From NCBI RefSeq assembly GCF_015560805.1, contig NZ_JADMSO010000008.1:62001-126000 (forward strand): a stretch of DNA of 64,000 bases, read 5' to 3'. The position numbers and the translations under genes were made by a program. Under the pieces are notes generated by a model, which ran no database searches, had not been told where the DNA came from, and saw nothing but the letters and a program-made list of their open reading frames with translations. Shown piece after piece: positions 1 to 64,000 of this stretch (the first letter of the stretch is position 1; each line of letters opens with the position of its first letter). Source of the DNA: Mediterraneibacter glycyrrhizinilyticus (GTDB taxonomy: Bacteria > Bacillota > Clostridia > Lachnospirales > Lachnospiraceae).

Positions 1-570
1 ATGGCTGCGACGCTTTTGGATATCAAGTGCAAGATGCTGCTTCCGAAAGAGATAAATGAAGAGGGCGAAGAGGAAGATCCGAGAAAAGAACTGGTAGAAC
101 AGCTTTTGCAGTATAAAATGTACAAATATATGGCATATGAGCTGAAAGACCGGCAGTCAGATGCAGAACAGGTATTGTTCAAACAGCCGACGGTGCCGGA
201 GGAAGTTTTGGCATATACGGAACCGGTGGATCTGGATGCTCTTCTGGACGGATTGACGCTTTCCAAATTGAATCAGATTTTTCAGGATGTGATGAAGCGT
301 CAGGATAATAAGATCGACCCGGTGCGGAGCAAGTTTGGAAAGATTGAAAAAGAAGAAGTTCCGCTGCCGTCGAAAATGACTTATGTAGAAAATTATGCGA
401 GAGAACACCGGCATTTTAGCTTTCGGCAGCTTTTGGAAGCGCAGTCGAGTAAGATGCATGTTGTTGTAACCTTTCTTGCGATTCTGGAATTGATGAAGAC
501 CGGGGCGATCCGGGTGGCGCAGGAAGAGACATTTGGAGAAATCATGATAGACTCTCTGATTGAGGAGTAA
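1..570 (+). CDS. scpA: Segregation and condensation protein A, 5'-truncated by window edge
   Basis: This is the C-terminal 189 residues of ScpA, the kleisin that bridges the SMC heads and binds ScpB in bacterial condensin. The family usually has about 240-260 residues, and the visible part begins in the conserved MAATLLDIKCKMLLP stretch, so the real start lies before base 1 and the ATG at base 1 is internal. The C-terminal winged-helix part that contacts SMC is present. The SD of scpB (GAGGAG, 562-567) lies in the last codons of this gene, so the two are probably translated together. Confidence 0.93.
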   Translation: MAATLLDIKCKMLLPKEINEEGEEEDPRKELVEQLLQYKMYKYMAYELKDRQSDAEQVLFKQPTVPEEVLAYTEPVDLDALLDGLTLSKLNQIFQDVMKRQDNKIDPVRSKFGKIEKEEVPLPSKMTYVENYAREHRHFSFRQLLEAQSSKMHVVVTFLAILELMKTGAIRVAQEETFGEIMIDSLIEE

Positions 571-575
571 GATAG

Positions 576-1190
576 ATGTCAAAGCAGGCAGAACGGGAAG
601 ATAACAAAAGGATGGATGAAATGGAAATAAAAAAGCTGCAGGGCGTGATTGAGGCGATTCTGTTTACAATGGGAGAATCGGTGGAGCTGGAGCGGATCGC
701 GGCTGCGATTGAACATGACGAAGAGACGACACGAAAGCTTATCAACGGTTTGATGGATCAATATGCGGAGGAGGGACGGGGAATCCGGATCATTGAACTG
801 GACCGTTCTTACCAGATGTGTACAAAAAAAGAGATGTATGAATATCTGATCCGGATCGCAAAGCAGCCGAAGCGGTATGTGCTGACGGATGTTTTGCTGG
901 AAACGTTGTCGATCATCGCATATAAACAGCCAGTGACGAAGCTGGAGATCGAGAAGATCCGCGGCGTAAAATCGGATCATGCGGTAAACAAACTGGTAGA
1001 GTATGGACTTGTGGAAGAGGTGGGACGTCTGGACGCGCCGGGACGTCCGCTTTTGTTCGGAACGACGGAAGAATTTCTGCGGAGATTCAGCGTACAGTCG
1101 TTGGATGAACTTCCGACATTGGATCCGGTCAGAATGGAACAGTTTAAAGAAGAGGCGGAAGACGAGGCACAGTTGAAACTGGATATTTGA
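576..1190 (+). CDS. scpB: Segregation and condensation protein B
   Basis: ScpB dimerises and wraps the ScpA kleisin, completing the SMC-ScpAB complex that organises and segregates the chromosome. The 204 residues are of normal length and contain the two tandem winged-helix domains, with the conserved LETLSIIAYKQPVTK segment near residues 108-122. The ATG at 576 is chosen because GAGGAG (562-567) sits 8 bases upstream; a later in-frame ATG at 612 is possible. The last residues are acidic. A terminator follows at 1241. Confidence 0.93.
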   Translation: MSKQAEREDNKRMDEMEIKKLQGVIEAILFTMGESVELERIAAAIEHDEETTRKLINGLMDQYAEEGRGIRIIELDRSYQMCTKKEMYEYLIRIAKQPKRYVLTDVLLETLSIIAYKQPVTKLEIEKIRGVKSDHAVNKLVEYGLVEEVGRLDAPGRPLLFGTTEEFLRRFSVQSLDELPTLDPVRMEQFKEEAEDEAQLKLDI

Positions 1191-1240
1191 GTAAAATTCC
1201 ACATGGAATACGGAAAAAGAATATATGAGAATGAAAGGGG

Positions 1241-1288
1241 ATTCCGAGACATACCTATGATTAAGGGAGTATGTTTCGGAGTCTTTTT
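1241..1288 (+). terminator. Rho-independent terminator after scpAB
   Basis: A 14 bp stem (1241-1254 with 1269-1282, two G-U pairs) encloses a 14 base loop and is followed by a run of six T. It ends the scpA-scpB transcript and implies that the next gene has its own promoter. Confidence 0.8.
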
Positions 1289-1359
1289 TGATGAGAAAGT
1301 GCCTGAAAAAGAAAAATAAATACAGATCCTTTTTGGAAAAATGTATAACGGGAAAAAGT

Positions 1360-2682
1360 ATGAAAGCACTTATAAGTCTGCTGATCCTAAGCCTTTGTAT
1401 GCAGGGAAACATTGCGCTTGCGGGAGAAAATGTTGGATTGATACAGGAAAACGACCTAACTGCGCAGGAGGAGAAAGCGGCGGATACTGTAGATGAAATT
1501 CAGGAACCGACGGATTTGTATGCCCAGTCGGCAGTGCTGATGGATGCGGAAAGCGGGCGTGTTTTGTTTGCGAAAGAGGGGAATAAAGAGCGTGCGATGG
1601 CAAGCACGACAAAGATCATGACCTGTATTCTGGTGTTGGAACAGGGGGATCTGGATCGGGAAGTGACTGTCAGTGCGCGGGCAGCTGCGCAGCCGGAAGT
1701 CAGATTGGGGGCACAGGAGGGGGAACGGTTCCGGATTCGGGATCTGTTATATTCGCTGATGCTGGAATCCCATAATGACGCCGCAGTTGTTCTGGCGGAG
1801 GCGGTTGGAAATACAGTAGAGGGATTTGCAGATCTGATGAATGCAAAGGCGGAAAAAATCGGATGTGAACAGACGTATTTTGTGACGCCGAACGGATTGG
1901 ATGAAAAAGATGAGAAGGGGTGGCACCATACGACGGCCGAAGATCTGGCGCGTGTGATGAAATATTGTATTATGGATTCGCCGCGAAAGGAAGCCTTTTT
2001 GGATCTTACACAGACTTTGGAATATGAGTTTACGGACAGTACCGGGGCACGGCAGTTTTCCTGCCGGAACCACAATGCGTTTTTGCAGATGATGGAGGGG
2101 GCGATTTCCGGAAAAACAGGATTTACGTCGGATGCCGGATATTGCTATGTGGGAGCGTTAGAAAATGAGGGACGCACATATGTGGTGGCGCTTCTGGCGT
2201 GCGGATGGCCGAATCATAAAGGATATAAATGGGCGGACACGAAAAAACTGATGACTTACGGAATGGAATCTTTTCATTATCGGGAAGTGAATATGCCGGC
2301 AGATTTTGGAGAAATTCAAGCAGAGGGGGCTGTACCGCAAGGCGGCGTATTACAGGGAGAGCGGATGTTGGAACTTGGTCCCGACTGGAAAACGGCAGAC
2401 GGGATCGCAAAACAGATCGTTCAAAAAAATAAAGAAAACGGCGGCGACACGGAAACGGTGCGGATGCTGCTTCGGGATGATGAAAAGATTGAAATGAAAA
2501 CAAGCAGAAAACCTTATCTGGATGCGCCGGTAGAAAAAGGAAGCGAAGCCGGGAAAGTGCAGTTTTTTCTGGACGGGGAAGAGATCGGTTCCTGCGTGCT
2601 TGTGACAAAAGCGGGGGCGCGAAGCAGAGATTTTAAATGGTGTATTGAAGAAGTGGCGAAACGATTGTTTTTGCAATGTTAA
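1360..2682 (+). CDS. D-alanyl-D-alanine carboxypeptidase (PBP5/DacF family)
   Basis: Low-molecular-weight penicillin-binding protein that removes the terminal D-Ala from peptidoglycan stem peptides outside the membrane. From the ATG at 1360 the protein has 440 residues and begins with a clean signal peptide (hydrophobic residues 3-20, likely cleavage after ALA). All three serine-peptidase motifs are present: S82-T-T-K85, SHN in LMLESHNDAA, and KTG in ISGKTGFTSDAGYC. A C-terminal PBP5-type beta domain follows. An in-frame ATG at 1291 lies upstream, but it would put 23 charged residues before the signal peptide and it touches the terminator T-run, so 1360 is preferred. No C-terminal amphipathic anchor is obvious. 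The exact paralogue (dacF, dacA or dacB) cannot be assigned. Confidence 0.9.
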   Translation: MKALISLLILSLCMQGNIALAGENVGLIQENDLTAQEEKAADTVDEIQEPTDLYAQSAVLMDAESGRVLFAKEGNKERAMASTTKIMTCILVLEQGDLDREVTVSARAAAQPEVRLGAQEGERFRIRDLLYSLMLESHNDAAVVLAEAVGNTVEGFADLMNAKAEKIGCEQTYFVTPNGLDEKDEKGWHHTTAEDLARVMKYCIMDSPRKEAFLDLTQTLEYEFTDSTGARQFSCRNHNAFLQMMEGAISGKTGFTSDAGYCYVGALENEGRTYVVALLACGWPNHKGYKWADTKKLMTYGMESFHYREVNMPADFGEIQAEGAVPQGGVLQGERMLELGPDWKTADGIAKQIVQKNKENGGDTETVRMLLRDDEKIEMKTSRKPYLDAPVEKGSEAGKVQFFLDGEEIGSCVLVTKAGARSRDFKWCIEEVAKRLFLQC

Positions 2683-2708
2683 AAAAGATCAATGAAAAGA
2701 GATTAAAA

Positions 2709-2739
2709 TTGTCACTGGAATCTCAAAAGTAGATATGGT
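2709..2739 (+). promoter_or_regulatory. Possible promoter of the leuA-type gene
   Basis: TTGTCA (2709-2714) and TATGGT (2734-2739) are 19 bases apart, a loose sigma-A match. The short leader to 2799 has no room for a T-box or long attenuator. Confidence 0.35.
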
Positions 2740-2798
2740 AGTATGGTCGAAGATAAAAAAAGACAACTGTATTGATAAAATATAAGGGAGTGGTTGGG

Positions 2799-4787
2799 AT
2801 GAAAAATTATGAGAAATACGAGCGTGCATATTTTATGCCGCCGGAGGCTTGTTATGACTGGGTGAAGAAAGATTATATCGATCATCCGCCGGTCTGGTGC
2901 AGTGTGGATCTGCGAGATGGAAATCAGGCGTTGATCGAACCGATGAGTCTGGAAGAGAAAGTGGAATTTTTTAAGCTGCTCGTGAAAGTCGGCTTCAAGG
3001 AGATTGAGGTTGGTTTTCCGGCAGCATCTGAGACAGAGTTTCGTTTTATGCGGACACTGATCGAAGAAAATCTGATCCCGGATGATGTGACGGTTCAAGT
3101 ACTGACACAGGCGAGAGAACATATTATCAAGCGGACTTTCGAAGCGGTAAAAGGTGCGCCGCATGCGGTTATACATGTATACAATTCAACTTCCGTTGCA
3201 CAGAGGGAGCAGGTGTTCCGGAAAGATAAAGAGCAGGTAAAGCAGATTGCGATCGACGGTGCGAAACTGTTAAAGCAATTGGCAGACGAAACGGATGGTA
3301 ATTTTACGTTTGAATACAGTCCGGAAAGTTTTCCGGGAACGGAAGTAGACTATGCGCTGGAAGTCTGTAATGCAGTCCTTGATATCTGGAAGCCGACGGA
3401 AGAGAAAAAAGCGATCATCAATCTGCCGACGACGGTGGAGAATGCAATGCCGCATGTGTTTGCCAGCCAGGTAGAATATTTCCACAAACACTTATTATAT
3501 AGAAAGAACGTGATCCTTTCCCTGCATCCGCATAACGACCGCGGAACCGGGATCAGTGATGCGGAACTCGGTGTGCTTGCGGGAGCAGACCGGATCGAGG
3601 GTACATTATTCGGAAACGGAGAACGTACAGGCAATGTGGACATTATCACTTTGGCGATGAACCTGTTTTCTCATGGTGTGGATCCGAAACTGGATTTCTC
3701 CGATATGCATGAGATCTGCGAGATCTATGAACGCCTGACGAGAATGGAAGTGTCTCCGCGTCAGCCGTATGCCGGCGAACTTGTGTTTACCGCATTTTCC
3801 GGATCGCATCAGGATGCGATCGCGAAAGGGATGACCTGGAGAGAAGAGAAAGCGTGTGAAAAATGGACGGTCCCGTATCTTCCGATCGATCCACAGGACG
3901 TGGGAAGAACCTATGATTCGGATGTGATCCGTATCAACAGCCAGTCCGGAAAGGGCGGCGTCAACTATATCCTGAAACAGAATTTCGGAATCAGTCTGCC
4001 GGAGAAGATGAAAGAAGAGGTCGGTTATCTCGTGAAAGACGTGTCGGATAAAGCACACAAGGAGCTGAGTCCGGAATGGGTATACCATATTTTTGAAGAT
4101 CATTATATCAATGCGAAGCCGGTGTTTACGATCGAGGAATGTCATTTCACACAGAACGATGGGATCGTGGCGGAGGCGACGATCACACATGCCGGAGAGC
4201 AGCGCACGATCACCGGTGTTGGAAACGGACGTCTGGATGCGGTCAGCAATGCGTTGAAACATTATTTTGATATCAATTATGAACTTGCTGTATATGAAGA
4301 ACATTCCCTGACGAAAGGCTCTTCATCCAAGGCGGTCGCTTATGTAGGAATCGGAAGCGGCGAGGAGAATTGCTGGGGCGTTGGCGTGGATGCGGATATC
4401 ATCAAAGCGTCGATCGCGGCCTTGGAAGTGGCAGTCAATAAGATGGAATCCGTACGGGCGATGAATGGCGGAAAAGATAAGCGGCTTCTGGAAATTACGA
4501 ATTATATTTATGCGAATTATAAAACCGTGACATTGGATGATCTGGCAGAACAGTTCTTCCTGTCGAAGCCGTATCTGTCCAAATATATCAAAGAAAAATC
4601 GGGTATGACATTTGGCGATATCCTGAAAAAGGTGAGGATGAAGAAAGCGCGTGCTATGTTAAAGAGCAGCAATGCAACGGTGGAAAGTATTGCGGAATCG
4701 GTCGGTTATCAAAATGTAGAGCATTTTAACCGGATCTTTAAGAAAATGTATGAGATGACGCCGGTTCAGTACAGGAATCAGAAGTAG
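2799..4787 (+). CDS. leuA: 2-isopropylmalate synthase fused to a C-terminal AraC-type DNA-binding domain
   Basis: Residues 1 to about 555 are a class-2 alpha-isopropylmalate synthase, which condenses 2-oxoisovalerate with acetyl-CoA in the first committed step of leucine synthesis. The HMGL-like TIM barrel carries [11 protein letters not shown] near its start and the metal-binding HPHNDRGTG motif. A LeuA dimerisation/allosteric domain follows ([18 protein letters not shown] region). About residues 562-662 (bases 4482-4787) form a complete AraC/XylS double helix-turn-helix: the first HTH around [19 protein letters not shown], the second ending in the family signature [19 protein letters not shown] then TPVQYR. 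The reading frame is uninterrupted, so this is a real fusion and not two genes. The ATG at 2799 is chosen for its SD (AGGGAG, 2784-2789). It stands alone, flanked by terminators. A role as a leucine-responsive regulator is inference. Confidence 0.92.
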
Positions 4788-4837
4788 AGGATTTTGCAAA
4801 AGATATAAAATGAGGCGGGAGATTGTATAAAATTCAG

Positions 4838-4876
4838 CGGGAGCGCAGCCGGGACAGCGGAAGCGTTCCCGTTTTT
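4838..4876 (+). terminator. Terminator of the leuA-type gene
   Basis: A 9 bp GC-rich stem (4838-4846 with 4863-4871, one G-U pair) is followed by TTTTT at 4872-4876. Confidence 0.75.
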
Positions 4877-4892
4877 CACGTTATATGCCGAA

Positions 4893-5173
4893 GCTGGCGT
4901 CGGTGTACAAGGGGGAAAACGGTCGATGAAGAGCAAATCTAAGTCTCTTTGTTGTTACTTTCACTCCGCGTACGTCTCTGTACGCGTCGGTCAAGTGCCT
5001 AAAAGAGGCTTAGATTTGTCTCTTCTCGACTCACCGACCTCAAACGCAGATAATTCGGTGATTTTCAAGACAGACGATTGAAGCGTACTGGACGTACGCT
5101 GATTGAGGATAACGCTGAAAATCACCGAAATTACGCGATTTGAGGCGTGTTTCCCCTTGTACATCGACGCTAG
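4893..5173. repeat. Gene-free element of nested inverted repeats (three-armed cruciform)
   Basis: No coding frame is credible here. The outer arms 4894-4920 and 5149-5172 pair over about 25 positions, with two G-U-type pairs and two one-base bulges. Inside lie two long hairpins. Arm 1 pairs 4922-4950 with 5002-5030 (27 matches, two bulges) and has a tip hairpin CGCGTAC/GTACGCG (4967-4973 with 4980-4986). Arm 2 pairs 5039-5066 with 5117-5144 (an uninterrupted 11 bp core at 5056-5066 with 5117-5127) and has a tip AGCGTAC/GTACGCT (5082-5088 with 5094-5100). The whole folds as a three-way junction. It follows the leuA terminator directly and precedes the decarboxylase promoter. It could be a palindromic mobile repeat or a structured RNA; I do not recognise the family. 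Confidence 0.8.
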
Positions 5174-5195
5174 GTTATTTATTTAACAAAATTCA

Positions 5196-5224
5196 TTGAA
5201 ATTTTAGAATAAGTAGTATATACT
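5196..5224 (+). promoter_or_regulatory. Promoter of the decarboxylase operon, with a palindrome over the -10
   Basis: TTGAAA (5196-5201) and TATACT (5219-5224) are 17 bases apart. The -10 lies inside the perfect 12 bp palindrome TAGTATATACTA (5214-5225), which could be a repressor site. The SD GGAGG (5272-5276) precedes the first gene at 5284. Confidence 0.65.
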
Positions 5225-5283
5225 AAAATAGGCAAAAATTTTGGTTTAGTTTAAACAAATTATTTCATATGGAGGACTAAAAA

Positions 5284-6720
5284 ATGAGCTACAATGCAAC
5301 TGGAAACTCAGCAAGCAGAAGAATTGCCGCAATGCTTGATGAGGGAAGCTTTGTTGAAATCGGTGGCGCTGTTACAGCGAGAAGCACAGATTTTAACCTG
5401 CAGGCAAAAGAAACTCCGTCCGACGGCGTGATCACCGGATACGGAGTGATTGACGGCAATCTTGTGTACGTTTACAGCCAGGATGCAACCGTATTGAACG
5501 GTGCAGTGGGCGAGATGCACGCAAAGAAGATCGCCAACATTTATGATATGGCAATGAAGATGGGAGCACCGGTGATCGGTCTGGTAGACTGTGCCGGATT
5601 AAGACTTCAGGAGGCGACAGACGCGTTGGAAGCGTTCGGATCTCTTTACTTCAAGCAGGCAATGGCTTCCGGAGTGATCCCGCAGATCACAGCGATCTTC
5701 GGAATGTGTGGTGGCGGTCTTGCGGTAGTGCCGGGGCTGACAGACTTTACATTTATGGAAAGCAAGAATGCAAAATTATTTGTAAATTCTCCGAACGCAC
5801 TGGAAGGCAATGAGATTTCCAAATGTGATACCTCCACAGCAGAGTATCAGAGCAAAACAGCAGGTCTGGTAGACGGTATCGGAACAGAAGAAGAAATCCT
5901 GGATCAGATCCGTTCTTTGATCTGCATGATCCCGGCGAACAACGAAGACGATCTGTCCTATGAAGAATGTCTGGACGATCTGAACCGTGTATGCGCAGAT
6001 CTGGAAAATGCAGCGGAAGATACCGGCATTGCACTTGCTACAATTTCCGACAGCAATATTTTCTTTGAGACAAAGAAAGAATATGCGAAAGAGATGGTAA
6101 CCGGATTTATCCGTTTAAATGGCATGACAGTCGGCGCGGTTGCGAACCGTTCCAAGATCTATGATGCAGAGGGGAATGCAGAATCTTTCGAGAAAGTTCT
6201 GACAGCGGACGGATGTAAAAAAGCAGCGGATTTCATCAACTTCTGCGACGCGTTCTCAATCCCGGTATTGACACTGACGAATGTAACCGGATTTGAAGCG
6301 ACAAAAGAAGCGGAAAAAGAGATGGCAAAGAGTGTTGCAAAACTGACATACGCATTTGCAAACGCAACCGTTCCGAAAGTAAACGTGATCGTAGGACAGG
6401 CTTACGGAAGCGCCTATATCGCAATGAACAGTAAATCACTCGGAGCAGATATGGTATATGCGTGGTCGGATGCAGAGATCGGAATGATGGATTCCAAACT
6501 GGCAGCAAAGATCATGTATGCCGATGCAGACAACGAGACTCTGAAAGAGAAAGCCGCAGAGTACAAAGAACTGCAGTCCAGTCCGATGTCTGCTGCAAGA
6601 AGGGGATATGTAGATGCGATCATTGAGCCGGCAGACACCAGAAGATATGTGATCGGTGCTTTCGAGATGCTGTTCACAAAAAGAGAGGATCGTCCTGACA
6701 AGAAACATGGAACGGTTTAG
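5284..6720 (+). CDS. mmdA: Acyl-CoA carboxyltransferase subunit (MmdA/12S type)
   Basis: Carboxyltransferase of the biotin-dependent decarboxylase family, moving CO2 between an acyl-CoA (methylmalonyl-, malonyl- or glutaconyl-CoA type) and carboxybiotin. The 478 residues form two crotonase-like halves. The N-terminal half has the CoA/oxyanion region FGMCGGGLAVVPG; the C-terminal half has LTLTNVTGF and GQAYGSAYIAMNSKSLGAD. The length is slightly short of the usual about 510 residues. It is the first gene of an operon with a biotin carrier, an OadG-like protein, an OadB Na+ pump and a second carboxyltransferase of the pyruvate/oxaloacetate type. The acyl-CoA specificity cannot be read from the sequence; the mmdA label denotes the family. 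Confidence 0.85.
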   Translation: MSYNATGNSASRRIAAMLDEGSFVEIGGAVTARSTDFNLQAKETPSDGVITGYGVIDGNLVYVYSQDATVLNGAVGEMHAKKIANIYDMAMKMGAPVIGLVDCAGLRLQEATDALEAFGSLYFKQAMASGVIPQITAIFGMCGGGLAVVPGLTDFTFMESKNAKLFVNSPNALEGNEISKCDTSTAEYQSKTAGLVDGIGTEEEILDQIRSLICMIPANNEDDLSYEECLDDLNRVCADLENAAEDTGIALATISDSNIFFETKKEYAKEMVTGFIRLNGMTVGAVANRSKIYDAEGNAESFEKVLTADGCKKAADFINFCDAFSIPVLTLTNVTGFEATKEAEKEMAKSVAKLTYAFANATVPKVNVIVGQAYGSAYIAMNSKSLGADMVYAWSDAEIGMMDSKLAAKIMYADADNETLKEKAAEYKELQSSPMSAARRGYVDAIIEPADTRRYVIGAFEMLFTKREDRPDKKHGTV

Positions 6721-6734
6721 TGAGGTGAGGCGAA

Positions 6735-7511
6735 GTGAAGAAAAGAATGAGTTTATTAGGTCTTACCCTTGTGCTTGCGTTGGGACTTGCAGGATGTGGA
6801 AGTAAGGCTGAAGAAGAAAACATTTACGATCAGGAAATGATGGAACAGTATGCGGACGCGATCATCATGAACTTCAGCAACATGGATGATGAAGCGATGG
6901 ATACGTTCCGGGACATGTCTGATCTGGAACTGAACCTGATGCTGATGCAGTCAGGACTTCCGGTGGAGGGGGATGACTTCCTCGCTATGCTCGATGCATG
7001 GAGCGCCGGAATGAAAGAGTGCGGTTCATTTGTAGATTACGGTGAATATGAGATGGAAGCTGCAAATGAAGGCGCAGTATTGACAACAGAGATCACCTGT
7101 GCAGATAAGACCGCAGATCTGGAGTTTGACTTCGATGAGAAGATGAACATGACCAGCATCACGATCAACGCACACTATTCACTTGGTGAGATTCTGACAA
7201 AAGCAGGACTGAATACCTTGCTGGGAATGGGAACCGTATTTGTTGTACTGATTTTCATCGCATTTATTATTTCCCTCTTTAAGTACATTCCTGCAATTGA
7301 AGCAAAATTCAAAAAGAAACCTGCACAGAGCGAAGCGAAAAAGGCAGAGGAAAAAGCAGTTCCGGCTGCAGCGCCTGTCGTGGAAGACGCCGTGGATGAT
7401 GCAGAACTTGTAGCGGTGATCGCAGCGGCGATCGCAGCGGCGGAGGGAACAACGACAGACGGATTTGTCGTACGTTCTATTAAGAGAAGAAAAACAAATA
7501 AGTGGAGATAA
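6735..7511 (+). CDS. OadG-family subunit with lipoprotein-type N-terminus
   Basis: Probable gamma/delta subunit that anchors the soluble carboxyltransferase and biotin carrier to the membrane pump. The GTG at 6735 follows the SD AGGTGAGG. Residues 1-21 are a lipoprotein signal with lipobox LAGC. A domain of about 130 residues, predicted outside, follows. One membrane segment (about residues 155-180, LGMGTVFVVLIFIAFIISLF) is followed by the KYIP motif typical of OadG, then a cytoplasmic Ala/Lys-rich tail ending in a conserved VAVIAAAIAAAEG stretch. At 258 residues it is much longer than classical OadG (about 80-100), the extra being the exported domain. Its place between the carboxyltransferase and biotin carrier supports the assignment. 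Confidence 0.75.
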   Translation: MKKRMSLLGLTLVLALGLAGCGSKAEEENIYDQEMMEQYADAIIMNFSNMDDEAMDTFRDMSDLELNLMLMQSGLPVEGDDFLAMLDAWSAGMKECGSFVDYGEYEMEAANEGAVLTTEITCADKTADLEFDFDEKMNMTSITINAHYSLGEILTKAGLNTLLGMGTVFVVLIFIAFIISLFKYIPAIEAKFKKKPAQSEAKKAEEKAVPAAAPVVEDAVDDAELVAVIAAAIAAAEGTTTDGFVVRSIKRRKTNKWR

Positions 7512-7527
7512 TCAGGAGGAAATCGTA

Positions 7528-7896
7528 ATGAAAAATTATACAATTACAGTAAACGGCAATGTGTATGATGTAACCGTAGAAGAAAACGGAGCAGGAGCAG
7601 CACCGGCAGCAGCACCAAAGGCAGCTCCGAAAGCGGCACCGGCAGCAGCGCCAAAGGCAGCTCCGAAAGCGGCAGGCGCAGGAAGCATTGAAGTAAAAGC
7701 AGGAGCAGCAGGAAAAGTGTTCAAGATCGAAGCGAATGTCGGACAGAGCGTACAGGCAGGCGATCCGGTTGTCATCATCGAAGCAATGAAGATGGAGATC
7801 CCGGTTGTTGCCCCAGAGGCAGGCACAGTTGCTAGTATTGATGTGGCAGTGGGCGATGCTGTTGAGGCAGGAGCGGTACTGGCTACATTAAACTAG
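7528..7896 (+). CDS. Biotin carboxyl carrier protein (decarboxylase gamma/1.3S type)
   Basis: Carries the carboxyl group as carboxybiotin between the carboxyltransferases and the membrane decarboxylase. The 122 residues comprise an N-terminal strand region (MKNYTITVNGNVYDVTVEEN), a flexible Ala-Pro-Lys linker, and a C-terminal biotinyl domain with the biotin-accepting lysine in EAMKME. The ATG at 7528 has a GGAGG SD and is preferred to upstream in-frame starts that run into the previous gene. It resembles the 1.3S subunit of transcarboxylase and GcdC/MmdC. It is probably shared by both carboxyltransferases of the operon. Confidence 0.92.
   Translation: MKNYTITVNGNVYDVTVEENGAGAAPAAAPKAAPKAAPAAAPKAAPKAAGAGSIEVKAGAAGKVFKIEANVGQSVQAGDPVVIIEAMKMEIPVVAPEAGTVASIDVAVGDAVEAGAVLATLN
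7600..7671 (+). repeat. 36 bp tandem duplication in the biotin-carrier linker
   Basis: Two 36 bp units (7600-7635 and 7636-7671) differ at one base and encode two copies of a 12-residue Ala/Pro/Lys linker. This is a recent in-frame duplication. Confidence 0.85.
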
Positions 7897-7917
7897 TTTT
7901 TCCGGGAGGTTTGACAA

Positions 7918-9069
7918 ATGGAATATATTTCAAATACATTAGGAAACCTCATACAGCAGACCGCATTTATGAACCTGACCGTCGGAAATCTGATCATGAT
8001 CGCGGTTGCGTGTGTATTCCTATATTTAGCAATCAGACACGGCTTTGAGCCGCTTCTGCTTGTTCCGATCGCATTCGGTATGCTGCTTGTAAATATCTAT
8101 CCGGATATCATGCTTCATGCAGAAGATGCAGCCAATGGAACAGGCGGACTTCTTTATTACTTCTATGTGCTGGATGAGTGGTCGATCCTGCCGTCCTTGA
8201 TTTTTATGGGCGTCGGTGCGATGACTGACTTCGGTCCGCTGATCGCGAACCCGAAGAGTTTCCTTTTGGGAGCGGCAGCACAGTTCGGTATTTTCGCAGC
8301 GTACCTTGGAGCTATGGCTATGGGATTCTCCGACAAAGCTGCAGCAGCAATTTCCATCATCGGTGGAGCAGACGGACCGACCTCCATTTTCCTGGCCGGT
8401 AAATTGTCCCAGACTGCAATTTTAGGACCGATCGCCGTGGCGGCATATTCTTATATGTCACTGGTTCCGATCATCCAGCCGCCGATCATGAAAGCTTTGA
8501 CAACAGAAAAAGAGCGGAAGATCAAAATGGAACAGCTCAGACCGGTTTCCAAATTGGAGAGAATCTTGTTCCCGATCATCGTTACGATCGTTGTCTGCGT
8601 GATCCTTCCTACAACAGCTCCGTTGGTAGGTATGCTGATGCTTGGTAACCTCTTCAAAGAGTGCGGCGTTGTAAGACAGCTGACAGAAACGGCATCCAAT
8701 GCGCTGATGTATATCGTTGTTATCCTGCTCGGAACATCCGTAGGAGCAACGACAAGCGCAGAAGCATTCCTGAATTGGGATACGCTGAAAATCGTATTCC
8801 TCGGACTGGTCGCGTTTGCATTCGGTACTGCTGCAGGTGTGATCTTTGGTAAGATCATGTGCAAGGCAACCGGTGGAAAAGTAAATCCGCTGATCGGATC
8901 CGCAGGTGTATCCGCAGTTCCGATGGCGGCGCGTGTTTCCCAGAAAGTCGGAGCGGAAGCAGATCCTACGAACTTCCTGCTGATGCATGCGATGGGACCG
9001 AACGTAGCCGGTGTAATCGGTACGGCAGTTGCGGCCGGAACATTTATGGCAATTTTCGGTGTGAAATAA
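7918..9069 (+). CDS. oadB: Sodium ion-translocating decarboxylase, beta subunit
   Basis: Integral membrane subunit that decarboxylates carboxybiotin and couples this to Na+ export. The 383 residues contain about nine hydrophobic segments and conserved pump sequences including SIIGGADGPTSIF (around residue 145) and, near the C-terminus, NPLIGSAGVSAVPMAARV and HAMGPNVAGVIG. It lies between the biotin carrier and the pyruvate-type carboxyltransferase. Beta subunits of oxaloacetate, methylmalonyl-CoA and glutaconyl-CoA decarboxylases are too alike to distinguish here; oadB is used as the family name. Confidence 0.9.
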   Translation: MEYISNTLGNLIQQTAFMNLTVGNLIMIAVACVFLYLAIRHGFEPLLLVPIAFGMLLVNIYPDIMLHAEDAANGTGGLLYYFYVLDEWSILPSLIFMGVGAMTDFGPLIANPKSFLLGAAAQFGIFAAYLGAMAMGFSDKAAAAISIIGGADGPTSIFLAGKLSQTAILGPIAVAAYSYMSLVPIIQPPIMKALTTEKERKIKMEQLRPVSKLERILFPIIVTIVVCVILPTTAPLVGMLMLGNLFKECGVVRQLTETASNALMYIVVILLGTSVGATTSAEAFLNWDTLKIVFLGLVAFAFGTAAGVIFGKIMCKATGGKVNPLIGSAGVSAVPMAARVSQKVGAEADPTNFLLMHAMGPNVAGVIGTAVAAGTFMAIFGVK

Positions 9070-9086
9070 TATTGGAGGATTAAGAA

Positions 9087-10502
9087 ATGGCTGAAATGGT
9101 AAAAAAACCAGTGAAGATAACTGAAACGATCCTGCGTGATGCTCATCAGTCTCTGATCGCTACAAGAATGACAACAGAACAGATGATGCCGATCGTAGAG
9201 AAAATGGACAAAGTCGGATACCACGCGGTAGAGTGCTGGGGAGGAGCGACATTTGACGCATCCTTACGTTTCCTGAAAGAAGATCCGTGGGAGAGACTTC
9301 GTAAATTCCGTGATGGATTCAAAAACACAAAACTGCAGATGTTGTTCCGCGGACAGAACATCCTCGGATATCGTCCGTATGCCGATGACGTGGTAGAGTA
9401 TTTCGTACAGAAATCTGTTGCAAACGGAATCGATATCATCCGTATTTTTGACTGTATGAATGATATCCGCAACCTGCAGACAGCAGTTACGGCAGCAAAG
9501 AAAGAAAAAGCACATTCTCAGGTGGCAATGTCCTACACACTCGGCGATGCATATACACTGGAGTACTGGATGGATCTTGCGAAGAGAATCGAGGAAATGG
9601 GCGCTGATTCTATCTGTGTAAAAGATATGGCAGGTCTGCTTTGCCCGTATCAGGCAACAGAACTCGTAACAGCACTGAAAGAAGCGGTTGAGATCCCGAT
9701 CGAGATGCATACACATTATACATCCGGTGTGGCGTCCATGACTTATCTGAAATCCGTAGAGGCAGGCGCAGACATCATTGACACTGCAATGTCTCCGTTC
9801 GCACTGGGCACATCCCAGCCGGCGACAGAGGTTATGGTCGAGACATTCAAAGGAACACCATACGACACCGGATTGGATCAGAAACTTTTGGCAGAGATCG
9901 CAGATTACTTCCGTCCGATCCGTGATGAGGCTCTGGACAGCGGACTGCTCAATCCGAAGAACCTTGGCGTTAATATCAAGACTCTTCTGTATCAGGTTCC
10001 GGGAGGAATGCTCTCTAACCTGACAAGTCAGCTGAAAGAGCAGGGAGCCGAGGATAAATTCTACGAGGTACTGGAAGAAGTGCCGCGCGTAAGAAAAGAC
10101 CTCGGTGAGCCACCGCTTGTTACACCGTCTTCTCAGATCGTCGGAACTCAGGCTGTATTTAACGTGCTGATGGGCGAGCGTTATAAGATGGCGACAAAAG
10201 AGACAAAAGACGTTCTCTCAGGAAAATACGGAAAGACTGCAAAACCGTTTGATCCGGAAGTGCAGAAGAAAGTAATCGGTGAAGATGCCGAGGTGATCAC
10301 GTGCCGTCCGGCAGATTTGATCCCGGATGAGCTGGATACACTGCGTAAAGAGTGTGCACAGTGGGCACAGCAGGATGAAGACGTATTAAGTTACGCTCTC
10401 TTCCCGCAGGTTGCAACAGATTTCTTCAAGTATCGTGAGGCACAGCAGACAAAAGTGGATGCGACAGTGGCTGATACAGAAAATGGATCTTATCCGGTAT
10501 AA
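9087..10502 (+). CDS. Pyruvate/oxaloacetate carboxyltransferase (OadA N-terminal / PycB / 5S type)
   Basis: HMGL-like TIM-barrel carboxyltransferase that exchanges CO2 between carboxybiotin and pyruvate/oxaloacetate. Conserved features are ETILRDAHQSLIATRM at residues 13-28, FRGQNILGYRPY, the metal and biotin-binding KDMAGLL lysine region, and the metal-ligand MHTHYTSG motif. The C-terminal PYC_OADA domain is present (VPGGMLSNL, DLGEPPLVTPSSQIVG). The protein (471 residues) ends without a biotinyl domain, so it must use the separate carrier at 7528. It is the last gene of the operon, followed by a strong terminator. Confidence 0.9.
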   Translation: MAEMVKKPVKITETILRDAHQSLIATRMTTEQMMPIVEKMDKVGYHAVECWGGATFDASLRFLKEDPWERLRKFRDGFKNTKLQMLFRGQNILGYRPYADDVVEYFVQKSVANGIDIIRIFDCMNDIRNLQTAVTAAKKEKAHSQVAMSYTLGDAYTLEYWMDLAKRIEEMGADSICVKDMAGLLCPYQATELVTALKEAVEIPIEMHTHYTSGVASMTYLKSVEAGADIIDTAMSPFALGTSQPATEVMVETFKGTPYDTGLDQKLLAEIADYFRPIRDEALDSGLLNPKNLGVNIKTLLYQVPGGMLSNLTSQLKEQGAEDKFYEVLEEVPRVRKDLGEPPLVTPSSQIVGTQAVFNVLMGERYKMATKETKDVLSGKYGKTAKPFDPEVQKKVIGEDAEVITCRPADLIPDELDTLRKECAQWAQQDEDVLSYALFPQVATDFFKYREAQQTKVDATVADTENGSYPV

Positions 10503-10528
10503 GCAAAGTGCTTTTCCGGCAATATAAT

Positions 10529-10578
10529 AACAGACCGGGATTTGTTTCGGATAGCCGAGACAGATCCCGGTCTGTTTT
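10529..10578 (+). terminator. Terminator of the decarboxylase operon
   Basis: A perfect 13 bp stem (10529-10541 with 10564-10576) with a small inner hairpin in the loop ends in TTTT. The arms are AACAGACCGGGAT and its complement. Confidence 0.85.
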
Positions 10579-10599
10579 AGAAAGAGGAGGTTGAAGCAG

Positions 10600-12402
10600 A
10601 TGACGGTACAGGAGCGGATCGCTAAGCTGCGAGAGCGGATGGACGCTTACGGGATCGATATTTATATTGTTCCGACAGCAGATTATCATCAAAGTGAATA
10701 TGTAGGGGATTTTTTTAAATGCCGCGAATATATGACCGGATTTACAGGATCGGCAGGAACGGCGGTTTTTACAAAGAAAGCGGCTTATTTGTGGACGGAC
10801 GGCAGATATTTCATTCAGGCGGTAAAAGAGTTGGAGGAAAGCGGGATCATGCTGCAGAAATCCGGAGAACCGGGCGTGCCGGGAATCGGAGAATGGCTGG
10901 AAGCGGAAATACAGAAAATGGAACATGCTCCGAGGATTGGATTTGACGGCAGGACGGTCAGTATTGCGGCGGGAAAGCGTTACGAAGAAATCGCGGGACG
11001 TATGAGTGGTCGTATTTGTTTGGAGAAAGATCTGGTTGGAGAAATCTGGGATGACAGACCGGATCTTCCGTCAGAACCGGCGTTTTCGCTGGAGTTGTGC
11101 TATGCGGGAGAATCGACTGCGTCGAAGCTGGAACGCCTGCGCACAGAGATGCAGAAGTCAGGCGCGGCATATTGTGTGATCACGGGGCTGGATGATATCG
11201 GATGGCTCTTAAACATGAGGGGGCGGGACGTTGCGTATTGTCCGCTGATCTTATCCTATGCAGTGATCGGAATGGATAACATGGAACTTTATGCGGATGC
11301 AGATAAATTTGACGATACCGTGAAAGGGAAGTTTGCAAAGGATCATATCGAATTACATTCGTATGCGGCTATTCAAGAAAGAATGCGGAAATTCCAGCCG
11401 GGAGAGACCATTCTTTTGGATCCGGAGCAGATGAATTATGCATTGTACAGAAGCATTCCGGAGGATGTAAAGAAGTTGGAGGCTGAAAATCCGGTGATCC
11501 GGATGAAAGCCTTGAAAAATGAAACAGAGATTGCAAATATCCGGAAAGCGCATTTAAAAGATGGGATCGCCTGCACCAAATTTATGTACTGGCTGAAAAC
11601 AAAGATAGGGACCGAGACGATCACTGAGATTCAGGCATCCGAAAAACTGGAAGAATTTCGCGCGGAACAAGAGCATTTTATCGGACCGAGTTTTGCACCC
11701 ATCTGCGCTTACAAGGAGCATGCGGCGATCGTTCATTATTCTGCGTCGTCTAAGACCGATGCGGAGTTAAAAAAGGAGGGGATGATCCTCTGCGATACCG
11801 GCGGTCATTATATGGAGGGATCGACGGATATTACAAGGACGATCGTGCTCGGAAATGTGACGGAGGAGGAAAAAAAGCATTTTACAACGGTACTGTGCAG
11901 TATGCTGAATCTGGCGGATGCGAGATTTCTCTATGGGTGTACCGGGATGAGTCTGGATTATGCGGCAAGAGAACCGTTCTGGAGGCAGCATCTGAACTTC
12001 AATCACGGAACCGGTCACGGAGTCGGTTATCTTGGAAATATTCATGAGCCGCCGGCACGGTTTTTCTGGAAAATGCCGATGGGAACATGCACGATCCCTG
12101 CATTGGAACCGGGGATGGTCATTACCGATGAACCGGGGATCTATATCGAAAACTCGCACGGGATCCGCACGGAAAATGAGCTGCTTGTTGTAAAAGATAC
12201 GGAAAATGAATATGGACAATTTCTCCGGTTTGAAACGTTGACGTTTGTCCCGATCGATCTGGACGCGGTGGATCCGGAACAGATGACGGATCGGGAGAGA
12301 AGACTTCTGAATGCATATCATACGCAGGTGTGGGAAAAAATCTCTTCGTATCTTGGAGAAGAAGAGCGGGAATGGCTGAAAAGATATACGAGGGAAATAT
12401 AG
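10600..12402 (+). CDS. Xaa-Pro aminopeptidase (M24B family)
   Basis: Cytosolic metallopeptidase that removes an N-terminal residue preceding proline. The 600 residues have the three-part layout of the eukaryotic-like aminopeptidase P1 group: two creatinase N-like domains followed by a pita-bread catalytic domain. Metal ligands are recognisable in CDTGGHYMEGSTDITRT (two Asp), GTGHGVG (His), DEPGIYIE (Glu) and RTENELLV (Glu). The ATG at 10600 lies 9 bases after AGAGGAGG; a TTG at 10591 is too close to this SD. It follows the decarboxylase terminator and is probably transcribed alone. Confidence 0.9.
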   Translation: MTVQERIAKLRERMDAYGIDIYIVPTADYHQSEYVGDFFKCREYMTGFTGSAGTAVFTKKAAYLWTDGRYFIQAVKELEESGIMLQKSGEPGVPGIGEWLEAEIQKMEHAPRIGFDGRTVSIAAGKRYEEIAGRMSGRICLEKDLVGEIWDDRPDLPSEPAFSLELCYAGESTASKLERLRTEMQKSGAAYCVITGLDDIGWLLNMRGRDVAYCPLILSYAVIGMDNMELYADADKFDDTVKGKFAKDHIELHSYAAIQERMRKFQPGETILLDPEQMNYALYRSIPEDVKKLEAENPVIRMKALKNETEIANIRKAHLKDGIACTKFMYWLKTKIGTETITEIQASEKLEEFRAEQEHFIGPSFAPICAYKEHAAIVHYSASSKTDAELKKEGMILCDTGGHYMEGSTDITRTIVLGNVTEEEKKHFTTVLCSMLNLADARFLYGCTGMSLDYAAREPFWRQHLNFNHGTGHGVGYLGNIHEPPARFFWKMPMGTCTIPALEPGMVITDEPGIYIENSHGIRTENELLVVKDTENEYGQFLRFETLTFVPIDLDAVDPEQMTDRERRLLNAYHTQVWEKISSYLGEEEREWLKRYTREI

Positions 12403-12407
12403 GCATC

Positions 12408-12436
12408 TTGCAATGCAGACGTTCGTATTGTATAAT
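12408..12436 (+). promoter_or_regulatory. Sigma-A type promoter before the RpiR regulator
   Basis: TTGCAA (12408-12413) and TATAAT (12431-12436) are separated by 17 bases, just after the peptidase stop codon. Confidence 0.7.
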
Positions 12437-12471
12437 CTATCAGGAAATGATCAGAAAAAGAGGGCGTAAAT

Positions 12472-13368
12472 TTGAACGAGAATAGCACAAATGAATTGCT
12501 TGGCAGAATGGAGGAACGACGTTCCCAGATGAGTAAAGGACAGAAACGGCTGGCGGATTATGTGTCCAAGAATTATGACAAAGCCGTGTTTCTGACCGCT
12601 GCGAAACTTGGTGAAGTCGTCGGCGTCAGTGAGTCGACGGTTGTCCGCTTTGCCACGCAGCTTGGTTATAAAGGATATCCGGGATTTCAGAAAGCATTGG
12701 AAGAACTGGTGCGCAACAAGTTGAATTCGATCCAGCGGATGGAAGTGACTTACGGGCGGATCAGTCAGTCGGAGATCATCGAGGCGGTACTGCATTCGGA
12801 TATTGAGAAGATCAAACTGACATTGGAAGCGATCGACCAGAAAGCGTTTGACCTTGCGATCGACACATTGTTAAATGCGAAACGGGTTTATGTGATCGGA
12901 ATCAGAAGCTGTGCGCCGTTGGCTTCCTTTTTGAGCTTTTATCTGAATCTGGTATGTGAAAATGTCACGTTGGTCAATACGAACAGTTCCAGTGAGATTT
13001 TTGAACAATTGATCCGGATCAATGAAGAAGATGTGATCGTCGGGATCAGTTTTCCGCGTTACTCGATGCGTACACTGAAAGCATTGGAATTTGCAAGCAA
13101 CCGGAAAGCAAAAGTGATCACACTGACGGACAGCGTCCATTCTCCGATGAATCTTTATTCATCCTGTAATCTGATCGCGAGAAGCGATATGGCGTCGATC
13201 GTGGATTCTCTTGTGGCTCCGCTCAGTGTGATCAATGCGCTTGTCGTAGCGCTCTGCATGAAGAAACAGCGGGAAGTTGTGACGACGTTGGAAACGTTGG
13301 AGAAGATCTGGGGAGAATATCAGGTTTACAGCAACGACGAGTTAAATCAGGTCAATACGATGGACTGA
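12472..13368 (+). CDS. MurR/RpiR-family transcriptional regulator
   Basis: DNA-binding regulator with an N-terminal RpiR helix-turn-helix (about residues 5-80, motif VGVSESTVVRFATQLGYKGY) and a C-terminal SIS domain (about residues 125-260) that binds phosphosugars, containing VYVIGIRSCAPLASFLSFYL. The 298-residue length is normal for the family. The start appears to be TTG at 12472, matching the full N-terminal helix; the next in-frame ATG would remove about 10 residues. No sugar catabolic gene is adjacent, so the ligand and targets are unknown. Confidence 0.88.
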   Translation: MNENSTNELLGRMEERRSQMSKGQKRLADYVSKNYDKAVFLTAAKLGEVVGVSESTVVRFATQLGYKGYPGFQKALEELVRNKLNSIQRMEVTYGRISQSEIIEAVLHSDIEKIKLTLEAIDQKAFDLAIDTLLNAKRVYVIGIRSCAPLASFLSFYLNLVCENVTLVNTNSSSEIFEQLIRINEEDVIVGISFPRYSMRTLKALEFASNRKAKVITLTDSVHSPMNLYSSCNLIARSDMASIVDSLVAPLSVINALVVALCMKKQREVVTTLETLEKIWGEYQVYSNDELNQVNTMD

Positions 13369-13392
13369 AAGCAGAAAGAAAATGGAGAAGAT

Positions 13393-14628
13393 ATGAAGAA
13401 AGTACTTGTGATAGGCGGCGGCGCGGCCGGAATGATGGCAGCGGTGTTTGCCGCGAGAGGCGGACGGGAAGTTCATGTATTTGAAAAAAATGAAAAATTG
13501 GGAAAGAAATTATTCATTACCGGAAAAGGCAGATGCAATATTACGAATGCCGGGGATATGGACACATTGTTTTCTTCTGTGATCAGCAATCCGAAATTTC
13601 TTTACAGCGCGTTTTATGGATTTACCAACGAGCAGACGATCGCATTTTTTGAGGAACTGGGAGTCCCGGTGAAGATCGAACGGGGAAACCGCGTCTTTCC
13701 GGTCTCGGATCATTCCTCGGATGTGATCGGAGCGCTTAGCCGGGAAATGAACCGCCTGGGCGTGGAAGTGCATCTACATGCCGAGGTAGAGAAGATCCTG
13801 ACGGATCGGGAAGATCCGGAACGGATAAGAGGGGTCCGGCTGAAGAACGGAAAAGAAGTTGCAGGAGACGCCTGCATCGTTGCAACCGGAGGAGTTTCTT
13901 ATCCGTCCACCGGATCCACCGGGGACGGTCTGCGGTTTGCGGAGGAACTGGGACTGAAAGTGACGGAATTGTTCCCCGCCCTTGTGCCGATGGAAGTGAA
14001 AGAATGGTATGCAAAGGAACTGCAGGGACTTTCTCTGCGAAATGTGACTGCGGCGATTTACGACGGGAAGAAAAAGCTGTATGAGGAATTTGGCGAGATG
14101 CTCTTTACTCATTACGGCGTCAGCGGACCGATCATCATCAGCGCCAGCAGTTCTGTCGGAAAGAAATTAAAAGAAAAAGAACTGCGGCTGTGTATCGACT
14201 TAAAACCGGCGCTTTCACAGGAACAGCTGGATCAAAGAATACTGCGGGATTTTGAGGAGAATCGAAACAAGCAGTTTAAAAATTCGGTGGACCGCCTGTT
14301 TCCGGCAAAATTAAAACCGATCATGATCGAGCTTTCCGGTATCTCTGCAGAGAAGAAAGTAAATGAGATCTCAAAGGAAGAGCGGATCCGCTTTGTGAAA
14401 TTGATCAAAGAATTTCCGATGACGCTGACAGGACTTCGCAGCTATAAAGAGGCCATCATTACGAAAGGCGGCGTCAGCGTGAAAGAGATCGATCCGGGAA
14501 CGATGGAATCAAAAAAAATAAAGGGACTGTATTTTATCGGCGAGGTGCTGGATCTGGATGCGCTGACCGGAGGGTTTAACCTCCAGATCGCATGGTCCAC
14601 GGCAGCGGCGGCAGGCAATGCCGTGTAG
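13393..14628 (+). CDS. HI0933/YhiN-family FAD-dependent flavoprotein
   Basis: NAD(P)/FAD-dependent oxidoreductase of the HI0933 family. The N-terminus has a Rossmann dinucleotide motif VIGGGAAGMMAA (residues 6-17), followed by the family block GKKLFITGKGRCNITN and, near the C-terminus, GLYFIGEVLDLDALTGGFN, which completes the FAD site. Length is 411 residues. Members of this family are sometimes named BaiN from work on bile acid reduction, but no other bai gene is near and the link to cmk-ispH-rpsA downstream is typical of housekeeping context. The substrate is unknown. Confidence 0.87.
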   Translation: MKKVLVIGGGAAGMMAAVFAARGGREVHVFEKNEKLGKKLFITGKGRCNITNAGDMDTLFSSVISNPKFLYSAFYGFTNEQTIAFFEELGVPVKIERGNRVFPVSDHSSDVIGALSREMNRLGVEVHLHAEVEKILTDREDPERIRGVRLKNGKEVAGDACIVATGGVSYPSTGSTGDGLRFAEELGLKVTELFPALVPMEVKEWYAKELQGLSLRNVTAAIYDGKKKLYEEFGEMLFTHYGVSGPIIISASSSVGKKLKEKELRLCIDLKPALSQEQLDQRILRDFEENRNKQFKNSVDRLFPAKLKPIMIELSGISAEKKVNEISKEERIRFVKLIKEFPMTLTGLRSYKEAIITKGGVSVKEIDPGTMESKKIKGLYFIGEVLDLDALTGGFNLQIAWSTAAAAGNAV

Positions 14629-14728
14629 GTCAAAAGCAGGAGCGGACGCTGCCGGAAAAGAGGACGTCCGGCTAAAGGCGCTGTGGGAAGAGCACAGAGT
14701 TTAAAACATAAAAAGAAAGGGCAGAGCA

Positions 14729-15388
14729 ATGGGATATAATGTGGCGATAGACGGACCGGCAGGAGCCGGGAAAAGTACGATTGCAAAATTAGTGGCAAAA
14801 GAAAAAGGATATATTTATGTGGACACCGGCGCGATGTACCGCGCTTTGGCGATCCATTTTCTGAAAAAGAATATTTCCGCGGAAAATGTGGAGCAGATCG
14901 TTTTGGCATGTGCAGACGCAGATGTTACGATCGCCTATGAAGACGGCGTACAGCAGGTGTATTTAAACGGAGAGAACGTGACCGGAAGACTCCGTGGGGA
15001 AGAGGTCGGCAATATGGCTTCCAGAACGTCATCCATCCCGCAGGTACGGGAAAAACTGCTGGAGCTTCAGAGAGGGCTTGCAAGAGAGCAGGACGTGATC
15101 ATGGACGGAAGAGATATCGGAACGAATATCCTGCCGGATGCGGACGTAAAGATTTATCTGACGGCAAGCGTTGATACAAGAGCAAAGCGCCGTTTTGACG
15201 AACTGAAAGAAAAAGGACAGGACTGCGATTTTGAAGCGATCAAAGAGGATATCAAAGAACGGGATGCGCGGGATATGAACCGGGAGATCGCACCGCTGAA
15301 AAAAGCGGAAGATGCCATCCTTGTGGACAGTTCCGAGATGACGATCGATCAGGTCGTGGAGACGATCTGCGGTTACTGCCGGGCATAA
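14729..15388 (+). CDS. cmk: (d)CMP kinase
   Basis: Cytidylate kinase phosphorylates CMP and dCMP with ATP in pyrimidine salvage. The 219 residues contain the P-loop DGPAGAGKST at residues 7-16, the CMP-binding segment DTGAMYRALA, the DGRDIGT motif near residue 128 and the arginine-rich RDARDMNRE lid region. It heads a cmk-ispH-rpsA cluster, a common Clostridia arrangement. The 100 bp before it contain two small hairpins without T-runs and no gene. Confidence 0.93.
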   Translation: MGYNVAIDGPAGAGKSTIAKLVAKEKGYIYVDTGAMYRALAIHFLKKNISAENVEQIVLACADADVTIAYEDGVQQVYLNGENVTGRLRGEEVGNMASRTSSIPQVREKLLELQRGLAREQDVIMDGRDIGTNILPDADVKIYLTASVDTRAKRRFDELKEKGQDCDFEAIKEDIKERDARDMNREIAPLKKAEDAILVDSSEMTIDQVVETICGYCRA

Positions 15389-15400
15389 GGAGGAGCAGGG

Positions 15401-16255
15401 ATGAAAGTGATCACAGCAAAAACGGCAGGATTTTGTTTTGGAGTGGAGCGGGCCGTCAATACGGTGTATGAGCAGATCGAAGCTCACAAGGGGGAGGCAA
15501 TCTACACTTACGGACCGATCATCCATAATGATGAAGTGATCAAAGATCTGGAAAAGAAAGGTGTGACGGTGCTGCGAACAGAAGAAGAACTGGAGCATCT
15601 GGATGCAGGCGTCGTGATCATCCGCTCCCACGGAGTAGAGAAAAGGATCTATGAGAAGCTGAATGAAAAAGGGATCACGATCGTAGATGCGACCTGTCCG
15701 TTTGTGAAAAAGATCCATCAGATCGTAGAGAAAGAAAGTGCGCTCGGGCACGAGATCGTTATCATCGGAAATCCGGCTCATCCGGAGGTACAGGGAATCC
15801 GCGGATGGGCGGGAGCGCATGTGAGCGTTGTGCAGAATAAAGAAGAGGCAGATAAATTTTCGGCGGAAGGCGGGGCGAAAGTCTGCGTCGTATCTCAAAC
15901 GACATTTAATTACAATAAATTTAAAGATTTAGTTGAAATTATTAGCGAAAAGAGTTATGATATAAATGTTTTAAATACAATCTGCAATGCGACTAAGGAG
16001 CGTCAGGCTGAAGCCCGGGAGATTGCAGAGAGTGTGGATGCGATGATTGTGATTGGTGACAAACAAAGTTCCAACACTCAGAAGTTATTTGAAATATGTG
16101 CGAAAGCATGCAACGATACGTACTACATACAGACACTTGACGATTTGAATGTGAATCAATTAGGGTCAGTGGAAACAGTAGGTATTACAGCAGGGGCATC
16201 CACGCCCAACAATATAATTGAGGAGGTTCAAAATAATGTCAGAATTATCTTTTGA
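15401..16255 (+). CDS. ispH: 4-hydroxy-3-methylbut-2-enyl diphosphate reductase
   Basis: Iron-sulfur enzyme of the last MEP-pathway step, giving IPP and DMAPP. Conserved cysteines of the cluster are visible in AGFCFGVERAV (Cys13), DATCPFVKK and NTICNATKERQ. Other family blocks are YGPIIHN, IRSHGV and GITAGASTPNNIIEEV. The 284-residue length is normal. It ends in a 20-base out-of-frame overlap with rpsA, and the SD for rpsA lies inside it. The 3' part (from about 15890) is visibly richer in A and T and uses ATT/TTA codons, unlike the GC-richer first half. Confidence 0.94.
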   Translation: MKVITAKTAGFCFGVERAVNTVYEQIEAHKGEAIYTYGPIIHNDEVIKDLEKKGVTVLRTEEELEHLDAGVVIIRSHGVEKRIYEKLNEKGITIVDATCPFVKKIHQIVEKESALGHEIVIIGNPAHPEVQGIRGWAGAHVSVVQNKEEADKFSAEGGAKVCVVSQTTFNYNKFKDLVEIISEKSYDINVLNTICNATKERQAEAREIAESVDAMIVIGDKQSSNTQKLFEICAKACNDTYYIQTLDDLNVNQLGSVETVGITAGASTPNNIIEEVQNNVRIIF

Positions 16256-17312
16256 ACAGATGTTAGACGAGTCATTCAAAACAATTCATAATGGAGAGGT
16301 TGTAGAAGGTACCGTTATTGATGTGAAACCAGATGAGATCATTCTCAATATCGGATATAAAGCAGATGGAATCATTACAAAGAACGAGTATTCCAATGAT
16401 CAGTCCATCGACCTGACAACTGTGGTTGCCGTAGGCGACAAGATGACTGTAAAAGTATTGAAAGTCAACGACGGAGAGGGACAGGTTCTCTTAACATACA
16501 AGAGACTGGCAGCAGAAAAAGGCAACGAAAGACTTCGCGAAGCATTCGAGAACAAAGAAGTGCTGAAAGCAACAGTCACACAGATCCTTGGCGGCGGACT
16601 TTCCGCAGAAGTAGAGGGCGCGAGAGTATTTATTCCGGCAAGCCTCGTTTCTGATTCTTATGAGAAAGACTTGAGTAAATATGACGGACAGGAGATTGAA
16701 TTCGTGATCAGCGAGTTCAATCCGAGAAGAAACCGTGTGATCGGTGACAGAAGACAGCTTCTTGTTGCTGAGAGAGCTGAAAAGCAGAAAGAACTGTTTG
16801 CAAGACTGCAGATCGGAGATACGATCGAGGGCGTTGTGAAGAATGTAACAGATTTCGGTGCGTTCATCGATCTGGGCGGAGTAGACGGACTGCTTCACAT
16901 TTCCGAGATGTCATGGGGACGTGTTGAAAACCCGAAAAAAGTATTCCAGGTTGGCGACACAGTGAAAGTTCTTGTAAAAGACATCAACGATACAAAGGTT
17001 GCACTGAGCCTGAAGTTCCCGGAGACAAATCCGTGGGCAAATGCAGCGGAAGATTTTGCGGTAGGTTCTGTGATCACAGGAAAAGTTGCTCGTATGACTG
17101 ATTTCGGTGCTTTTGTTGAACTTGCACCGGGAGTAGACGCACTGCTTCATGTTTCCCAGATTTCCAGAGCTCATGTTGAGAAACCGTCTGATGTTCTTTC
17201 TATCGGACAGGAGATCACAGCAAAGATCGTAGATCTGAACGAAGCAGAGAAGAAGATCAGCCTGAGCATGAAAGCGCTTGAAACAGCAGAGGCAGATCAG
17301 GACGAAGAGTAA
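16236..17312 (+). CDS. rpsA: 30S ribosomal protein S1 homologue (four S1 domains)
   Basis: RNA-binding S1 protein that helps mRNA engagement on the 30S subunit. The 358 residues hold four S1/OB repeats; the last two show the classical NVTDFGAFIDLGGVDGLLHI and MTDFGAFVELAPGVDALLHV patterns. The acidic C-terminus ends the protein. The ATG at 16236 follows AGGAGG within the end of ispH. In some clostridia ispH and rpsA are one fused gene; here they are separate, overlapping frames. A terminator follows at 17327. Confidence 0.92.
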   Translation: MSELSFEQMLDESFKTIHNGEVVEGTVIDVKPDEIILNIGYKADGIITKNEYSNDQSIDLTTVVAVGDKMTVKVLKVNDGEGQVLLTYKRLAAEKGNERLREAFENKEVLKATVTQILGGGLSAEVEGARVFIPASLVSDSYEKDLSKYDGQEIEFVISEFNPRRNRVIGDRRQLLVAERAEKQKELFARLQIGDTIEGVVKNVTDFGAFIDLGGVDGLLHISEMSWGRVENPKKVFQVGDTVKVLVKDINDTKVALSLKFPETNPWANAAEDFAVGSVITGKVARMTDFGAFVELAPGVDALLHVSQISRAHVEKPSDVLSIGQEITAKIVDLNEAEKKISLSMKALETAEADQDEE

Positions 17313-17326
17313 GGATAAAAAGCAGG

Positions 17327-17354
17327 GCGGGGATACAATGTATCTCCGCTTTTT
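17327..17354 (+). terminator. Terminator after rpsA
   Basis: A 10 bp stem (17327-17336 with 17340-17349) with a 3 base loop runs into TTTTT. Confidence 0.85.
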
Positions 17355-17421
17355 CTTTTTGTTAAAAAAGCAACAAGATGTACGGATAAAGATACAACAA
17401 AATTACATATAAGCTCTGGAT

Positions 17422-17450
17422 TTTACATAGGAAATCCTGTATCATAACTA
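17422..17450 (+). promoter_or_regulatory. Possible promoter of the rnf operon
   Basis: TTTACA (17422-17427) and TAACTA (17445-17450) are 17 bases apart, upstream of the rnfC start at 17486. The -10 match is imperfect. Confidence 0.45.
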
Positions 17451-17485
17451 TATTGTGAAATTGAAGAAAGGAAGGAATTCAAAAA

Positions 17486-18805
17486 ATGGGACTTTTGACT
17501 TTTAAGGGTGGGATTCATCCAAATGACGGCAAGAGCCTTGCAAAGGATCAGCCGATCATGGAGCTTCTGCCGAAAGGTGATTTGGTCTATCCGTTGTCTC
17601 AGCATATTGGCGCCCCTGCGATCGCAGCGGTGAAAAAAGGCGACCATGTGTTAAAAGGACAGAAGATTGCGGAGGCGGGCGGTTTTGTTTCAGCGCCGAT
17701 TTATGCGTCCGTGTCCGGAACTGTGAAAGCAATCGAAAAGCGTCTCAATCCGACCGGAAGCAGTGTGGATTGTATCGTGATCGAGAATGACGGGGCTTAT
17801 GAGGAAGCAGAAAAGCTGCCGGTGAAAACGATCGGAGAGATGAGCCGGGACGAGATCTTAAATACGATCGCGGAGGCCGGGATTGTCGGTATGGGAGGTG
17901 CCGGTTTCCCGACGCGCGTAAAACTTTCTCCAAAAGAACCGGATAAGATTGATTATATCATTGCCAACTGTGCGGAATGTGAGCCATATATCACGGCAGA
18001 TTACCGTAGAATGTTGGAGAATACGAGAGAACTGGTCAACGGTATGCGTATTGTACTTTCATTGTTTGAGAACGCCAAAGGTATTTTCGGGGTGGAAGAT
18101 AATAAACCGGACTGTATTGCGAAATTAAAAGAAGCGATCAAAGACGAACCACGCATGGAGGTAAAAGTACTGCAGACGAAATATCCGCAGGGAGCAGAAC
18201 GTCAGCTTATTTATGCTACGACGAAACGTGCGATCCATGCGGCAATGCTTCCGGCAGATGCGGGATGTATCGTGGATAATGTGGAGACACTGATCGGCAT
18301 CCACTATGCGGTGGCAGAGGGAAGACCACTGACAGAACGGATCGTGACAGTAAGCGGTGATGCGGTGCAGAATCCGGGCAACTATAAAGTATTGCTCGGA
18401 ACGAACCACAGAGAGCTGATCGAAGCGGCAGGCGGATGGAAAGAAGAACCGCAGAAGCTCATTTCGGGCGGACCGATGATGGGATTTGCGATGATCACAC
18501 TGGACGCGCCGGTGACAAAGACTTCTTCTGCAATTCTTGCATTTAAAGAAGATATTGTGGCAAAGAGCCAGGTTTCAGCCTGCATCAACTGCGGACGCTG
18601 TGTGGAAGTCTGTCCGAGCAGGATCATCCCGTCGAGACTTGCGGATTATGCAGAGCGTCATGATGAGGAGATCTTTGTAAACCAGAATGGTCTGGAATGT
18701 GTCGAATGCGGATCCTGCAGTTATGTCTGTCCTGCAAAGCGTCCATTGAAACAGGCAATCGGTTCCATGCGGAAGATTGCACTGGCGAACAAAAAGAAAA
18801 AGTAG
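17486..18805 (+). CDS. rnfC: Rnf electron transport complex subunit C
   Basis: Peripheral subunit of the Rnf complex (ferredoxin:NAD+ oxidoreductase coupled to Na+ or H+ export) that handles NADH. The 439 residues contain the RnfC N-terminal barrel, an FMN/NADH-binding region with GMGGAGFPT (about residue 133), an SLBB-like section, and two [4Fe-4S] motifs near the C-terminus (CINCGRCVEVCP and CVECGSCSYVCP). It is the first gene of rnfCDGEAB, the order seen in clostridia. Its SD (GAAAGGAAGG) lies upstream of the ATG at 17486. Confidence 0.95.
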   Translation: MGLLTFKGGIHPNDGKSLAKDQPIMELLPKGDLVYPLSQHIGAPAIAAVKKGDHVLKGQKIAEAGGFVSAPIYASVSGTVKAIEKRLNPTGSSVDCIVIENDGAYEEAEKLPVKTIGEMSRDEILNTIAEAGIVGMGGAGFPTRVKLSPKEPDKIDYIIANCAECEPYITADYRRMLENTRELVNGMRIVLSLFENAKGIFGVEDNKPDCIAKLKEAIKDEPRMEVKVLQTKYPQGAERQLIYATTKRAIHAAMLPADAGCIVDNVETLIGIHYAVAEGRPLTERIVTVSGDAVQNPGNYKVLLGTNHRELIEAAGGWKEEPQKLISGGPMMGFAMITLDAPVTKTSSAILAFKEDIVAKSQVSACINCGRCVEVCPSRIIPSRLADYAERHDEEIFVNQNGLECVECGSCSYVCPAKRPLKQAIGSMRKIALANKKKK

Positions 18806-18820
18806 AGAGGTGAATGAACA

Positions 18821-19753
18821 GTGAATGAGAAATGGAACGTATCTTCTTCACCGCATATCCGTGATAAAGCAACAACGGGGAACATCATGCTGTTGGTCGT
18901 GATCGCATTGCTGCCGGCAACATTTTTCGGAATCTATAATTTCAGAAGTGAGAATGCATGGCTTCTTGTTGTTGTTACGACCGGTACAGCGGTGCTGACA
19001 GAGTACATATATGAAAAGCTGATGCACAAACCGGTTACGATCAAAGACTGTAGTGCGCTTGTGACGGGACTGCTTCTGGCATTGAACCTGCCGCCGACAC
19101 TTCCGCTCTGGATGGGCGCGCTTGGTTCTGTATTTGCGATCCTTGTCGTAAAACAGCTTTTCGGAGGGCTCGGTCAGAACTTTATGAACCCGGCTCTTGC
19201 AGCACGTTGTTTTTTGTTGATTTCTTTCACAGGGAAGATGACATATTTTGTCTATGACGGAGTGACTGGACCGACGCCGCTTGCGGATTTGAAAGCGGGC
19301 GAGGCAGTCGATACAATGAGTATGCTGATCGGAAATATCAGGGGAACGATCGGAGAGACTTCGGTGCTTGCGATCATGGCGGGAGCGATGTTTTTGATCC
19401 TGATGGGCGTCATCGATCTTCGGATTCCGGGCACTTATATCGTGACATTTGTGATCTTCATTACAATCTTCGGCGGACATGGATTTGACCCGCAGTACAT
19501 TACCGCACATCTCTGCGGAGGAGGACTGATGCTTGGCGCATGGTTTATGGCTACCGATTATGTAACGTCGCCGATCACGAAAGGCGGACAGATCCTTTAC
19601 GGAGTCTGTCTTGGTCTTCTGACCGGTTTGTTCCGTCTGTTTGGCGGATCCGCAGAGGGAGTATCCTATGCGATCATTATCAGTAACCTTTTGGTTCCGT
19701 TGATCGAAAAGGTTACTCTTCCAAAACCATTTGGTAAAGGAGGAGAAAAGTAA
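18821..19753 (+). CDS. rnfD: Rnf complex subunit D
   Basis: Integral membrane subunit (310 residues, about nine hydrophobic segments) homologous to NqrB. It carries covalent FMN in characterised Rnf complexes, and the conserved MATDYVTSPITKGGQ stretch is present. The stop overlaps the rnfG start (TAATG), indicating translational coupling. Confidence 0.94.
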   Translation: MNEKWNVSSSPHIRDKATTGNIMLLVVIALLPATFFGIYNFRSENAWLLVVVTTGTAVLTEYIYEKLMHKPVTIKDCSALVTGLLLALNLPPTLPLWMGALGSVFAILVVKQLFGGLGQNFMNPALAARCFLLISFTGKMTYFVYDGVTGPTPLADLKAGEAVDTMSMLIGNIRGTIGETSVLAIMAGAMFLILMGVIDLRIPGTYIVTFVIFITIFGGHGFDPQYITAHLCGGGLMLGAWFMATDYVTSPITKGGQILYGVCLGLLTGLFRLFGGSAEGVSYAIIISNLLVPLIEKVTLPKPFGKGGEK

Positions 19754-20364
19754 TGAAAAAGATTGTAAAAAATACAGCGATCCTGACCGCGATCACGCTG
19801 GTCGCAGGGTGTCTGCTCGGGCTTGTTTATGAGATCACAAAAGAGCCGATCGCAGTCGCAAAGGAAAATGCGAAGCAGGAGGCATACCGGGCAGTATTGA
19901 CGAATGCGAAAGAATTTGAGGAATATGACAAATTCGATGCGGATGCAGCTGCAAAACTTGTAGCAGATGCAGGATATACCGACGATATTACAGAAGTTGC
20001 CGTTGCAAAAGATGAAGCGGGGGAATCGATGGGATTTGTCGTTTCCGTGACGTCTCATGACGGATACGGCGGAGATATCGCGTTGTCTGTCGGTATCTTG
20101 AACGACGGTACGGTGAAAGGTATCGAGATGCTTGAGATCGCGGAGACAGCAGGTCTCGGTATGAAAGCGGATGAACCGGAATTTAAAGAGCAGTTTGTCG
20201 ATAAAAAAGTAGAAAAATTCAGTTACACAAAGACCGGAGAAGAGGGCGATGACAAGATCGACGCTTTGAGCGGCGCAACGATCACCACGAATGCCGTGAC
20301 AAATGCGGTGGATGCTGCCCTTGTATATTTTCAGAATGAGTTAGGAGGTAGTGTCAATGAATAA
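19753..20364 (+). CDS. rnfG: Rnf complex subunit G
   Basis: Membrane-anchored flavoprotein subunit homologous to NqrC. One N-terminal transmembrane helix (residues 8-27) is followed by an extracytoplasmic FMN-binding domain. The covalent FMN attachment motif SGATITT lies near residue 174, the attached residue being the Thr of SGAT. Length is 203 residues. Its start overlaps the rnfD stop and its end overlaps rnfE by 8 bases. Confidence 0.94.
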   Translation: MKKIVKNTAILTAITLVAGCLLGLVYEITKEPIAVAKENAKQEAYRAVLTNAKEFEEYDKFDADAAAKLVADAGYTDDITEVAVAKDEAGESMGFVVSVTSHDGYGGDIALSVGILNDGTVKGIEMLEIAETAGLGMKADEPEFKEQFVDKKVEKFSYTKTGEEGDDKIDALSGATITTNAVTNAVDAALVYFQNELGGSVNE

Positions 20365-21043
20365 ATACACAGAGAGACTGTATAATGGTCTGGTGAAAGA
20401 AAACCCTACCTTCGTGTTGATGCTCGGAATGTGTCCGACTCTGGCGGTTACAACATCTGCGATCAACGGAATCGGTATGGGACTTTCCACGACGGTCGTT
20501 CTTGTATTGTCCAATATGCTGATCTCCATGCTTCGGAAGATCATTCCGGATTCCGTGCGTATGCCGGCCTTTATCGTTGTTGTGGCATCCTTTGTAACGA
20601 TCGTTCAGTTTTTGATGGAGGGGTTTGTGCCGAGCCTTTATGCGTCGCTCGGAATCTATATCCCGCTGATCGTTGTAAACTGTATCATTTTGGGAAGAGC
20701 GGAAAGTTACGCGTCCAAGAATCCGGTGCTGCCGTCTATGTTTGACGGAATCGGTATGGGACTTGGGTTTACTTTTGGTCTGACATGCATCGGTATTGTG
20801 CGTGAGCTGCTTGGTTCGGGAAAAGTATTTGATATACAGGTGCTTCCGGAATCCTATGAGCCGATCACGATTTTTATCTTAGCACCGGGAGCGTTCTTTG
20901 TACTGGCATGTCTGACAGCGCTTCAGAATGTAATGAAAAAGAAAGCGTTGGAAAAAGGCGATGTAAAGAAAGCGGAGAAGATCGGCTGCGGCACGAACTG
21001 TGCGGAGTGCGGAAAAAAAGAAACTTGCGGGAATCTGAAATAG
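20357..21043 (+). CDS. rnfE: Rnf complex subunit E, with cysteine-rich tail
   Basis: Integral membrane subunit homologous to NqrD; together with RnfA it forms the core that holds a membrane [2Fe-2S] centre. The 228 residues contain about six membrane segments with conserved NPTFVLMLGMCPTLAVT at the N-terminus. The last about 20 residues add four cysteines (GCGTNCAECGKKETCG) after a charged linker, beyond the usual core. The ATG at 20357 has the SD TAGGAGG 8 bases upstream. Confidence 0.93.
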   Translation: MNKYTERLYNGLVKENPTFVLMLGMCPTLAVTTSAINGIGMGLSTTVVLVLSNMLISMLRKIIPDSVRMPAFIVVVASFVTIVQFLMEGFVPSLYASLGIYIPLIVVNCIILGRAESYASKNPVLPSMFDGIGMGLGFTFGLTCIGIVRELLGSGKVFDIQVLPESYEPITIFILAPGAFFVLACLTALQNVMKKKALEKGDVKKAEKIGCGTNCAECGKKETCGNLK

Positions 21044-21056
21044 GAGGGGATAGAAG

Positions 21057-21632
21057 ATGAAAGAATTATTACTGATTGCGGTTGGATCCGCGTTTGTAAA
21101 TAACGTGGTGCTCAGCCAGTTTCTCGGAATCTGTCCGTTCCTGGGCGTTTCCAAAAATGTAAAGACAGCCGGCGGAATGGGCGGCGCGGTAATCTTTGTT
21201 ATTACGATCTCTTCCTTTGTGACAGGGCTGATCTATAAATTCATCCTTGTACCGACAGGATTTGAATACCTGCAGACGATCGTATTTATCCTTGTGATCG
21301 CAGCGCTTGTACAGTTTGTGGAGATGTTCTTAAAGAAAGTGATGCCTCCGCTCTACAATGCGCTGGGTGTGTATCTGCCGCTGATCACAACAAACTGTGC
21401 GGTGCTCGGTGTGGCGCTGACAAATGTGACAAAATCTTACAGCATTCTGGAGGGTGTTGTGAACGGATTTGCGACTGCGGCAGGTTTCCTTGTTGCGATC
21501 GTACTGATGGCAGGTATCCGTGAAAAGATTGAGTATAATGATGTTCCGGAAGCGTTCAGAGGAACGCCGATCGTGCTTGTGACTGCAGGTCTGATGGCAA
21601 TCGCGTTCTTTGGATTCTCCGGTCTGATTTAA
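21057..21632 (+). CDS. rnfA: Rnf complex subunit A
   Basis: Integral membrane subunit (191 residues, six hydrophobic segments) homologous to NqrE and inverted partner of RnfE. The conserved start NNVVLSQFLGICPFLGVSK and ITTNCAVLGVAL, with the membrane iron-sulfur cysteines, are present. It has a strong SD (AGGAGGGG) and lies between rnfE and rnfB. Confidence 0.95.
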   Translation: MKELLLIAVGSAFVNNVVLSQFLGICPFLGVSKNVKTAGGMGGAVIFVITISSFVTGLIYKFILVPTGFEYLQTIVFILVIAALVQFVEMFLKKVMPPLYNALGVYLPLITTNCAVLGVALTNVTKSYSILEGVVNGFATAAGFLVAIVLMAGIREKIEYNDVPEAFRGTPIVLVTAGLMAIAFFGFSGLI

Positions 21633-21646
21633 GGAGGGCGTAAAGT

Positions 21647-22456
21647 ATGTTGACAGGAATTTTGATCGCCGCCGCGATCGTCGGCGGAACAGGATTGTTT
21701 ATCGGTGTCTTCCTTGGAGTGTCCGGCAAGAAATTTGCGGTGGAAGTCGATGAAAGAGAAGAGGCGATCTTGGGCGTGCTTCCGGGAAATAACTGTGGAG
21801 GCTGTGGGTACGCCGGATGTTCCGGTCTGGCTTCCGCGATCGTAAAAGGTGAGGCTGAAGTGGGCGGATGTCCGGTAGGCGGTGCGCCGGTTGCTGCCGA
21901 GATCGGAAAGATCATGGGACAGGATGCCGGAGCACAGGAGCGTCAGGTCGCATTTGTGAAATGCGGCGGAACATGCGAGAAAGCACAGGAAGAATACAAT
22001 TATTATGGAATCCAGGACTGCGTGATGGCGAATATGATGCAGGATAAAGGACCGAAAGGCTGTGATTACGGCTGTCTTGGATACGGAAGCTGCGTGAAAG
22101 CCTGTCCGTTCGATGCGATCCATGTCGTAGACGGAGTGGCTGTCGTGGATAAAGAAAAATGTAAGGCATGTAAGAAGTGTATCGCGGCATGTCCGAAAAA
22201 TCTGATCGAGCTTGTGCCGTATGAACAGAAGACATTTGTACAGTGCAATTCCAACGACAAAGGAAAGGCTCTGATGGATGTTTGTCTGGTCGGCTGTATC
22301 GGATGTAAGCTTTGTGAAAAGAACTGCGAAGCGGGTGCGATCACAGTAACGAATTTCCTTGCACACATCGATGCATCGAAATGCACGAACTGTGGTGTGT
22401 GCGCGGAAAAATGTCCGCGGAAGATCATTATGCCGCGGGAAATTCCGGTTTCATAG
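21647..22456 (+). CDS. rnfB: Rnf complex subunit B (ferredoxin-accepting)
   Basis: Iron-sulfur subunit that receives electrons from reduced ferredoxin. The 269 residues start with one membrane helix, then a Fe-S domain with NNCGGCGYAGCSGLA, then further clusters in KCKACKKCIAACP, GCIGCKLCEKNC and KCTNCGVCAEKCP, plus an atypical CDYGCLGYGSCVKACP block. It is the last gene of the operon, followed by a terminator 4 bases after the stop. Confidence 0.95.
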   Translation: MLTGILIAAAIVGGTGLFIGVFLGVSGKKFAVEVDEREEAILGVLPGNNCGGCGYAGCSGLASAIVKGEAEVGGCPVGGAPVAAEIGKIMGQDAGAQERQVAFVKCGGTCEKAQEEYNYYGIQDCVMANMMQDKGPKGCDYGCLGYGSCVKACPFDAIHVVDGVAVVDKEKCKACKKCIAACPKNLIELVPYEQKTFVQCNSNDKGKALMDVCLVGCIGCKLCEKNCEAGAITVTNFLAHIDASKCTNCGVCAEKCPRKIIMPREIPVS

Positions 22457-22460
22457 AGAA

Positions 22461-22508
22461 AAATTCCGAAGAATGGGTGTAAAATATGTCATTCTTCGGA
22501 ATTTTTTT
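22461..22508 (+). terminator. Terminator of the rnf operon
   Basis: A perfect 15 bp stem (22461-22475 with 22490-22504) is followed by a T-run to 22508. Confidence 0.88.
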
Positions 22509-22582
22509 ATTGTAAAGAAACGTATTTTTATATTGTTTTTTCTTTTCTATTCAAGACAAGAAAAATCAAATCGAACACATGG

Positions 22583-22611
22583 TTGCATTCCCGAAAAGAC
22601 TGTGCTATGAT
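22583..22611 (+). promoter_or_regulatory. Promoter before the NusG-II protein gene
   Basis: TTGCAT (22583-22588) and TATGAT (22606-22611) lie 17 bases apart, 36 bases before the start codon at 22647. Confidence 0.65.
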
Positions 22612-22646
22612 AATACCGTTATAGACAATTCTAAGAGGAAACGTAT

Positions 22647-23015
22647 ATGAAAAAAAATGACTGGATATTGATCATTCTTGTGGCGGCTGTTGCAGGAATT
22701 TTTCTTGCCGTTTTATTGCTGAGACCCGAAGAGGCAGTGCGTCAGGTCGAGATCAGTGTAGATGGGGAATTGTATGGAAGATATGATCTGAACGAAGATC
22801 AGGAGATTTCGATCAATAAGACGAATAAAGTGCAGATTTCAGAGGGAACTGCGAAGATGACGTGGGCCGAGTGTCCGGATCAGATCTGCGTTCATCACAA
22901 AGAGATTTCCAGAACGGGTGAGAGTATTATTTGTCTGCCGAATAAAATCGTTGTGTCGATCATCGGAGGAGATGCGACGGATGGAGGAATTTCACCGGAT
23001 GCCGTGTCGAACTGA
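22647..23015 (+). CDS. NusG domain II-containing membrane-anchored protein
   Basis: Small protein of 122 residues with one N-terminal membrane helix (residues 7-26) and an exported NusG domain II-like fold, including the conserved CPDQICVHH segment. Such proteins are common in Lachnospiraceae and usually sit next to a Gx-transporter gene, as here (23053). The two cysteines suggest a redox or metal role, but the function is not established. The SD (AAGAGGAAACG) is upstream of the ATG. Confidence 0.82.
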   Translation: MKKNDWILIILVAAVAGIFLAVLLLRPEEAVRQVEISVDGELYGRYDLNEDQEISINKTNKVQISEGTAKMTWAECPDQICVHHKEISRTGESIICLPNKIVVSIIGGDATDGGISPDAVSN

Positions 23016-23052
23016 GCCCGGCAGAGGAAGCATCAAAACAGGAGGAACAGGA

Positions 23053-23544
23053 TTGAAGAACAGAGCAGCATATTTTGGAGTTTTTACAGCATTGGCGCTG
23101 ATCTTTAGTTATGTGGAATCACTGATCCCGATCTATTTTGGTGTTCCGGGGATCAAATTGGGATTGGCGAATCTGCTGATCGTGATCTTTCTATATAAAA
23201 GGAATGCAAAAGAGGCATTGCTTTTATCCATCGTGCGGATCGTGCTGGCAGGTTTTATGTTCGCGAATTTATTCAGTATTCTTTATAGTCTCGCGGGAGG
23301 TATATTGAGCCTTGCGGTGATGGCATTTTTGAAAAAAAGAGGAACGTTCAGTGTGATCGGCGTCAGTATCGCAGGCGGTGTGTGCCATAATCTGGGGCAG
23401 CTGCTCGTGGCGATGCTGGCAGTGGAGACGTATCAGGTCGGTTACTATTTGCCGGTTCTTTTGAACGCGGGGATCGTGACAGGGATGTTGATCGGCATTG
23501 TTGCAGCGGAAGTATTGAAGCGGCTGAAGAATATAACGTTTTGA
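23053..23544 (+). CDS. Gx transporter family protein (heptaprenyl diphosphate synthase component I-like)
   Basis: Hydrophobic protein of 163 residues with about five membrane segments, matching the Gx_transp/Hpre_diP_synt_I family: conserved SLIPIYFGVPGIKLGLANL at about residues 23-41 and GGVCHNLGQLLVA. The start appears to be TTG at 23053, 7 bases after GGAGG; no ATG lies nearby in frame. These proteins resemble ECF-type substrate-binding membrane proteins, and the old heptaprenyl synthase name is doubtful. It is paired with the NusG-II gene. Substrate is unknown. Confidence 0.8.
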   Translation: MKNRAAYFGVFTALALIFSYVESLIPIYFGVPGIKLGLANLLIVIFLYKRNAKEALLLSIVRIVLAGFMFANLFSILYSLAGGILSLAVMAFLKKRGTFSVIGVSIAGGVCHNLGQLLVAMLAVETYQVGYYLPVLLNAGIVTGMLIGIVAAEVLKRLKNITF

Positions 23545-23576
23545 AAAAAGAGGAAACGCAATATGGAGGAATTACG

Positions 23577-24188
23577 ATGATTTCATATGTTCGCGGGGAG
23601 TTGACCGCGGTAGAGAAAGACAAGGTGATCGTTGATGTGGGCGGCGTCGGATATGGAGTATTTATGCCGGAAGCATCGATGGGGATGCTTCCGCAGATGG
23701 GAGAGGAGATAAAACTTCATACGTATTTGAATGTGCGGGAAGATGCCATGCAGCTGTTTGGCTTTCTGACGCGGGATGATCTGGAAATTTTTCGTCTCCT
23801 GATCGGTGTCAGCGGGATCGGACCGAAAGGCGGATTGAGCATTTTATCCAAGCTGACGGCGGACGATCTCCGATTTGCAGTACTTTCAGGCGATGCAAAA
23901 GCAATCTCTTCCGCTCCTGGGATCGGGAAAAAGACTGCGGAAAAAGTGATCATTGAGTTGAAAGACAAACTGGATCTGGAAGAAATGCTGGAACCGAAAG
24001 ATATTTCTCCTTCGGCAGAACCGGTCGGAGGCGGTCTTGCGGGAGAAATCCAGACGGAAGCCGTACAGGCATTGGTGGCATTGGGATATGGAAGCACCGA
24101 AAGTCTGCGCGCAGTGAAAAAAGTAGATCTGGAACAGGCAAAGACGGTGGAGGATGTACTGAAACAGGCGTTGAAGAATCTGTTCTGA
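23577..24188 (+). CDS. ruvA: Holliday junction branch migration protein RuvA
   Basis: RuvA tetramers bind four-way junctions and recruit the RuvB motor. The 203 residues show the OB-fold N-terminus (MISYVRGELTAVE), two helix-hairpin-helix motifs (LIGVSGIGPKGGL, APGIGKKTAEKVI) and the C-terminal RuvB-binding domain (EAVQALVALGYG). The ATG at 23577 follows GGAGGA; an upstream in-frame TTG at 23541 is ignored. It is directly followed by ruvB. Confidence 0.95.
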   Translation: MISYVRGELTAVEKDKVIVDVGGVGYGVFMPEASMGMLPQMGEEIKLHTYLNVREDAMQLFGFLTRDDLEIFRLLIGVSGIGPKGGLSILSKLTADDLRFAVLSGDAKAISSAPGIGKKTAEKVIIELKDKLDLEEMLEPKDISPSAEPVGGGLAGEIQTEAVQALVALGYGSTESLRAVKKVDLEQAKTVEDVLKQALKNLF

Positions 24189-24209
24189 TGACAAATCGTG
24201 GGGAAGACA

Positions 24210-25211
24210 ATGGCTAAGAGAATTATCACAACGGAAAATCTGGAAGAAGATATCAAAATTGAAAATCATCTCAGACCGCAGTGCCTGAAAGATTATATCG
24301 GTCAGGAGAAAGCAAAACAGACATTGGAAATTTATATCCGCGCTGCAAGAGAACGCGGGGATGCGCTGGATCATGTACTGTTTTACGGACCGCCGGGATT
24401 GGGAAAGACGACGCTTGCAGGGATCATTGCCAATGAAATGGGCGTGCACATTAAGATCACATCCGGTCCGGCGATCGAGAAACCGGGCGAGATGGCGGCA
24501 ATCTTAAACAATCTTCAGGAAAACGACATTTTATTTGTGGATGAGATCCATCGGCTGAACCGTCAGGTGGAGGAGGTGCTCTATCCGGCGATGGAAGACT
24601 ATGCCATCGATATTATGATCGGAAAAGGAGCGACAGCCAGATCGATCCGTCTGGATCTTCCGAAATTCACGCTGGTCGGCGCGACGACACGCGCAGGAAT
24701 GCTGACTGCGCCGCTTCGGGATCGCTTTGGCGTGATCCACCATCTGGAATTTTATACGGAGGAGGAACTGACAACGATCATCATGCGGTCGGCTAAGGTT
24801 CTGGAGGTGGAGATCGAACCGGAGGGCGCCGTTGAACTGGCGAAGCGTTCCCGGGGAACACCGCGTCTGGCGAATCGTCTTTTGAAGCGGGTGCGGGATT
24901 TTGCCCAGGTAAAATACGATGGTGTGATCACAAAAGAAGTGGCAAATTATGCATTGGATCTTCTGGATGTGGATAAATATGGCTTGGATCATATAGACCG
25001 GAACATCCTGCTGACGATGATCGAACGTTTTGGCGGAGGTCCGGTAGGATTGGACACGCTTGCTGCGTCGATCTCAGAGGATGCCGGAACATTGGAAGAT
25101 GTGTATGAGCCGTATCTTTTGAAACATGGATTTATCCAGCGAACACCGCGGGGAAGAGTTGCAACCGATCTTGCATATGCACATTTGGGCATTCCGCATG
25201 CAGAAGTGTAG
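24210..25211 (+). CDS. ruvB: Holliday junction branch migration helicase RuvB
   Basis: AAA+ motor of RuvAB. The 333 residues contain Walker [11 protein letters not shown] (about residue 59), Walker [13 protein letters not shown], sensor 1 GATTRAG, the arginine finger region PLRDRFG and the C-terminal winged helix ending in the conserved FIQRTPRGR. The ATG at 24210 is preferred over a GTG at 24198. It begins 21 bases after ruvA. A short T-run palindrome after the stop (25232-25248) could act as a weak terminator. Confidence 0.96.
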
Positions 25212-25249
25212 CGGTTTGCGCAGGGAGTGTGTTGTTTTTTAAAAAACAG

Positions 25250-25278
25250 TTGGTTTTTAATTCCATATAGTTTATAAT
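25250..25278 (+). promoter_or_regulatory. Sigma-A type promoter before zapA
   Basis: TTGGTT (25250-25255) and TATAAT (25273-25278) with exactly 17 bases between them, 30 bases before the zapA start codon. Confidence 0.75.
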
Positions 25279-25308
25279 AGCAGATAAGAAACGCATGGGG
25301 AGGAAGCT

Positions 25309-25719
25309 ATGAGTTCAGCAAAACATTTTACAGAAGTATTGATAGGCGGAAAAGTATATACGTTGAGTGGATTTGAGGGGGAAGAGTATCTGCAGAAAGT
25401 ATCTTCTTATTTGAACCACAAGATCACCGAGTGTACGAACAGTGAAGGTTACCGTAAGCAGAGTGCTGATACACGCAACGTGCTCCTGGCCCTGAATATC
25501 GCTGATGATTATTTCAAAGCAAAGAAGCAGGGAGATTCTCTTGAGAGCGACATCGAATTAAAGGATAAGGAGATGTATGATCTGAAGCATGAACTGATTT
25601 CTGTACAGATCAAGCTTGAGAATGCGGAGAAAGAGCTTGCCAAGATGAAAGAGGAAAACAATGATCTGCAGATGCAGATCGTGAAACTGGAAACAGAGAT
25701 GAAGAATCGCAGAAAGTAA
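25309..25719 (+). CDS. zapA: Cell division protein ZapA
   Basis: FtsZ-ring stabiliser. The 136 residues have the ZapA N-terminal domain (VLIGGKVYTLSGFEGEEYLQ, residues 8-27) and the LLALNIADDYFKA helix, then a long coiled coil with heptads (about residues 75-133) ending in basic residues. It is longer than E. coli ZapA through this coiled-coil extension, as is common in Firmicutes. The SD GGGGAGG precedes the ATG. It is followed at 22 bases by the U32 gene. Confidence 0.9.
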   Translation: MSSAKHFTEVLIGGKVYTLSGFEGEEYLQKVSSYLNHKITECTNSEGYRKQSADTRNVLLALNIADDYFKAKKQGDSLESDIELKDKEMYDLKHELISVQIKLENAEKELAKMKEENNDLQMQIVKLETEMKNRRK

Positions 25720-25740
25720 AGAGTATAGGTGGTTCAGCGA

Positions 25741-28176
25741 GTGAATAGAGAAAGAAAAGCGGAAATATTAGCGCCGGCGGGATCTTATGAGAGTTTCCGT
25801 GCGGCAATTTTGGCAGGGGCGGATGCAGTGTATGCAGGCGGCCCTCGTTTTGGTGCAAGGGCTTATGCAAAGAATTTTTCAAAAGAGCAGATGCTTGCGG
25901 CGATCGACGAGGCACATCTTCACGGGAGAAAGTTCTATCTGACTGTCAATACGTTGTTAAAAGAACCGGAGATGGCGGAGCTTTTTGCATATCTGGAACC
26001 CTTTTATAACGGGGGTTTAGATGCGGTGATCGTACAGGATCTGGGTGTTTTTTCCTTTGTGAGAAGATGGTTTCCGGATATGGAGATCCATGTGAGCACG
26101 CAGATGACGGTAACCGGAAGTGAGGGGGCGGCATTTTTAAAGGAGAGAGGGGCGACCCGTGTTGTTCCCGCACGGGAATTATCTCTGGAGGAAGTGCGCA
26201 GAATGAAAAAAGAAACCGGAATGGAAATCGAGTGCTTTGTGCACGGAGCGCTTTGTTATTGTTATTCCGGTCAGTGTCTCATGAGCAGTCTGATCGGCGG
26301 AAGAAGCGGAAACCGGGGGCAGTGCGCGCAACCGTGCAGGCTTCCGTATGGCGCGAATGGGGAAAAGGGATATTTGTTGAGTCCGAAAGATATTTGCACG
26401 CTTGACCTGATCCCGGATCTGATCGATGCCGGGATTGATTCTTTCAAATTGGAGGGGCGGATGAAGCGTCCGGAATATGTGGCAGGCGTGACCGGAATGT
26501 ACCGTAAATATACGGATCTGTATCTGGAAAGAGGACGAGCCGGTTATCGGGTGGACGAGACGGACCGGAAACAGTTGATGGATCTGTACAACCGCGGCGG
26601 TTTTCACAATGGTTATTATCGGCAGCATAACGGGAAAGAGATGATCTCGAAAGAGCGTCCGAATCATGCCGGAGTGGCGGCAGTCCGGGTAACCGGGCAA
26701 AAGGGACGGGAAGTGACGGGAGCTGCACTGACAGAGATCGGAAAAGGCGATGTTCTTTCTTTTCCGGCGGGAATCAAAGAAGATTATACATTTGGCGCTG
26801 CGTATAAAAAAGGCGCGGAAAATGTAAAACTTCTTGTGCCGAAACAGGTTCGCATAAAACCGGGGACGATTTTATACAGAACGAAAAACCGGACGCTTTT
26901 AGAAGAATTAGAAAAATCGATCCAATTTGGAAAAATACAAGAAAAAATTTATGGTTATTTTACGCTTTCCGTTGGAAAACCTGCTAAACTGATCGTATGC
27001 TCGGATACAGTCTCGGTGGAAGCCGAATCGGAGATACAGGTGGAGCAGGCGGGAAAACGACCGCTTGCGGAGGAACAGGTTCGAAAGCAGCTTGAAAAAA
27101 CAGGAGAGACGCCGTTTATTTTCGAGACATTGGATATCGGGATGGATCCCAATGTCTTTCTACCGATGCAGCAGCTCAATGAGATGCGCAGACGGGCGCT
27201 TGCGGAATTAGAAAAACAGATCTGCAGGCAATATCATCGGGAACTGAGAGCAAATCCGGAAAACAGGGAGAACAGAGCGGTATTTTGCGACCGGGAAGAG
27301 ATTGTATACAAGAATACAAATGAACGATCGGTAGAAAACAGACCGGAACTGACGATTCTGACAGAAACGATCGAACAGTTCCGGACAGTGGAAGTATTCG
27401 CGGAAGAATATCGGGGGATCCATCGGGTTTATGTGGACAGCGCGATGGGGGGAGATCTCTTCCGGACACCGGAAGCTCTTTTGATCTGTGAATGCTTGCA
27501 GCAGTCGGGAGTGGAAGTGTATCTGGCGATGCCGCATATTTTCCGGAATGAGACGGAGGCGCTTTTTACAGCGCAGTATGCAGAGAAGATCCGGGACGGA
27601 TTTGACGGGATTCTTGTGCGGAATCTGGAAAGTATCCGTTTTCTGGAGCGGATCGGATTTGACAGGAATGTGATTACGGATCATAATTTATATGTGTTTA
27701 ATCGATATACGAAGCAGTTCTGGAAAGAGAACGGGATCGCACAGTTTACGGTTCCGTTGGAATTGAACCGGCAGGAGATAAAAGAGCTGGGGATCGAGGA
27801 TGGTGAGATGGTTTTATATGGTAATCTTGCGGTGATGATCTCCGCTCAATGTGTCGAGAAAACAACAAGAGGATGCCGTAAGAAAGACGGGATGACAGTC
27901 CTGACAGACCGGTATCAGAATCAGTTTGCTGTCCGGAATCGTTGTCGGGAGTGCTATAATGTGATTTATAATTCAGCGCCGCTGTATCTGCTGGATTTAA
28001 AAGAAGAGGTGCGGGAACTCGCTCCAAAGCGCGTACGTCTGCAGTTTTCTGTGGAAGATAAGAAGCAGACGGAACAGATTCTGCACGCGTACCGGGAAAG
28101 TTTTGTTCTGGGAAAGCAGACGGAACGGATGCCGGAAGACTATACGCGGGGACATTTTAAGCGGGGCGTAATATGA
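25741..28176 (+). CDS. U32 family peptidase-like protein (DUF3656-containing)
   Basis: Large U32 protein of 811 residues. The N-terminal TIM-barrel part has EILAPAGS, ADAVYAGG, a core HVSTQMTV, and the U32 signature around ECFVHGALCYCYSGQC, followed by cysteines in NRGQCAQPC. The middle third matches the DUF3656 region, and the C-terminal third contains a second barrel-like part with further cysteines. Characterised U32 members (RlhA, TrhP, UbiU/V) act in RNA hydroxylation or ubiquinone synthesis with Fe-S clusters, so RNA modification is more likely than proteolysis. The GTG at 25741 is preferred because AGGTGG (25727-25732) lies 8 bases upstream. Confidence 0.85.
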   Translation: MNRERKAEILAPAGSYESFRAAILAGADAVYAGGPRFGARAYAKNFSKEQMLAAIDEAHLHGRKFYLTVNTLLKEPEMAELFAYLEPFYNGGLDAVIVQDLGVFSFVRRWFPDMEIHVSTQMTVTGSEGAAFLKERGATRVVPARELSLEEVRRMKKETGMEIECFVHGALCYCYSGQCLMSSLIGGRSGNRGQCAQPCRLPYGANGEKGYLLSPKDICTLDLIPDLIDAGIDSFKLEGRMKRPEYVAGVTGMYRKYTDLYLERGRAGYRVDETDRKQLMDLYNRGGFHNGYYRQHNGKEMISKERPNHAGVAAVRVTGQKGREVTGAALTEIGKGDVLSFPAGIKEDYTFGAAYKKGAENVKLLVPKQVRIKPGTILYRTKNRTLLEELEKSIQFGKIQEKIYGYFTLSVGKPAKLIVCSDTVSVEAESEIQVEQAGKRPLAEEQVRKQLEKTGETPFIFETLDIGMDPNVFLPMQQLNEMRRRALAELEKQICRQYHRELRANPENRENRAVFCDREEIVYKNTNERSVENRPELTILTETIEQFRTVEVFAEEYRGIHRVYVDSAMGGDLFRTPEALLICECLQQSGVEVYLAMPHIFRNETEALFTAQYAEKIRDGFDGILVRNLESIRFLERIGFDRNVITDHNLYVFNRYTKQFWKENGIAQFTVPLELNRQEIKELGIEDGEMVLYGNLAVMISAQCVEKTTRGCRKKDGMTVLTDRYQNQFAVRNRCRECYNVIYNSAPLYLLDLKEEVRELAPKRVRLQFSVEDKKQTEQILHAYRESFVLGKQTERMPEDYTRGHFKRGVI

Positions 28177-28189
28177 GGCAGGTGACAAA

Positions 28190-29674
28190 GTGACAAATAT
28201 TATCGTAGAACTATCAAAATATCTGATCATCTTATTGATGGCGTGTTATACATTTTCCTGTTTTTCGATCTTTACGAAAGAATACGTGGAAGATGAAAAG
28301 CGTGTGTTGATCATGCAGAATATCGTTATGTTTCTGATGCATTTTCTGGCATATATGGTGATGTATCTGAAAATGAACGAACCGAAGCTTATGTTCTTTT
28401 ATGCGGCGCAGGTTGTCTATTTTCTGGCGGTAATCCTTTTATACTCGCTGATCTATCCGACAGTTTCAAAACTGATCGTCAATAATATGTGTATGCTGAT
28501 CAGCATCGGACTGATCATGATCACGAGGCTGAATTACGGAAGCGCGGTAAAGCAGTTTATCTTTGCAGTGCTTGGATCGGTTTTCGGGCTGGTCGTACCG
28601 GTGATCATCCGAAAGATGAAATCGCTGATCGACTGGACGTATATTTATGCGGGAGTCGGACTTGGCGCTTTGACGCTGGTTGCTGTTTTTGCGGCGACGT
28701 CGGGAGGGGCGAAACTGGGGTTTGAGATTGCAGGGATCGGAATCCAGCCCTCGGAGTTTGTGAAGATCCTGTTTGTATTTTTTGTGGCGTCGAGTCTGAA
28801 GAAATCGACGGAATTTAAAAATGTTGTGGTGACGACGGCGCTTGCCGCGGCACATGTGCTGATCCTTGTATTATCAACGGATCTGGGCGCGGCGCTCATT
28901 ATGTTTGTCGTATATCTGGTTATGCTTTATGTAGCGACACAGCAGCCGCTTTATGCGGTGGCAGGCGTGGGGGCGGGGAGCTTTGCAGCCGTGATTGGCT
29001 ACAAATTGTTTGCGCATATCAAGGTACGTGTAGCTGCCTGGAAAGATCCGTTTGCGACATACAGCGACGGCGGCTATCAGGTGGCGCAGTCACTGTTCGC
29101 TATCGGAACAGGAAGCTGGTTTGGAATGGGACTTTGCCAGGGAAGTCCGGATCTGATCCCGGTAGCGGAAACCGATTTTATCTTTTCGGCGATCGCCGAG
29201 GAACTGGGAGTGATATTTGCACTCTGTCTGATCCTTGTCTGTGTGAGCTGTTATGTGATGTTTTTGAATATTGCAATGGAGATACGGAACCGCTTTTATA
29301 AACTGATTGCGCTGGGACTTGGAACCTGTTATATTTTTCAGGTGTTTTTAACGATCGGCGGAGTGACTAAATTTATCCCGTCTACCGGAGTGACGCTTCC
29401 GCTTGTGAGCTACGGAGGAAGTTCGATGTTGAGTACGATGATCATGTTCGGAATCATTCAGGGATTGTATATTATCCGGGAAGATGAAGAGGAAGAGATC
29501 ATCGAGAAGAAAAGAGAGAGAGCAAATAGAAATGAACCGAGAAGAACGGCAAAGAAGAAACCAACACAGTCAAAGCCAAAACAGCAGAGACCATCGGGGA
29601 CAGAACCGGAACGACCGAAACAGAAACGAAAAAAGCCGGCGTTCGAGGAGGTCCCTAAACAAAGAGTTCGCTAG
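28190..29674 (+). CDS. SEDS-family peptidoglycan polymerase (FtsW/RodA/SpoVE)
   Basis: Polytopic glycosyltransferase that polymerises lipid II together with a class B PBP. The 494 residues include about ten or more membrane helices and the SEDS signatures GIQPSEFVKI, LSTDLGAALI (with the essential Asp), YQVAQSLFAIGTGSWFGMGL, and STGVTLPLVSYGGSSML. Two to four extra N-terminal helices are present compared with RodA. The C-terminal about 65 residues are a highly charged low-complexity tail that overlaps the next gene by 143 bases. The GTG at 28190 gives the complete first helix. FtsW, RodA or SpoVE identity cannot be resolved. Confidence 0.88.
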   Translation: MTNIIVELSKYLIILLMACYTFSCFSIFTKEYVEDEKRVLIMQNIVMFLMHFLAYMVMYLKMNEPKLMFFYAAQVVYFLAVILLYSLIYPTVSKLIVNNMCMLISIGLIMITRLNYGSAVKQFIFAVLGSVFGLVVPVIIRKMKSLIDWTYIYAGVGLGALTLVAVFAATSGGAKLGFEIAGIGIQPSEFVKILFVFFVASSLKKSTEFKNVVVTTALAAAHVLILVLSTDLGAALIMFVVYLVMLYVATQQPLYAVAGVGAGSFAAVIGYKLFAHIKVRVAAWKDPFATYSDGGYQVAQSLFAIGTGSWFGMGLCQGSPDLIPVAETDFIFSAIAEELGVIFALCLILVCVSCYVMFLNIAMEIRNRFYKLIALGLGTCYIFQVFLTIGGVTKFIPSTGVTLPLVSYGGSSMLSTMIMFGIIQGLYIIREDEEEEIIEKKRERANRNEPRRTAKKKPTQSKPKQQRPSGTEPERPKQKRKKPAFEEVPKQRVR

Positions 29675-31067
29675 AGTCACCTACTTTTTTGTGATCCTGT
29701 TTCTTGCCCTGATGGGGTATCTTGTCTATTTTAATGTGGTGCGTGCAAAAACGGTGGTCAATAACCCACACAATGAGCGGCAGGATAATTTTGCGGAACA
29801 GGTTGTACGCGGCGCGATCACGGACCGCAACGGAAACGTTCTTGCAGAAACACAGTGGGCAGAAGACGGAAGCGAATATCGTGTGTATCCGTATGGCGAT
29901 ATTTTTGCCCATGTAGTCGGATACAGTAATCCGGAGCTTGGAAAGACCGGGCTGGAGTCAGTCGAGAACTTCCATCTTCTGACATCCAATGCGTTTTTTC
30001 TGGAAAAGCTGAAAAATGAATTTCAGGATCAGAAAGATATGGGAGATACGGTTGTGACTACGCTGGATGCAAATTTACAGCAGGCGGCATATAATGCGAT
30101 GGGAGCGAATAAAGGGGCGGTTGTTGTTATGGAAGCTTCCACGGGGAAGATCCTCGCGATGTTGTCCACTCCTTCGTATGATCCGAACCAGATCGCGGCA
30201 AACTGGGATTATCTGAATGCAGATGGGGAGAACAGTCCGCTTTTGAATCGTGCGACGCAGGGCGCCTATGCGCCGGGATCTACATTTAAGATCGTGACGA
30301 CATTGGAATATATGCGGGAATATCCGGATTACATGAATTATATGTATGAATGCGGCGGCGCGATCACGGTGGGAGATACAACGATCCACTGTTTTGACAA
30401 TACGGTGCATGGTTTGGAGGATCTGCGAAGTTCTGTTGCGAATTCCTGTAACGCTTCCTTTGCAAATATCGGTCTGCTGCTGGATAAAAATGCATACCGG
30501 AAAACGGCGGAAGAATTACTGTTTAATAAAAAACTGCCGTCTGTCCTGGATTATACGAAAAGTTCGTTTGCCGTTACGGAAGAAACTGGTGAGGCAGAGA
30601 TGATGATGACGGCGATGGGACAGGGAAATACATTGGTAAGCCCGTATCATATGGCACTGATCACAGCGGCGGTGGCAAACGGCGGTACACTGATGGAACC
30701 GTACCTTGTGGAAAAGGTGACGAATTATACTGGAACGGAGATCAGCAAAAATGTGCCTAAGAGTTATCGGAGACTGATGACTTCGGAAGAGGCAGCGCAG
30801 TTGAAAGAATACATGCGCGCAGTGGTAGATGAGGGAACAGGAATGCTGCTTGGCGGACAGTCCTATACGGCAGCTGGAAAGACCGGAACAGCGGAGTACA
30901 GCATGGTGGATGGCGAGAAGACCCATTCCTGGTTCATGGGATTTACCAATGTGGACAATCCGGAACTGGTCATTAGTGTGATCGTGGAGGGTTCCGACGG
31001 ACAGGACGGCGCGAAAGCGGTACCGATCGCGAGACAGATCCTGGATTCCTATTATTACGGGGGCTGA
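29532..31067 (+). CDS. Class B penicillin-binding protein (peptidoglycan transpeptidase)
   Basis: Transpeptidase partner of the SEDS protein encoded just upstream. The 511 residues start with a basic, Asn/Arg/Ser-rich cytoplasmic tail (1-46), one membrane helix (about 47-67), a short pedestal and a transpeptidase domain with motifs GSTFK (catalytic Ser), SCN in VANSCNAS, and KTG in AAGKTGTAEY. The ATG at 29532 lies inside the upstream gene, giving a 143-base overlap in another frame; the SD is weak (GAGAGAG), and a start at 29484 is also open. The next gene begins 2 bases after the stop. Confidence 0.88.
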   Translation: MNREERQRRNQHSQSQNSRDHRGQNRNDRNRNEKSRRSRRSLNKEFARVTYFFVILFLALMGYLVYFNVVRAKTVVNNPHNERQDNFAEQVVRGAITDRNGNVLAETQWAEDGSEYRVYPYGDIFAHVVGYSNPELGKTGLESVENFHLLTSNAFFLEKLKNEFQDQKDMGDTVVTTLDANLQQAAYNAMGANKGAVVVMEASTGKILAMLSTPSYDPNQIAANWDYLNADGENSPLLNRATQGAYAPGSTFKIVTTLEYMREYPDYMNYMYECGGAITVGDTTIHCFDNTVHGLEDLRSSVANSCNASFANIGLLLDKNAYRKTAEELLFNKKLPSVLDYTKSSFAVTEETGEAEMMMTAMGQGNTLVSPYHMALITAAVANGGTLMEPYLVEKVTNYTGTEISKNVPKSYRRLMTSEEAAQLKEYMRAVVDEGTGMLLGGQSYTAAGKTGTAEYSMVDGEKTHSWFMGFTNVDNPELVISVIVEGSDGQDGAKAVPIARQILDSYYYGG

Positions 31068-31069
31068 CG

Positions 31070-31420
31070 ATGAAGATCAAATGTTATTGTGATTTATATG
31101 TAAGTGAATCGTTGAAAAACAAGCAGAACCAGATCCTGGAAGAAGTGATGAAACAGCGTCCGCGTCCATCCGTGTATCTGATCACGCTGGCACAGGGAAA
31201 GCAGAACCATCTGGAATTTTATTCCGGTCTTCTCTTGTGGCAGCATGTGTTCGACCATGCGGAACTGTTTGTGGTCGGGCTGGCAGATGGATATTATGAA
31301 GCAGTGGAACTGGTGGAGAAAATCATAAACGATACGATCCGGGCGACCGGAGATGTGAATGTGCGGGGATATCTGAACCGGAGTCAGATGAAATTTGAGG
31401 AAAGCAGAGCAGGAATATGA
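31070..31420 (+). CDS. Conserved hypothetical protein
   Basis: I do not recognise a family. The 116-residue protein is soluble, with no signal or membrane segment, and mixes helices and strands (VYLITLAQGKQNHLEFYSG, then HAELFVVGLADGYYEAVEL). It lies 2 bases after the PBP gene and its TGA overlaps the ATG of the next gene (ATGA), so it is translated in the same operon as SEDS-PBP-DUF2953-GerW. That context suggests envelope or spore-related work, but nothing in the sequence shows it. Confidence 0.7.
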   Translation: MKIKCYCDLYVSESLKNKQNQILEEVMKQRPRPSVYLITLAQGKQNHLEFYSGLLLWQHVFDHAELFVVGLADGYYEAVELVEKIINDTIRATGDVNVRGYLNRSQMKFEESRAGI

Positions 31421-32403
31421 TTTTGCAGATTGTCTTATGGATCTTGAAAATAATAGGGGGGATTCTTTTGGCGGTACTAGGACTGTTTGTGCTGGCGGTT
31501 TGTTTCGTTTTGTTCACCCCCCTTCGATATAAGGGAGAGGCGGGGTGTCAGGGGAAAAAGGAAACTTTGTGGGCGCAGTTGCAGTTTTCTCTTTTGTTCC
31601 GTTTTGCAGAGGGGTGCGTGGAATACGCAGATGGGAAGACGACATGGCGGCTGAGGGTGGCATGGAAACAACTGCAGGGAGCGGAAGCAAAGCAGGTGAT
31701 GGAAGAAACGGCATCTGTTGCCGAATCAATGGCGGAAAACGCGCAGACAGGAGTGGGAATACCGGAAGAAAAGCCGATGGAGAAAACGGAAGAACCCGGG
31801 GAAAGACGGTCAGAAGAACGGTCAGAAGAATGGCAGAAGCCGTCAGAAGAACAGGGAAAATCGCGGAAAAGTGCGGAAAAACCGCATGAAAACTCGGAAA
31901 ACCGAGAAAAGCCTTGGAAAAGCCCGGAAAAGTCATTTGAAAAATCCGCAAAGAAAGCAGAAGATGAAAAAAGGAGCTTTTTTGAGCGGATCGAATATAC
32001 ATTTCAGGTATTCTGTGATAAGATGAATGTGCTGATCGAAAAGAAAGAGAAAATAAGATCCTTTCTCGAAGACGAGATCCATCATGTTGCGTTTTTGAAA
32101 GCGATACAGTCTTTAAAACGACTTGTCTTAAGACTGAAACCAACTGATTTTTCGGGAAATGTACGGTTTGGATTTGAAGATCCTGCAGTGACCGGAAAGA
32201 CGCTGGCAGTACTCAGTGTGACGGCACCATTTTTTGAGGGAAATCTTGAGGTGGAGCCGGAATTTCAAGAGGAGATTCTGGAGGGAGAGCTTTTGATCGC
32301 CGGGAAACTTACCGCATGGAAATTTACAGCGCTTGTACTGGAACTGTTCACAGACAAAAATATCCGAAAGACGATTTCGCATATTAAGAATTTTAAATTA
32401 TGA
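31417..32403 (+). CDS. DUF2953 protein (YtfI-like) with a charged insert
   Basis: Membrane-anchored protein of 328 residues: an N-terminal helix (about residues 3-33), a domain starting FTPLRYKGEAGCQG typical of DUF2953, a low-complexity Glu/Lys/Ser/Pro-rich insert (about residues 105-185) and a C-terminal helical part. B. subtilis has the pair ytfI-ytfJ; here the GerW/YtfJ gene follows directly, which supports the assignment. DUF2953 proteins have been linked to sporulation, but the function is not known. The start overlaps the preceding stop (ATGA). Confidence 0.75.
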   Translation: MILQIVLWILKIIGGILLAVLGLFVLAVCFVLFTPLRYKGEAGCQGKKETLWAQLQFSLLFRFAEGCVEYADGKTTWRLRVAWKQLQGAEAKQVMEETASVAESMAENAQTGVGIPEEKPMEKTEEPGERRSEERSEEWQKPSEEQGKSRKSAEKPHENSENREKPWKSPEKSFEKSAKKAEDEKRSFFERIEYTFQVFCDKMNVLIEKKEKIRSFLEDEIHHVAFLKAIQSLKRLVLRLKPTDFSGNVRFGFEDPAVTGKTLAVLSVTAPFFEGNLEVEPEFQEEILEGELLIAGKLTAWKFTALVLELFTDKNIRKTISHIKNFKL

Positions 32404-32425
32404 TCAACAGGGAGGAAGAAAAGAA

Positions 32426-32821
32426 ATGTCGGAAACAAATAATTTAAAAAATACAGTGGAGTCCTTGTTTGACGGGATGGATGGAGTTGTATCGACGAAA
32501 ACAGTTGTCGGGGATGCGATCCATATCGGAGACACAACGATCGTTCCTCTTGTGGATGTATCATTTGGAATCGGAGCCGGCTCTTTTAGCGGGGAGAAAA
32601 AAGAAAAAGGCATGGGAGGGATCGGAGGAAAGATTACGCCTAGCGCTGTGCTCGTGATCAAAGACGGATCTACCCGCCTTGTGAACATCCGGAATCAGGA
32701 TACGATGACAAAGATCCTCGACATGGTGCCGGAACTTTTGGATCGTTTCACAACGAAAAAAGAAGATAAGTTATCTGAAGAAGATGTTGCGGATATTTTA
32801 GATGAGGCAAAAGCAGAATAG
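32426..32821 (+). CDS. gerW: GerW (YtfJ) family sporulation protein
   Basis: Homologue of YtfJ/GerW, needed for normal germination in Bacillus. The 131 residues show the family core: VVGDAIHIGDTTIVPLVDVS, a glycine-rich FGIGAGSF loop and GKITPSAVLVI. The C-terminus is acidic and helical. It follows the DUF2953 gene, as in B. subtilis. The ATG at 32426 follows GGAGG; a terminator starts 10 bases after the stop. Confidence 0.9.
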   Translation: MSETNNLKNTVESLFDGMDGVVSTKTVVGDAIHIGDTTIVPLVDVSFGIGAGSFSGEKKEKGMGGIGGKITPSAVLVIKDGSTRLVNIRNQDTMTKILDMVPELLDRFTTKKEDKLSEEDVADILDEAKAE

Positions 32822-32830
32822 AGAACAGAG

Positions 32831-32870
32831 ATCCCATTCTGGACAGAATATGTTTTGGAATGGGATTTTT
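32831..32870 (+). terminator. Terminator after gerW
   Basis: A 9 bp stem (32831-32839 with 32858-32866) is followed by TTTTT. Confidence 0.82.
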
Positions 32871-32929
32871 GCATGTTTCCGAAAAGAATGCATAGTATAG
32901 TGTAAGAGAACTGTGCAGGAGAAAGACAG

Positions 32930-33070
32930 ATGAAACGTGTCTGCGGATTTGCACTGATCAATATGTCGGTGGGAATGCTTGTAGTGTTTTTGCTCCCTGC
33001 CACTTCCGTCTTCCGGGTGCTTTTGTTTCTTGCCTGTGTGGCAGGCGGTTACTTTTTGTTTTGCAAATAA
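32930..33070 (+). CDS. Small hydrophobic protein (46 residues)
   Basis: A 46-codon frame starts at ATG 32930, 8 bases after a clear AGGAG (32917-32921), and ends with TAA. The product begins MKRVCGFALINMSVGMLVVF and has two hydrophobic segments separated by a short Pro/Arg turn, ending FLFCK. A TATAGT (32896-32901) lies upstream, but no good -35 is seen. It lies between the gerW terminator and the 89 bp repeat. I do not recognise it; the SD and membrane-hairpin layout make it a plausible gene. Confidence 0.55.
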   Translation: MKRVCGFALINMSVGMLVVFLLPATSVFRVLLFLACVAGGYFLFCK

Positions 33071-33074
33071 AAAT

Positions 33075-33163
33075 CACCGGAAGTGCCCAAAGGCACATTC
33101 CGGGATTGTAAGCAGTCGCCAAGGTCTCGGGCAAGCCCGGACTTTGGTTCGTCGCCTATACAA
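33075..33163 (-). repeat. 89 bp two-hairpin element, copy A
   Basis: Identical at 86 of 89 positions to the sequence at 63434-63522, in inverse orientation. Read on the - strand it starts TTGTATAG directly behind the rpmB terminator T-run. Hairpin 1 is built on GCCAA...TTGGC with inner CGGGC/GCCCG, and hairpin 2 on CCGGAA...TTCCGG with inner GTGCC/GGCAC. The 5' TTGTA can pair with TACAA between the hairpins. It encodes no protein here. Confidence 0.9.
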
Positions 33164-33164
33164 G

Positions 33165-33201
33165 AAAAAGACTCAATATCCATACGATACTGAGTCTTTT
33201 T
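33165..33201 (-). terminator. Bidirectional terminator behind rpmB
   Basis: A perfect 16 bp stem (33165-33180 with 33186-33201) has A-runs on one side and T-runs on the other, so it can work for rpmB on the - strand and for transcripts from the left. Confidence 0.85.
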
Positions 33202-33262
33202 AAAATTCCGTGTCTCTAAAGCAATCATGCATTCGCTTTATCAATCTGTTCATCCCGGCGGA

Positions 33263-33448
33263 TTAAGCACGCTCAACGCGACCTGATTTCAGGCAGGATG
33301 TGCAAACGTACATTTTTTTAGAACCGCCTTCTGTTTTCACACGAACGGACTTTACGTTTGATTTCCACATTTTTGGTGTTTTTCTATGAGAGTGACTTAC
33401 ACTGTTTCCGAAATGAGCACCCTTTTCACAAATAGCACATTTAGCCAT
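33263..33448 (-). CDS. rpmB: 50S ribosomal protein L28
   Basis: Small 61-residue ribosomal protein of the large subunit. The sequence MAKCAICEKG, then SHSHRKTPKMWKSN, and MYVCTSCLKSG is typical of L28 and keeps two CxxC pairs, the zinc-binding (C+) form. The ATG at 33448 is placed 7 bases after GGAGG; an adjacent ATG at 33451 is less well spaced. It is transcribed alone from its own promoter. Confidence 0.95.
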   Translation of the reverse strand: MAKCAICEKGAHFGNSVSHSHRKTPKMWKSNVKSVRVKTEGGSKKMYVCTSCLKSGRVERA

Positions 33449-33495
33449 CATTGCACCTCCTAACAATCTGATATAGTCCATACGGACTCACAACA

Positions 33496-33523
33496 ATGAT
33501 ATTTTAGCAGAAAGATTTGCCAA
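33496..33523 (-). promoter_or_regulatory. Promoter of rpmB
   Basis: On the - strand, TTGGCA (33518-33523) and TATCAT (33496-33501) are 16 bases apart upstream of the rpmB SD. Confidence 0.6.
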
Positions 33524-33537
33524 TTGCAAGTGGTTTT

Positions 33538-34143
33538 TTATTTTTCTTCGGTAAACACGAGAAAAATATGTTTCAATGTCTTGTGCAGGTATGGAAGATA
33601 TTCGTCCATGCTGACCGGCTGCTCAAGCAAAATGCAGTTGTAGCTTGTCGTCCCGATCAGTTCGATCATTGTAAACAACATCAATTCCGGGGATTGGCAA
33701 TGAATTCGGTACCGATCCAGGGCATCCAGATAATGTTGGTAAAATTCGTAGGTGGCAGGGAAATCGGCGTTGGAAAACGCAGTCTTAAAAACACCCCACG
33801 AGAGATTTTTTGCAACAAACTGTAAAAGATCATGTTGTTTCTGAAAACGGTCGATAATGTAATCGGTGATAAAACAGATCTCTTCTTCAAAACTGCCAAG
33901 ATTCAGTTTCCGCATTTCCTGAAAAGTTTCTTCAAAAAGGCGGTTGCCTTTATAAGCAATGAGCTTGTCCCTCAGATCATATTTATCTTTAAAATAGAGA
34001 TAGAACGTTCCCTTTGCCAGACCGGCTTTTTCCACGATATCAGAAATGGTGGTCTTCGCAAACCCTTTTTCTGCAAACAGATCGAATGCGGTCTTTAACA
34101 GAGCGTTTCGTTTTGAAAGTTTATTGTCATCGACTTTCCCCAT
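33538..34143 (-). CDS. TetR-family transcriptional repressor
   Basis: The 201-residue protein has an N-terminal TetR HTH (about residues 10-57: LLKTAFDLFAEKGFAKTTIS, DIVEKAGLAKGTFYLYF) and a helical ligand domain without a recognisable ligand motif. It is divergent from an MMPL-type exporter and its secreted partner; repeated TGAC/GTCA-type sites fill the shared intergenic region, so autorepression and control of the exporter are likely. The SD AGGAGGGG precedes the ATG. The inducer is unknown. Confidence 0.9.
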   Translation of the reverse strand: MGKVDDNKLSKRNALLKTAFDLFAEKGFAKTTISDIVEKAGLAKGTFYLYFKDKYDLRDKLIAYKGNRLFEETFQEMRKLNLGSFEEEICFITDYIIDRFQKQHDLLQFVAKNLSWGVFKTAFSNADFPATYEFYQHYLDALDRYRIHCQSPELMLFTMIELIGTTSYNCILLEQPVSMDEYLPYLHKTLKHIFLVFTEEK

Positions 34144-34165
34144 GACAGTCCCCTCCTAAAAAGTT

Positions 34166-34261
34166 GTTCATTTTTTGTATATTATGAACGAGTTTGGAAG
34201 AAAAGTCAACAAAATGACCAAAGTTCATTTTTTACACAAATTTTATTGACTAACGGTCATT
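34166..34261. promoter_or_regulatory. Probable TetR operators between tetR and the MMPL gene
   Basis: Two similar sites, ATGACCAAAGTTCATT (34214-34229) and TTGACTAACGGTCATT (34246-34261), share TGAC-N-AA-N-G-N-TCATT and start 32 bases apart. A separate inverted repeat GTTCAT/ATGAAC lies at 34166-34171 and 34184-34189. They cover both divergent promoters. Confidence 0.6.
34181..34209 (-). promoter_or_regulatory. Promoter of the tetR gene
   Basis: On the - strand TTGACT (34204-34209) and CATAAT (34181-34186) are 17 bases apart. The -10 overlaps one arm of the GTTCAT/ATGAAC inverted repeat. Confidence 0.6.
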
Positions 34262-34273
34262 TTTGCGTATAAT
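34246..34273 (+). promoter_or_regulatory. Promoter of the MMPL exporter operon
   Basis: TTGACT (34246-34251) and TATAAT (34268-34273) are 16 bases apart. The -35 is part of the second operator-like site, which would let a bound TetR protein block transcription. Confidence 0.7.
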
Positions 34274-34307
34274 GTGTACTAGACAAAGAAAGAAGGAGAT
34301 GGTAGAC

Positions 34308-36410
34308 GTGGTGAAAGTCGGCAAAGGGATTGCCAGACACAGAGTGCTGATCTTGATTCTCAGTATACTTTTACTGATTCCGTCAATGATCGGCATGGCA
34401 AGGACGAAAATTAATTATGATTTACTGAGCTATCTGCCGGGAAATCTGGAGACGGTAAAAGGTCAGGATATTCTGGTGGATGAGTACGGCATGGGGGCGT
34501 TCTCCATGGTCGTTGTGGAGAATATGGAACTGAAAGACGTACAGAAACTGGAAGAAGAATTCAGTGAGGTGGAGCATGTCAAGGATGTTCTCTGGTACGA
34601 CGATGCGGCGGATATCAGCCTGCCGGTTGAGATGATCCCGAAAGATCTGCGGGAGACATTTTTCCGTGGGGATGCAACGATGATGCTGGTTCTTTTTGAT
34701 AATACGACCTCATCGGATGAGGCAATGGGGGCGGTTAGTGAACTGCGCAGGATTGCAGATGAGCGATGCTTTGTCGGAGGAATGACAGGCGTTGTCACTG
34801 ATATCAAAAACCTGTGCGATGAAGAACTTCCAATCTACGTGGTCATCGCAGTGCTGTTGTCGCTTCTTGTATTGGAACTGACTTCCACATCCTATCTGAC
34901 CCCGCTGCTATTTTTGTTCAGCATCGGAGCCGCAATTTTATATAATTTAGGAAGTAATGTCTTTTTGGGAGAAACTTCCTATATCACAAAGGCGCTGACT
35001 GCGATCCTGCAGCTTGGAGTGACCATGGACTATTCGATTTTCCTGCTGAACAGTTATGAGGAGAATAAACGGCGGTTCCCGGGGGAAAAGGAACGCGCGA
35101 TGGGGCATGCGATCGCGAATACATTCAAATCCGTAGTCGGAAGCTCCGTGACAACGATCGCCGGATTTGCAGCACTTTGTTTTATGACGTTTGCACTTGG
35201 AAGAGATTTGGGGATCGTGATGGCGAAAGGTGTTGTGATCGGTGTTCTTTGCTGCGTAACGCTGCTGCCGTCTCTTGTTCTTATATTTGATAAACTGATC
35301 GAAAAGACGAAGCATAAACCATTGATCAAAAGTATGGATCGTCCGTCCGCATTTATCACAAAACATTACAAAGTTTGGATCGTGATCTTTTTGATCATGC
35401 TGTTCCCGGCAATTTACGGAAACAATCATACACAGATTTATTATGATATTGCAAAATCGCTGCCGGATACTCTGGCAAGTAATGTTGCCAATGAGAAATT
35501 AAAAGAAGATTTTGAAATGAGCAATATGCATATGATCCTGATGGATAAGGATATGGATCAGAAAGCAAAAGCGGATATGCTGGAAGAAGTTGATAAAATC
35601 GATGGCGTAAAGTGGAGTCTCGGACTGGATTCGCTGATCGGACCGATGGTTCCGGACAGTATGATCCCGGAAGATGTAAAGGAAATGCTCCAAAGCGACA
35701 ATTATGAACTGGCATTTATCTGCTCGGAATATGAGTCTGCAACGGATCAGGTCAACGACCAGATCGCAGCGATTGACAAGATCGTAAAATCGTATGACGA
35801 TACGGCGATGGTGATCGGGGAAGCGCCGCTGATGAAAGACCTGCAGGATGTGACGGATGTGGATCTGATCAATGTCAATGCGGTGTCAATGATCGCGATC
35901 TTCCTGATCATTATGATCGTGTTCAAATCGATTTCATTACCGGTGATCCTTGTGGCTGTGATCGAATTTGCGATTGCGGTCAACATGGCAGTGCCGTATT
36001 ACAGCGGTATCAGTCTTCCGTTTGTGGCGAGTATCGTGATCGGTACGATTCAATTAGGAGCAACCGTGGACTATGCGATCTTGATGACAAGCCGTTATCA
36101 GAAAGAACGTATGCTGCGCGGACAGACGAAGAAAGATGCGATCGCGATCGCACACAAGACAAGTATGCCGTCGATCATCAGTAGCGGATTGAGTTTCTTT
36201 GCAGCAACATTCGGCGTAGCATGTTATTCCAAAGTGGATATGATCGGTTCGATCTGTACGTTGCTTGCAAGAGGCGCGCTGATCAGTATGTGTGTCGTGA
36301 TCCTCGTACTGCCGGCAATGTTGATGATCTTTGATAAAGTGATCTTAAAGACAACGTTTGGATTTGGAAAACAAAAACAGGAAAATCAGATCCAGCAAAC
36401 TCAGAATTGA
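34308..36410 (+). CDS. MMPL-family RND transporter
   Basis: Exporter of about 700 residues with the two-fold RND plan: one N-terminal helix, a large extracytoplasmic loop, five to six helices, then the same again. Recognisable proton-relay and core segments are LQLGVTMDYSIFLLNSYEE in the first half and IQLGATVDYAILMTSRYQKE in the second. Similar proteins move lipids or hydrophobic compounds in other bacteria. The GTG at 34308 is favoured because GGAG (34295-34298) is 9 bases upstream; the ATG at 34299 abuts the SD. It is followed by a secreted heptad-repeat protein, probably its partner. Divergent tetR points to induction by a toxic or signalling compound. Confidence 0.88.
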   Translation: MVKVGKGIARHRVLILILSILLLIPSMIGMARTKINYDLLSYLPGNLETVKGQDILVDEYGMGAFSMVVVENMELKDVQKLEEEFSEVEHVKDVLWYDDAADISLPVEMIPKDLRETFFRGDATMMLVLFDNTTSSDEAMGAVSELRRIADERCFVGGMTGVVTDIKNLCDEELPIYVVIAVLLSLLVLELTSTSYLTPLLFLFSIGAAILYNLGSNVFLGETSYITKALTAILQLGVTMDYSIFLLNSYEENKRRFPGEKERAMGHAIANTFKSVVGSSVTTIAGFAALCFMTFALGRDLGIVMAKGVVIGVLCCVTLLPSLVLIFDKLIEKTKHKPLIKSMDRPSAFITKHYKVWIVIFLIMLFPAIYGNNHTQIYYDIAKSLPDTLASNVANEKLKEDFEMSNMHMILMDKDMDQKAKADMLEEVDKIDGVKWSLGLDSLIGPMVPDSMIPEDVKEMLQSDNYELAFICSEYESATDQVNDQIAAIDKIVKSYDDTAMVIGEAPLMKDLQDVTDVDLINVNAVSMIAIFLIIMIVFKSISLPVILVAVIEFAIAVNMAVPYYSGISLPFVASIVIGTIQLGATVDYAILMTSRYQKERMLRGQTKKDAIAIAHKTSMPSIISSGLSFFAATFGVACYSKVDMIGSICTLLARGALISMCVVILVLPAMLMIFDKVILKTTFGFGKQKQENQIQQTQN

Positions 36411-36426
36411 AAGGACGTGTCGTATT

Positions 36427-39099
36427 ATGAATAAAAACAGAAAAATAAAACGTGGATTCACCACTTCGGTGGCAGTCGGAATGTCGGTCATGCTGTGTGC
36501 GATCCCTGTCTGCGCGGCGGAGGAAAATGGTGCATCCTCGGGCAACGTATATAAGGAAGAAACAGTTTATGTAAACGCAGACGCAGCCGGAACACAGAAA
36601 AACGTAACGGTTTCCAACTGGCTGAAAAATGTCGGAAATTCCGGAACATTGAATGATGAAAGCAGCCTATCCGGAATCAAAAACTTAAAAGGAGAGGAGA
36701 CGTATTCGACTGATGGAAACAAGCTGACATGGGAAACGGACGGAAAAGATATTTACTATCAGGGAACGACCGAACAGGCGCTCCCGGTTTCCATGAAGTT
36801 TACTTACTATTTGGACGGTCAGGAGATGAAGCCGGAGGATCTGAAAGGGAAAAGCGGACATCTGACGATCCATATCGATTATAGGAACAATACAAAGAAG
36901 ACGGTGGACATCAATGGAAAAGCGGAAGAAATGTACAGCCCATTCGTGATGATGACCGGATTGATCCTGCCCAACGAGACATTTTCCAATGTAGTGATCG
37001 ACAACGGGAAAGTGATCTCCGATGGAAATAAGAATATTGTGTTTGGATTTGCAATGCCGGGAATGCAGGAGAGCCTCGGCGTGGACAGCACATTATCGGA
37101 TGGAACGGAACTTTCACTTCCGGAAAGTCTGGAGATTTCGGCGGATGTGAAAGATTTTACGATGTCTTCTACCTTTACGGTGGCGCTGAACGATCTGCTG
37201 GATGATCTGAATCTGGAAGAAATCGGGGATACAGACGCACTGAAAAATGCAGTGGATGAACTGGAAGATGCGGCGCTCCAGCTTGTGGATGGATCAGCGG
37301 CGCTTTCCGACGGCGTGGTGACTTTGAGCGACAGCTACGGCGAGTTTGACGAGGGAATCCAGACGCTGAAAGACGGGATCGATGTGCTGTCTGGCGGTGC
37401 AGGAGATTTGTCGGCAGGCATCACAAGCTACACCGACGGTGTGGATCAGCTCGGCGGCGGGATCCGGCAGTATCTCGGTGAAAACGGAGAACTTACCGTG
37501 AAAGTCACGGAATATGTCAACGGGGTCAACACGGTTGTTCAGGGCGTAAAAGATTATGCGGACGGAGCCAATACACTGGCGGACGGTGTGACTTCTTATA
37601 TTGCGGGTGAGCAAAAGCTCGCAGAGGGCGCGGGAAGCCTTGGGGAACTTGGCGATGGGCTTACTCAGGTGAAAGCGGCGATCAGCCAGTTAAAAGAAGC
37701 GACGGACGGAGAGGGAGCGACGACGGAAGATTTGAAAGCGGCGTCGGATGCGCTTGCAGATGCGACGGAGAAACTGGCGGAAGCGTTGGATTCGGATCAG
37801 ATCACGGCGCTTCTGAAAGAGATGGACGATCTGATGGTAAACGGTCAGGAGATCATGACGCAGACCGAGGGCATGGCATCGGAACTTCAAAGTGGGATCG
37901 GAACCCCGGTTGCAAACATCGGAGCGGCGCTTACACAGCTTCAGACCGAATTGAGTACACTTCAGACATCCATGAATGCGATCATGGGACAGTGCACACA
38001 GGCGGCTGCGGGATTGAATCAGATCATTGCGGCGGACAATGGACAGATCCAGACGGCGAGAGACGCAGGAACGGACAGTGAGGTTGCGATACAGGCTTCT
38101 ATTGCAGCATTGCAGCAGGAACAGACAAAATATGATCCGGCTTCTAAGGAATATGCGACAATCAGAGAGAGCATTGCCGCATTGCAGGCGGCAGCGGATT
38201 CCACAGATGGATTGGAAAACCTGACGGATCTGCAGACACTTCCGCCAGTAGATATTTCCCAGATCGACCTGACCGGAATTACGGATTGTACCAAAACGAT
38301 TCTGACTAATGCCCAGACATTTTCCGCGGCGGCAGGAAAACTGCAGCAGACGATGACGGAACTGCAGCCGAAAGTGGAAGCGGAACTGGAGGCGGCACAG
38401 AAGCTGCAGGAGAAGCTGCCGGAGGGTGGAATCGGTACGGTAACTGACAAAGTACAGGCGCTGAACAACGGAATGCAGATGCTGAACGGTTCGATCGGAA
38501 CATTGTCCAATGGAATCGGAGAACTGGATACGGCAACCGATGCATTTCCGGAAGCGGTATCGGGAATCCAATCTTTGCAGGATGGATTTATTCAGCTTGG
38601 TTCGTATAACGAATCGCTTCTGAGCGGAGCCGGGTCTTTGAAAGCTGGCAGCCAGACATTGGTGTCAGGCATGGGAACGTTATCCAATGGAACCAATGCA
38701 CTTGCCGGCGGACTGGATACACTTGGCGGTCAGATGAACGCAGGCGCTTATCAACTGACGTCAAACAGTCAGGCACTCCGGGATGGGGCGGCGGAACTTC
38801 TTGCCGGAACAAAGACACTTTCCGACGGCGGTGTGACACTGAAAGCGGGCAGCACACAGGTCAAAGACGGGATCGCACAGCTAAATGACGGCGCAAAGAC
38901 CTTGAAAGACGGTGCGGCGCAGTTTGAAGAAGAGGGAACCGGAAAACTGAAAAGCACGGTGGAAGAGGAACTCGGAGATGTATTGGATCGTCTGGATACA
39001 TTGGCATCCGGTGCGCTGGAGTATGATACGTTCAGCGGAAAATCCGGAGCAATGGACGGAAACGTCAAATTTGTGATCGAGACGGATCCGATCGACTAA
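36427..39099 (+). CDS. Large secreted protein with LxxG-type heptad repeats (YhgE-like ectodomain)
   Basis: The 890-residue protein has a signal peptide (residues 1-30, cleavage near VCAAEE), an N-terminal beta-rich region of about 240 residues, then a long coiled region with repeated LxDG/LxxG heptads (for example LSDGVVTLSDSYGEF, LADGVTSYIAGEQKLAEGAG, LKDGAAQFEEE), as found in YhgE/Pip proteins and in loops of some MMPL exporters. No C-terminal membrane anchor or sorting signal is seen. It lies 16 bases after the MMPL gene. It could be an extracytoplasmic stalk or adaptor of the exporter; that role is inference. The repeats are long, so predicted structure would be an elongated rod. Confidence 0.8.
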   Translation: MNKNRKIKRGFTTSVAVGMSVMLCAIPVCAAEENGASSGNVYKEETVYVNADAAGTQKNVTVSNWLKNVGNSGTLNDESSLSGIKNLKGEETYSTDGNKLTWETDGKDIYYQGTTEQALPVSMKFTYYLDGQEMKPEDLKGKSGHLTIHIDYRNNTKKTVDINGKAEEMYSPFVMMTGLILPNETFSNVVIDNGKVISDGNKNIVFGFAMPGMQESLGVDSTLSDGTELSLPESLEISADVKDFTMSSTFTVALNDLLDDLNLEEIGDTDALKNAVDELEDAALQLVDGSAALSDGVVTLSDSYGEFDEGIQTLKDGIDVLSGGAGDLSAGITSYTDGVDQLGGGIRQYLGENGELTVKVTEYVNGVNTVVQGVKDYADGANTLADGVTSYIAGEQKLAEGAGSLGELGDGLTQVKAAISQLKEATDGEGATTEDLKAASDALADATEKLAEALDSDQITALLKEMDDLMVNGQEIMTQTEGMASELQSGIGTPVANIGAALTQLQTELSTLQTSMNAIMGQCTQAAAGLNQIIAADNGQIQTARDAGTDSEVAIQASIAALQQEQTKYDPASKEYATIRESIAALQAAADSTDGLENLTDLQTLPPVDISQIDLTGITDCTKTILTNAQTFSAAAGKLQQTMTELQPKVEAELEAAQKLQEKLPEGGIGTVTDKVQALNNGMQMLNGSIGTLSNGIGELDTATDAFPEAVSGIQSLQDGFIQLGSYNESLLSGAGSLKAGSQTLVSGMGTLSNGTNALAGGLDTLGGQMNAGAYQLTSNSQALRDGAAELLAGTKTLSDGGVTLKAGSTQVKDGIAQLNDGAKTLKDGAAQFEEEGTGKLKSTVEEELGDVLDRLDTLASGALEYDTFSGKSGAMDGNVKFVIETDPID

Positions 39100-39144
39100 A
39101 AGAGATGTGTAAAGCCAAAAGATAAAAAACGTAAAATAAAAAGG

Positions 39145-39198
39145 AAATGCCTGATTTTTCGCGAATCCGAGCGGGTTTGCCAAAAGATCAGGCATTTT
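39145..39198 (+). terminator. Terminator of the MMPL operon
   Basis: An 11 bp stem (39145-39155 with 39187-39197) with an inner hairpin in the loop is followed by a short T-run. Confidence 0.75.
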
Positions 39199-39277
39199 GA
39201 TATTGTAATGTATTCTAAAAAAGCGTATAATACCATTGTTAATTATGCGAAAATCCAATCAGAACTGGAGGTAATAT

Positions 39278-39640
39278 ATGATGAAAGGCAGTATGAGCAC
39301 AGATCTGGGCATCATTACGATCAACCCGGAAGTAATCGCAAAATATGCGGGTTCCGTAGCAGTGGAGTGTTTTGGAATTGTCGGTATGGCAGCAGTCAAC
39401 ATGAAAGACGGGCTGGTAAGGCTTCTGAAAAAAGAGAGCCTCACACATGGGATCCAGGTTGAGATTTCCGATGAGAACAGCTTGACTCTGGACTTTCATG
39501 TGATTGTAGCGTATGGTGTGAACATTCTTTCCGTTTCCGATAATCTGATGAACAATGTGAAGTATAAAGTCGAAGAATTTACCGGAATGACGGTGGAGAA
39601 AATCAACATCTTCGTTGAAGGTGTCAGAGTGATTGATTAA
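39278..39640 (+). CDS. Asp23/Gls24 family protein (YloU-like)
   Basis: Envelope-stress-related Asp23 family protein, 120 residues (or 119 from the ATG at 39281). Family features are GIITINPEVIAKYAGSVAVE, CFGIVGMA and the C-terminal VEKINIFVEGVRV. It precedes fakA, as yloU precedes yloV in B. subtilis. The SD GGAGG lies 6-9 bases upstream. Confidence 0.9.
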   Translation: MMKGSMSTDLGIITINPEVIAKYAGSVAVECFGIVGMAAVNMKDGLVRLLKKESLTHGIQVEISDENSLTLDFHVIVAYGVNILSVSDNLMNNVKYKVEEFTGMTVEKINIFVEGVRVID

Positions 39641-39654
39641 GGAGGATACTTGTC

Positions 39655-41316
39655 GTGGCAACAAAGACGATAAATGCAGAGCTGCTTACAAAGATGTTCC
39701 TTGCGGGGGCAGCGAATCTGGAGGCAAAAAAAGAATTCATCAATGAGCTGAATGTATTTCCGGTTCCGGACGGGGATACCGGAACGAATATGACGCTTAC
39801 GATCATGTCGGCGGCGAAAGAAGTCAGCGCGTTAAGCGAGCCGGATATGCTTTCGGTTTCCAAAGCGATTTCTTCCGGATCCCTGCGCGGAGCAAGAGGT
39901 AACTCGGGTGTGATCCTTTCCCAGCTTCTGCGCGGATTTACAAAAGAGATCCGGGAACATAAAGAAATCGATGTGGAGATCTTGGCGGCAGCATGCGAAC
40001 GTGCAACTGCAACGGCTTATAAAGCGGTTATGAAGCCAAAAGAGGGAACAATCCTGACTGTGGCAAAAGGAGCGGCAGAGAAAGCGAGAGAACTGGCGGA
40101 GACGACAGATGATCTGGAAGTATTTATCGAGGCGGTGATCGAAGAGGCAAAAAATGTTCTGGCGAAAACACCGGATATGCTTCCGGTCTTAAAAGAAGCC
40201 GGCGTTGTGGATTCTGGCGGACAGGGACTGTTGGAAGTGATGAACGGTGCGTACGATGCATTTCTCGGAAAAGAGATCGATTACAGCGCGATCGAAGCAA
40301 GTTCCGGAACGACGATGGTAAAACCGGGGGCGCAGGCACAGGCGGATATTAAGTTCGGTTATTGTACAGAATTTATCATTATGACGGAAAAAGAGTTTAC
40401 CGAGAAAGACGAAACGGAGTTCAAAGCCTATCTGGAATCGATCGGTGATTCGATCGTATGTGTGGCAGATGACGATATTGTAAAGATCCATGTGCATACC
40501 AATGATCCGGGACTGGCGATCCAGAAAGCATTGACTTACGGACAGCTTTCCCGCATGAAAATCGACAATATGCGCGAAGAGCATCAGGAAAAACTGATCA
40601 AAGAAGCGGAGAAGCTGGTAGCGGAGCAGAAAGCGGCAGCGCCGAAAGAGCCGAGAAAATCGGTGGGATTTATTGCGGTCTCAATCGGTTCGGGCATGAA
40701 TGAGATTTTCAAAGAACTGGGAGTTGACTATATCATCGAGGGCGGACAGACGATGAATCCGAGTACCGAGGATATGCTGACGGCGATCGATCATGTCAAC
40801 GCGGATCATATTTTCATTCTTCCGAACAACAAGAATATCATCCTTGCGGCAAATCAGGCACAGTCTCTGACGAAAGACAAAGATATCCTTGTGATTCCGA
40901 CCCGCACGGTTCCGCAGGGGATCACCGCCGTGATCAACTACATGCCGGATGCCGATGTGGATACGAACGAAGAGGCGATGCTGGAGGGGATCAAAGCAGT
41001 GAAGACCGGACAGGTGACCTATGCGGTCCGGGATACCCATATCGACGACAAAGAGATCCATGAGGGAGATATCATGGGAATCGGCGATGACGGAATCCTG
41101 TCGGTGGGACCGTCTGTGGAGGGATCCGTGAAAGAGATGCTCGAGATCATGGCAGATGAAGATACCGAGCTGATCAGCCTGTATTATGGAGAAGATGTGC
41201 AGGAAGAAGATGCGGAGCGTCTGGCGGAGGAGATCGCAGATCTGTATCCGGATGCCGATGTGGATATGCACAGCGGCGGACAGCCGATCTATTACTATGT
41301 ATTGTCGGTAGAGTAA
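39655..41316 (+). CDS. fakA: Fatty acid kinase catalytic subunit FakA (DAK2/YloV)
   Basis: Phosphorylates fatty acids presented by a FakB protein, feeding exogenous or recycled fatty acids to phospholipid synthesis. The 553 residues have an N-terminal DAK2 kinase domain with VFPVPDGDTGTNMTLT (Mg-ATP-binding Asp residues), SLRGARGNSGVILSQLLRGF and VVDSGGQGLLEVM, a middle domain, and a C-terminal DegV-like domain that binds FakB. The GTG at 39655 follows AGGAGG. The neighbours asp23 and recG match the order in other Firmicutes. No fakB is in the window. Confidence 0.93.
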   Translation: MATKTINAELLTKMFLAGAANLEAKKEFINELNVFPVPDGDTGTNMTLTIMSAAKEVSALSEPDMLSVSKAISSGSLRGARGNSGVILSQLLRGFTKEIREHKEIDVEILAAACERATATAYKAVMKPKEGTILTVAKGAAEKARELAETTDDLEVFIEAVIEEAKNVLAKTPDMLPVLKEAGVVDSGGQGLLEVMNGAYDAFLGKEIDYSAIEASSGTTMVKPGAQAQADIKFGYCTEFIIMTEKEFTEKDETEFKAYLESIGDSIVCVADDDIVKIHVHTNDPGLAIQKALTYGQLSRMKIDNMREEHQEKLIKEAEKLVAEQKAAAPKEPRKSVGFIAVSIGSGMNEIFKELGVDYIIEGGQTMNPSTEDMLTAIDHVNADHIFILPNNKNIILAANQAQSLTKDKDILVIPTRTVPQGITAVINYMPDADVDTNEEAMLEGIKAVKTGQVTYAVRDTHIDDKEIHEGDIMGIGDDGILSVGPSVEGSVKEMLEIMADEDTELISLYYGEDVQEEDAERLAEEIADLYPDADVDMHSGGQPIYYYVLSVE

Positions 41317-41326
41317 GGATAGAACT

Positions 41327-43390
41327 ATGATAAATGAATATTCCAAGATAGGTGTTTTGAAAGGAATCGGGGAGAAAACGGAGCAGATATTCGGGAAAGT
41401 GGGGATTGCCACAGTCGGGGATCTGATCCGCTATTATCCGCACCGCTACGAGGTGTATGAAGATCCGGTTCCGATCGGAGAGGTACAGGAGGGACATACG
41501 GTGACTGTGACCGGCGCGATCTACGGGAGGGTCAGTGTAGGCGGAAGCCCGCGGATGCAGATCACCACATTGTATGTGAAAGATCTGACCGGTACATTGA
41601 AAGTGATCTGGTTTCGGATGCCGTTTCTGCGCAGTACACTTGCGAGAGGCGGTGTGATCACGCTGCGGGGCAGGGTGATCCGGAAACGGGACGGACTTGT
41701 AATGGAACATCCGGAAATGTTCTATCCGAGCGCAAAATACGAAGAGAAACGACACACGCTCTGGCCGGTGTATCCGCTGACGTCAGGATTGACCAACAAT
41801 ATGGTTACAAAAGCGGTAAAGCAGGCTTTAGAAGTATGTGATGTCGGAACAGGAATATTGTCGGACCGGTTTGTGGAAGCATACCGGTTCGTTTCGTATA
41901 AAGATGCGCTTTGCGGGATCCATTTTCCGGAGACAAAAGACGAATATATCCGAGCAAGGGAACGGCTTGTATTTGAAGAATTTTTGTTGTTTATCTTATC
42001 GCTTCGGATGACGAAAGTCAAAAAAGAGCGTGTGAAAAATCATTACTGTTTTCGGGAGCAGCCGGAGATCGAGGAATTTCTCTTACGGCTTCCGTTTGAA
42101 CTGACAAACGGGCAGAAAGAAGTCTGGCGGGAAATCCGGCAGGATATGACCGGTGTGCATGTGATGTCCAGGTTGGTGCAGGGAGACGTAGGATCGGGAA
42201 AGACGATCGTCGCACTGCTCGCCATGCTTTATGCAGGATTGAACGGATTTCAGGCGGCGCTGATGGCTCCGACAGAAGTGCTGGCTCGGCAGCATTATGA
42301 AAATATCACGCATATGCTTTTGGAATATGGGATTTCCCTGCGAACGGAACTGCTGACCGGATCTATGACCGCAAAGGAAAAACGAGAGGCTTATGCCCGG
42401 ATCGCGGCGGGGGAAGCAGATTTTATCATCGGAACGCATGCGCTGATCCAGGAAAAAGTGGAATATAAAAATCTTGCCCTTGTTGTGACCGATGAACAGC
42501 ATCGGTTCGGTGTGCGGCAGCGGGAAATGCTGGCGGCAAAAGGGCTTTATCCTCATATCCTTGTTATGAGCGCGACACCGATCCCGCGGACGCTGGCGAT
42601 CATCCTGTACGGGGATCTGGATATTTCCGTGATCAAAGAGCTTCCGAAAAACCGGCTGCCGATCAAGAACTGTGTGGTCGATACGTCTTATCGTACGACC
42701 GCTTATCATTTTATGAAAAAACAGATCGCGCAGGGACGGCAGTGTTATGTGATCTGTCCGATGGTCGAGGAAAATGAGACGACCGAGGCGGAAAATGTCA
42801 TTGATTATACCGAACAGCTTCAGGCGGAAATGGGAGATTCCATCTCCGTACAATATCTGCACGGACGGATGAAGCAGAATGAAAAAGACCGGATCATGGA
42901 AGCGTTTGGAAAAAATGAGATCCAGGTGCTTGTCTCGACGACGGTGATCGAGGTCGGGATCGATGTGCCAAATGCGACGGTGATGATGATCGAGAATGCC
43001 GAACGGTTCGGACTGGCGCAGCTCCATCAGCTTCGCGGCCGGGTGGGGCGGGGAAGCCATCAGTCTTATTGTATTTTTATCAGCGCGTCCAAATCAAAAG
43101 AGACGAAAGAACGGCTGGAAATCCTTAACAAATCCAACGATGGATTTTTTATTGCAAGCGAAGATCTGAGACTTCGCGGTCCGGGAGATCTCTTCGGCAT
43201 CCGCCAGAGCGGCACGCTGGATTTTGGTCTGGCAGACGTCTTTCAGGATTCCGGGCTGCTTCAAAGAGCAAACGAAGCGGCGGAGGAACTTTTGCTTGAG
43301 GATCCGCATCTTCAAAAGGAAGAACACCGCATGCTGAAAAAAGCAGTGGAACATACCGTGGCGGCGGTGGCGCTGGAAACGACGCTTTGA
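41327..43390 (+). CDS. recG: ATP-dependent DNA helicase RecG
   Basis: Branch-migrating helicase for stalled forks and recombination intermediates. The 687 residues contain the N-terminal wedge/OB domain, helicase motif I GDVGSGKTIVAL, motif II DEQH, motif III MSATPIPRTL, and motifs V-VI ending in RGRVGRGSHQSYC, then the TRG region and C-terminal part (DLRLRGPGDLFG). It starts 10 bases after fakA. No clear terminator follows, only a 6-7 bp stem without a T-run at 43394-43410. Confidence 0.96.
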   Translation: MINEYSKIGVLKGIGEKTEQIFGKVGIATVGDLIRYYPHRYEVYEDPVPIGEVQEGHTVTVTGAIYGRVSVGGSPRMQITTLYVKDLTGTLKVIWFRMPFLRSTLARGGVITLRGRVIRKRDGLVMEHPEMFYPSAKYEEKRHTLWPVYPLTSGLTNNMVTKAVKQALEVCDVGTGILSDRFVEAYRFVSYKDALCGIHFPETKDEYIRARERLVFEEFLLFILSLRMTKVKKERVKNHYCFREQPEIEEFLLRLPFELTNGQKEVWREIRQDMTGVHVMSRLVQGDVGSGKTIVALLAMLYAGLNGFQAALMAPTEVLARQHYENITHMLLEYGISLRTELLTGSMTAKEKREAYARIAAGEADFIIGTHALIQEKVEYKNLALVVTDEQHRFGVRQREMLAAKGLYPHILVMSATPIPRTLAIILYGDLDISVIKELPKNRLPIKNCVVDTSYRTTAYHFMKKQIAQGRQCYVICPMVEENETTEAENVIDYTEQLQAEMGDSISVQYLHGRMKQNEKDRIMEAFGKNEIQVLVSTTVIEVGIDVPNATVMMIENAERFGLAQLHQLRGRVGRGSHQSYCIFISASKSKETKERLEILNKSNDGFFIASEDLRLRGPGDLFGIRQSGTLDFGLADVFQDSGLLQRANEAAEELLLEDPHLQKEEHRMLKKAVEHTVAAVALETTL

Positions 43391-43525
43391 TCTGGAATAA
43401 ATTTCCAGTGTAAAACATGGATTCCTCCATATACTATGGATGTAACAAAAACAAAGTTACAAACAAATCAAAGAAAAAAGTAACAAGAAAATGTTACAGC
43501 AAAGATGCAAAAGGAGGAAATGAAA

Positions 43526-43732
43526 ATGGCAAGTCGTTCATCAAACCGCGCAGCCGTACCAGAGGCAAAAGGCGCACTGGACAAATTCAAATATGAGGTA
43601 GCAAGCGAGCTCGGAGTACCGCTTTCTGACGGATACAACGGAGATCTGACATCCAAGCAGAATGGATCTGTCGGAGGATATATGGTCAAGAAAATGATCG
43701 AGCAGCAGGAAAAGCAGATGGCAGGCAAATAA
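43526..43732 (+). CDS. Alpha/beta-type small acid-soluble spore protein
   Basis: DNA-binding spore protein that coats and protects the chromosome in dormant spores. The 68 residues match the family: ALDKFKYEVASELGVPL with the GPR protease cleavage region (FKYEVASE), and GYNGDLTSKQNGSVGGYMVK. The ATG at 43526 follows a consensus AGGAGG. Expression should depend on the forespore sigma factor G; I could not fix a convincing sigma-G promoter. Two small inverted repeats lie in the leader (43442-43497). Confidence 0.95.
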   Translation: MASRSSNRAAVPEAKGALDKFKYEVASELGVPLSDGYNGDLTSKQNGSVGGYMVKKMIEQQEKQMAGK

Positions 43733-43775
43733 GCTGACCGGATGTGAAACGCATACTGCCGGGAATCTATGAGAG

Positions 43776-43808
43776 AAAAAGCACTTGGGATTGACCTAAG
43801 TGCTTTTT
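43776..43808 (+). terminator. Terminator after the spore protein gene
   Basis: AAAAAGCACTT (43776-43786) pairs with AAGTGCTTTTT (43798-43808), followed by T. Confidence 0.82.
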
Positions 43809-43849
43809 TCTGCTAAAATTCAGCATAGTTAAAGGCGGTGAGACAGAGT

Positions 43850-44419
43850 ATGAGAGTAATAGCAGGAAGTGCAAAAAGACTGCAGCTTAAGACATTAGAG
43901 GGAATGGATACAAGACCGACCACGGACCGGATTAAGGAGACATTGTTTAATATAATCAGCCCGGGGCTTTTCGACAGTATGTTTCTGGATCTGTTTGCGG
44001 GAAGCGGCGGGATCGGGATCGAGGCGCTCAGCCGCGGTGCGAAAGAAGCGGTTTTTGTGGAACAGAATCCGAAAGCGATGGCATGTGTCCGTGACAATCT
44101 GAAATATACGAAATTAGACCGGAAAGGTATCACACTGACAAAGGATGTGATGACGGCGCTGTACCAGTTGGAAGGTGAAAAAGTATTTGATTACATTTTT
44201 ATGGATCCTCCGTATCATATGGGACTTGAGCGGCGTGTGATGGAATATCTGTCGGAATCGTCGCTTGTATATGAAGATACGGTGATCATCATAGAAGCGG
44301 CAAAAGAGACCGATTTTTCTTATCTGGAAGATCTTGGCTTCTCAGTCATCAAAGAAAAAGTCTATAAGACGAATAAACATCTGTTTGTGGAGAAAGCGGG
44401 GAAAGAGGAAATATGTTAA
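43850..44419 (+). CDS. rsmD: 16S rRNA (guanine(966)-N2)-methyltransferase RsmD
   Basis: SAM-dependent methyltransferase for G966 of 16S rRNA. The 189 residues start with the typical [13 protein letters not shown] and contain [15 protein letters not shown], the SAM-binding [20 protein letters not shown] and the catalytic DPPY motif. It overlaps coaD by 7 bases, as in many bacteria (ylbH-coaD). Confidence 0.94.
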
Positions 44420-44904
44420 GAGCGATCTATCCGGGAAGTTTTGATCCGGTTACATACGGGCATCTTGATATTATTGAAAGATCTTGTAAAATTGCGGATG
44501 AACTGATTGTCGGAGTGTTGAACAATAATGCAAAAATGCCGTTGTTTTCTGTGGAAGAACGTGTTAAAATGTTAAACGAGGTGACGTGTCATTTGCCGAA
44601 TGTTGTCATTGAACCGTTTGACGGTCTGCTGGTTGATTTTGCCCGGCAGAGAAAGGCGGATTGTATTATCAGAGGGCTTCGGGCGATTACCGATTTTGAG
44701 TATGAGCTGCAGATGGCCCAGACGAATCATAAACTTGGAGCAGAGATTGAGACCGTATTTCTGACAACGAATATCGAATATTCTTATCTGAGTTCGACGA
44801 CCGTTAAGGAGATCGCAGCTTTTGGGGGAGACATAACACAATTTGTGCCGGAAGCTGTGCGTCGGGAACTGAACGAAAAGATGAAAACAAAAAGGAGAGT
44901 GTAA
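44413..44904 (+). CDS. coaD: Phosphopantetheine adenylyltransferase
   Basis: Transfers AMP from ATP to 4'-phosphopantetheine in coenzyme A synthesis. The 163 residues carry the nucleotidyltransferase motif [15 protein letters not shown] at the N-terminus, the [12 protein letters not shown] block, and the [13 protein letters not shown] segment. It overlaps the end of rsmD and precedes the coiled-coil gene by 3 bases. Confidence 0.96.
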
Positions 44905-44907
44905 ATA

Positions 44908-45495
44908 ATGAGCAGCCGTATTGAACAGATTATTGAAGAAATCGAAGAATACATCGACAGAGACTGTAAATATCAGCCGTTGTCGACGACAAAGATCATT
45001 GTGAACAAAGAGCATCTGGACGAATTGCTCCGGGAACTGCGTATGAAGACTCCGGATGAGATCAAGAGATACCAGAAGATCATCAGCAACCGGGATGCGA
45101 TCCTTGCCGATGCACAGGCAAAGGCAGACGCGATGATCGAGGACGCCCAGGTACAGACGACAGAACTTGTCAGCGAACATGAGATCATGCAGCAGGCATA
45201 TGCGCAGGCGAATGAGATCGTGACACAGGCAACGGCACAGGCGCAGGAGATCATTGACAATGCGACGATGGATGCCAATGCGATCCGGATCGGCGCGATC
45301 CAGTATACCGACGATCTTCTTGCCAATGCAGAGAGTATCATCGGACATACGCTGGACAGTTATACGACCAAGTACGACGGTCTGATCAATTCGCTGCAGG
45401 AGTGTTACGATGTTGTGCGCACGAACCGTGCAGAACTGGAGATCCCGGAGGAGAATCCGGACGATTACAGCGGGCAGGAACCGGCGGCACAGTGA
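44908..45495 (+). CDS. Conserved coiled-coil protein, function unknown
   Basis: A soluble 195-residue protein. Residues 1-60 resemble a small globular start (MSSRIEQIIEEIEEYIDRD, STTKIIVNKEHLDELL). Residues about 65-140 form a long Ala/Gln/Glu-rich helix resembling ATP synthase b-type or DivIVA-like coiled coils, and the end is acidic and Pro-containing. No membrane anchor is seen. It lies 3 bases after coaD. Similar proteins appear in this position in related genomes, to my knowledge without a function. Confidence 0.7.
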   Translation: MSSRIEQIIEEIEEYIDRDCKYQPLSTTKIIVNKEHLDELLRELRMKTPDEIKRYQKIISNRDAILADAQAKADAMIEDAQVQTTELVSEHEIMQQAYAQANEIVTQATAQAQEIIDNATMDANAIRIGAIQYTDDLLANAESIIGHTLDSYTTKYDGLINSLQECYDVVRTNRAELEIPEENPDDYSGQEPAAQ

Positions 45496-45543
45496 TCAGT
45501 GATACAAGAACCTGCAGATACAAATATCTTTTGAATGATAAGA

Positions 45544-46512
45544 TCAACGAAAGATCATGTAAAGATAACCCAAGGAACTGGCAGTCAGAGCGGCTGCCAG
45601 TTTTTCTGTAAAGTAGGGAAAAATCGGCAGCCCGGCTTTTTGTACCATGGACTGTGTCTGCATGACGGCGCAGAATCCGCCGAATGACGTAAGTCCAAGG
45701 AGCATCGGATATTTGAACCGCATGGACATGGAGGCGGATCCGATCATGGAGATTCCGTTTGTCACTTCCAAAAACGGCAAAAAGAACTTGCTGCCGGGGA
45801 GGGGGAACGGAGAAGAGGAAACGATGGATGAAAGGACGGAAAACAGGATGATGTAACCGCCGACTTTGACCAGAGTTTCACAACTGTCCATGATGCAGTG
45901 ATCGAGCTGCCGGAAAGAAAAGCCGGGCTCTTTCGACCGCTCTGCGGCAGGGGTGGAAAAAGCGGCGGATCGCGCGAACGTATTTTGGTTTCCGACACGA
46001 TCGATAAGCGACATTTTGTAAATACGTCTTGTGATCAGACTTACAAAGAGCGGACTGACAAGGAGGATGAACAGTGTGGGGAGCAGAAGCGTTTCGTCTT
46101 CCAGTGTCTGATAGACGATATAGTTCATAATAAAAACAGGGCTTGTATTGTTGCAGAAAGAGAGAAGATAGCAGGCTTCCCGATGCGTGATATATCCTTG
46201 TGTATTCAGATCGGCAGCGGTCTTGGCACCCATCGGATATCCGCACAAAAATCCGGTGATAACGGCAAAACTTCCGCAATCGGAAACGGAAAGGAATGTC
46301 CGGCAGATTTTTGAGAATGCAGAGGTAAGGTAATGTATGCTTCCGGTTGCGAGAAGCAGATTGGAGACGAGCAGAAACGGAAACAATGTAGGGAGAATTG
46401 TCTGAAACCAGAGCAGAAGTCCGCTGCTTGCCCCCGAAAAGACAGCTTTGGGCGAAAGAAGCATAAAGGAAAATAAAAGAACGATCCCAAGTCCGGTCAG
46501 TGTTCGTTTCAT
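45544..46512 (-). CDS. ylbJ: Sporulation integral membrane protein YlbJ
   Basis: Polytopic membrane protein (322 residues, about eight hydrophobic segments) of the nucleoside-gate family, needed for spore cortex formation in Bacillus. Recognisable blocks are LWFQTILPTLFPFLLVSNLL, GFLCGYPMGAKTAADL, LLSFCNNTSPVFI and a C-terminal SFGGFCAVMQTQSM. In B. subtilis ylbJ follows rsmD-coaD on the same strand; here it is nearby but convergent. The ATG at 46512 has GGAGA upstream. The terminator of the opposing gene lies within its last codons. Confidence 0.9.
   Translation of the reverse strand: MKRTLTGLGIVLLFSFMLLSPKAVFSGASSGLLLWFQTILPTLFPFLLVSNLLLATGSIHYLTSAFSKICRTFLSVSDCGSFAVITGFLCGYPMGAKTAADLNTQGYITHREACYLLSFCNNTSPVFIMNYIVYQTLEDETLLLPTLFILLVSPLFVSLITRRIYKMSLIDRVGNQNTFARSAAFSTPAAERSKEPGFSFRQLDHCIMDSCETLVKVGGYIILFSVLSSIVSSSPFPLPGSKFFLPFLEVTNGISMIGSASMSMRFKYPMLLGLTSFGGFCAVMQTQSMVQKAGLPIFPYFTEKLAAALTASSLGYLYMIFR
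45576..45606 (+). terminator. Terminator of the coaD operon, inside the 3' end of ylbJ
   Basis: AACTGGCAG (45576-45584) pairs with CTGCCAGTT (45594-45602), followed by TTTT. It serves the + strand genes but lies within the C-terminal codons of ylbJ on the other strand. Confidence 0.75.
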
Positions 46513-46665
46513 CAACAGTTCTCCGTAAATCAGAACAAATGTTATGAAAGATATATGAAATCGGTTGATTTTTTATGTCCGCTGTGACAAAATAGTAAAG
46601 AATAGCGTGAGTATGGAACATGCCGTAAAAGGTAGATTTCATACATAGAAAGGAGAATTTATCAT

Positions 46666-48108
46666 ATGTCAGTTTTAGGACAGACGGAACCGAAAGAAGT
46701 GTTCCGGTTTTTTGAAGAAATCAGTCAGATTCCGAGAGGAACCTACAATACAAAGGCGGTCAGCGACTATTGCGTGAATTTTGCAAAGGAGCGCGGACTT
46801 GAGGTGATCCAGGATGAATGGAACAATGTCATTATGAAGAAGAACGGAACCGCAGGATATGAGAACAGCGAGCCTGTGATCCTTCAGGGGCATCTCGATA
46901 TGGTCTGCGAAAAAACAGCGGATTCCGATCATGACTTTATGAAAGATCCGATCAAGCTGATGGTAGAAGACGGTTATGTGACAGCAGACGGGACTACACT
47001 GGGGGCAGACAACGGAATTGCAGTTGCAATGGTGCTTGCTCTTTTAGACAGCGATACGATCCCGCATCCGCCGATCGAAGCAGTTTTCACGGTAGATGAG
47101 GAAGTGGGCATGAACGGTGCGATGAACATCGATTTGAGCCCGTTGAAAGGAACGATGCTGATCAATCTGGACTCTGAGGAGGAGGACGTCCTGACAGCAG
47201 GATGTGCAGGCGGATTCCGTTTTGTATGCCAGATTCCGGTTGAAAGAGAAGTGATGAGCGGAAAAGGCGCGGAGATTGAGATCTGCGGTCTGCGCGGAGG
47301 TCATTCCGGCGTGGAGATCCACAAACAGAGAGGAAATGCCAACAAACTGGCAGGAAGACTGTTATGTCATCTGCGCCATGTGGCAGAGTATGCGCTTGTA
47401 GAGACAAACGGCGGATCTAAAGACAATGTCATCACACTTGCCAACAAGATCAAGATCGCAGCAAAAGATCTTGCACCACTGAAAGCGGCTGTCGCTGAGA
47501 TGGAAGCTGCATGGAAAGTAGAATTCGGAGCAGATGAACCGGGACTGGCTGTAAAGTTTACAGAACTGGAAGACGCGGACTATCAGGTGATGACGGAAGC
47601 ATCCGCAAAGAAAGTGATCGCATTTCTTGTAAATTGTCCAAATGGAGTGGATGAATACAACCGTTCGCTTCCGGGGCTGGTGGAGACTTCCGATAACCTT
47701 GGTGTGACAGAGACAGAAGAGGGATGTGTCCGTTTTATGGTCCTGACAAGAAGCGGTACTGCGTCCAAGCTCGAAGAATTTAAAGAAAAATACAGATGCC
47801 TTGCCAACTTAGTCGGCGGAAGTTACGAGTTTAACAGCGAGTACCCGGGATGGATGTTCAAAGAACAGTCCAAGATCCGCCCGATCGTTCTGGATGCATT
47901 TGAGCATATTTACGGAAAACGTCCGGAAGTGACGACGATCCATGCGGGATTGGAGTGCGGACTTTTAAGCGGACATAAGCCGGAACTGGACTGCATCTCT
48001 TTCGGACCGAATATGATCGGCGTACATTCCGTAGAGGAGCGTCTGGAGATCGCATCCGCAGCGCGTATCTGGGAAGCATTAAAAGAAATCATGAAACAAT
48101 GCAAATAG
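46666..48108 (+). CDS. pepD: Aminoacyl-histidine dipeptidase (M20 family, PepD)
   Basis: Zinc dipeptidase cleaving dipeptides such as Xaa-His in the cytosol. The 480 residues contain the metal ligands in LQGHLDMVCEK (His, Asp), LGADNGIAVAM (Asp), the catalytic FTVDEEVGMNGA (Glu pair) and the C-terminal metal His in GPNMIGVHSVEERLE. A lid domain with LRGGHSGVEIHKQRGNANK lies in the middle. The SD GAAAGGAG is upstream of the ATG. A strong hairpin without T-run separates it from the next gene. Confidence 0.93.
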   Translation: MSVLGQTEPKEVFRFFEEISQIPRGTYNTKAVSDYCVNFAKERGLEVIQDEWNNVIMKKNGTAGYENSEPVILQGHLDMVCEKTADSDHDFMKDPIKLMVEDGYVTADGTTLGADNGIAVAMVLALLDSDTIPHPPIEAVFTVDEEVGMNGAMNIDLSPLKGTMLINLDSEEEDVLTAGCAGGFRFVCQIPVEREVMSGKGAEIEICGLRGGHSGVEIHKQRGNANKLAGRLLCHLRHVAEYALVETNGGSKDNVITLANKIKIAAKDLAPLKAAVAEMEAAWKVEFGADEPGLAVKFTELEDADYQVMTEASAKKVIAFLVNCPNGVDEYNRSLPGLVETSDNLGVTETEEGCVRFMVLTRSGTASKLEEFKEKYRCLANLVGGSYEFNSEYPGWMFKEQSKIRPIVLDAFEHIYGKRPEVTTIHAGLECGLLSGHKPELDCISFGPNMIGVHSVEERLEIASAARIWEALKEIMKQCK

Positions 48109-48111
48109 GAC

Positions 48112-48153
48112 ATTCCCCGGTTCATATACTAGAAAGACTATGAACCGGGGAAT
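48112..48153 (+). promoter_or_regulatory. 15 bp hairpin covering the SD of the M23 gene
   Basis: A perfect 15 bp stem (48112-48126 with 48139-48153) encloses a 12 base loop. The 3' arm contains GGGGA (48147-48151), the only SD-like sequence for the start at 48161. No T-run follows, so it is a poor terminator and could instead hide the ribosome-binding site. Confidence 0.6.
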
Positions 48154-48160
48154 ATGACTG

Positions 48161-49009
48161 ATGGGGCATCGATGGAGCAGACTGCTCGTTTTTTTGCTTG
48201 CGGCAGTGATCTTGTCCGCGGCGGGGATCGGGCAGGTAAAAGAAGCCGGACGTTTTGGTCGGCTTCAGGAAGACACGGTGAAAACCGGCGCATTTCGCAG
48301 ACAGACGCTGGATGACGGGATGCAGGATATGATACGGGATATGGAAGATCCCGGAGAATTGCTTGGCATTTACTGGCTGGAGACCGGATTCGGAGAACAG
48401 CCGTTTTCGGGAAATTGCACGGAACAGGCGTTTGAAAGTATGGGAAGATCGTGGAAAAGAAGACTCTATTGGAACGTCTATGCGGAAGCCTGCCGTGCCA
48501 TCTGGGATGATCTTGTCTACTTTCCGATCCCTGTATCGAAAGACGGGGAAGCGGAAGAGATAAGTTTTGTAGATTCCTGGATGTATGAGAGGAATTACGG
48601 CGGTACACGAGGACATGAGGGAACGGACATCATGGCGGGAGAGAATGTCCGGGGATATTATCCGGTTGTCAGTATGACCGACGGTTATGTAACCCACAAA
48701 GGGTGGCTGGAGCAGGGCGGGTATCGTCTCGGGATCACAGCGCCCGGCGGGGCTTATTTTTATTATGCGCATCTGGATTCTTATGCGGAGATCGAAGAGG
48801 GAGATCCGGTGAAAGCCGGAGATCTGCTCGGATTTATGGGAGATACCGGATACAGCAAAAAAGAGGGGACAATGGGGATGTTTCCGGTACATCTTCACGT
48901 CGGAATTTATCTGATCCATGACGGAGAGGAGATCAGCGTCAATCCCTATCAGCCATTGAAATATCTGGAGAACCGCAGAATCGAGTGTGTGTACGGCAGG
49001 AAAAATTGA
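48161..49009 (+). CDS. M23-family metallopeptidase (membrane-anchored or secreted)
   Basis: Peptidoglycan endopeptidase-like protein, 282 residues. One hydrophobic N-terminal segment (residues 8-23, LLVFLLAAVILSAAG) serves as signal or anchor. The C-terminal LytM domain has the zinc ligands in GGTRGHEGTDIM (His, Asp) and HLHVGIY (HxH). The middle region (about residues 30-120) is helical with no known domain. Translation may be limited by the hairpin upstream. The substrate is presumably cell-wall peptide cross-links. Confidence 0.85.
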   Translation: MGHRWSRLLVFLLAAVILSAAGIGQVKEAGRFGRLQEDTVKTGAFRRQTLDDGMQDMIRDMEDPGELLGIYWLETGFGEQPFSGNCTEQAFESMGRSWKRRLYWNVYAEACRAIWDDLVYFPIPVSKDGEAEEISFVDSWMYERNYGGTRGHEGTDIMAGENVRGYYPVVSMTDGYVTHKGWLEQGGYRLGITAPGGAYFYYAHLDSYAEIEEGDPVKAGDLLGFMGDTGYSKKEGTMGMFPVHLHVGIYLIHDGEEISVNPYQPLKYLENRRIECVYGRKN

Positions 49010-49092
49010 GAGATATTTATTGAAGAAAAGTTATTTGAGAGAACGATCCGTGACCATGCATGGATGTGAGACGGACAGAGGAGAGAAGAGGA

Positions 49093-50484
49093 ATGAATTT
49101 ACCGATTGCATTTGAAGAAAAAATGAAATCGCTGCTTGGGGAAGAAGAATATAACGCGTATCTGCAGTGTTTTGATGAACCGCGGCACTATGGATTGAGG
49201 GTCAACACCCGGAAAATTTCCGTGGAGGATTTCTTGAAGATCGCGCCATGGCCGCTGACACCCGTTCCATGGATCTCCAACGGATTTTACTATGACGGCA
49301 GTGTGTACCAGCCGGCAAAACACCCTTATTACTATGCGGGACTGTATTATCTGCAGGAACCGAGCGCTATGACGCCGGCTGACAGGCTTCCGGTCGAACC
49401 GGGAGATAAAGTGCTGGATGTCTGTGCGGCTCCGGGCGGAAAAGCGACGGAACTGGGAGCAAAATTAAAAGGCGAGGGTGTGCTTGTCGCCAATGACATC
49501 AGCAATTCCAGAGCGCGGGGGCTTTTGAAGAATCTGGAATTGTTCGGTATCGGCAATATGCTTGTGATCAGCGAAGAGCCGGGAAAGCTGATGGAATTTT
49601 TTCCCGAATATTTTGACAAGATCCTGATCGATGCGCCGTGTTCCGGAGAGGGAATGTTCCGCAAAGAAAAGAAGATGGTCAAAGCATGGGAAGAGCATGG
49701 ACCGGCGTTCTTTTCCAGACTCCAGCAGAGCATCATCACACAGGCGGCTTCGATGCTGCGCCCGGGCGGAATGCTTCTGTACTCCACCTGCACGTTCGAC
49801 CCGCTGGAAAATGAGCGGACGATCGAATATCTTCTTTCCCAACATCCGGAATTTGAGATTTGTGAAATGGACGGTTACGAGGGATTTGAAAAAGGCCGTC
49901 CGGAACTGACGGAACAGAAGATCGACGGGATGGAGAAAACGGTCCGCATTTTTCCGCACAAGATGCATGGAGAGGGTCATTACCTTGCACTTTTGAAAAA
50001 AGGAAATGTCGCTCCGGGGGAAAGAAAAGAAAAGACCGGAAATAAAAAAGGCGGGAAAAAGATTCCGGAAGATCTGGAAGCATTTTTGAAAGAACTGAAT
50101 ATCGAGCTGGATCCGGCGAGATTCGATCTGCGGGAGGAACGCGTATATTATATGCCGGAAGATCTGCCGGCATTAAAAGGAGTCCGTTTCTTACGTTCCG
50201 GACTTTTGCTCGGAGAGTTGAAGAAAAAGCGGTTTGAACCGAGTCAGGCGCTTGCGATGTATCTGAAAAAAGAAAACTATAAAAAGACGCTGGATTTTTC
50301 CGTCGATGATGATCGTGTCGTAAAATATTTAAAAGGCGAGACACTGGATGTGGAAGATCTTGTGACGCCGAAAGAAAAAGGCTGGTTTCTTGTCTGTGTG
50401 GACGGCTATCCGCTTGGCTTCGGAAAGCTGGCGTCCCAGACATTGAAAAACAAATATCTGCCGGGCTGGAGATGGCAGTCGTAA
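49093..50484 (+). CDS. RsmF-type rRNA cytosine-C5 methyltransferase (NOL1/NOP2/Sun)
   Basis: SAM-dependent RNA m5C methyltransferase, 463 residues. It contains the SAM site VLDVCAAPGGKATELGAKL, motif IV DAPCSGEGMF and the catalytic motif VI LLYSTCTF. The C-terminal third carries RNA-binding domains of RsmF type, with an RNA-binding PUA-like tail. The ATG at 49093 is taken because residues before it do not match the family start LPIAFEEKM. It is followed closely by the pseudouridine synthase gene, so this is part of an RNA-modification run. Confidence 0.9.
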   Translation: MNLPIAFEEKMKSLLGEEEYNAYLQCFDEPRHYGLRVNTRKISVEDFLKIAPWPLTPVPWISNGFYYDGSVYQPAKHPYYYAGLYYLQEPSAMTPADRLPVEPGDKVLDVCAAPGGKATELGAKLKGEGVLVANDISNSRARGLLKNLELFGIGNMLVISEEPGKLMEFFPEYFDKILIDAPCSGEGMFRKEKKMVKAWEEHGPAFFSRLQQSIITQAASMLRPGGMLLYSTCTFDPLENERTIEYLLSQHPEFEICEMDGYEGFEKGRPELTEQKIDGMEKTVRIFPHKMHGEGHYLALLKKGNVAPGERKEKTGNKKGGKKIPEDLEAFLKELNIELDPARFDLREERVYYMPEDLPALKGVRFLRSGLLLGELKKKRFEPSQALAMYLKKENYKKTLDFSVDDDRVVKYLKGETLDVEDLVTPKEKGWFLVCVDGYPLGFGKLASQTLKNKYLPGWRWQS

Positions 50485-50519
50485 GGAGCAGAGGACGAAA
50501 TGGCAGGGAGTAAACCGAA

Positions 50520-51239
50520 ATGAAAATAAGACTGGATAAGTATTTGACGGAAATGAGCGTGGGAAGCCGCAGTGAAGTGAAAAAAGCGATCATAAAAGGA
50601 TTGACCGAAGTCAACGGCGAGACAGTAAAAAAACCGGAACAGAAAATCGATCTGGCTTTGGATCAGGTTTGCTTTCAGGGACGTCGGATCACTTATGCGG
50701 CGATGGAATATTATATGCTGAACAAACCTGCCGGGGTGATCTCGGCAAGCGAAGACCGGCATGAGACGACCGTGGTCGATCTGATCACGGAAAAGAAACG
50801 GAAAGATCTGTTCCCTGTCGGACGTCTGGATAAAGATACCGAGGGGCTTTTGCTGATCACAAATGACGGAGAACTGGCACATCGGCTCCTTTCCCCGAAA
50901 AAGCATGTGGATAAAGTGTATTATGCAAAAATCGCAGGGAAAGTGACAGAGGAAGACAAAAAAGTATTTGCAGAGGGCGTTGACATCGGGGAAGATAAGC
51001 TGACACTTCCGGCTAAACTGCACATCTTAAAAAGCGGGGAAGAATCGGAGATCACGCTGACGATCCGGGAGGGAAAATTCCATCAGGTGAAGCGGATGTT
51101 CCATGCGGTCGGAAAAGAGGTTGTCTATCTGAAGCGGCTTCGTATGGGGAGCCTTGTGCTGGATGAAAATTTAAAAACCGGAGAATATCGGGCGCTGACG
51201 GACGAGGAACGCCGGACTTTGACCGGAGAGAACGAATAG
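50520..51239 (+). CDS. RsuA/RluB-family pseudouridine synthase
   Basis: Converts uridine to pseudouridine in rRNA. The 239 residues have an N-terminal S4 RNA-binding domain (MKIRLDKYLTEMSVGSRSE) and a catalytic domain with the active Asp in VGRLDKDTEGLLL, plus KVYYAKI and EGKFHQVKRMFHAVG. The sequence is closest to RsuA (16S U516), but RluE or RluB-type targets cannot be excluded. It lies 35 bases after the methyltransferase gene. Confidence 0.92.
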   Translation: MKIRLDKYLTEMSVGSRSEVKKAIIKGLTEVNGETVKKPEQKIDLALDQVCFQGRRITYAAMEYYMLNKPAGVISASEDRHETTVVDLITEKKRKDLFPVGRLDKDTEGLLLITNDGELAHRLLSPKKHVDKVYYAKIAGKVTEEDKKVFAEGVDIGEDKLTLPAKLHILKSGEESEITLTIREGKFHQVKRMFHAVGKEVVYLKRLRMGSLVLDENLKTGEYRALTDEERRTLTGENE

Positions 51240-51253
51240 AAATGGAGAAATGA

Positions 51254-53278
51254 ATGAGTACAGGATTTTTGCCGATCAACAGAAAAGAGATGAAAGAACG
51301 GGGATGGGATCAGGTTGATTTTGTCTATGTGATCGGAGACGCTTATGTGGATCATCCGTCCTTTGGACATGCGATCATCAGCCGTGTGCTGGAATCCAGA
51401 GGGTATCGGGTTGGGATCATCTCCCAGCCGGATTGGAAGAACAAAGAAAGCATCACGGTGTTTGGAGAGCCACGGCTTGCGTTTCTTGTTTCCGCCGGCA
51501 ATATGGATTCCATGGTCAATCACTATTCTGTCTCGAAAAAACGCAGGGCGACCGACGCGTATACACCGGGCGGTGTGATGGGAAAGCGTCCGGATTATGC
51601 GGCGGTGGTCTATGGAAATCTGATCCGGCAGACATACAAGCAGACGCCGGTCATTCTCGGAGGGATCGAGGCAAGTCTTCGGAGACTTGCGCATTATGAC
51701 TACTGGTCCGATCGGATAAAACGGTCGATCCTCTTGGATTCCGGTGCAGATATCATTTCTTACGGGATGGGAGAACGTTCGATCGTCGAGATCGCGGAGG
51801 CGCTGGATGCGGGGATCGCGGTGGAAGATCTCACCTATCTGGACGGAACGGTCGTAAAGGTGAAAAGTCTCGATTCCGTCTATGATGCAGTGGAACTGCC
51901 GTCTTTTGAACAAGTAAAAGAACAGAAAGAAACGTATGCAAGAAGCTTCTATACACAGTATCAGAATACGGATCCGTTTCGCGGACAGCGGCTGGTGGAA
52001 CCATACAGTCCGCATCTGTATGTCGTGCAGAATCCTCCGGCAAAGCCGTTGTCGACGATGGAGATGGATGATATTTACGCACTTCCTTATATGCGGACAT
52101 GGCATCCGTCTTATGAGAAAGACGGCGGCGTTCCGGCGGTGGAAGAGATCAAGTTCAGTCTGACGAGCAACCGCGGATGTTTCGGGGGATGCAGTTTTTG
52201 TGCCCTGACCTTTCATCAGGGACGGATCGTGCAGACGAGAAGTCACGAATCTCTGGTGGAGGAAGCGGAAGCGTTCACAAAGGATCCGGCATTCAAAGGC
52301 TATATCCATGATGTGGGTGGACCGACGGCGAATTTCCGACATCCGTCCTGTGAGAAGCAGTTGAAATCCGGCGTCTGCAAGAACCGCCAGTGTCTGTTTC
52401 CGAAGCCTTGCAGCAATCTCAACGCAGATCACAGCGATTATGTCAAACTGCTCCGCAGACTGCGCAGCATCCCGAAAGTGAAAAAAGTATTCATTCGTTC
52501 GGGAATCCGTTTTGACTATCTGCTTGCAGAGCAGGGACAGACTTTTTTGAAAGAACTTTGTGAGCATCATGTCAGCGGGCAACTGAAAGTTGCCCCAGAA
52601 CATGTGTCGGATCCGGTTCTGGAAAAGATGGGAAAACCGAAGAATCAGGTTTACACGCAGTTTGCAAATGCATTTTTTGAGATGAATAAGAAACTCGGGA
52701 AAAAGCAGTTTCTTGTGCCGTATCTGATGTCCTCGCATCCGGGCTCCACCTTAAAAGAAGCGGTGGAGCTGGCGGAGTATTGCAGAGATATGGGGTATAT
52801 GCCGGAGCAGGTGCAGGATTTTTATCCGACGCCGTCCACATTGTCCACATGTATGTACTATACGGAACTGGATCCAAGGACGATGGAGCCGGTCTATGTG
52901 CCGAAAAATCCGCATGAGAAAGCAATGCAGAGAGCGCTGATCCAATATCGGAATCCGGCAAATTATGAGCTTGTGAAAGAAGCGCTTATGAAAGCGGGAC
53001 GGACCGATCTGATCGGTTTCGGAGAAGAATGTCTGATCCGTCCGCGCCAGTTCGCGAAAGAGCGTGCGGCGGCTGCCGGAAAAACCGATCGGAAAACCGC
53101 GGCTGCTGGCGGAAAAGCTGAGCGGAGAGGCGAGGCGAAAAAGCCGCAGAGCAGATGGGCTTCGGGAGGTGCTTCCCCGAAAAAAGGCAGAGAGCAAAAT
53201 CACTCCGGGAACAATCATTCCGACCGAAGAGGCTCCTCCGGAACGCATTCCGGTAAGCGGAAAGGAAGACGATCATGA
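51254..53278 (+). CDS. YgiQ-family radical SAM protein
   Basis: Radical SAM enzyme of 674 residues. The N-terminal about 290 residues bear the DUF3362-like/YgiQ N domain (DFVYVIGDAYVDHPSFGHAI), then CFGGCSFC provides the [4Fe-4S] ligands (CxxxCxxC) near residue 312, followed by the radical SAM barrel and the YgiQ C-terminal region (VQDFYPTPSTLSTCMYYT). The final about 70 residues are a basic, low-complexity tail. The biochemical role is not known. The ATGA at its end overlaps the SDR gene. Confidence 0.92.
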   Translation: MSTGFLPINRKEMKERGWDQVDFVYVIGDAYVDHPSFGHAIISRVLESRGYRVGIISQPDWKNKESITVFGEPRLAFLVSAGNMDSMVNHYSVSKKRRATDAYTPGGVMGKRPDYAAVVYGNLIRQTYKQTPVILGGIEASLRRLAHYDYWSDRIKRSILLDSGADIISYGMGERSIVEIAEALDAGIAVEDLTYLDGTVVKVKSLDSVYDAVELPSFEQVKEQKETYARSFYTQYQNTDPFRGQRLVEPYSPHLYVVQNPPAKPLSTMEMDDIYALPYMRTWHPSYEKDGGVPAVEEIKFSLTSNRGCFGGCSFCALTFHQGRIVQTRSHESLVEEAEAFTKDPAFKGYIHDVGGPTANFRHPSCEKQLKSGVCKNRQCLFPKPCSNLNADHSDYVKLLRRLRSIPKVKKVFIRSGIRFDYLLAEQGQTFLKELCEHHVSGQLKVAPEHVSDPVLEKMGKPKNQVYTQFANAFFEMNKKLGKKQFLVPYLMSSHPGSTLKEAVELAEYCRDMGYMPEQVQDFYPTPSTLSTCMYYTELDPRTMEPVYVPKNPHEKAMQRALIQYRNPANYELVKEALMKAGRTDLIGFGEECLIRPRQFAKERAAAAGKTDRKTAAAGGKAERRGEAKKPQSRWASGGASPKKGREQNHSGNNHSDRRGSSGTHSGKRKGRRS

Positions 53279-54036
53279 AGATAGCGATCATAACCGGTGC
53301 TTCTTCCGGGATGGGACGGGAATTTGTCAGACAGATCGGATGCTGCGGTCAGCCGCTGGACGAGGTATGGGTCATCGCCAGGCGAAAGGAACGGCTGGAG
53401 GCGCTTCGGAAAGAGTCCGGTCTTCCGCTTCGGGTTCTGGAGGGCGATCTTTTAAAAGAAACTGTTTTTGAACAACTGGAAGATCTTTTGAGAGAGAATA
53501 TGCCGGAAATCCGTATGCTGGTCAATGCGGCCGGATTTGGGAAAAGCGGACGGGCGGATGAGATCTTCACCGAGGATATGAGGATCCAGACGGAGATGAT
53601 CCGGCTGAACTGCGAAGCGTTGACCCGGATGTGCGGGATCTGCATGCAGTATTTTTCGAAGGGAAGCCGGATCATTAATCTGTCTTCCGCGGCGGCGTTT
53701 TGTCCTCAGCCGAAATTTGCGGTTTATGCGGCGACAAAATCTTATGTACTCCGTTTTTCCAGAGCGCTGGGCGCGGAATTAAAATCAAAAGGGATCGTGG
53801 TGACGGCGGTTTGTCCGGGACCGGTCGATACCGAATTTTTCCAGGTGTCCGGCGCAATTGAAAATGCCTGGAAAAAACGGATGATGGCGGAAGCGCAAAG
53901 CGTCGTGCACCGTGCGCTTCTGGATGCGAAAGCGGGAAAACAGATTTCTGTATATGGTTTTTGGATGAAAGCGGCGCGTGTGGCGTCCAAACTGATCCCG
54001 CACAGATGGATCACAGCGTTTGGACAGTGGAATTAG
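53275..54036 (+). CDS. Short-chain dehydrogenase/reductase
   Basis: NAD(P)-dependent oxidoreductase of 253 residues with a Rossmann motif TGASSGMG (residues 7-14), the NAG-equivalent VNAAGFG, catalytic Ser in INLSSAAAF and the YxxxK motif in YAATKSY. The end is hydrophobic and basic, as in some lipid or sterol-type SDRs. It overlaps the ygiQ-like gene by 4 bases. The substrate is unknown. Confidence 0.88.
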   Translation: MKIAIITGASSGMGREFVRQIGCCGQPLDEVWVIARRKERLEALRKESGLPLRVLEGDLLKETVFEQLEDLLRENMPEIRMLVNAAGFGKSGRADEIFTEDMRIQTEMIRLNCEALTRMCGICMQYFSKGSRIINLSSAAAFCPQPKFAVYAATKSYVLRFSRALGAELKSKGIVVTAVCPGPVDTEFFQVSGAIENAWKKRMMAEAQSVVHRALLDAKAGKQISVYGFWMKAARVASKLIPHRWITAFGQWN

Positions 54037-54057
54037 ATAGAAAGTGAGCGAGAGCAA

Positions 54058-54636
54058 ATGAAGAAATGTGAAAAGGGAACACCGGGATATCTCGAATATA
54101 AAAAGAAAGTGGAGATCATACGGACGGTCGTCTATTTTTTGTTAGTTGCGGCAGTGTATCTGCTTGGCTACAGCCAGACACATACGAATAAAAACCTGCT
54201 GACGGTTGTTGCGGTCGTCGGTTGTCTTCCGGCATGTAAGGCGCTGGTCGGCGTGATCACGAGACTTCCGTATCCGTCGATCGATCCGAAACGTGCGGAA
54301 GAGGTGCGGGCACTCAGTCCGCATATGACGTCCGTGTTCGATCTGGTTGTGACGAGCCGGGATAAGATCATGCCGATCGATGCGCTCGTGATCTCCGGAA
54401 ATAAAGTATTCGGACATCTGACCGGGAAAAAAGCGGATCCGCAGTATACGGAGAAGCATATCAGATCCATTCTTCTGGAAAATCATTTTAAAGATGTATC
54501 CGTCAAAATGTATCCGGATTATAAGAAATTTTTAAGCCGGATCGAGGGATTGGAAAACATTGCGGCGGTGGAAAAAGAAAACACGGCGGAATATGAAGCG
54601 AAGATCCGTCATCTGATTCAGCTGATCTCTTTGTAA
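54058..54636 (+). CDS. Conserved membrane protein, function unknown
   Basis: 192 residues with two hydrophobic segments near the N-terminus (about residues 21-38 and 48-67) and a soluble C-terminal half (about residues 75-190) with VFDLVVTSRDKIMPIDALVI. I do not recognise the family. It lies 21 bases after the SDR gene and 56 bases before an RluA-type gene, all on the + strand. Confidence 0.7.
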   Translation: MKKCEKGTPGYLEYKKKVEIIRTVVYFLLVAAVYLLGYSQTHTNKNLLTVVAVVGCLPACKALVGVITRLPYPSIDPKRAEEVRALSPHMTSVFDLVVTSRDKIMPIDALVISGNKVFGHLTGKKADPQYTEKHIRSILLENHFKDVSVKMYPDYKKFLSRIEGLENIAAVEKENTAEYEAKIRHLIQLISL

Positions 54637-54692
54637 CAGGTCGCTTGCGGCATGACAAAACGGAGTAAAAGACAGAAACGGAGCAAACATAT

Positions 54693-55727
54693 ATGCAGGA
54701 AATACATATTTCGGGAAATGAAGCCGGTCAGCGGCTGGATAAACTGCTCGGCAAATTTTTATCCGATGCGCCGAAAAGTTTTCTTTATAAAATGATGCGG
54801 AAAAAGAATATCACGCTGAACGGAAAAAAGGCGGAGGGATCGGAAAAGCTGAAAGAGGGAGATTGTGTGAAACTCTTTTTGTCCGATGAGACGATCGCAA
54901 AATTTTCTGGCACTGTAAGCGACACCGCAAAAGCGGAGCAGCGTGTACGGCAGGCGGCGTACCGGGAAGTGAAAAAGCAGATGCCGGAAATACTTTATGA
55001 AGATGAGAACATCCTTTTATTTAATAAACAGCCGGGGCTGCTCTCGCAGAGAGCAAAACCATCGGATATTTCTGCGGTAGACTGCCTGATCGCATATCTT
55101 CTGGAGACAGGGGCGCTGACGCCCGAGATGCTGCGGACGTTTCGACCATCGGTCTGCAACAGACTGGACCGCAACACAAGCGGGATTTTGGCAGCAGGAA
55201 AAAGTCTGGCAGGGCTTCAGGAGCTGAGTTTGTTTTTTAAAGAACGCAGCATCGAAAAATATTATCTTTGCCCGGTGATCGGACAGGTGGAACAAGGAGA
55301 ACGGATTTCCGGATATCTGCAGAAAAACAGCAAGACAAACCGCGTGCAGGTGCAGGAGATTTCCGATGAGAAATCTGCGCGGATCGAAACCGAGTATCAT
55401 CCGGTGGCGGGGAATGGAAGACTGACGCTTTTGGAAGTACATCTGATCACGGGAAAGACACATCAGATCCGGGCGCATCTGGCAAGCATCGGGCATCCGC
55501 TCCTCGGTGATTTTAAATATGGGAACCTCGGCGTCAATGAGAGATATAAAAAACAATATGGCTTGGAAGCGCAGCTGCTCCATGCGTATCGCCTCCGGAT
55601 GCCGGAGACAGACGGCGTACTGAAAAATATTTCCGGACGGGAATTTCGGGCGTCTCTTCCGGATCTGTTTGCGCGGATCTGCCAGGAAGAACAGCTGGCG
55701 CTTTCGGGGGTAATGGAAACGAGATAA
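54693..55727 (+). CDS. RluA-family pseudouridine synthase
   Basis: Converts specific uridines in rRNA or tRNA to pseudouridine. The 344 residues have an N-terminal S4 domain (AGQRLDKLLGKFLSDAPKSF), an insertion of about 60 residues, and a catalytic domain with active Asp in NRLDRNTSGIL and GKTHQIRAHLASIGHPL. The insertion and sequence suggest the RluC/RluD-like subgroup; the exact site is not predictable. Confidence 0.92.
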   Translation: MQEIHISGNEAGQRLDKLLGKFLSDAPKSFLYKMMRKKNITLNGKKAEGSEKLKEGDCVKLFLSDETIAKFSGTVSDTAKAEQRVRQAAYREVKKQMPEILYEDENILLFNKQPGLLSQRAKPSDISAVDCLIAYLLETGALTPEMLRTFRPSVCNRLDRNTSGILAAGKSLAGLQELSLFFKERSIEKYYLCPVIGQVEQGERISGYLQKNSKTNRVQVQEISDEKSARIETEYHPVAGNGRLTLLEVHLITGKTHQIRAHLASIGHPLLGDFKYGNLGVNERYKKQYGLEAQLLHAYRLRMPETDGVLKNISGREFRASLPDLFARICQEEQLALSGVMETR

Positions 55728-55744
55728 AAAGGAGAGACGGACTG

Positions 55745-56296
55745 GTGGGAACATGGAATTCAAGAGGACTTCGGGGGTCGACACTGGAAGATCTGATCAA
55801 CCGGACGAATGAGCGGTATGATGAACTGGATCTGGCTTTGATCCAGAAAATCCCGACGCCGATCACGCCGGTGCAGATCGATAAGGAACGGCGTCATATC
55901 ACACTGGCATATTTTGACAAGATCAGTACGGTGGATTACATTGGATCTGTGCAGGGGATTCCGGTCTGTTTTGATGCAAAGGAATGCAGTGCGGATACAT
56001 TTCCGCTTCAAAATATCCATGAACATCAGATGCGGTTTATGGAAAAATATGAAAAACAGGGCGGAGTTTCTTTTCTCGTCATTTATTACAGTGCAAGGAA
56101 TATTCTTTATTATATGCGTTTTCGTGAAATCGTCCGTTTTTGGGAGCGGAGAGAGCAGGGCGGCAGGAAGAGTTTCCGGTTGGAAGAACTGGACGAGCGG
56201 TATTTTATGCATCTGAAAAACAACTGTTTTGTGCCGTATCTCGATTTTATCCAGAAAGATCTGGATGAGCGGGAAGAACTCGGGATTGACATTTAG
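55745..56296 (+). CDS. recU: Holliday junction resolvase RecU
   Basis: Nuclease that cuts four-way junctions in Gram-positive recombination; it fits with ruvAB elsewhere in the window. The 183 residues include NSRGLRGSTLEDLIN at the start, the nuclease core with PVCFDAKEC (Asp and Lys of the active site) and HEHQMRFMEKYEKQGG. The GTG at 55745 follows AGGAGAG. A consensus promoter for the his operon overlaps its last codons. Confidence 0.92.
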   Translation: MGTWNSRGLRGSTLEDLINRTNERYDELDLALIQKIPTPITPVQIDKERRHITLAYFDKISTVDYIGSVQGIPVCFDAKECSADTFPLQNIHEHQMRFMEKYEKQGGVSFLVIYYSARNILYYMRFREIVRFWERREQGGRKSFRLEELDERYFMHLKNNCFVPYLDFIQKDLDEREELGIDI

Positions 56297-56314
56297 TCGG
56301 AAAATTCGTATAAT
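56286..56314 (+). promoter_or_regulatory. Consensus promoter of the his operon
   Basis: Exact TTGACA (56286-56291), 17 bases, exact TATAAT (56309-56314). The -35 overlaps the final recU codons. The leader to 56363 is about 40 bases, too short for a T-box. Confidence 0.88.
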
Positions 56315-56362
56315 GACTAAAGATTTTAACGTAGTAGCAGAGTAAAGCGCGGAGGTGTTGAG

Positions 56363-57631
56363 ATGGAACAAAAATTACATACGCCGGAGGGTGTAAGAGA
56401 TATTTACAGTACAGAGTGCCGGAAGAAGCTGACGATTCAGGAGAAACTTCATCATTTGCTGCATTTGTACGGATATCAGGACATCCAGACGCCAACATTT
56501 GAATATTTTGATGTGTTCCGCGACGAGATCGGAACGATCTCGTCACGGGAACTGTATAAGTTCTTTGACCGGGACGGCGATACGCTGGCGCTCCGCCCGG
56601 ACATCACGCCGTCGATCGCGCGTGCGGCGGCAACCTTATTTGAAGAAGAGGAATTTCCGGCAAGACTTTGTTATATCGGGAATACATTTATCAATCATTC
56701 CAGTTATCAGGGACGCCTGAAAGAGAATACACAGCTTGGGGCGGAATTGATCGGGGAAGATTCGGTGGAAGCAGACGCGGAACTGATCGCAATGGTCGTG
56801 GACAGTTTGAAAAAAGTGGGATTAAAGGAATTTCAGGTCAATATCGGTCATGTGGATTTTCTACACACTTTGATGGATCTGACCGGATTAAATGAAGAGA
56901 AAAAAGCGGAAGTCTATGCGCTGACTGCAAACCGGAATTATTTTGGCGTGGAAGAGATCCTGATCCGGGAAAATGTCGAGATGTCTGTGGTGGAGATGTT
57001 CCGGATCCTGCCGGAACTGACCGGCGGAACGGAAGCGCTTGTGCGCGCCGCCAAACTGGTGCCGGGAGAAACAGCAAAACGGGCGATCGTACGGCTTCTG
57101 AAGATTTATCAGATATTGGAACTGTACGGGGCGGAAGCGTATGTGACCTTTGATCTGAGTATGAGTGGAAGTTACGGCTATTACAGCGGGATCGTATTCC
57201 GCGCATATACATATGGAACCGGAGATGCGATCGTAAGAGGCGGACGCTACGATCATTTGATCGCCAAATTTGGGAAAAATACGCCGTCCATCGGATTTGC
57301 CGTCATCATCGATGAACTGCTCAGTGCGCTTGGCAGACAGAAGATCGAGATCGAGACCGGACATTGTAATCTGATCGTGTATACAGACGCGACATTGAAC
57401 TGGGCTGTGTCTCTTGCCTGCGATCTGCGTGAAAAAGGAAAATGTATCGAACTTTTGAAACGGGAACCGTGGCAGGAACGGGCAGTGTATGAGGAATACG
57501 GAAAACGCAGAGGTACGGACAGTCTGACCTATTTAAAGGATGACAGAAGTATGGAAATGGTGAATTTAAAAACCGGAGAGACACGGGTCATCCGTTCGGA
57601 ATCGGACACAGGATCGGAGGAAACAAGATGA
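56363..57631 (+). CDS. hisZ: ATP phosphoribosyltransferase regulatory subunit HisZ
   Basis: HisRS-like protein lacking tRNA ligase function that associates with the short HisG and makes it active and histidine-sensitive. The 422 residues show the class II aaRS fold with TPEGVRDI, ALRPDITPSIAR, the motif 2 YIGNTFI region and the C-terminal RGGRYDHLIAKFG. The pairing with a 218-residue HisG confirms its identity. The start overlaps no gene; SD AGGTG is upstream. It overlaps hisG by 4 bases. Confidence 0.95.
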   Translation: MEQKLHTPEGVRDIYSTECRKKLTIQEKLHHLLHLYGYQDIQTPTFEYFDVFRDEIGTISSRELYKFFDRDGDTLALRPDITPSIARAAATLFEEEEFPARLCYIGNTFINHSSYQGRLKENTQLGAELIGEDSVEADAELIAMVVDSLKKVGLKEFQVNIGHVDFLHTLMDLTGLNEEKKAEVYALTANRNYFGVEEILIRENVEMSVVEMFRILPELTGGTEALVRAAKLVPGETAKRAIVRLLKIYQILELYGAEAYVTFDLSMSGSYGYYSGIVFRAYTYGTGDAIVRGGRYDHLIAKFGKNTPSIGFAVIIDELLSALGRQKIEIETGHCNLIVYTDATLNWAVSLACDLREKGKCIELLKREPWQERAVYEEYGKRRGTDSLTYLKDDRSMEMVNLKTGETRVIRSESDTGSEETR

Positions 57632-58284
57632 GATATCTGACATTTGCATTGACAAAAGGACGGCTTGCGAGTAAAACATTGGAGCTCTTGGAACGGCTCG
57701 GGATCACCTGCGATGAGATGAAAGATAAGGATTCCCGGAAACTGATCTTTGTCAACGAGGAACTGAAGCTGAAATTTTTTCTGGCGAAAGGACCGGATGT
57801 GCCGACGTATGTGGAATACGGTGCGGCGGATATTGGTGTTGTAGGTCGGGATACGATCGTGGAAGAGGGAAGAAAAGTTCACGAGGTGCTGGATCTTGGA
57901 TTCGGGAAATGCCGGATGTGCGTCTGCGGACAGGAGGAAGCGGGAGAACTTCTGAAACATCACGAGCTGATCCGTGTTGCGACAAAATATCCGAATATTG
58001 CAAAAGATTATTTTTATAATAAAAAACATCAGACTGTGGAGATCATCAAAATGAACGGCTCGATCGAACTGGCGCCGATCGTGGGATTGTCAGAGGTGAT
58101 CGTGGATATCGTGGAGACCGGTTCCACTTTGAAAGAGAACGGTCTTGTTGTGCTGGAGGAAGTGTGTCCGCTGTCGGCACGGATGATCGTAAATCCGGTC
58201 AGTATGCGGATGGAGAATGAGAGGATCAAAGAACTGATTACGAACCTGCGTAATCTGGTACAGGAGGAAAGCCATGCGGATTGA
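57628..58284 (+). CDS. hisG: ATP phosphoribosyltransferase, short form
   Basis: Catalyses the first step of histidine synthesis, ATP + PRPP to PR-ATP. The 218 residues are the short HisG that needs HisZ, with the PLP-II fold and conserved LTFALTKGRLASKTLELLER, the GAADIGVVGRDTI segment, and the PRPP loop DIVETGSTLKENGL. No C-terminal ACT-like regulatory domain is present. It overlaps hisZ (ATGA) and hisD. Confidence 0.96.
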   Translation: MRYLTFALTKGRLASKTLELLERLGITCDEMKDKDSRKLIFVNEELKLKFFLAKGPDVPTYVEYGAADIGVVGRDTIVEEGRKVHEVLDLGFGKCRMCVCGQEEAGELLKHHELIRVATKYPNIAKDYFYNKKHQTVEIIKMNGSIELAPIVGLSEVIVDIVETGSTLKENGLVVLEEVCPLSARMIVNPVSMRMENERIKELITNLRNLVQEESHAD

Positions 58285-59572
58285 ACGACTGAATGAAACG
58301 ACAAAGAAAACACTGCTGGAGGATCTTCTGAAACGGAGTCCGAACCAGTACGGCGCGTACGAAGCGGATGTAAAGAAAATCCTTGACGAGGTGAAAGAGA
58401 AAAAAGATGAGGCGGTATTTTCCTACACGAAGCAATTCGACAAAGCGGACATCGACGCGTCGAATATCCGGGTAACGGAAGCGGAGATCGCGGAAGCATA
58501 TGAACTTGTGGATGCGGAATTATTACGCATTATCCGCAGAGCCTTGAAAAATATCGAGGCTTACCATGCAAAGCAAATGCAGTACAGTTGGTTTGACAGT
58601 AAACCGGACGGCACGATGCTGGGACAGAAAGTGACTCCGCTTCAGAGAGTTGGCGTCTATGTGCCGGGCGGAAAGGCCGTCTATCCGTCTTCGGTCCTGA
58701 TGAACATCATGCCGGCAAAGGTGGCGGGTGTGGAGGAGATCATCATGGTGACACCGCCGGGAAGAGATGGAAAAGTCAATCCTACCACTCTGGTCGCGGC
58801 GAAAGAAGCCGGCGCAGACCAGGTTTATAAAGTAGGCGGCGCACAGGCGATCGCGGCGCTGGCGTATGGAACGGAAAGCATTCCGAAAGCGGACAAGATC
58901 GTAGGACCGGGAAATATTTATGTGGCGCTTGCCAAAAAAGCGGTGTACGGACATGTCAGCATCGATTCCATTGCCGGACCGAGCGAGATCCTTGTGCTGG
59001 CTGATGAGGGGGCAAATCCGCGGTATGTGGCGGCGGATCTGTTGTCGCAGGCGGAACACGATGAACTGGCGTCGGCGATCCTTGTGACGACCAGCATGGA
59101 ATTGGCTGAGAAAGTGTCCGAGCAGACGGATCTGTTTATCCGGGAATTATCGAGAGGAGAGATCATCCGGAAATCACTGGACAATTACGGGCATATTCTT
59201 GTGGCAGATACGATGGAGAATGCGATCGACGCGGCAAATGAGATCGCGTCGGAACATTTGGAGATCATGACGGCGGATCCGTATCAGGTGATGACGAAGA
59301 TCCGGAATGCGGGCGCGATATTCATCGGAGAATACAGCAGCGAACCGCTGGGCGATTATTTTGCGGGACCAAACCATATTCTCCCGACAAATGGAACAGC
59401 GAAATTCTTTTCTCCGCTGTCCGTGGATGATTTCCTAAAAAAATCCAGTATCATCGCCTACTCATACGATGCATTGAAAGAAATCCATACGGATATTGAG
59501 AAATTTGCGGAGGCGGAACAACTGACGGCCCATGCCAATTCGATCAAAGTCCGATTTGAAGAGGAATCATAG
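58274..59572 (+). CDS. hisD: Histidinol dehydrogenase
   Basis: Zn enzyme for the last two steps, histidinol to histidine. The 432 residues contain VYVPGGKAVYPSSVLMNIMP, the signature segment IDSIAGPSEILVLADEGANP and the metal and active-site His in QAEHDELASAIL and SEHLEIM. It overlaps hisG by 11 bases. No hisC follows directly. Confidence 0.96.
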   Translation: MRIERLNETTKKTLLEDLLKRSPNQYGAYEADVKKILDEVKEKKDEAVFSYTKQFDKADIDASNIRVTEAEIAEAYELVDAELLRIIRRALKNIEAYHAKQMQYSWFDSKPDGTMLGQKVTPLQRVGVYVPGGKAVYPSSVLMNIMPAKVAGVEEIIMVTPPGRDGKVNPTTLVAAKEAGADQVYKVGGAQAIAALAYGTESIPKADKIVGPGNIYVALAKKAVYGHVSIDSIAGPSEILVLADEGANPRYVAADLLSQAEHDELASAILVTTSMELAEKVSEQTDLFIRELSRGEIIRKSLDNYGHILVADTMENAIDAANEIASEHLEIMTADPYQVMTKIRNAGAIFIGEYSSEPLGDYFAGPNHILPTNGTAKFFSPLSVDDFLKKSSIIAYSYDALKEIHTDIEKFAEAEQLTAHANSIKVRFEEES

Positions 59573-59629
59573 AGAAAATCGATGAAATAGTATTGTTCAA
59601 TATTGAAAAGTGAAAAGGAGGCGATGCGG

Positions 59630-60220
59630 ATGCAGAATCGGATCGGAAGCTGTGTGCGGAATACGAAAGAGACGCAGATTGAACTGGAGATCAATCTGGA
59701 TGGAAGCGGCGAGGCGGCGGTCGATACCGGAATCCCGTTTTTTGATCATATGCTGAATGGATTTGCGAGACATGGATTGTTTGATCTGCGTGTGAGAGTG
59801 AAAGGTGACCTGGAGGTGGACTGCCATCACACGGTGGAAGACACCGGGATCGTGCTCGGAGAAGCGATCGCACAGGCACTTGGAGATAAAGCGGGAATCA
59901 AACGATACGGAAGTTTCCTGCTGCCGATGGATGAGACGCTGGCGCTCTGCGCGATCGATCTTTCCGGACGTCCTTATCTGAATTATGACGTATGTTTTAC
60001 AACGGAACAGATCGGGACTCTGGATACCGAGATGATACGGGAGTTTTTCTATGCGGTATCGTACAGTGCGGCGATGAACCTGCATCTAAAGATATTAGAC
60101 GGGATCAACAATCATCATATGGCGGAGGCGCTGTTCAAAGCATTCGGAAAGGCATTGGATGCCGCAACGATGGAGGAACCTCGTTTGAGCGGCGTATGGT
60201 CTACGAAAGGGACACTTTAG
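59630..60220 (+). CDS. hisB: Imidazoleglycerol-phosphate dehydratase
   Basis: Monofunctional HisB, dehydrating IGP to imidazole acetol phosphate. The 196 residues hold the Mn-binding His-rich motifs [23 protein letters not shown] and [14 protein letters not shown]. The ATG at 59630 is 8 bases after AGGAGG; the ATG at 59624 is too close. It lies 57 bases after hisD; a separate promoter is not obvious. Confidence 0.95.
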
Positions 60221-60270
60221 AAGAAGCGTAATTTGTCTGGATAAAAGAAACAAAGAGAGAAGGGCAGAAA

Positions 60271-61554
60271 ATGAGTTATAAAAGACTGACACCCTGTATT
60301 CTGATCGATCGTGGAAAAGCGGTGAAATGGTTTGACGACAGGAGTGTGATAGCAAGAGACGTAGTGGCGCTCGCAAAACATTATGCCGAGCGCGGGGCGG
60401 ACGAACTGATCGTGTTCGACCTGTCCACATCGGATGAAGATCATGAAGAGGCGATCGATCTGATGCGGAAGATCAACCGGTTTATCAGTATTCCTATGGT
60501 TGCAGGCGGGAATATCCGCAGAGAAGAAGATGTGAAGAAATACTTGTATGCCGGAGCAAAACGGGCAATTTTGAATTTCTCGAAAATTGCAGCTCAGGAG
60601 ATGCTCGAATCGGTATCGAAACGATTCGGAAAAGAACGGATCGCTGTATCTTTGAATGATTTTGACGCATTGTTCAAACAACAGCATTTGATCGAGGAAT
60701 ATGCATCGGAGCTGATCTTTATGCATCGTCTGGATCTGGATTCGGTGATGAACATCACATCGATCCCCTGTGTGGTCGTGACAGATACGATGGAGCAGGA
60801 TGAGATACTTAAAATTTTGAAATCCAGCGGCGTCAAAGGCGTATCGGGACGATTTATCAGTCAGGAAGATATGGATTTTGACGGGTTTAAGGAAATCTGC
60901 GTGCAGGAAGGCATTAAAATGACGTCTTTTGAGAGTATTCTGGAATTTTCAGAACTGAAACTGAATCCATCCGGACTGATTCCGGTGATCGTGCAGGATT
61001 ATAAGACAAATGAAGTGCTGATGCTGGCGTATATGAATAAAGAAGCGTTCAATCACACTGTGAAATCCGGGCGGATGACCTATTACAGCCGAAGTAGAAA
61101 AGAACTCTGGATCAAAGGCGAGACGTCCGGTCATTATCAGTATTTAAAATCACTGACGGTAGACTGTGATAAAGATACGCTGCTGGCGAAAGTGGAACAG
61201 ATCGGGGCTGCCTGTCATACCGGAAGCAGATCCTGTTTCTTCCAGCAGATCGTCGGTAATGATTATGACACGACCAATCCGCTTCAGGTGTTTGAATCGG
61301 TTTACGGCACGATCATGAACCGAAAAGAAAATCCGAAAGAAGGATCCTATACAAATTATCTGTTTGATAAAGGAATTGACAAGATTTTAAAGAAAGTAGG
61401 AGAAGAGGCGACGGAAATTGTGATCGCCGCAAAGAATCCGAATCCGGAAGAAATTAAATATGAAATTTCCGATTTCCTGTATCATGTCATGGTGTTGATG
61501 GTAGAACGGGGAATCACATGGGAAGATATTACAAGAGAACTGGCAGAACGATGA
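60271..61554 (+). CDS. hisIE: HisA/HisF-like barrel fused to HisIE
   Basis: A 427-residue fusion. Residues 1 to about 225 form a HisA/HisF-type TIM barrel ([50 protein letters not shown]). Residues about 228-330 are PR-AMP cyclohydrolase HisI ([47 protein letters not shown]), and residues about 335-427 are PR-ATP pyrophosphohydrolase HisE ([20 protein letters not shown]). The barrel is atypical: in PCILID the Asp is shifted by one relative to the PCLDV of HisF, and the second catalytic Asp region reads VSLNDFD instead of the usual AIDA. It may be a degenerate or altered-function domain. It is the last gene of the operon. Confidence 0.9.
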
Positions 61555-61577
61555 CAGGAATTCCGTTTTGGATGTAC

Positions 61578-61606
61578 AGCGATTGCGGATAACGCAGAGA
61601 ATCGCT
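61578..61606 (+). terminator. Possible weak terminator after the his operon
   Basis: AGCGATT (61578-61584) pairs with AATCGCT (61600-61606), extended by a GCG/CGC inner pairing; only three T follow. Confidence 0.4.
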
Positions 61607-61672
61607 TTATATGGAAGAATTCATTTGTATTGAAAGTGTTCGCTTTGGGTAAGGTTCTATCCAAAAGAAATT

Positions 61673-61716
61673 GGACATAGGATATGGCAAAAAGAGCTGT
61701 ATTCTGTGTCCTTTTT
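61673..61716 (+). terminator. Rho-independent terminator
   Basis: GGACATAG (61673-61680) pairs with CTGTGTCC (61704-61711), extended by ATA/TAT, followed by TTTTT. It probably ends read-through from the his operon. Between 61717 and 61851 I see no gene, only A/T-rich sequence. Confidence 0.7.
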
Positions 61717-61851
61717 GTTATTGAAGTATATGGGGAAAAAGCCCGACAGATTGTTTTGGATCGGATCGACTCTGAGACTTATTTTTTTTGAAAGAATTCT
61801 GCTGTCGAAAACAGGATTTGTGTTTCAGACTTCTTAGATTCATTAAAAAAC

Positions 61852-61916
61852 AGAGTGTGATCTAATTAAAACAGAGCACAGTCTATTTTGAAAACATTAA
61901 AAACAGAGTACACTCT
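61852..61916. promoter_or_regulatory. Three similar dyad sites (operators) before a small membrane protein gene
   Basis: AGAGTGTGATCT (61852-61863), AGAGCACAGTCT (61873-61884) and AGAGTACACTCT (61905-61916) are each followed by TA and preceded by AC. The third is a perfect dyad with a two-base centre. Starts are 21 and 32 bases apart, close to two and three helix turns. A possible -35 TTGAAA (61888-61893) lies between sites 2 and 3, so site 3 would cover the -10. Confidence 0.6.
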
Positions 61917-61935
61917 ACAAAAATGGAGAATCTAT

Positions 61936-62232
61936 ATGAATGAAACAGAAGAACGTAGAAAAGAGTTGTTGAGGCAGGCAAGACAAATGTACGATGAAGA
62001 TCGTTTTATTCCTGCTGTACATCCAAGATACCGTAATCTATATCAGGATCTTTACGAACCGGACGAGAAGCAGGTTCCTAATTCTTCTTTTTCGTTTCGG
62101 ATCGCTGTATGTATCGTGTTATTTGCATGCTATGTATGGATGGATTATTCGGAAGTGCCGGTTGCTAATGTGAGCAGTGACCAGATTGTTACCCAGATAG
62201 AAAAACAGACAGAAATTCTTACAAAAAAGTAA
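61936..62232 (+). CDS. Small single-pass membrane protein, unknown
   Basis: 98 residues: a charged cytoplasmic start (MNETEERRKELLRQARQMYD), a motif FIPAVHPRYRNLY, one hydrophobic segment (about residues 53-70, FRIAVCIVLFACYVWMDY) and a short polar end. The ATG at 61936 has GGAG 8 bases upstream. It is controlled by the three-site operator region. I do not recognise the family. Its neighbour is another small membrane protein. Confidence 0.7.
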   Translation: MNETEERRKELLRQARQMYDEDRFIPAVHPRYRNLYQDLYEPDEKQVPNSSFSFRIAVCIVLFACYVWMDYSEVPVANVSSDQIVTQIEKQTEILTKK

Positions 62233-62322
62233 GGAAAGTGTCAGTCTATGGTAAGAGCAGAAAATCCATCCTGTGCTAGAATAAGATCAAACGATAAGAA
62301 GTACAAAAAGGAGGAAGAAGAA

Positions 62323-62637
62323 ATGACAGAACATGAATATACGGATACATATTATTATAAGAAAGTAGAAAAGGAAAGGCAGAGCAAGCAAAAACAGGAC
62401 GGTATGAAAAAAAGTCTTTATAGGATCGTGTCGGTTTTGGTTGCGGTGATCGGAAGTATTTGCTTTTTGCTGGCAGCGCTCTTGTATTTATTTTCGAATA
62501 TTATCGATATGATAGCGTCGGTGTACAGGTGGATTTCCTCTTGTATACTGACTCTGCAAAATACAGTTTCAAAAAAGGATCGTTCCAACAAGAAGACAGC
62601 GTCAACATGCGAGGAGACAAATCTTAAGATTTCTTAA
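62323..62637 (+). CDS. Small membrane protein, unknown
   Basis: 104 residues: a charged Tyr/Lys-rich start (MTEHEYTDTYYYKKVEKERQ), one strong hydrophobic segment (about residues 31-57, containing VSVLVAVIGSICFLLAALLY), an amphipathic stretch and a basic tail. The ATG at 62323 is 8 bases after AGGAGG. The TTAAGA repeat for the next promoter lies in its last codons. No family recognised. Confidence 0.7.
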   Translation: MTEHEYTDTYYYKKVEKERQSKQKQDGMKKSLYRIVSVLVAVIGSICFLLAALLYLFSNIIDMIASVYRWISSCILTLQNTVSKKDRSNKKTASTCEETNLKIS

Positions 62638-62688
62638 GAGAAATATAAGAAGAAAAACAGGAAAGTAACCACAGGGATGTGGTATATT
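62623..62688 (+). promoter_or_regulatory. TTAAG direct repeat and -10 of the GT51 gene
   Basis: CTTAAG occurs at 62623-62628 and 62633-62638. A -10-like TATATT lies at 62683-62688; no good -35 is present, suggesting an activator. The repeats lie 60 and 50 bases upstream of the -10, as in the two promoters at 63533 and 63933. Confidence 0.55.
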
Positions 62689-62720
62689 GGAAGCAGGCAG
62701 AATACAAAAGAGGGAGTAAG

Positions 62721-63572
62721 ATGAGAACAATCAAGAAAATAATCAAAAAAACGATCGGTGTTTTGTTTTTGGTACTCCTGATCATTGGCGGTGTGATCGG
62801 ATATAAAGGATACGAGCGATATAAAGAGGTGCTGGAGAAAGTACCGCTGCAGGAAAAAATAGCGGAGATCCGGCAGAAGCCCTCTTATACGGAAATAGAA
62901 GATCTGCCGCAGATTTATCTCGATGCGGTCGTGGCTGTGGAAGACAAAAGGTTTTACCATCATCCGGGCATCGATCCGATTTCTATCGCGCGGGCGGTCC
63001 GGAATGATATTCGGGCGCGTGCGCTGATCGAAGGCGGGAGTACGATCACACAGCAGCTGGCAAAGAATCTGTACTTTGGGCAGGAACAAAGTCTGAACCG
63101 GAAAGTAGCTGAGGGGATGCTGGCTTTTAAGCTGGAATGGAATTATACAAAAGAAGAGATTCTGGAATTATATGTGAACAGCATTTATTTCGGAGACGGG
63201 TATTACTGTGTGGAGGAAGCAAGCTACGGTTATTTCGGAAAACCGCCGTCGGAAATGACCGCTTACGAGAGCACGATGCTCGCAGGAATCCCGAACGCAC
63301 CGTCCGCCTATGCGCCGACGGTCAGTATGGAATTGGCGGAGGAACGGCAGAAAAAAGTATTGGAGAGCATGGTAAGAGAAAAATATCTGACAGAGGAAGA
63401 GGCTTTGGAGATTCAAAACTCCAAGGTCTCTTTTTGTATAGACGACGAGCCAAAGTCCGGGCTTGCCCGAGACCTTGGCGACTGCTTACAATCCCGGAAT
63501 GTGCCTTTTGGCACTTCCGGTGTTTATACCTTTTTAATGGCAGTACAAGATGGCTTAATACCGATTTTATAA
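62721..63572 (+). CDS. Monofunctional peptidoglycan glycosyltransferase (GT51) with an abnormal C-terminus
   Basis: Polymerises lipid II into glycan strands. The 283 residues have a short cytoplasmic tail, one membrane helix (about 10-28), and a complete GT51 domain: the catalytic Glu74 in VAVEDKRFYHHPGI, GGSTITQQLAKNLY, RKVAEGMLAFKLEW, and ELYVNSIYFGDGYY. No transpeptidase domain is present. From about residue 227 the frame runs through a terminator-like hairpin (63399-63435), and from about residue 238 through the 89 bp repeat, so the final about 46 residues are probably not native. The original stop likely lay at the T-run. Function of the GT51 domain should be kept. The ATG at 62721 follows AGGGAG. 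Confidence 0.85.
   Translation: MRTIKKIIKKTIGVLFLVLLIIGGVIGYKGYERYKEVLEKVPLQEKIAEIRQKPSYTEIEDLPQIYLDAVVAVEDKRFYHHPGIDPISIARAVRNDIRARALIEGGSTITQQLAKNLYFGQEQSLNRKVAEGMLAFKLEWNYTKEEILELYVNSIYFGDGYYCVEEASYGYFGKPPSEMTAYESTMLAGIPNAPSAYAPTVSMELAEERQKKVLESMVREKYLTEEEALEIQNSKVSFCIDDEPKSGLARDLGDCLQSRNVPFGTSGVYTFLMAVQDGLIPIL
63399..63435 (+). terminator. Terminator-like hairpin inside the 3' end of the GT51 frame
   Basis: A 12 bp stem (63399-63410 with 63419-63430, two G-U pairs) with an 8 base loop, followed by TTTTT (63431-63435). It lies upstream of the present stop codon. Confidence 0.65.
63434..63522 (+). repeat. 89 bp two-hairpin element, copy B
   Basis: 86 of 89 bases match copy A (33075-33163, opposite strand). 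As there, it starts TTGTATAG at the end of a terminator T-run. It contributes codons to the GT51 frame and ends next to the promoter of the following gene. Confidence 0.9.
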
Positions 63573-63587
63573 GAGATTCATTATAAT
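63533..63587 (+). promoter_or_regulatory. Activator-type promoter of the TPR-like gene
   Basis: TTTAAT (63533-63538) and CTTAAT (63554-63559) precede TATAAT (63582-63587). The region 63531-63589 matches 63942-64000 at 47 of 59 positions. A further half-site expected at about 63522 is degenerate, where the 89 bp element ends. Confidence 0.65.
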
Positions 63588-63614
63588 AAGGCTGTAAGTA
63601 AGGAGGGAACAACA

Positions 63615-63917
63615 ATGAGTGAGCGATTGGAAGATAAATGCAGGGAATTAATTGAAAAAAAGGAATATGAGACATGTGAGAAAGAGATCGCAGACGCGAT
63701 GGTCACAATGCCGCATTCGGCAGTCCCTCACAATCTGATGGGGATTCTTCTGGAAAAAGAGCACAATCACATTCTGGCGATGAAACATTTCCGGGCGGCA
63801 TACGGTCTGGATCCGGCGTATGTTCCGGCAAGATACAATATGGATCAGTTCGGCACGATCCGGCTTCGGGAGGGAAAACTCCGGTATGCATACAGCGAGG
63901 CGGACTGCCGTATATAA
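63615..63917 (+). CDS. Small TPR-like protein
   Basis: A soluble, helical 100-residue protein with two tetratricopeptide-like units (about residues 5-35 and 38-75; the second contains NLMGILLEKEHNHILAMKHF and LDPAYVPARYNM). No signal or membrane segment. The SD AGGAGG is 8 bases upstream of the ATG. It probably mediates a protein contact; the partner is unknown. Both it and the next gene (outside the window) have nearly the same promoter region. Confidence 0.75.
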   Translation: MSERLEDKCRELIEKKEYETCEKEIADAMVTMPHSAVPHNLMGILLEKEHNHILAMKHFRAAYGLDPAYVPARYNMDQFGTIRLREGKLRYAYSEADCRI

Positions 63918-63932
63918 CGCTCCGTGTGAAAT

Positions 63933-63998
63933 CTTAATGGGTTTTTAATAAAAGCGCAGGATGACTTAACACCGATTTTATAGAAGATTTCTTATAAT
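63933..63998 (+). promoter_or_regulatory. Activator-type promoter for a gene beyond the window
   Basis: CTTAAT (63933-63938), TTTAAT (63944-63949) and CTTAAC (63965-63970) precede TATAAT (63993-63998). The first two are 11 bases apart. The downstream gene is not visible. Confidence 0.6.
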
Positions 63999-64000
63999 AA

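Follow-up and report, generated by a model that had tools for sequence, protein, structure and literature searches.

A two-hairpin repeat family of Lachnospiraceae at terminator-like hairpins, and its possible mobilization by group IIC intron-type machinery

Results

Two copies of a two-hairpin repeat in the window

The window, a stretch of 64,000 nucleotides from a 3.0 Mb genome (G000), carries two copies of a short structured repeat, one within the 3′-terminal part of a transglycosylase ORF and one 3′ of the terminator of the gene for ribosomal protein L28. The features are as follows.

63434..63525, + strand: element copy 1, about 92 bp, TTGTATAG...TTCCGGTGTTT
63449..63479, + strand: hairpin 1 of copy 1, GCCAA.GTCCGGGC..GCCCG.GAC.TTGGC, from the consensus fold and homologous-helix covariation
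63490..63525, + strand: hairpin 2 of copy 1, from the consensus fold and a genome search with hairpin 2
63396..63435, + strand: target of copy 1, a 15-bp hairpin running into a T-run, −21.8 kcal/mol
33072..33163, − strand: element copy 2, about 92 bp, ending ...GGTGATT
33164..33201, − strand: target of copy 2, the intrinsic terminator of the L28 gene, T-run TTTTTC, −20.4 kcal/mol

A recount finds 3 differences in 89 positions between 63434–63522 (+) and 33163–33075 (−), in agreement with the 86/89 identity given in the initial annotation of this DNA. The 89-bp unit described there is three bases too short. Across 45 right flanks the right end GATT shows 96–100% per-base conservation and, because the conserved stretch reaches ...GATT, we set the repeat unit at about 92 bp. 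Copy 1 ends in GTTT, and most copies end in GTGATT. The left end is TTGTATAG in the copies of G000 and ACGCGAG in the wide family. The two-hairpin fold drawn initially is borne out by the consensus, whose 92-base form has a computed energy of −45.4 kcal/mol versus −25.2 ± 3.1 for shuffles (z = −6.6); the last three bases of the unit (ATT) can pair with the AAT that precedes hairpin 2.

Both copies had been placed behind terminators. For copy 2, behind the L28 gene, this holds. For copy 1 it does not: its target hairpin and T-run lie within the 3′ end of the transglycosylase ORF (62679–63572; PF00912, nearly full length) and form no separate terminator, and copy 1 supplies the C-terminal tail of that reading frame. 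A promoter-like stretch ending TTATAATAA also occurs twice in the window, at 63549–63589 and 63960–64000, about 410 bases apart.

Copy number and variants in the genome

Far from being present only twice, the repeat is found throughout G000: the hairpin-1 core matches at 54 places with at most three mismatches (reversed-pattern control, 0) and the hairpin-2 core likewise at 54 (control, 0), and 56 BLAST alignments fall within 55 loci around core matches. The 44 ungapped copies show 99 differences from the consensus over 92 positions each, or about 2.4%. Single changes in the stems leave 22 A·C and 14 G·T mispairs, which indicates decay after insertion without a strand-specific RNA constraint.

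Truncated and tandem copies occur, and some variants carry a third hairpin, on either side. In the tandems of L127, L134 and L142, the second copy starts at the foot of the first copy's hairpin 2 and then T. One subfamily of G000 (L046, L048, L050 and L055) has an additional 5′ hairpin resembling GTGTGTCCAGCGAARCTGGACCACAC; three of its members (L046, L050 and L055) contain CCGGTGCAAGTCCGG, much as some group II introns in these loci do at their start. Solo hairpins 2 were found at C23:179925 and at C7:5676; the latter was considered as the end of a longer element but judged by eye to be a local duplication next to a tRNA gene.

Insertion sites

The element lies in one orientation, within the T-tract that adjoins a hairpin's 3′ foot; the hairpin is mostly terminator-like. 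When the 45 bases to the left of 49 distinct G000 copies with an intact left end were folded, 45/49 reached −8 kcal/mol or lower, as against 15/48 right flanks, 6/48 right flanks read inward and 18/49 shuffled left flanks; the four left flanks without a hairpin are those of L008, L030, L032 and L039. At least five T's in the last eight bases were present in 34/49 left flanks, compared with 6/48 right flanks, 6/48 read inward and 2/49 shuffled. In a second set, 103 copies from named genomes, the same threshold was reached by 90/103 left flanks (right, 22/70; right inward, 19/70; shuffled, 30/103), and five or more T's were found in 53/103 (right, 8/70; right inward, 4/70; shuffled, 10/103). The hairpin and T-run therefore lie to the left, on the element's strand. 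The agreement of the two sets, with most copies behind terminator-like hairpins, supports the initial proposal that insertion is targeted to terminators.

The bases just before the junction are also constrained. Among the 116 different left flanks collected for the wide type, the last four bases are ATTT in 67, TTTT in 25 and GTTT in 9, and at least four T's followed by ATTT were found in 32/117 element flanks versus 4/240 generic sites with a strong hairpin and T4. The ATTT is thus at least partly a target preference and perhaps partly element-borne: of the two empty sites described below, site 2 had ATTT and site 1 had none.

With ORFs called naively, the nearest upstream ORF points toward the element for 129/182 copies (45/54 in G000, 65/98 in other named genomes and 19/30 among 30 loci of G137 and G300), compared with 115/200 generic hairpin and T sites. 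This enrichment is mild, and therefore transcription through the site does not seem to be required for insertion. Replication was considered in G300 and G137, with the origin located by GC skew of 20 samples and with 25 of 26 G300 matches (one weak match dropped) and 56 of 64 G137 matches (two on one small contig and six weak matches dropped). Elements are co-directional with replication in 22/25 and 42/56 cases and genes in 178/203 and 144/193, so that neither genome shows a replication-strand bias beyond gene orientation. A crude count of terminators found 34/65 and 34/66 to be co-directional (versus elements, Fisher p = 0.0016 and 0.009); because the finder accepts bidirectional hairpins, no conclusion is drawn from this difference.

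Filled and empty sites

In the metagenome-assembled genome S22M, one repeated stretch occurs in both filled and empty forms. Site 1 is filled in L113 and empty in L138, L158 and L166: the filled form reads CTCTC-TTTTT-[ACGCG...CATAGA]-TTGTGTATG versus CTCTC-TTTTTTT-GTGTATG in two paralogues, the third having eight T's, which gives T counts of 5 + 2 filled and 7, 8 and 7 empty. Site 2 is filled in L138, L158 and, with another right flank, L166, and is empty in L113: CTTTCGATTT-[ACGCG...CATAGTA]-TTCGCC versus CTTTCGATTTTCGCC, or 3 + 2 T's versus 4. Inspected by eye, site 2 adjoins a long inverted repeat at its 3′ foot, not a compact terminator. The T counts at both sites imply that target duplication is absent beyond perhaps one T, the gain being 0 to +1 T. 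The host repeat itself (L113, L138, L158 and L166) is about 270 bp long and has inverted ends, AATCGAGAGGTGT...ACACCTCTTTCGATT.

Both pairs are repeats within one assembled genome, and they probably represent gains rather than losses of the element. Together with the 54 copies in G000, they support the mobility proposed initially. The empty sites, the tandem copies and the copy in an ORF end speak for mobility and for a preference of the element for a hairpin foot followed by T's.

Three loci in one 18-kb stretch (sites A, B and C) were compared in the window's own genus as well. At site A, 10 relatives have alignable flanking genes and none of them carries the element, but the intergenic DNA is unalignable; sites B and C had one and zero usable relatives. 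In the site A gap of L238 (G009), a different hairpin-rich insert with CTTGGCGCCGACCGCAGCGGAG stands where G000 has the element.

Distribution and conservation of the fold

The element forms a family of short non-coding repeats of about 92 bp that is almost confined to Lachnospiraceae in the samples searched. Whole or partial matches to the wide type occur in 44/299 genomes of the bacterial family, an assignment based on relatedness to named loci, and the type found in the window's genome matched none of 24 genomes from other families of the order. Among named genomes, the wide type matched 87 stretches; of the 80 listed, nearly all bear names that we take to be Lachnospiraceae or are titled Clostridia. 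One listed match is titled Bacteroidia and has flanks that resemble a Lachnospiraceae record, so it is likely a case of mis-binning. No plasmid matched either element type; 10 of 50,697 phage records matched the wide type, and three patterns gave 0, 4 and 0 stretches in IMG/VR.

A covariance model built from relatives only recovers the G000 copies with E-values down to about 2e−11. In a phylum sample, where stricter filters were in force, it matched 3/398 genomes, one of them outside the family. In a set of 27 diverse copies, pairing holds in 93.0% of 918 cells, and 12 of 34 pairs have changed on both sides, compared with 4.0 ± 1.4 in shuffles (0/500 as high). Slid structures reach up to 10 pairs changed on both sides but are at most 46% paired. 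The covariation score was 0.150 versus 0.086.

Rfam gave no match across the window at the gathering score and, when relaxed to E = 10 over 201 bases around copy 1, returned three matches at chance level, none of them to a group II family. The open-access literature, a scope outside which most subscription journals lie, yielded no description of the repeat. The element thus appears to be unnamed so far, as the initial annotation had supposed.

Comparison with known repeats

REPs are 20–40 bp long and carry GTAG or CGTC as an unpaired tag, and their RAYT is a Y1 transposase, according to the sections consulted of a REP/RAYT study whose main text does not contain the word terminator (PMC3733652). 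Like REPs and BIMEs as described in those sections (PMC3733652), the element is short, palindromic, extragenic, located 3′ of genes, present in many copies and presumably non-autonomous. Unlike a REP, it is 92 bp long with two hairpins, its consensus lacks the tag, and G000 has no RAYT (Y1_Tnp) match. As a miniature IS200/IS605 element it would be expected to share its ends with an autonomous Y1 insertion sequence, and none among the 30 Y1 loci listed does so; the absence of target duplication would fit. A MITE of a DDE transposase does not match either: by eye the ends are not mutual inverted repeats, and no target duplication is seen.

RUP is a MITE with inverted ends, which the element lacks. 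RUP, BOX and SPRITE of pneumococcus (PMC3049150) resemble the element as small interspersed Firmicute repeats, a comparison by description only. The bcr1 and other repeats of Bacillus cereus are 100–400 bp long, restricted to one group and associated with a T-rich TTTAT motif, and their movement mechanism is unsettled (PMC6542083, in part). They resemble the element as chromosomal repeats of one group and are set apart by description, not by sequence, in that the excerpted portion of the same source mentions no terminator targeting (PMC6542083).

Comparison with group IIC introns

The closest likeness is to group IIC introns. These introns produce no target duplication, a property that the element shares in its two filled/empty pairs. 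They are described in a review as inserting at intrinsic terminators (PMC4424553), and in a published structure that of Eubacterium rectale docks a DNA stem-loop with the IBS1 sequence CTTT (PMC10190682). The element, like these introns, occupies a T-rich site behind a DNA stem-loop, mostly a terminator-like one, in one orientation, with hairpins in 45/49 and 90/103 left flanks. Unlike these introns, it is about 92 bp long, has no ORF and matches no group II domain. In particular, the Rfam search of the window and of copy 1 detected no catalytic domain V, 92 bp is too short for an intron-encoded reverse transcriptase (RT), and the one RT of G000 is retron-like. With regard to GU...AY ends, G000 copies read GT...AT if the flanking T's are taken as target; the wide family begins ACGCG and ends AGT. 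The element may work like a group IIC insertion but, as neither the RNA domains nor such an RT were found, is no member of the group IIC introns.

Group II introns of the family were examined at eight 5′ ends, seven found by the pattern of a GYGYGCC hairpin plus GGTGMAAGT and one seen in L230. Seven of the eight lie no more than about 8 bases behind a hairpin (six by folding, L230 by eye); the remaining one comes after another intron's first hairpin. The three introns of the RF02003 class (L247, L229 and L230) have a junction of [AG]TTT followed by GCGC, near the element's ATTT followed by ACGCG; those of the RF02001 class do not. On our reading of ORF size and site, the introns at such sites would be group IIC; Rfam gives only the D1-D4-3 and -4 classes. 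In G137, moreover, a left junction resembling that of the element runs into a group II intron remnant at L229:7631–7890; Oliverpabstia L137 carries a degenerate element at the corresponding terminator. Group II introns lie at L229:19560–19900 and L230:16700–17300, one of them sitting behind another's 5′ hairpin. Searched for RTs, G137 yielded one ORF of 606 aa, located elsewhere than those introns.

Candidate enzymes

In the genomes and loci searched, no transposase or intron-type enzyme could be linked to the element. G000 has no Y1_Tnp match at E ≤ 0.001, and across 299 genomes Y1_Tnp is not enriched in element-bearing genomes (28/44) relative to all genomes (174/299), so that no Y1/RAYT association is seen. 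An autonomous relative with the same ends, for which the initial annotation proposed a search, is not among the 30 family Y1 loci listed; these gave only two short hits, of 22 bases in L202 (apparently coding DNA) and of 19 bases in L217 (E 0.11). In G036, one copy has a Y1 gene some 1.6 kb away; this gene was set aside, an unrelated long ORF lying between.

Of 30 genomes chosen from the 44 element-bearing ones, 21 have an RVT_1 match and 9 have none. The single RT of G000 (L070:1333–2532, L101:2650–3849; C11:167317) is closest to the retron St85 model, just under the cut-off, and its frame continues into a ferredoxin-like domain. It was rejected as mover: no element lies nearby, and 7 kb contain only a 26-base hit at chance level (E 3.9). 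Between a gene and this RT, at L101:2020–2190, is a multi-hairpin stretch with palindromic ends (AACAGTTCAG...CTGAACTGTTG) that is perhaps another repeat. Because 16/44 genomes are without Y1_Tnp and 9/30 without RVT_1, neither enzyme is present in every host today; the mover may have been lost after the spread of the element.

Discussion

We infer that the element is mobile and non-autonomous. On balance we think this reading, of a terminator-preferring mobile element, probable, if not strongly so. As for the machinery itself, a group IIC intron-type ribonucleoprotein that would act in trans to insert the element is our first choice, though judged somewhat less likely than not. The fold, with its outer stem, hairpin 1 and hairpin 2, would be the feature selected for movement, and the element would move as a folded single strand. 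We rank this machinery first because the target shape, the orientation, the lack of duplication, the bases before the junction and, if the flanking T's are target, the GT...AT ends of the G000 copies are alike. Several observations weigh against it. RVT_1 is missing from 9 of the 30 element-bearing genomes searched and the RT of G000 is nearest a retron; the element has no group II domain, and the wide family does not have GU...AY ends; the stems in G000 lack a strand-specific RNA signature; and four of 49 left flanks in G000 have no hairpin. A bolder reading, which we regard as conceivable but somewhat unlikely, makes the element a bacterial SINE: a 92-nt structured RNA, with neither protein nor ribozyme core, of which group IIC machinery makes DNA copies at terminators, using the same stem-loop and NTTT target. 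Such a SINE would have spread across Lachnospiraceae and formed subfamilies of its own in different genera.

Other routes can account for part of the data. The targets of IS200/IS605 elements need no hairpin, and a miniature relative of these or of REPs, whose ends a Y1 (HUH) transposase would join behind a T-rich target as single-stranded DNA, is unlikely in view of the lack of Y1_Tnp in G000 and 15 other element-bearing genomes, the lack of enrichment and the Y1 loci listed, at which no element was found beyond the two short hits. It would nevertheless be consistent with the two hairpins, the T-rich left flank, the missing duplication and the Y1_Tnp matches in 28/44 element-bearing genomes; the folds further suggest that T's from either end might base-pair with an internal AA. 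Movement could also proceed with no dedicated enzyme at all, if replication stalled at the hairpin foot and the nascent A-tract annealed to the right-end T's of another copy, copied it and returned through the left T-run. Such a route covers the hairpin and T-run targets, the fixed orientation, the T's on both sides, the lack of duplication, the tandems and the lack of a common enzyme. We consider it quite improbable, as a two-base homology at the right end is little, the precise ends, the ATTT preference and the covariation go unexplained, and there is no additional replication-strand bias.

Two further readings would dispense with movement of the short form. The element could be the degenerate, immobile descendant of a group IIC intron that has lost its catalytic core, as the shared type of site, the GTGYG-hairpin-CACAC and CCGGTGCAAGTCCGG of L046, L050 and L055, which are like group II starts, and the junction in L229 might suggest. 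The empty sites, however, indicate that it is the short form that inserts. When the loci were searched by BLAST with non-coding end sequences from six group II introns, the hits were confined to L229, L230 and a 26-base match in L174 stemming from outside the intron, and no ordinary element was hit; such a descent seems very unlikely. Least credible of all is a functional structured RNA or DNA site that was never mobile and is retained at the 3′ ends of genes. The covariation and the position behind terminators would suit it, but the filled/empty pairs, if gains, contradict it, as do the divergence of only about 2.4% at unrelated loci, the copy at a coding end and the truncated and tandem copies.

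Trans-mobilization of a non-autonomous element remains the explanation we prefer. The repeat appears to be a widespread small mobile element in Lachnospiraceae, a major family of the human gut. To our knowledge, a target rule of hairpin foot and T-tract is otherwise found mainly in group IIC introns. The element marks terminators and can give genes new C-termini, and it offers a testable case for structured elements mobilized in trans in bacteria. If the proposal is true, the element would be a bacterial counterpart of SINEs, taking over its choice of target from a retroelement.
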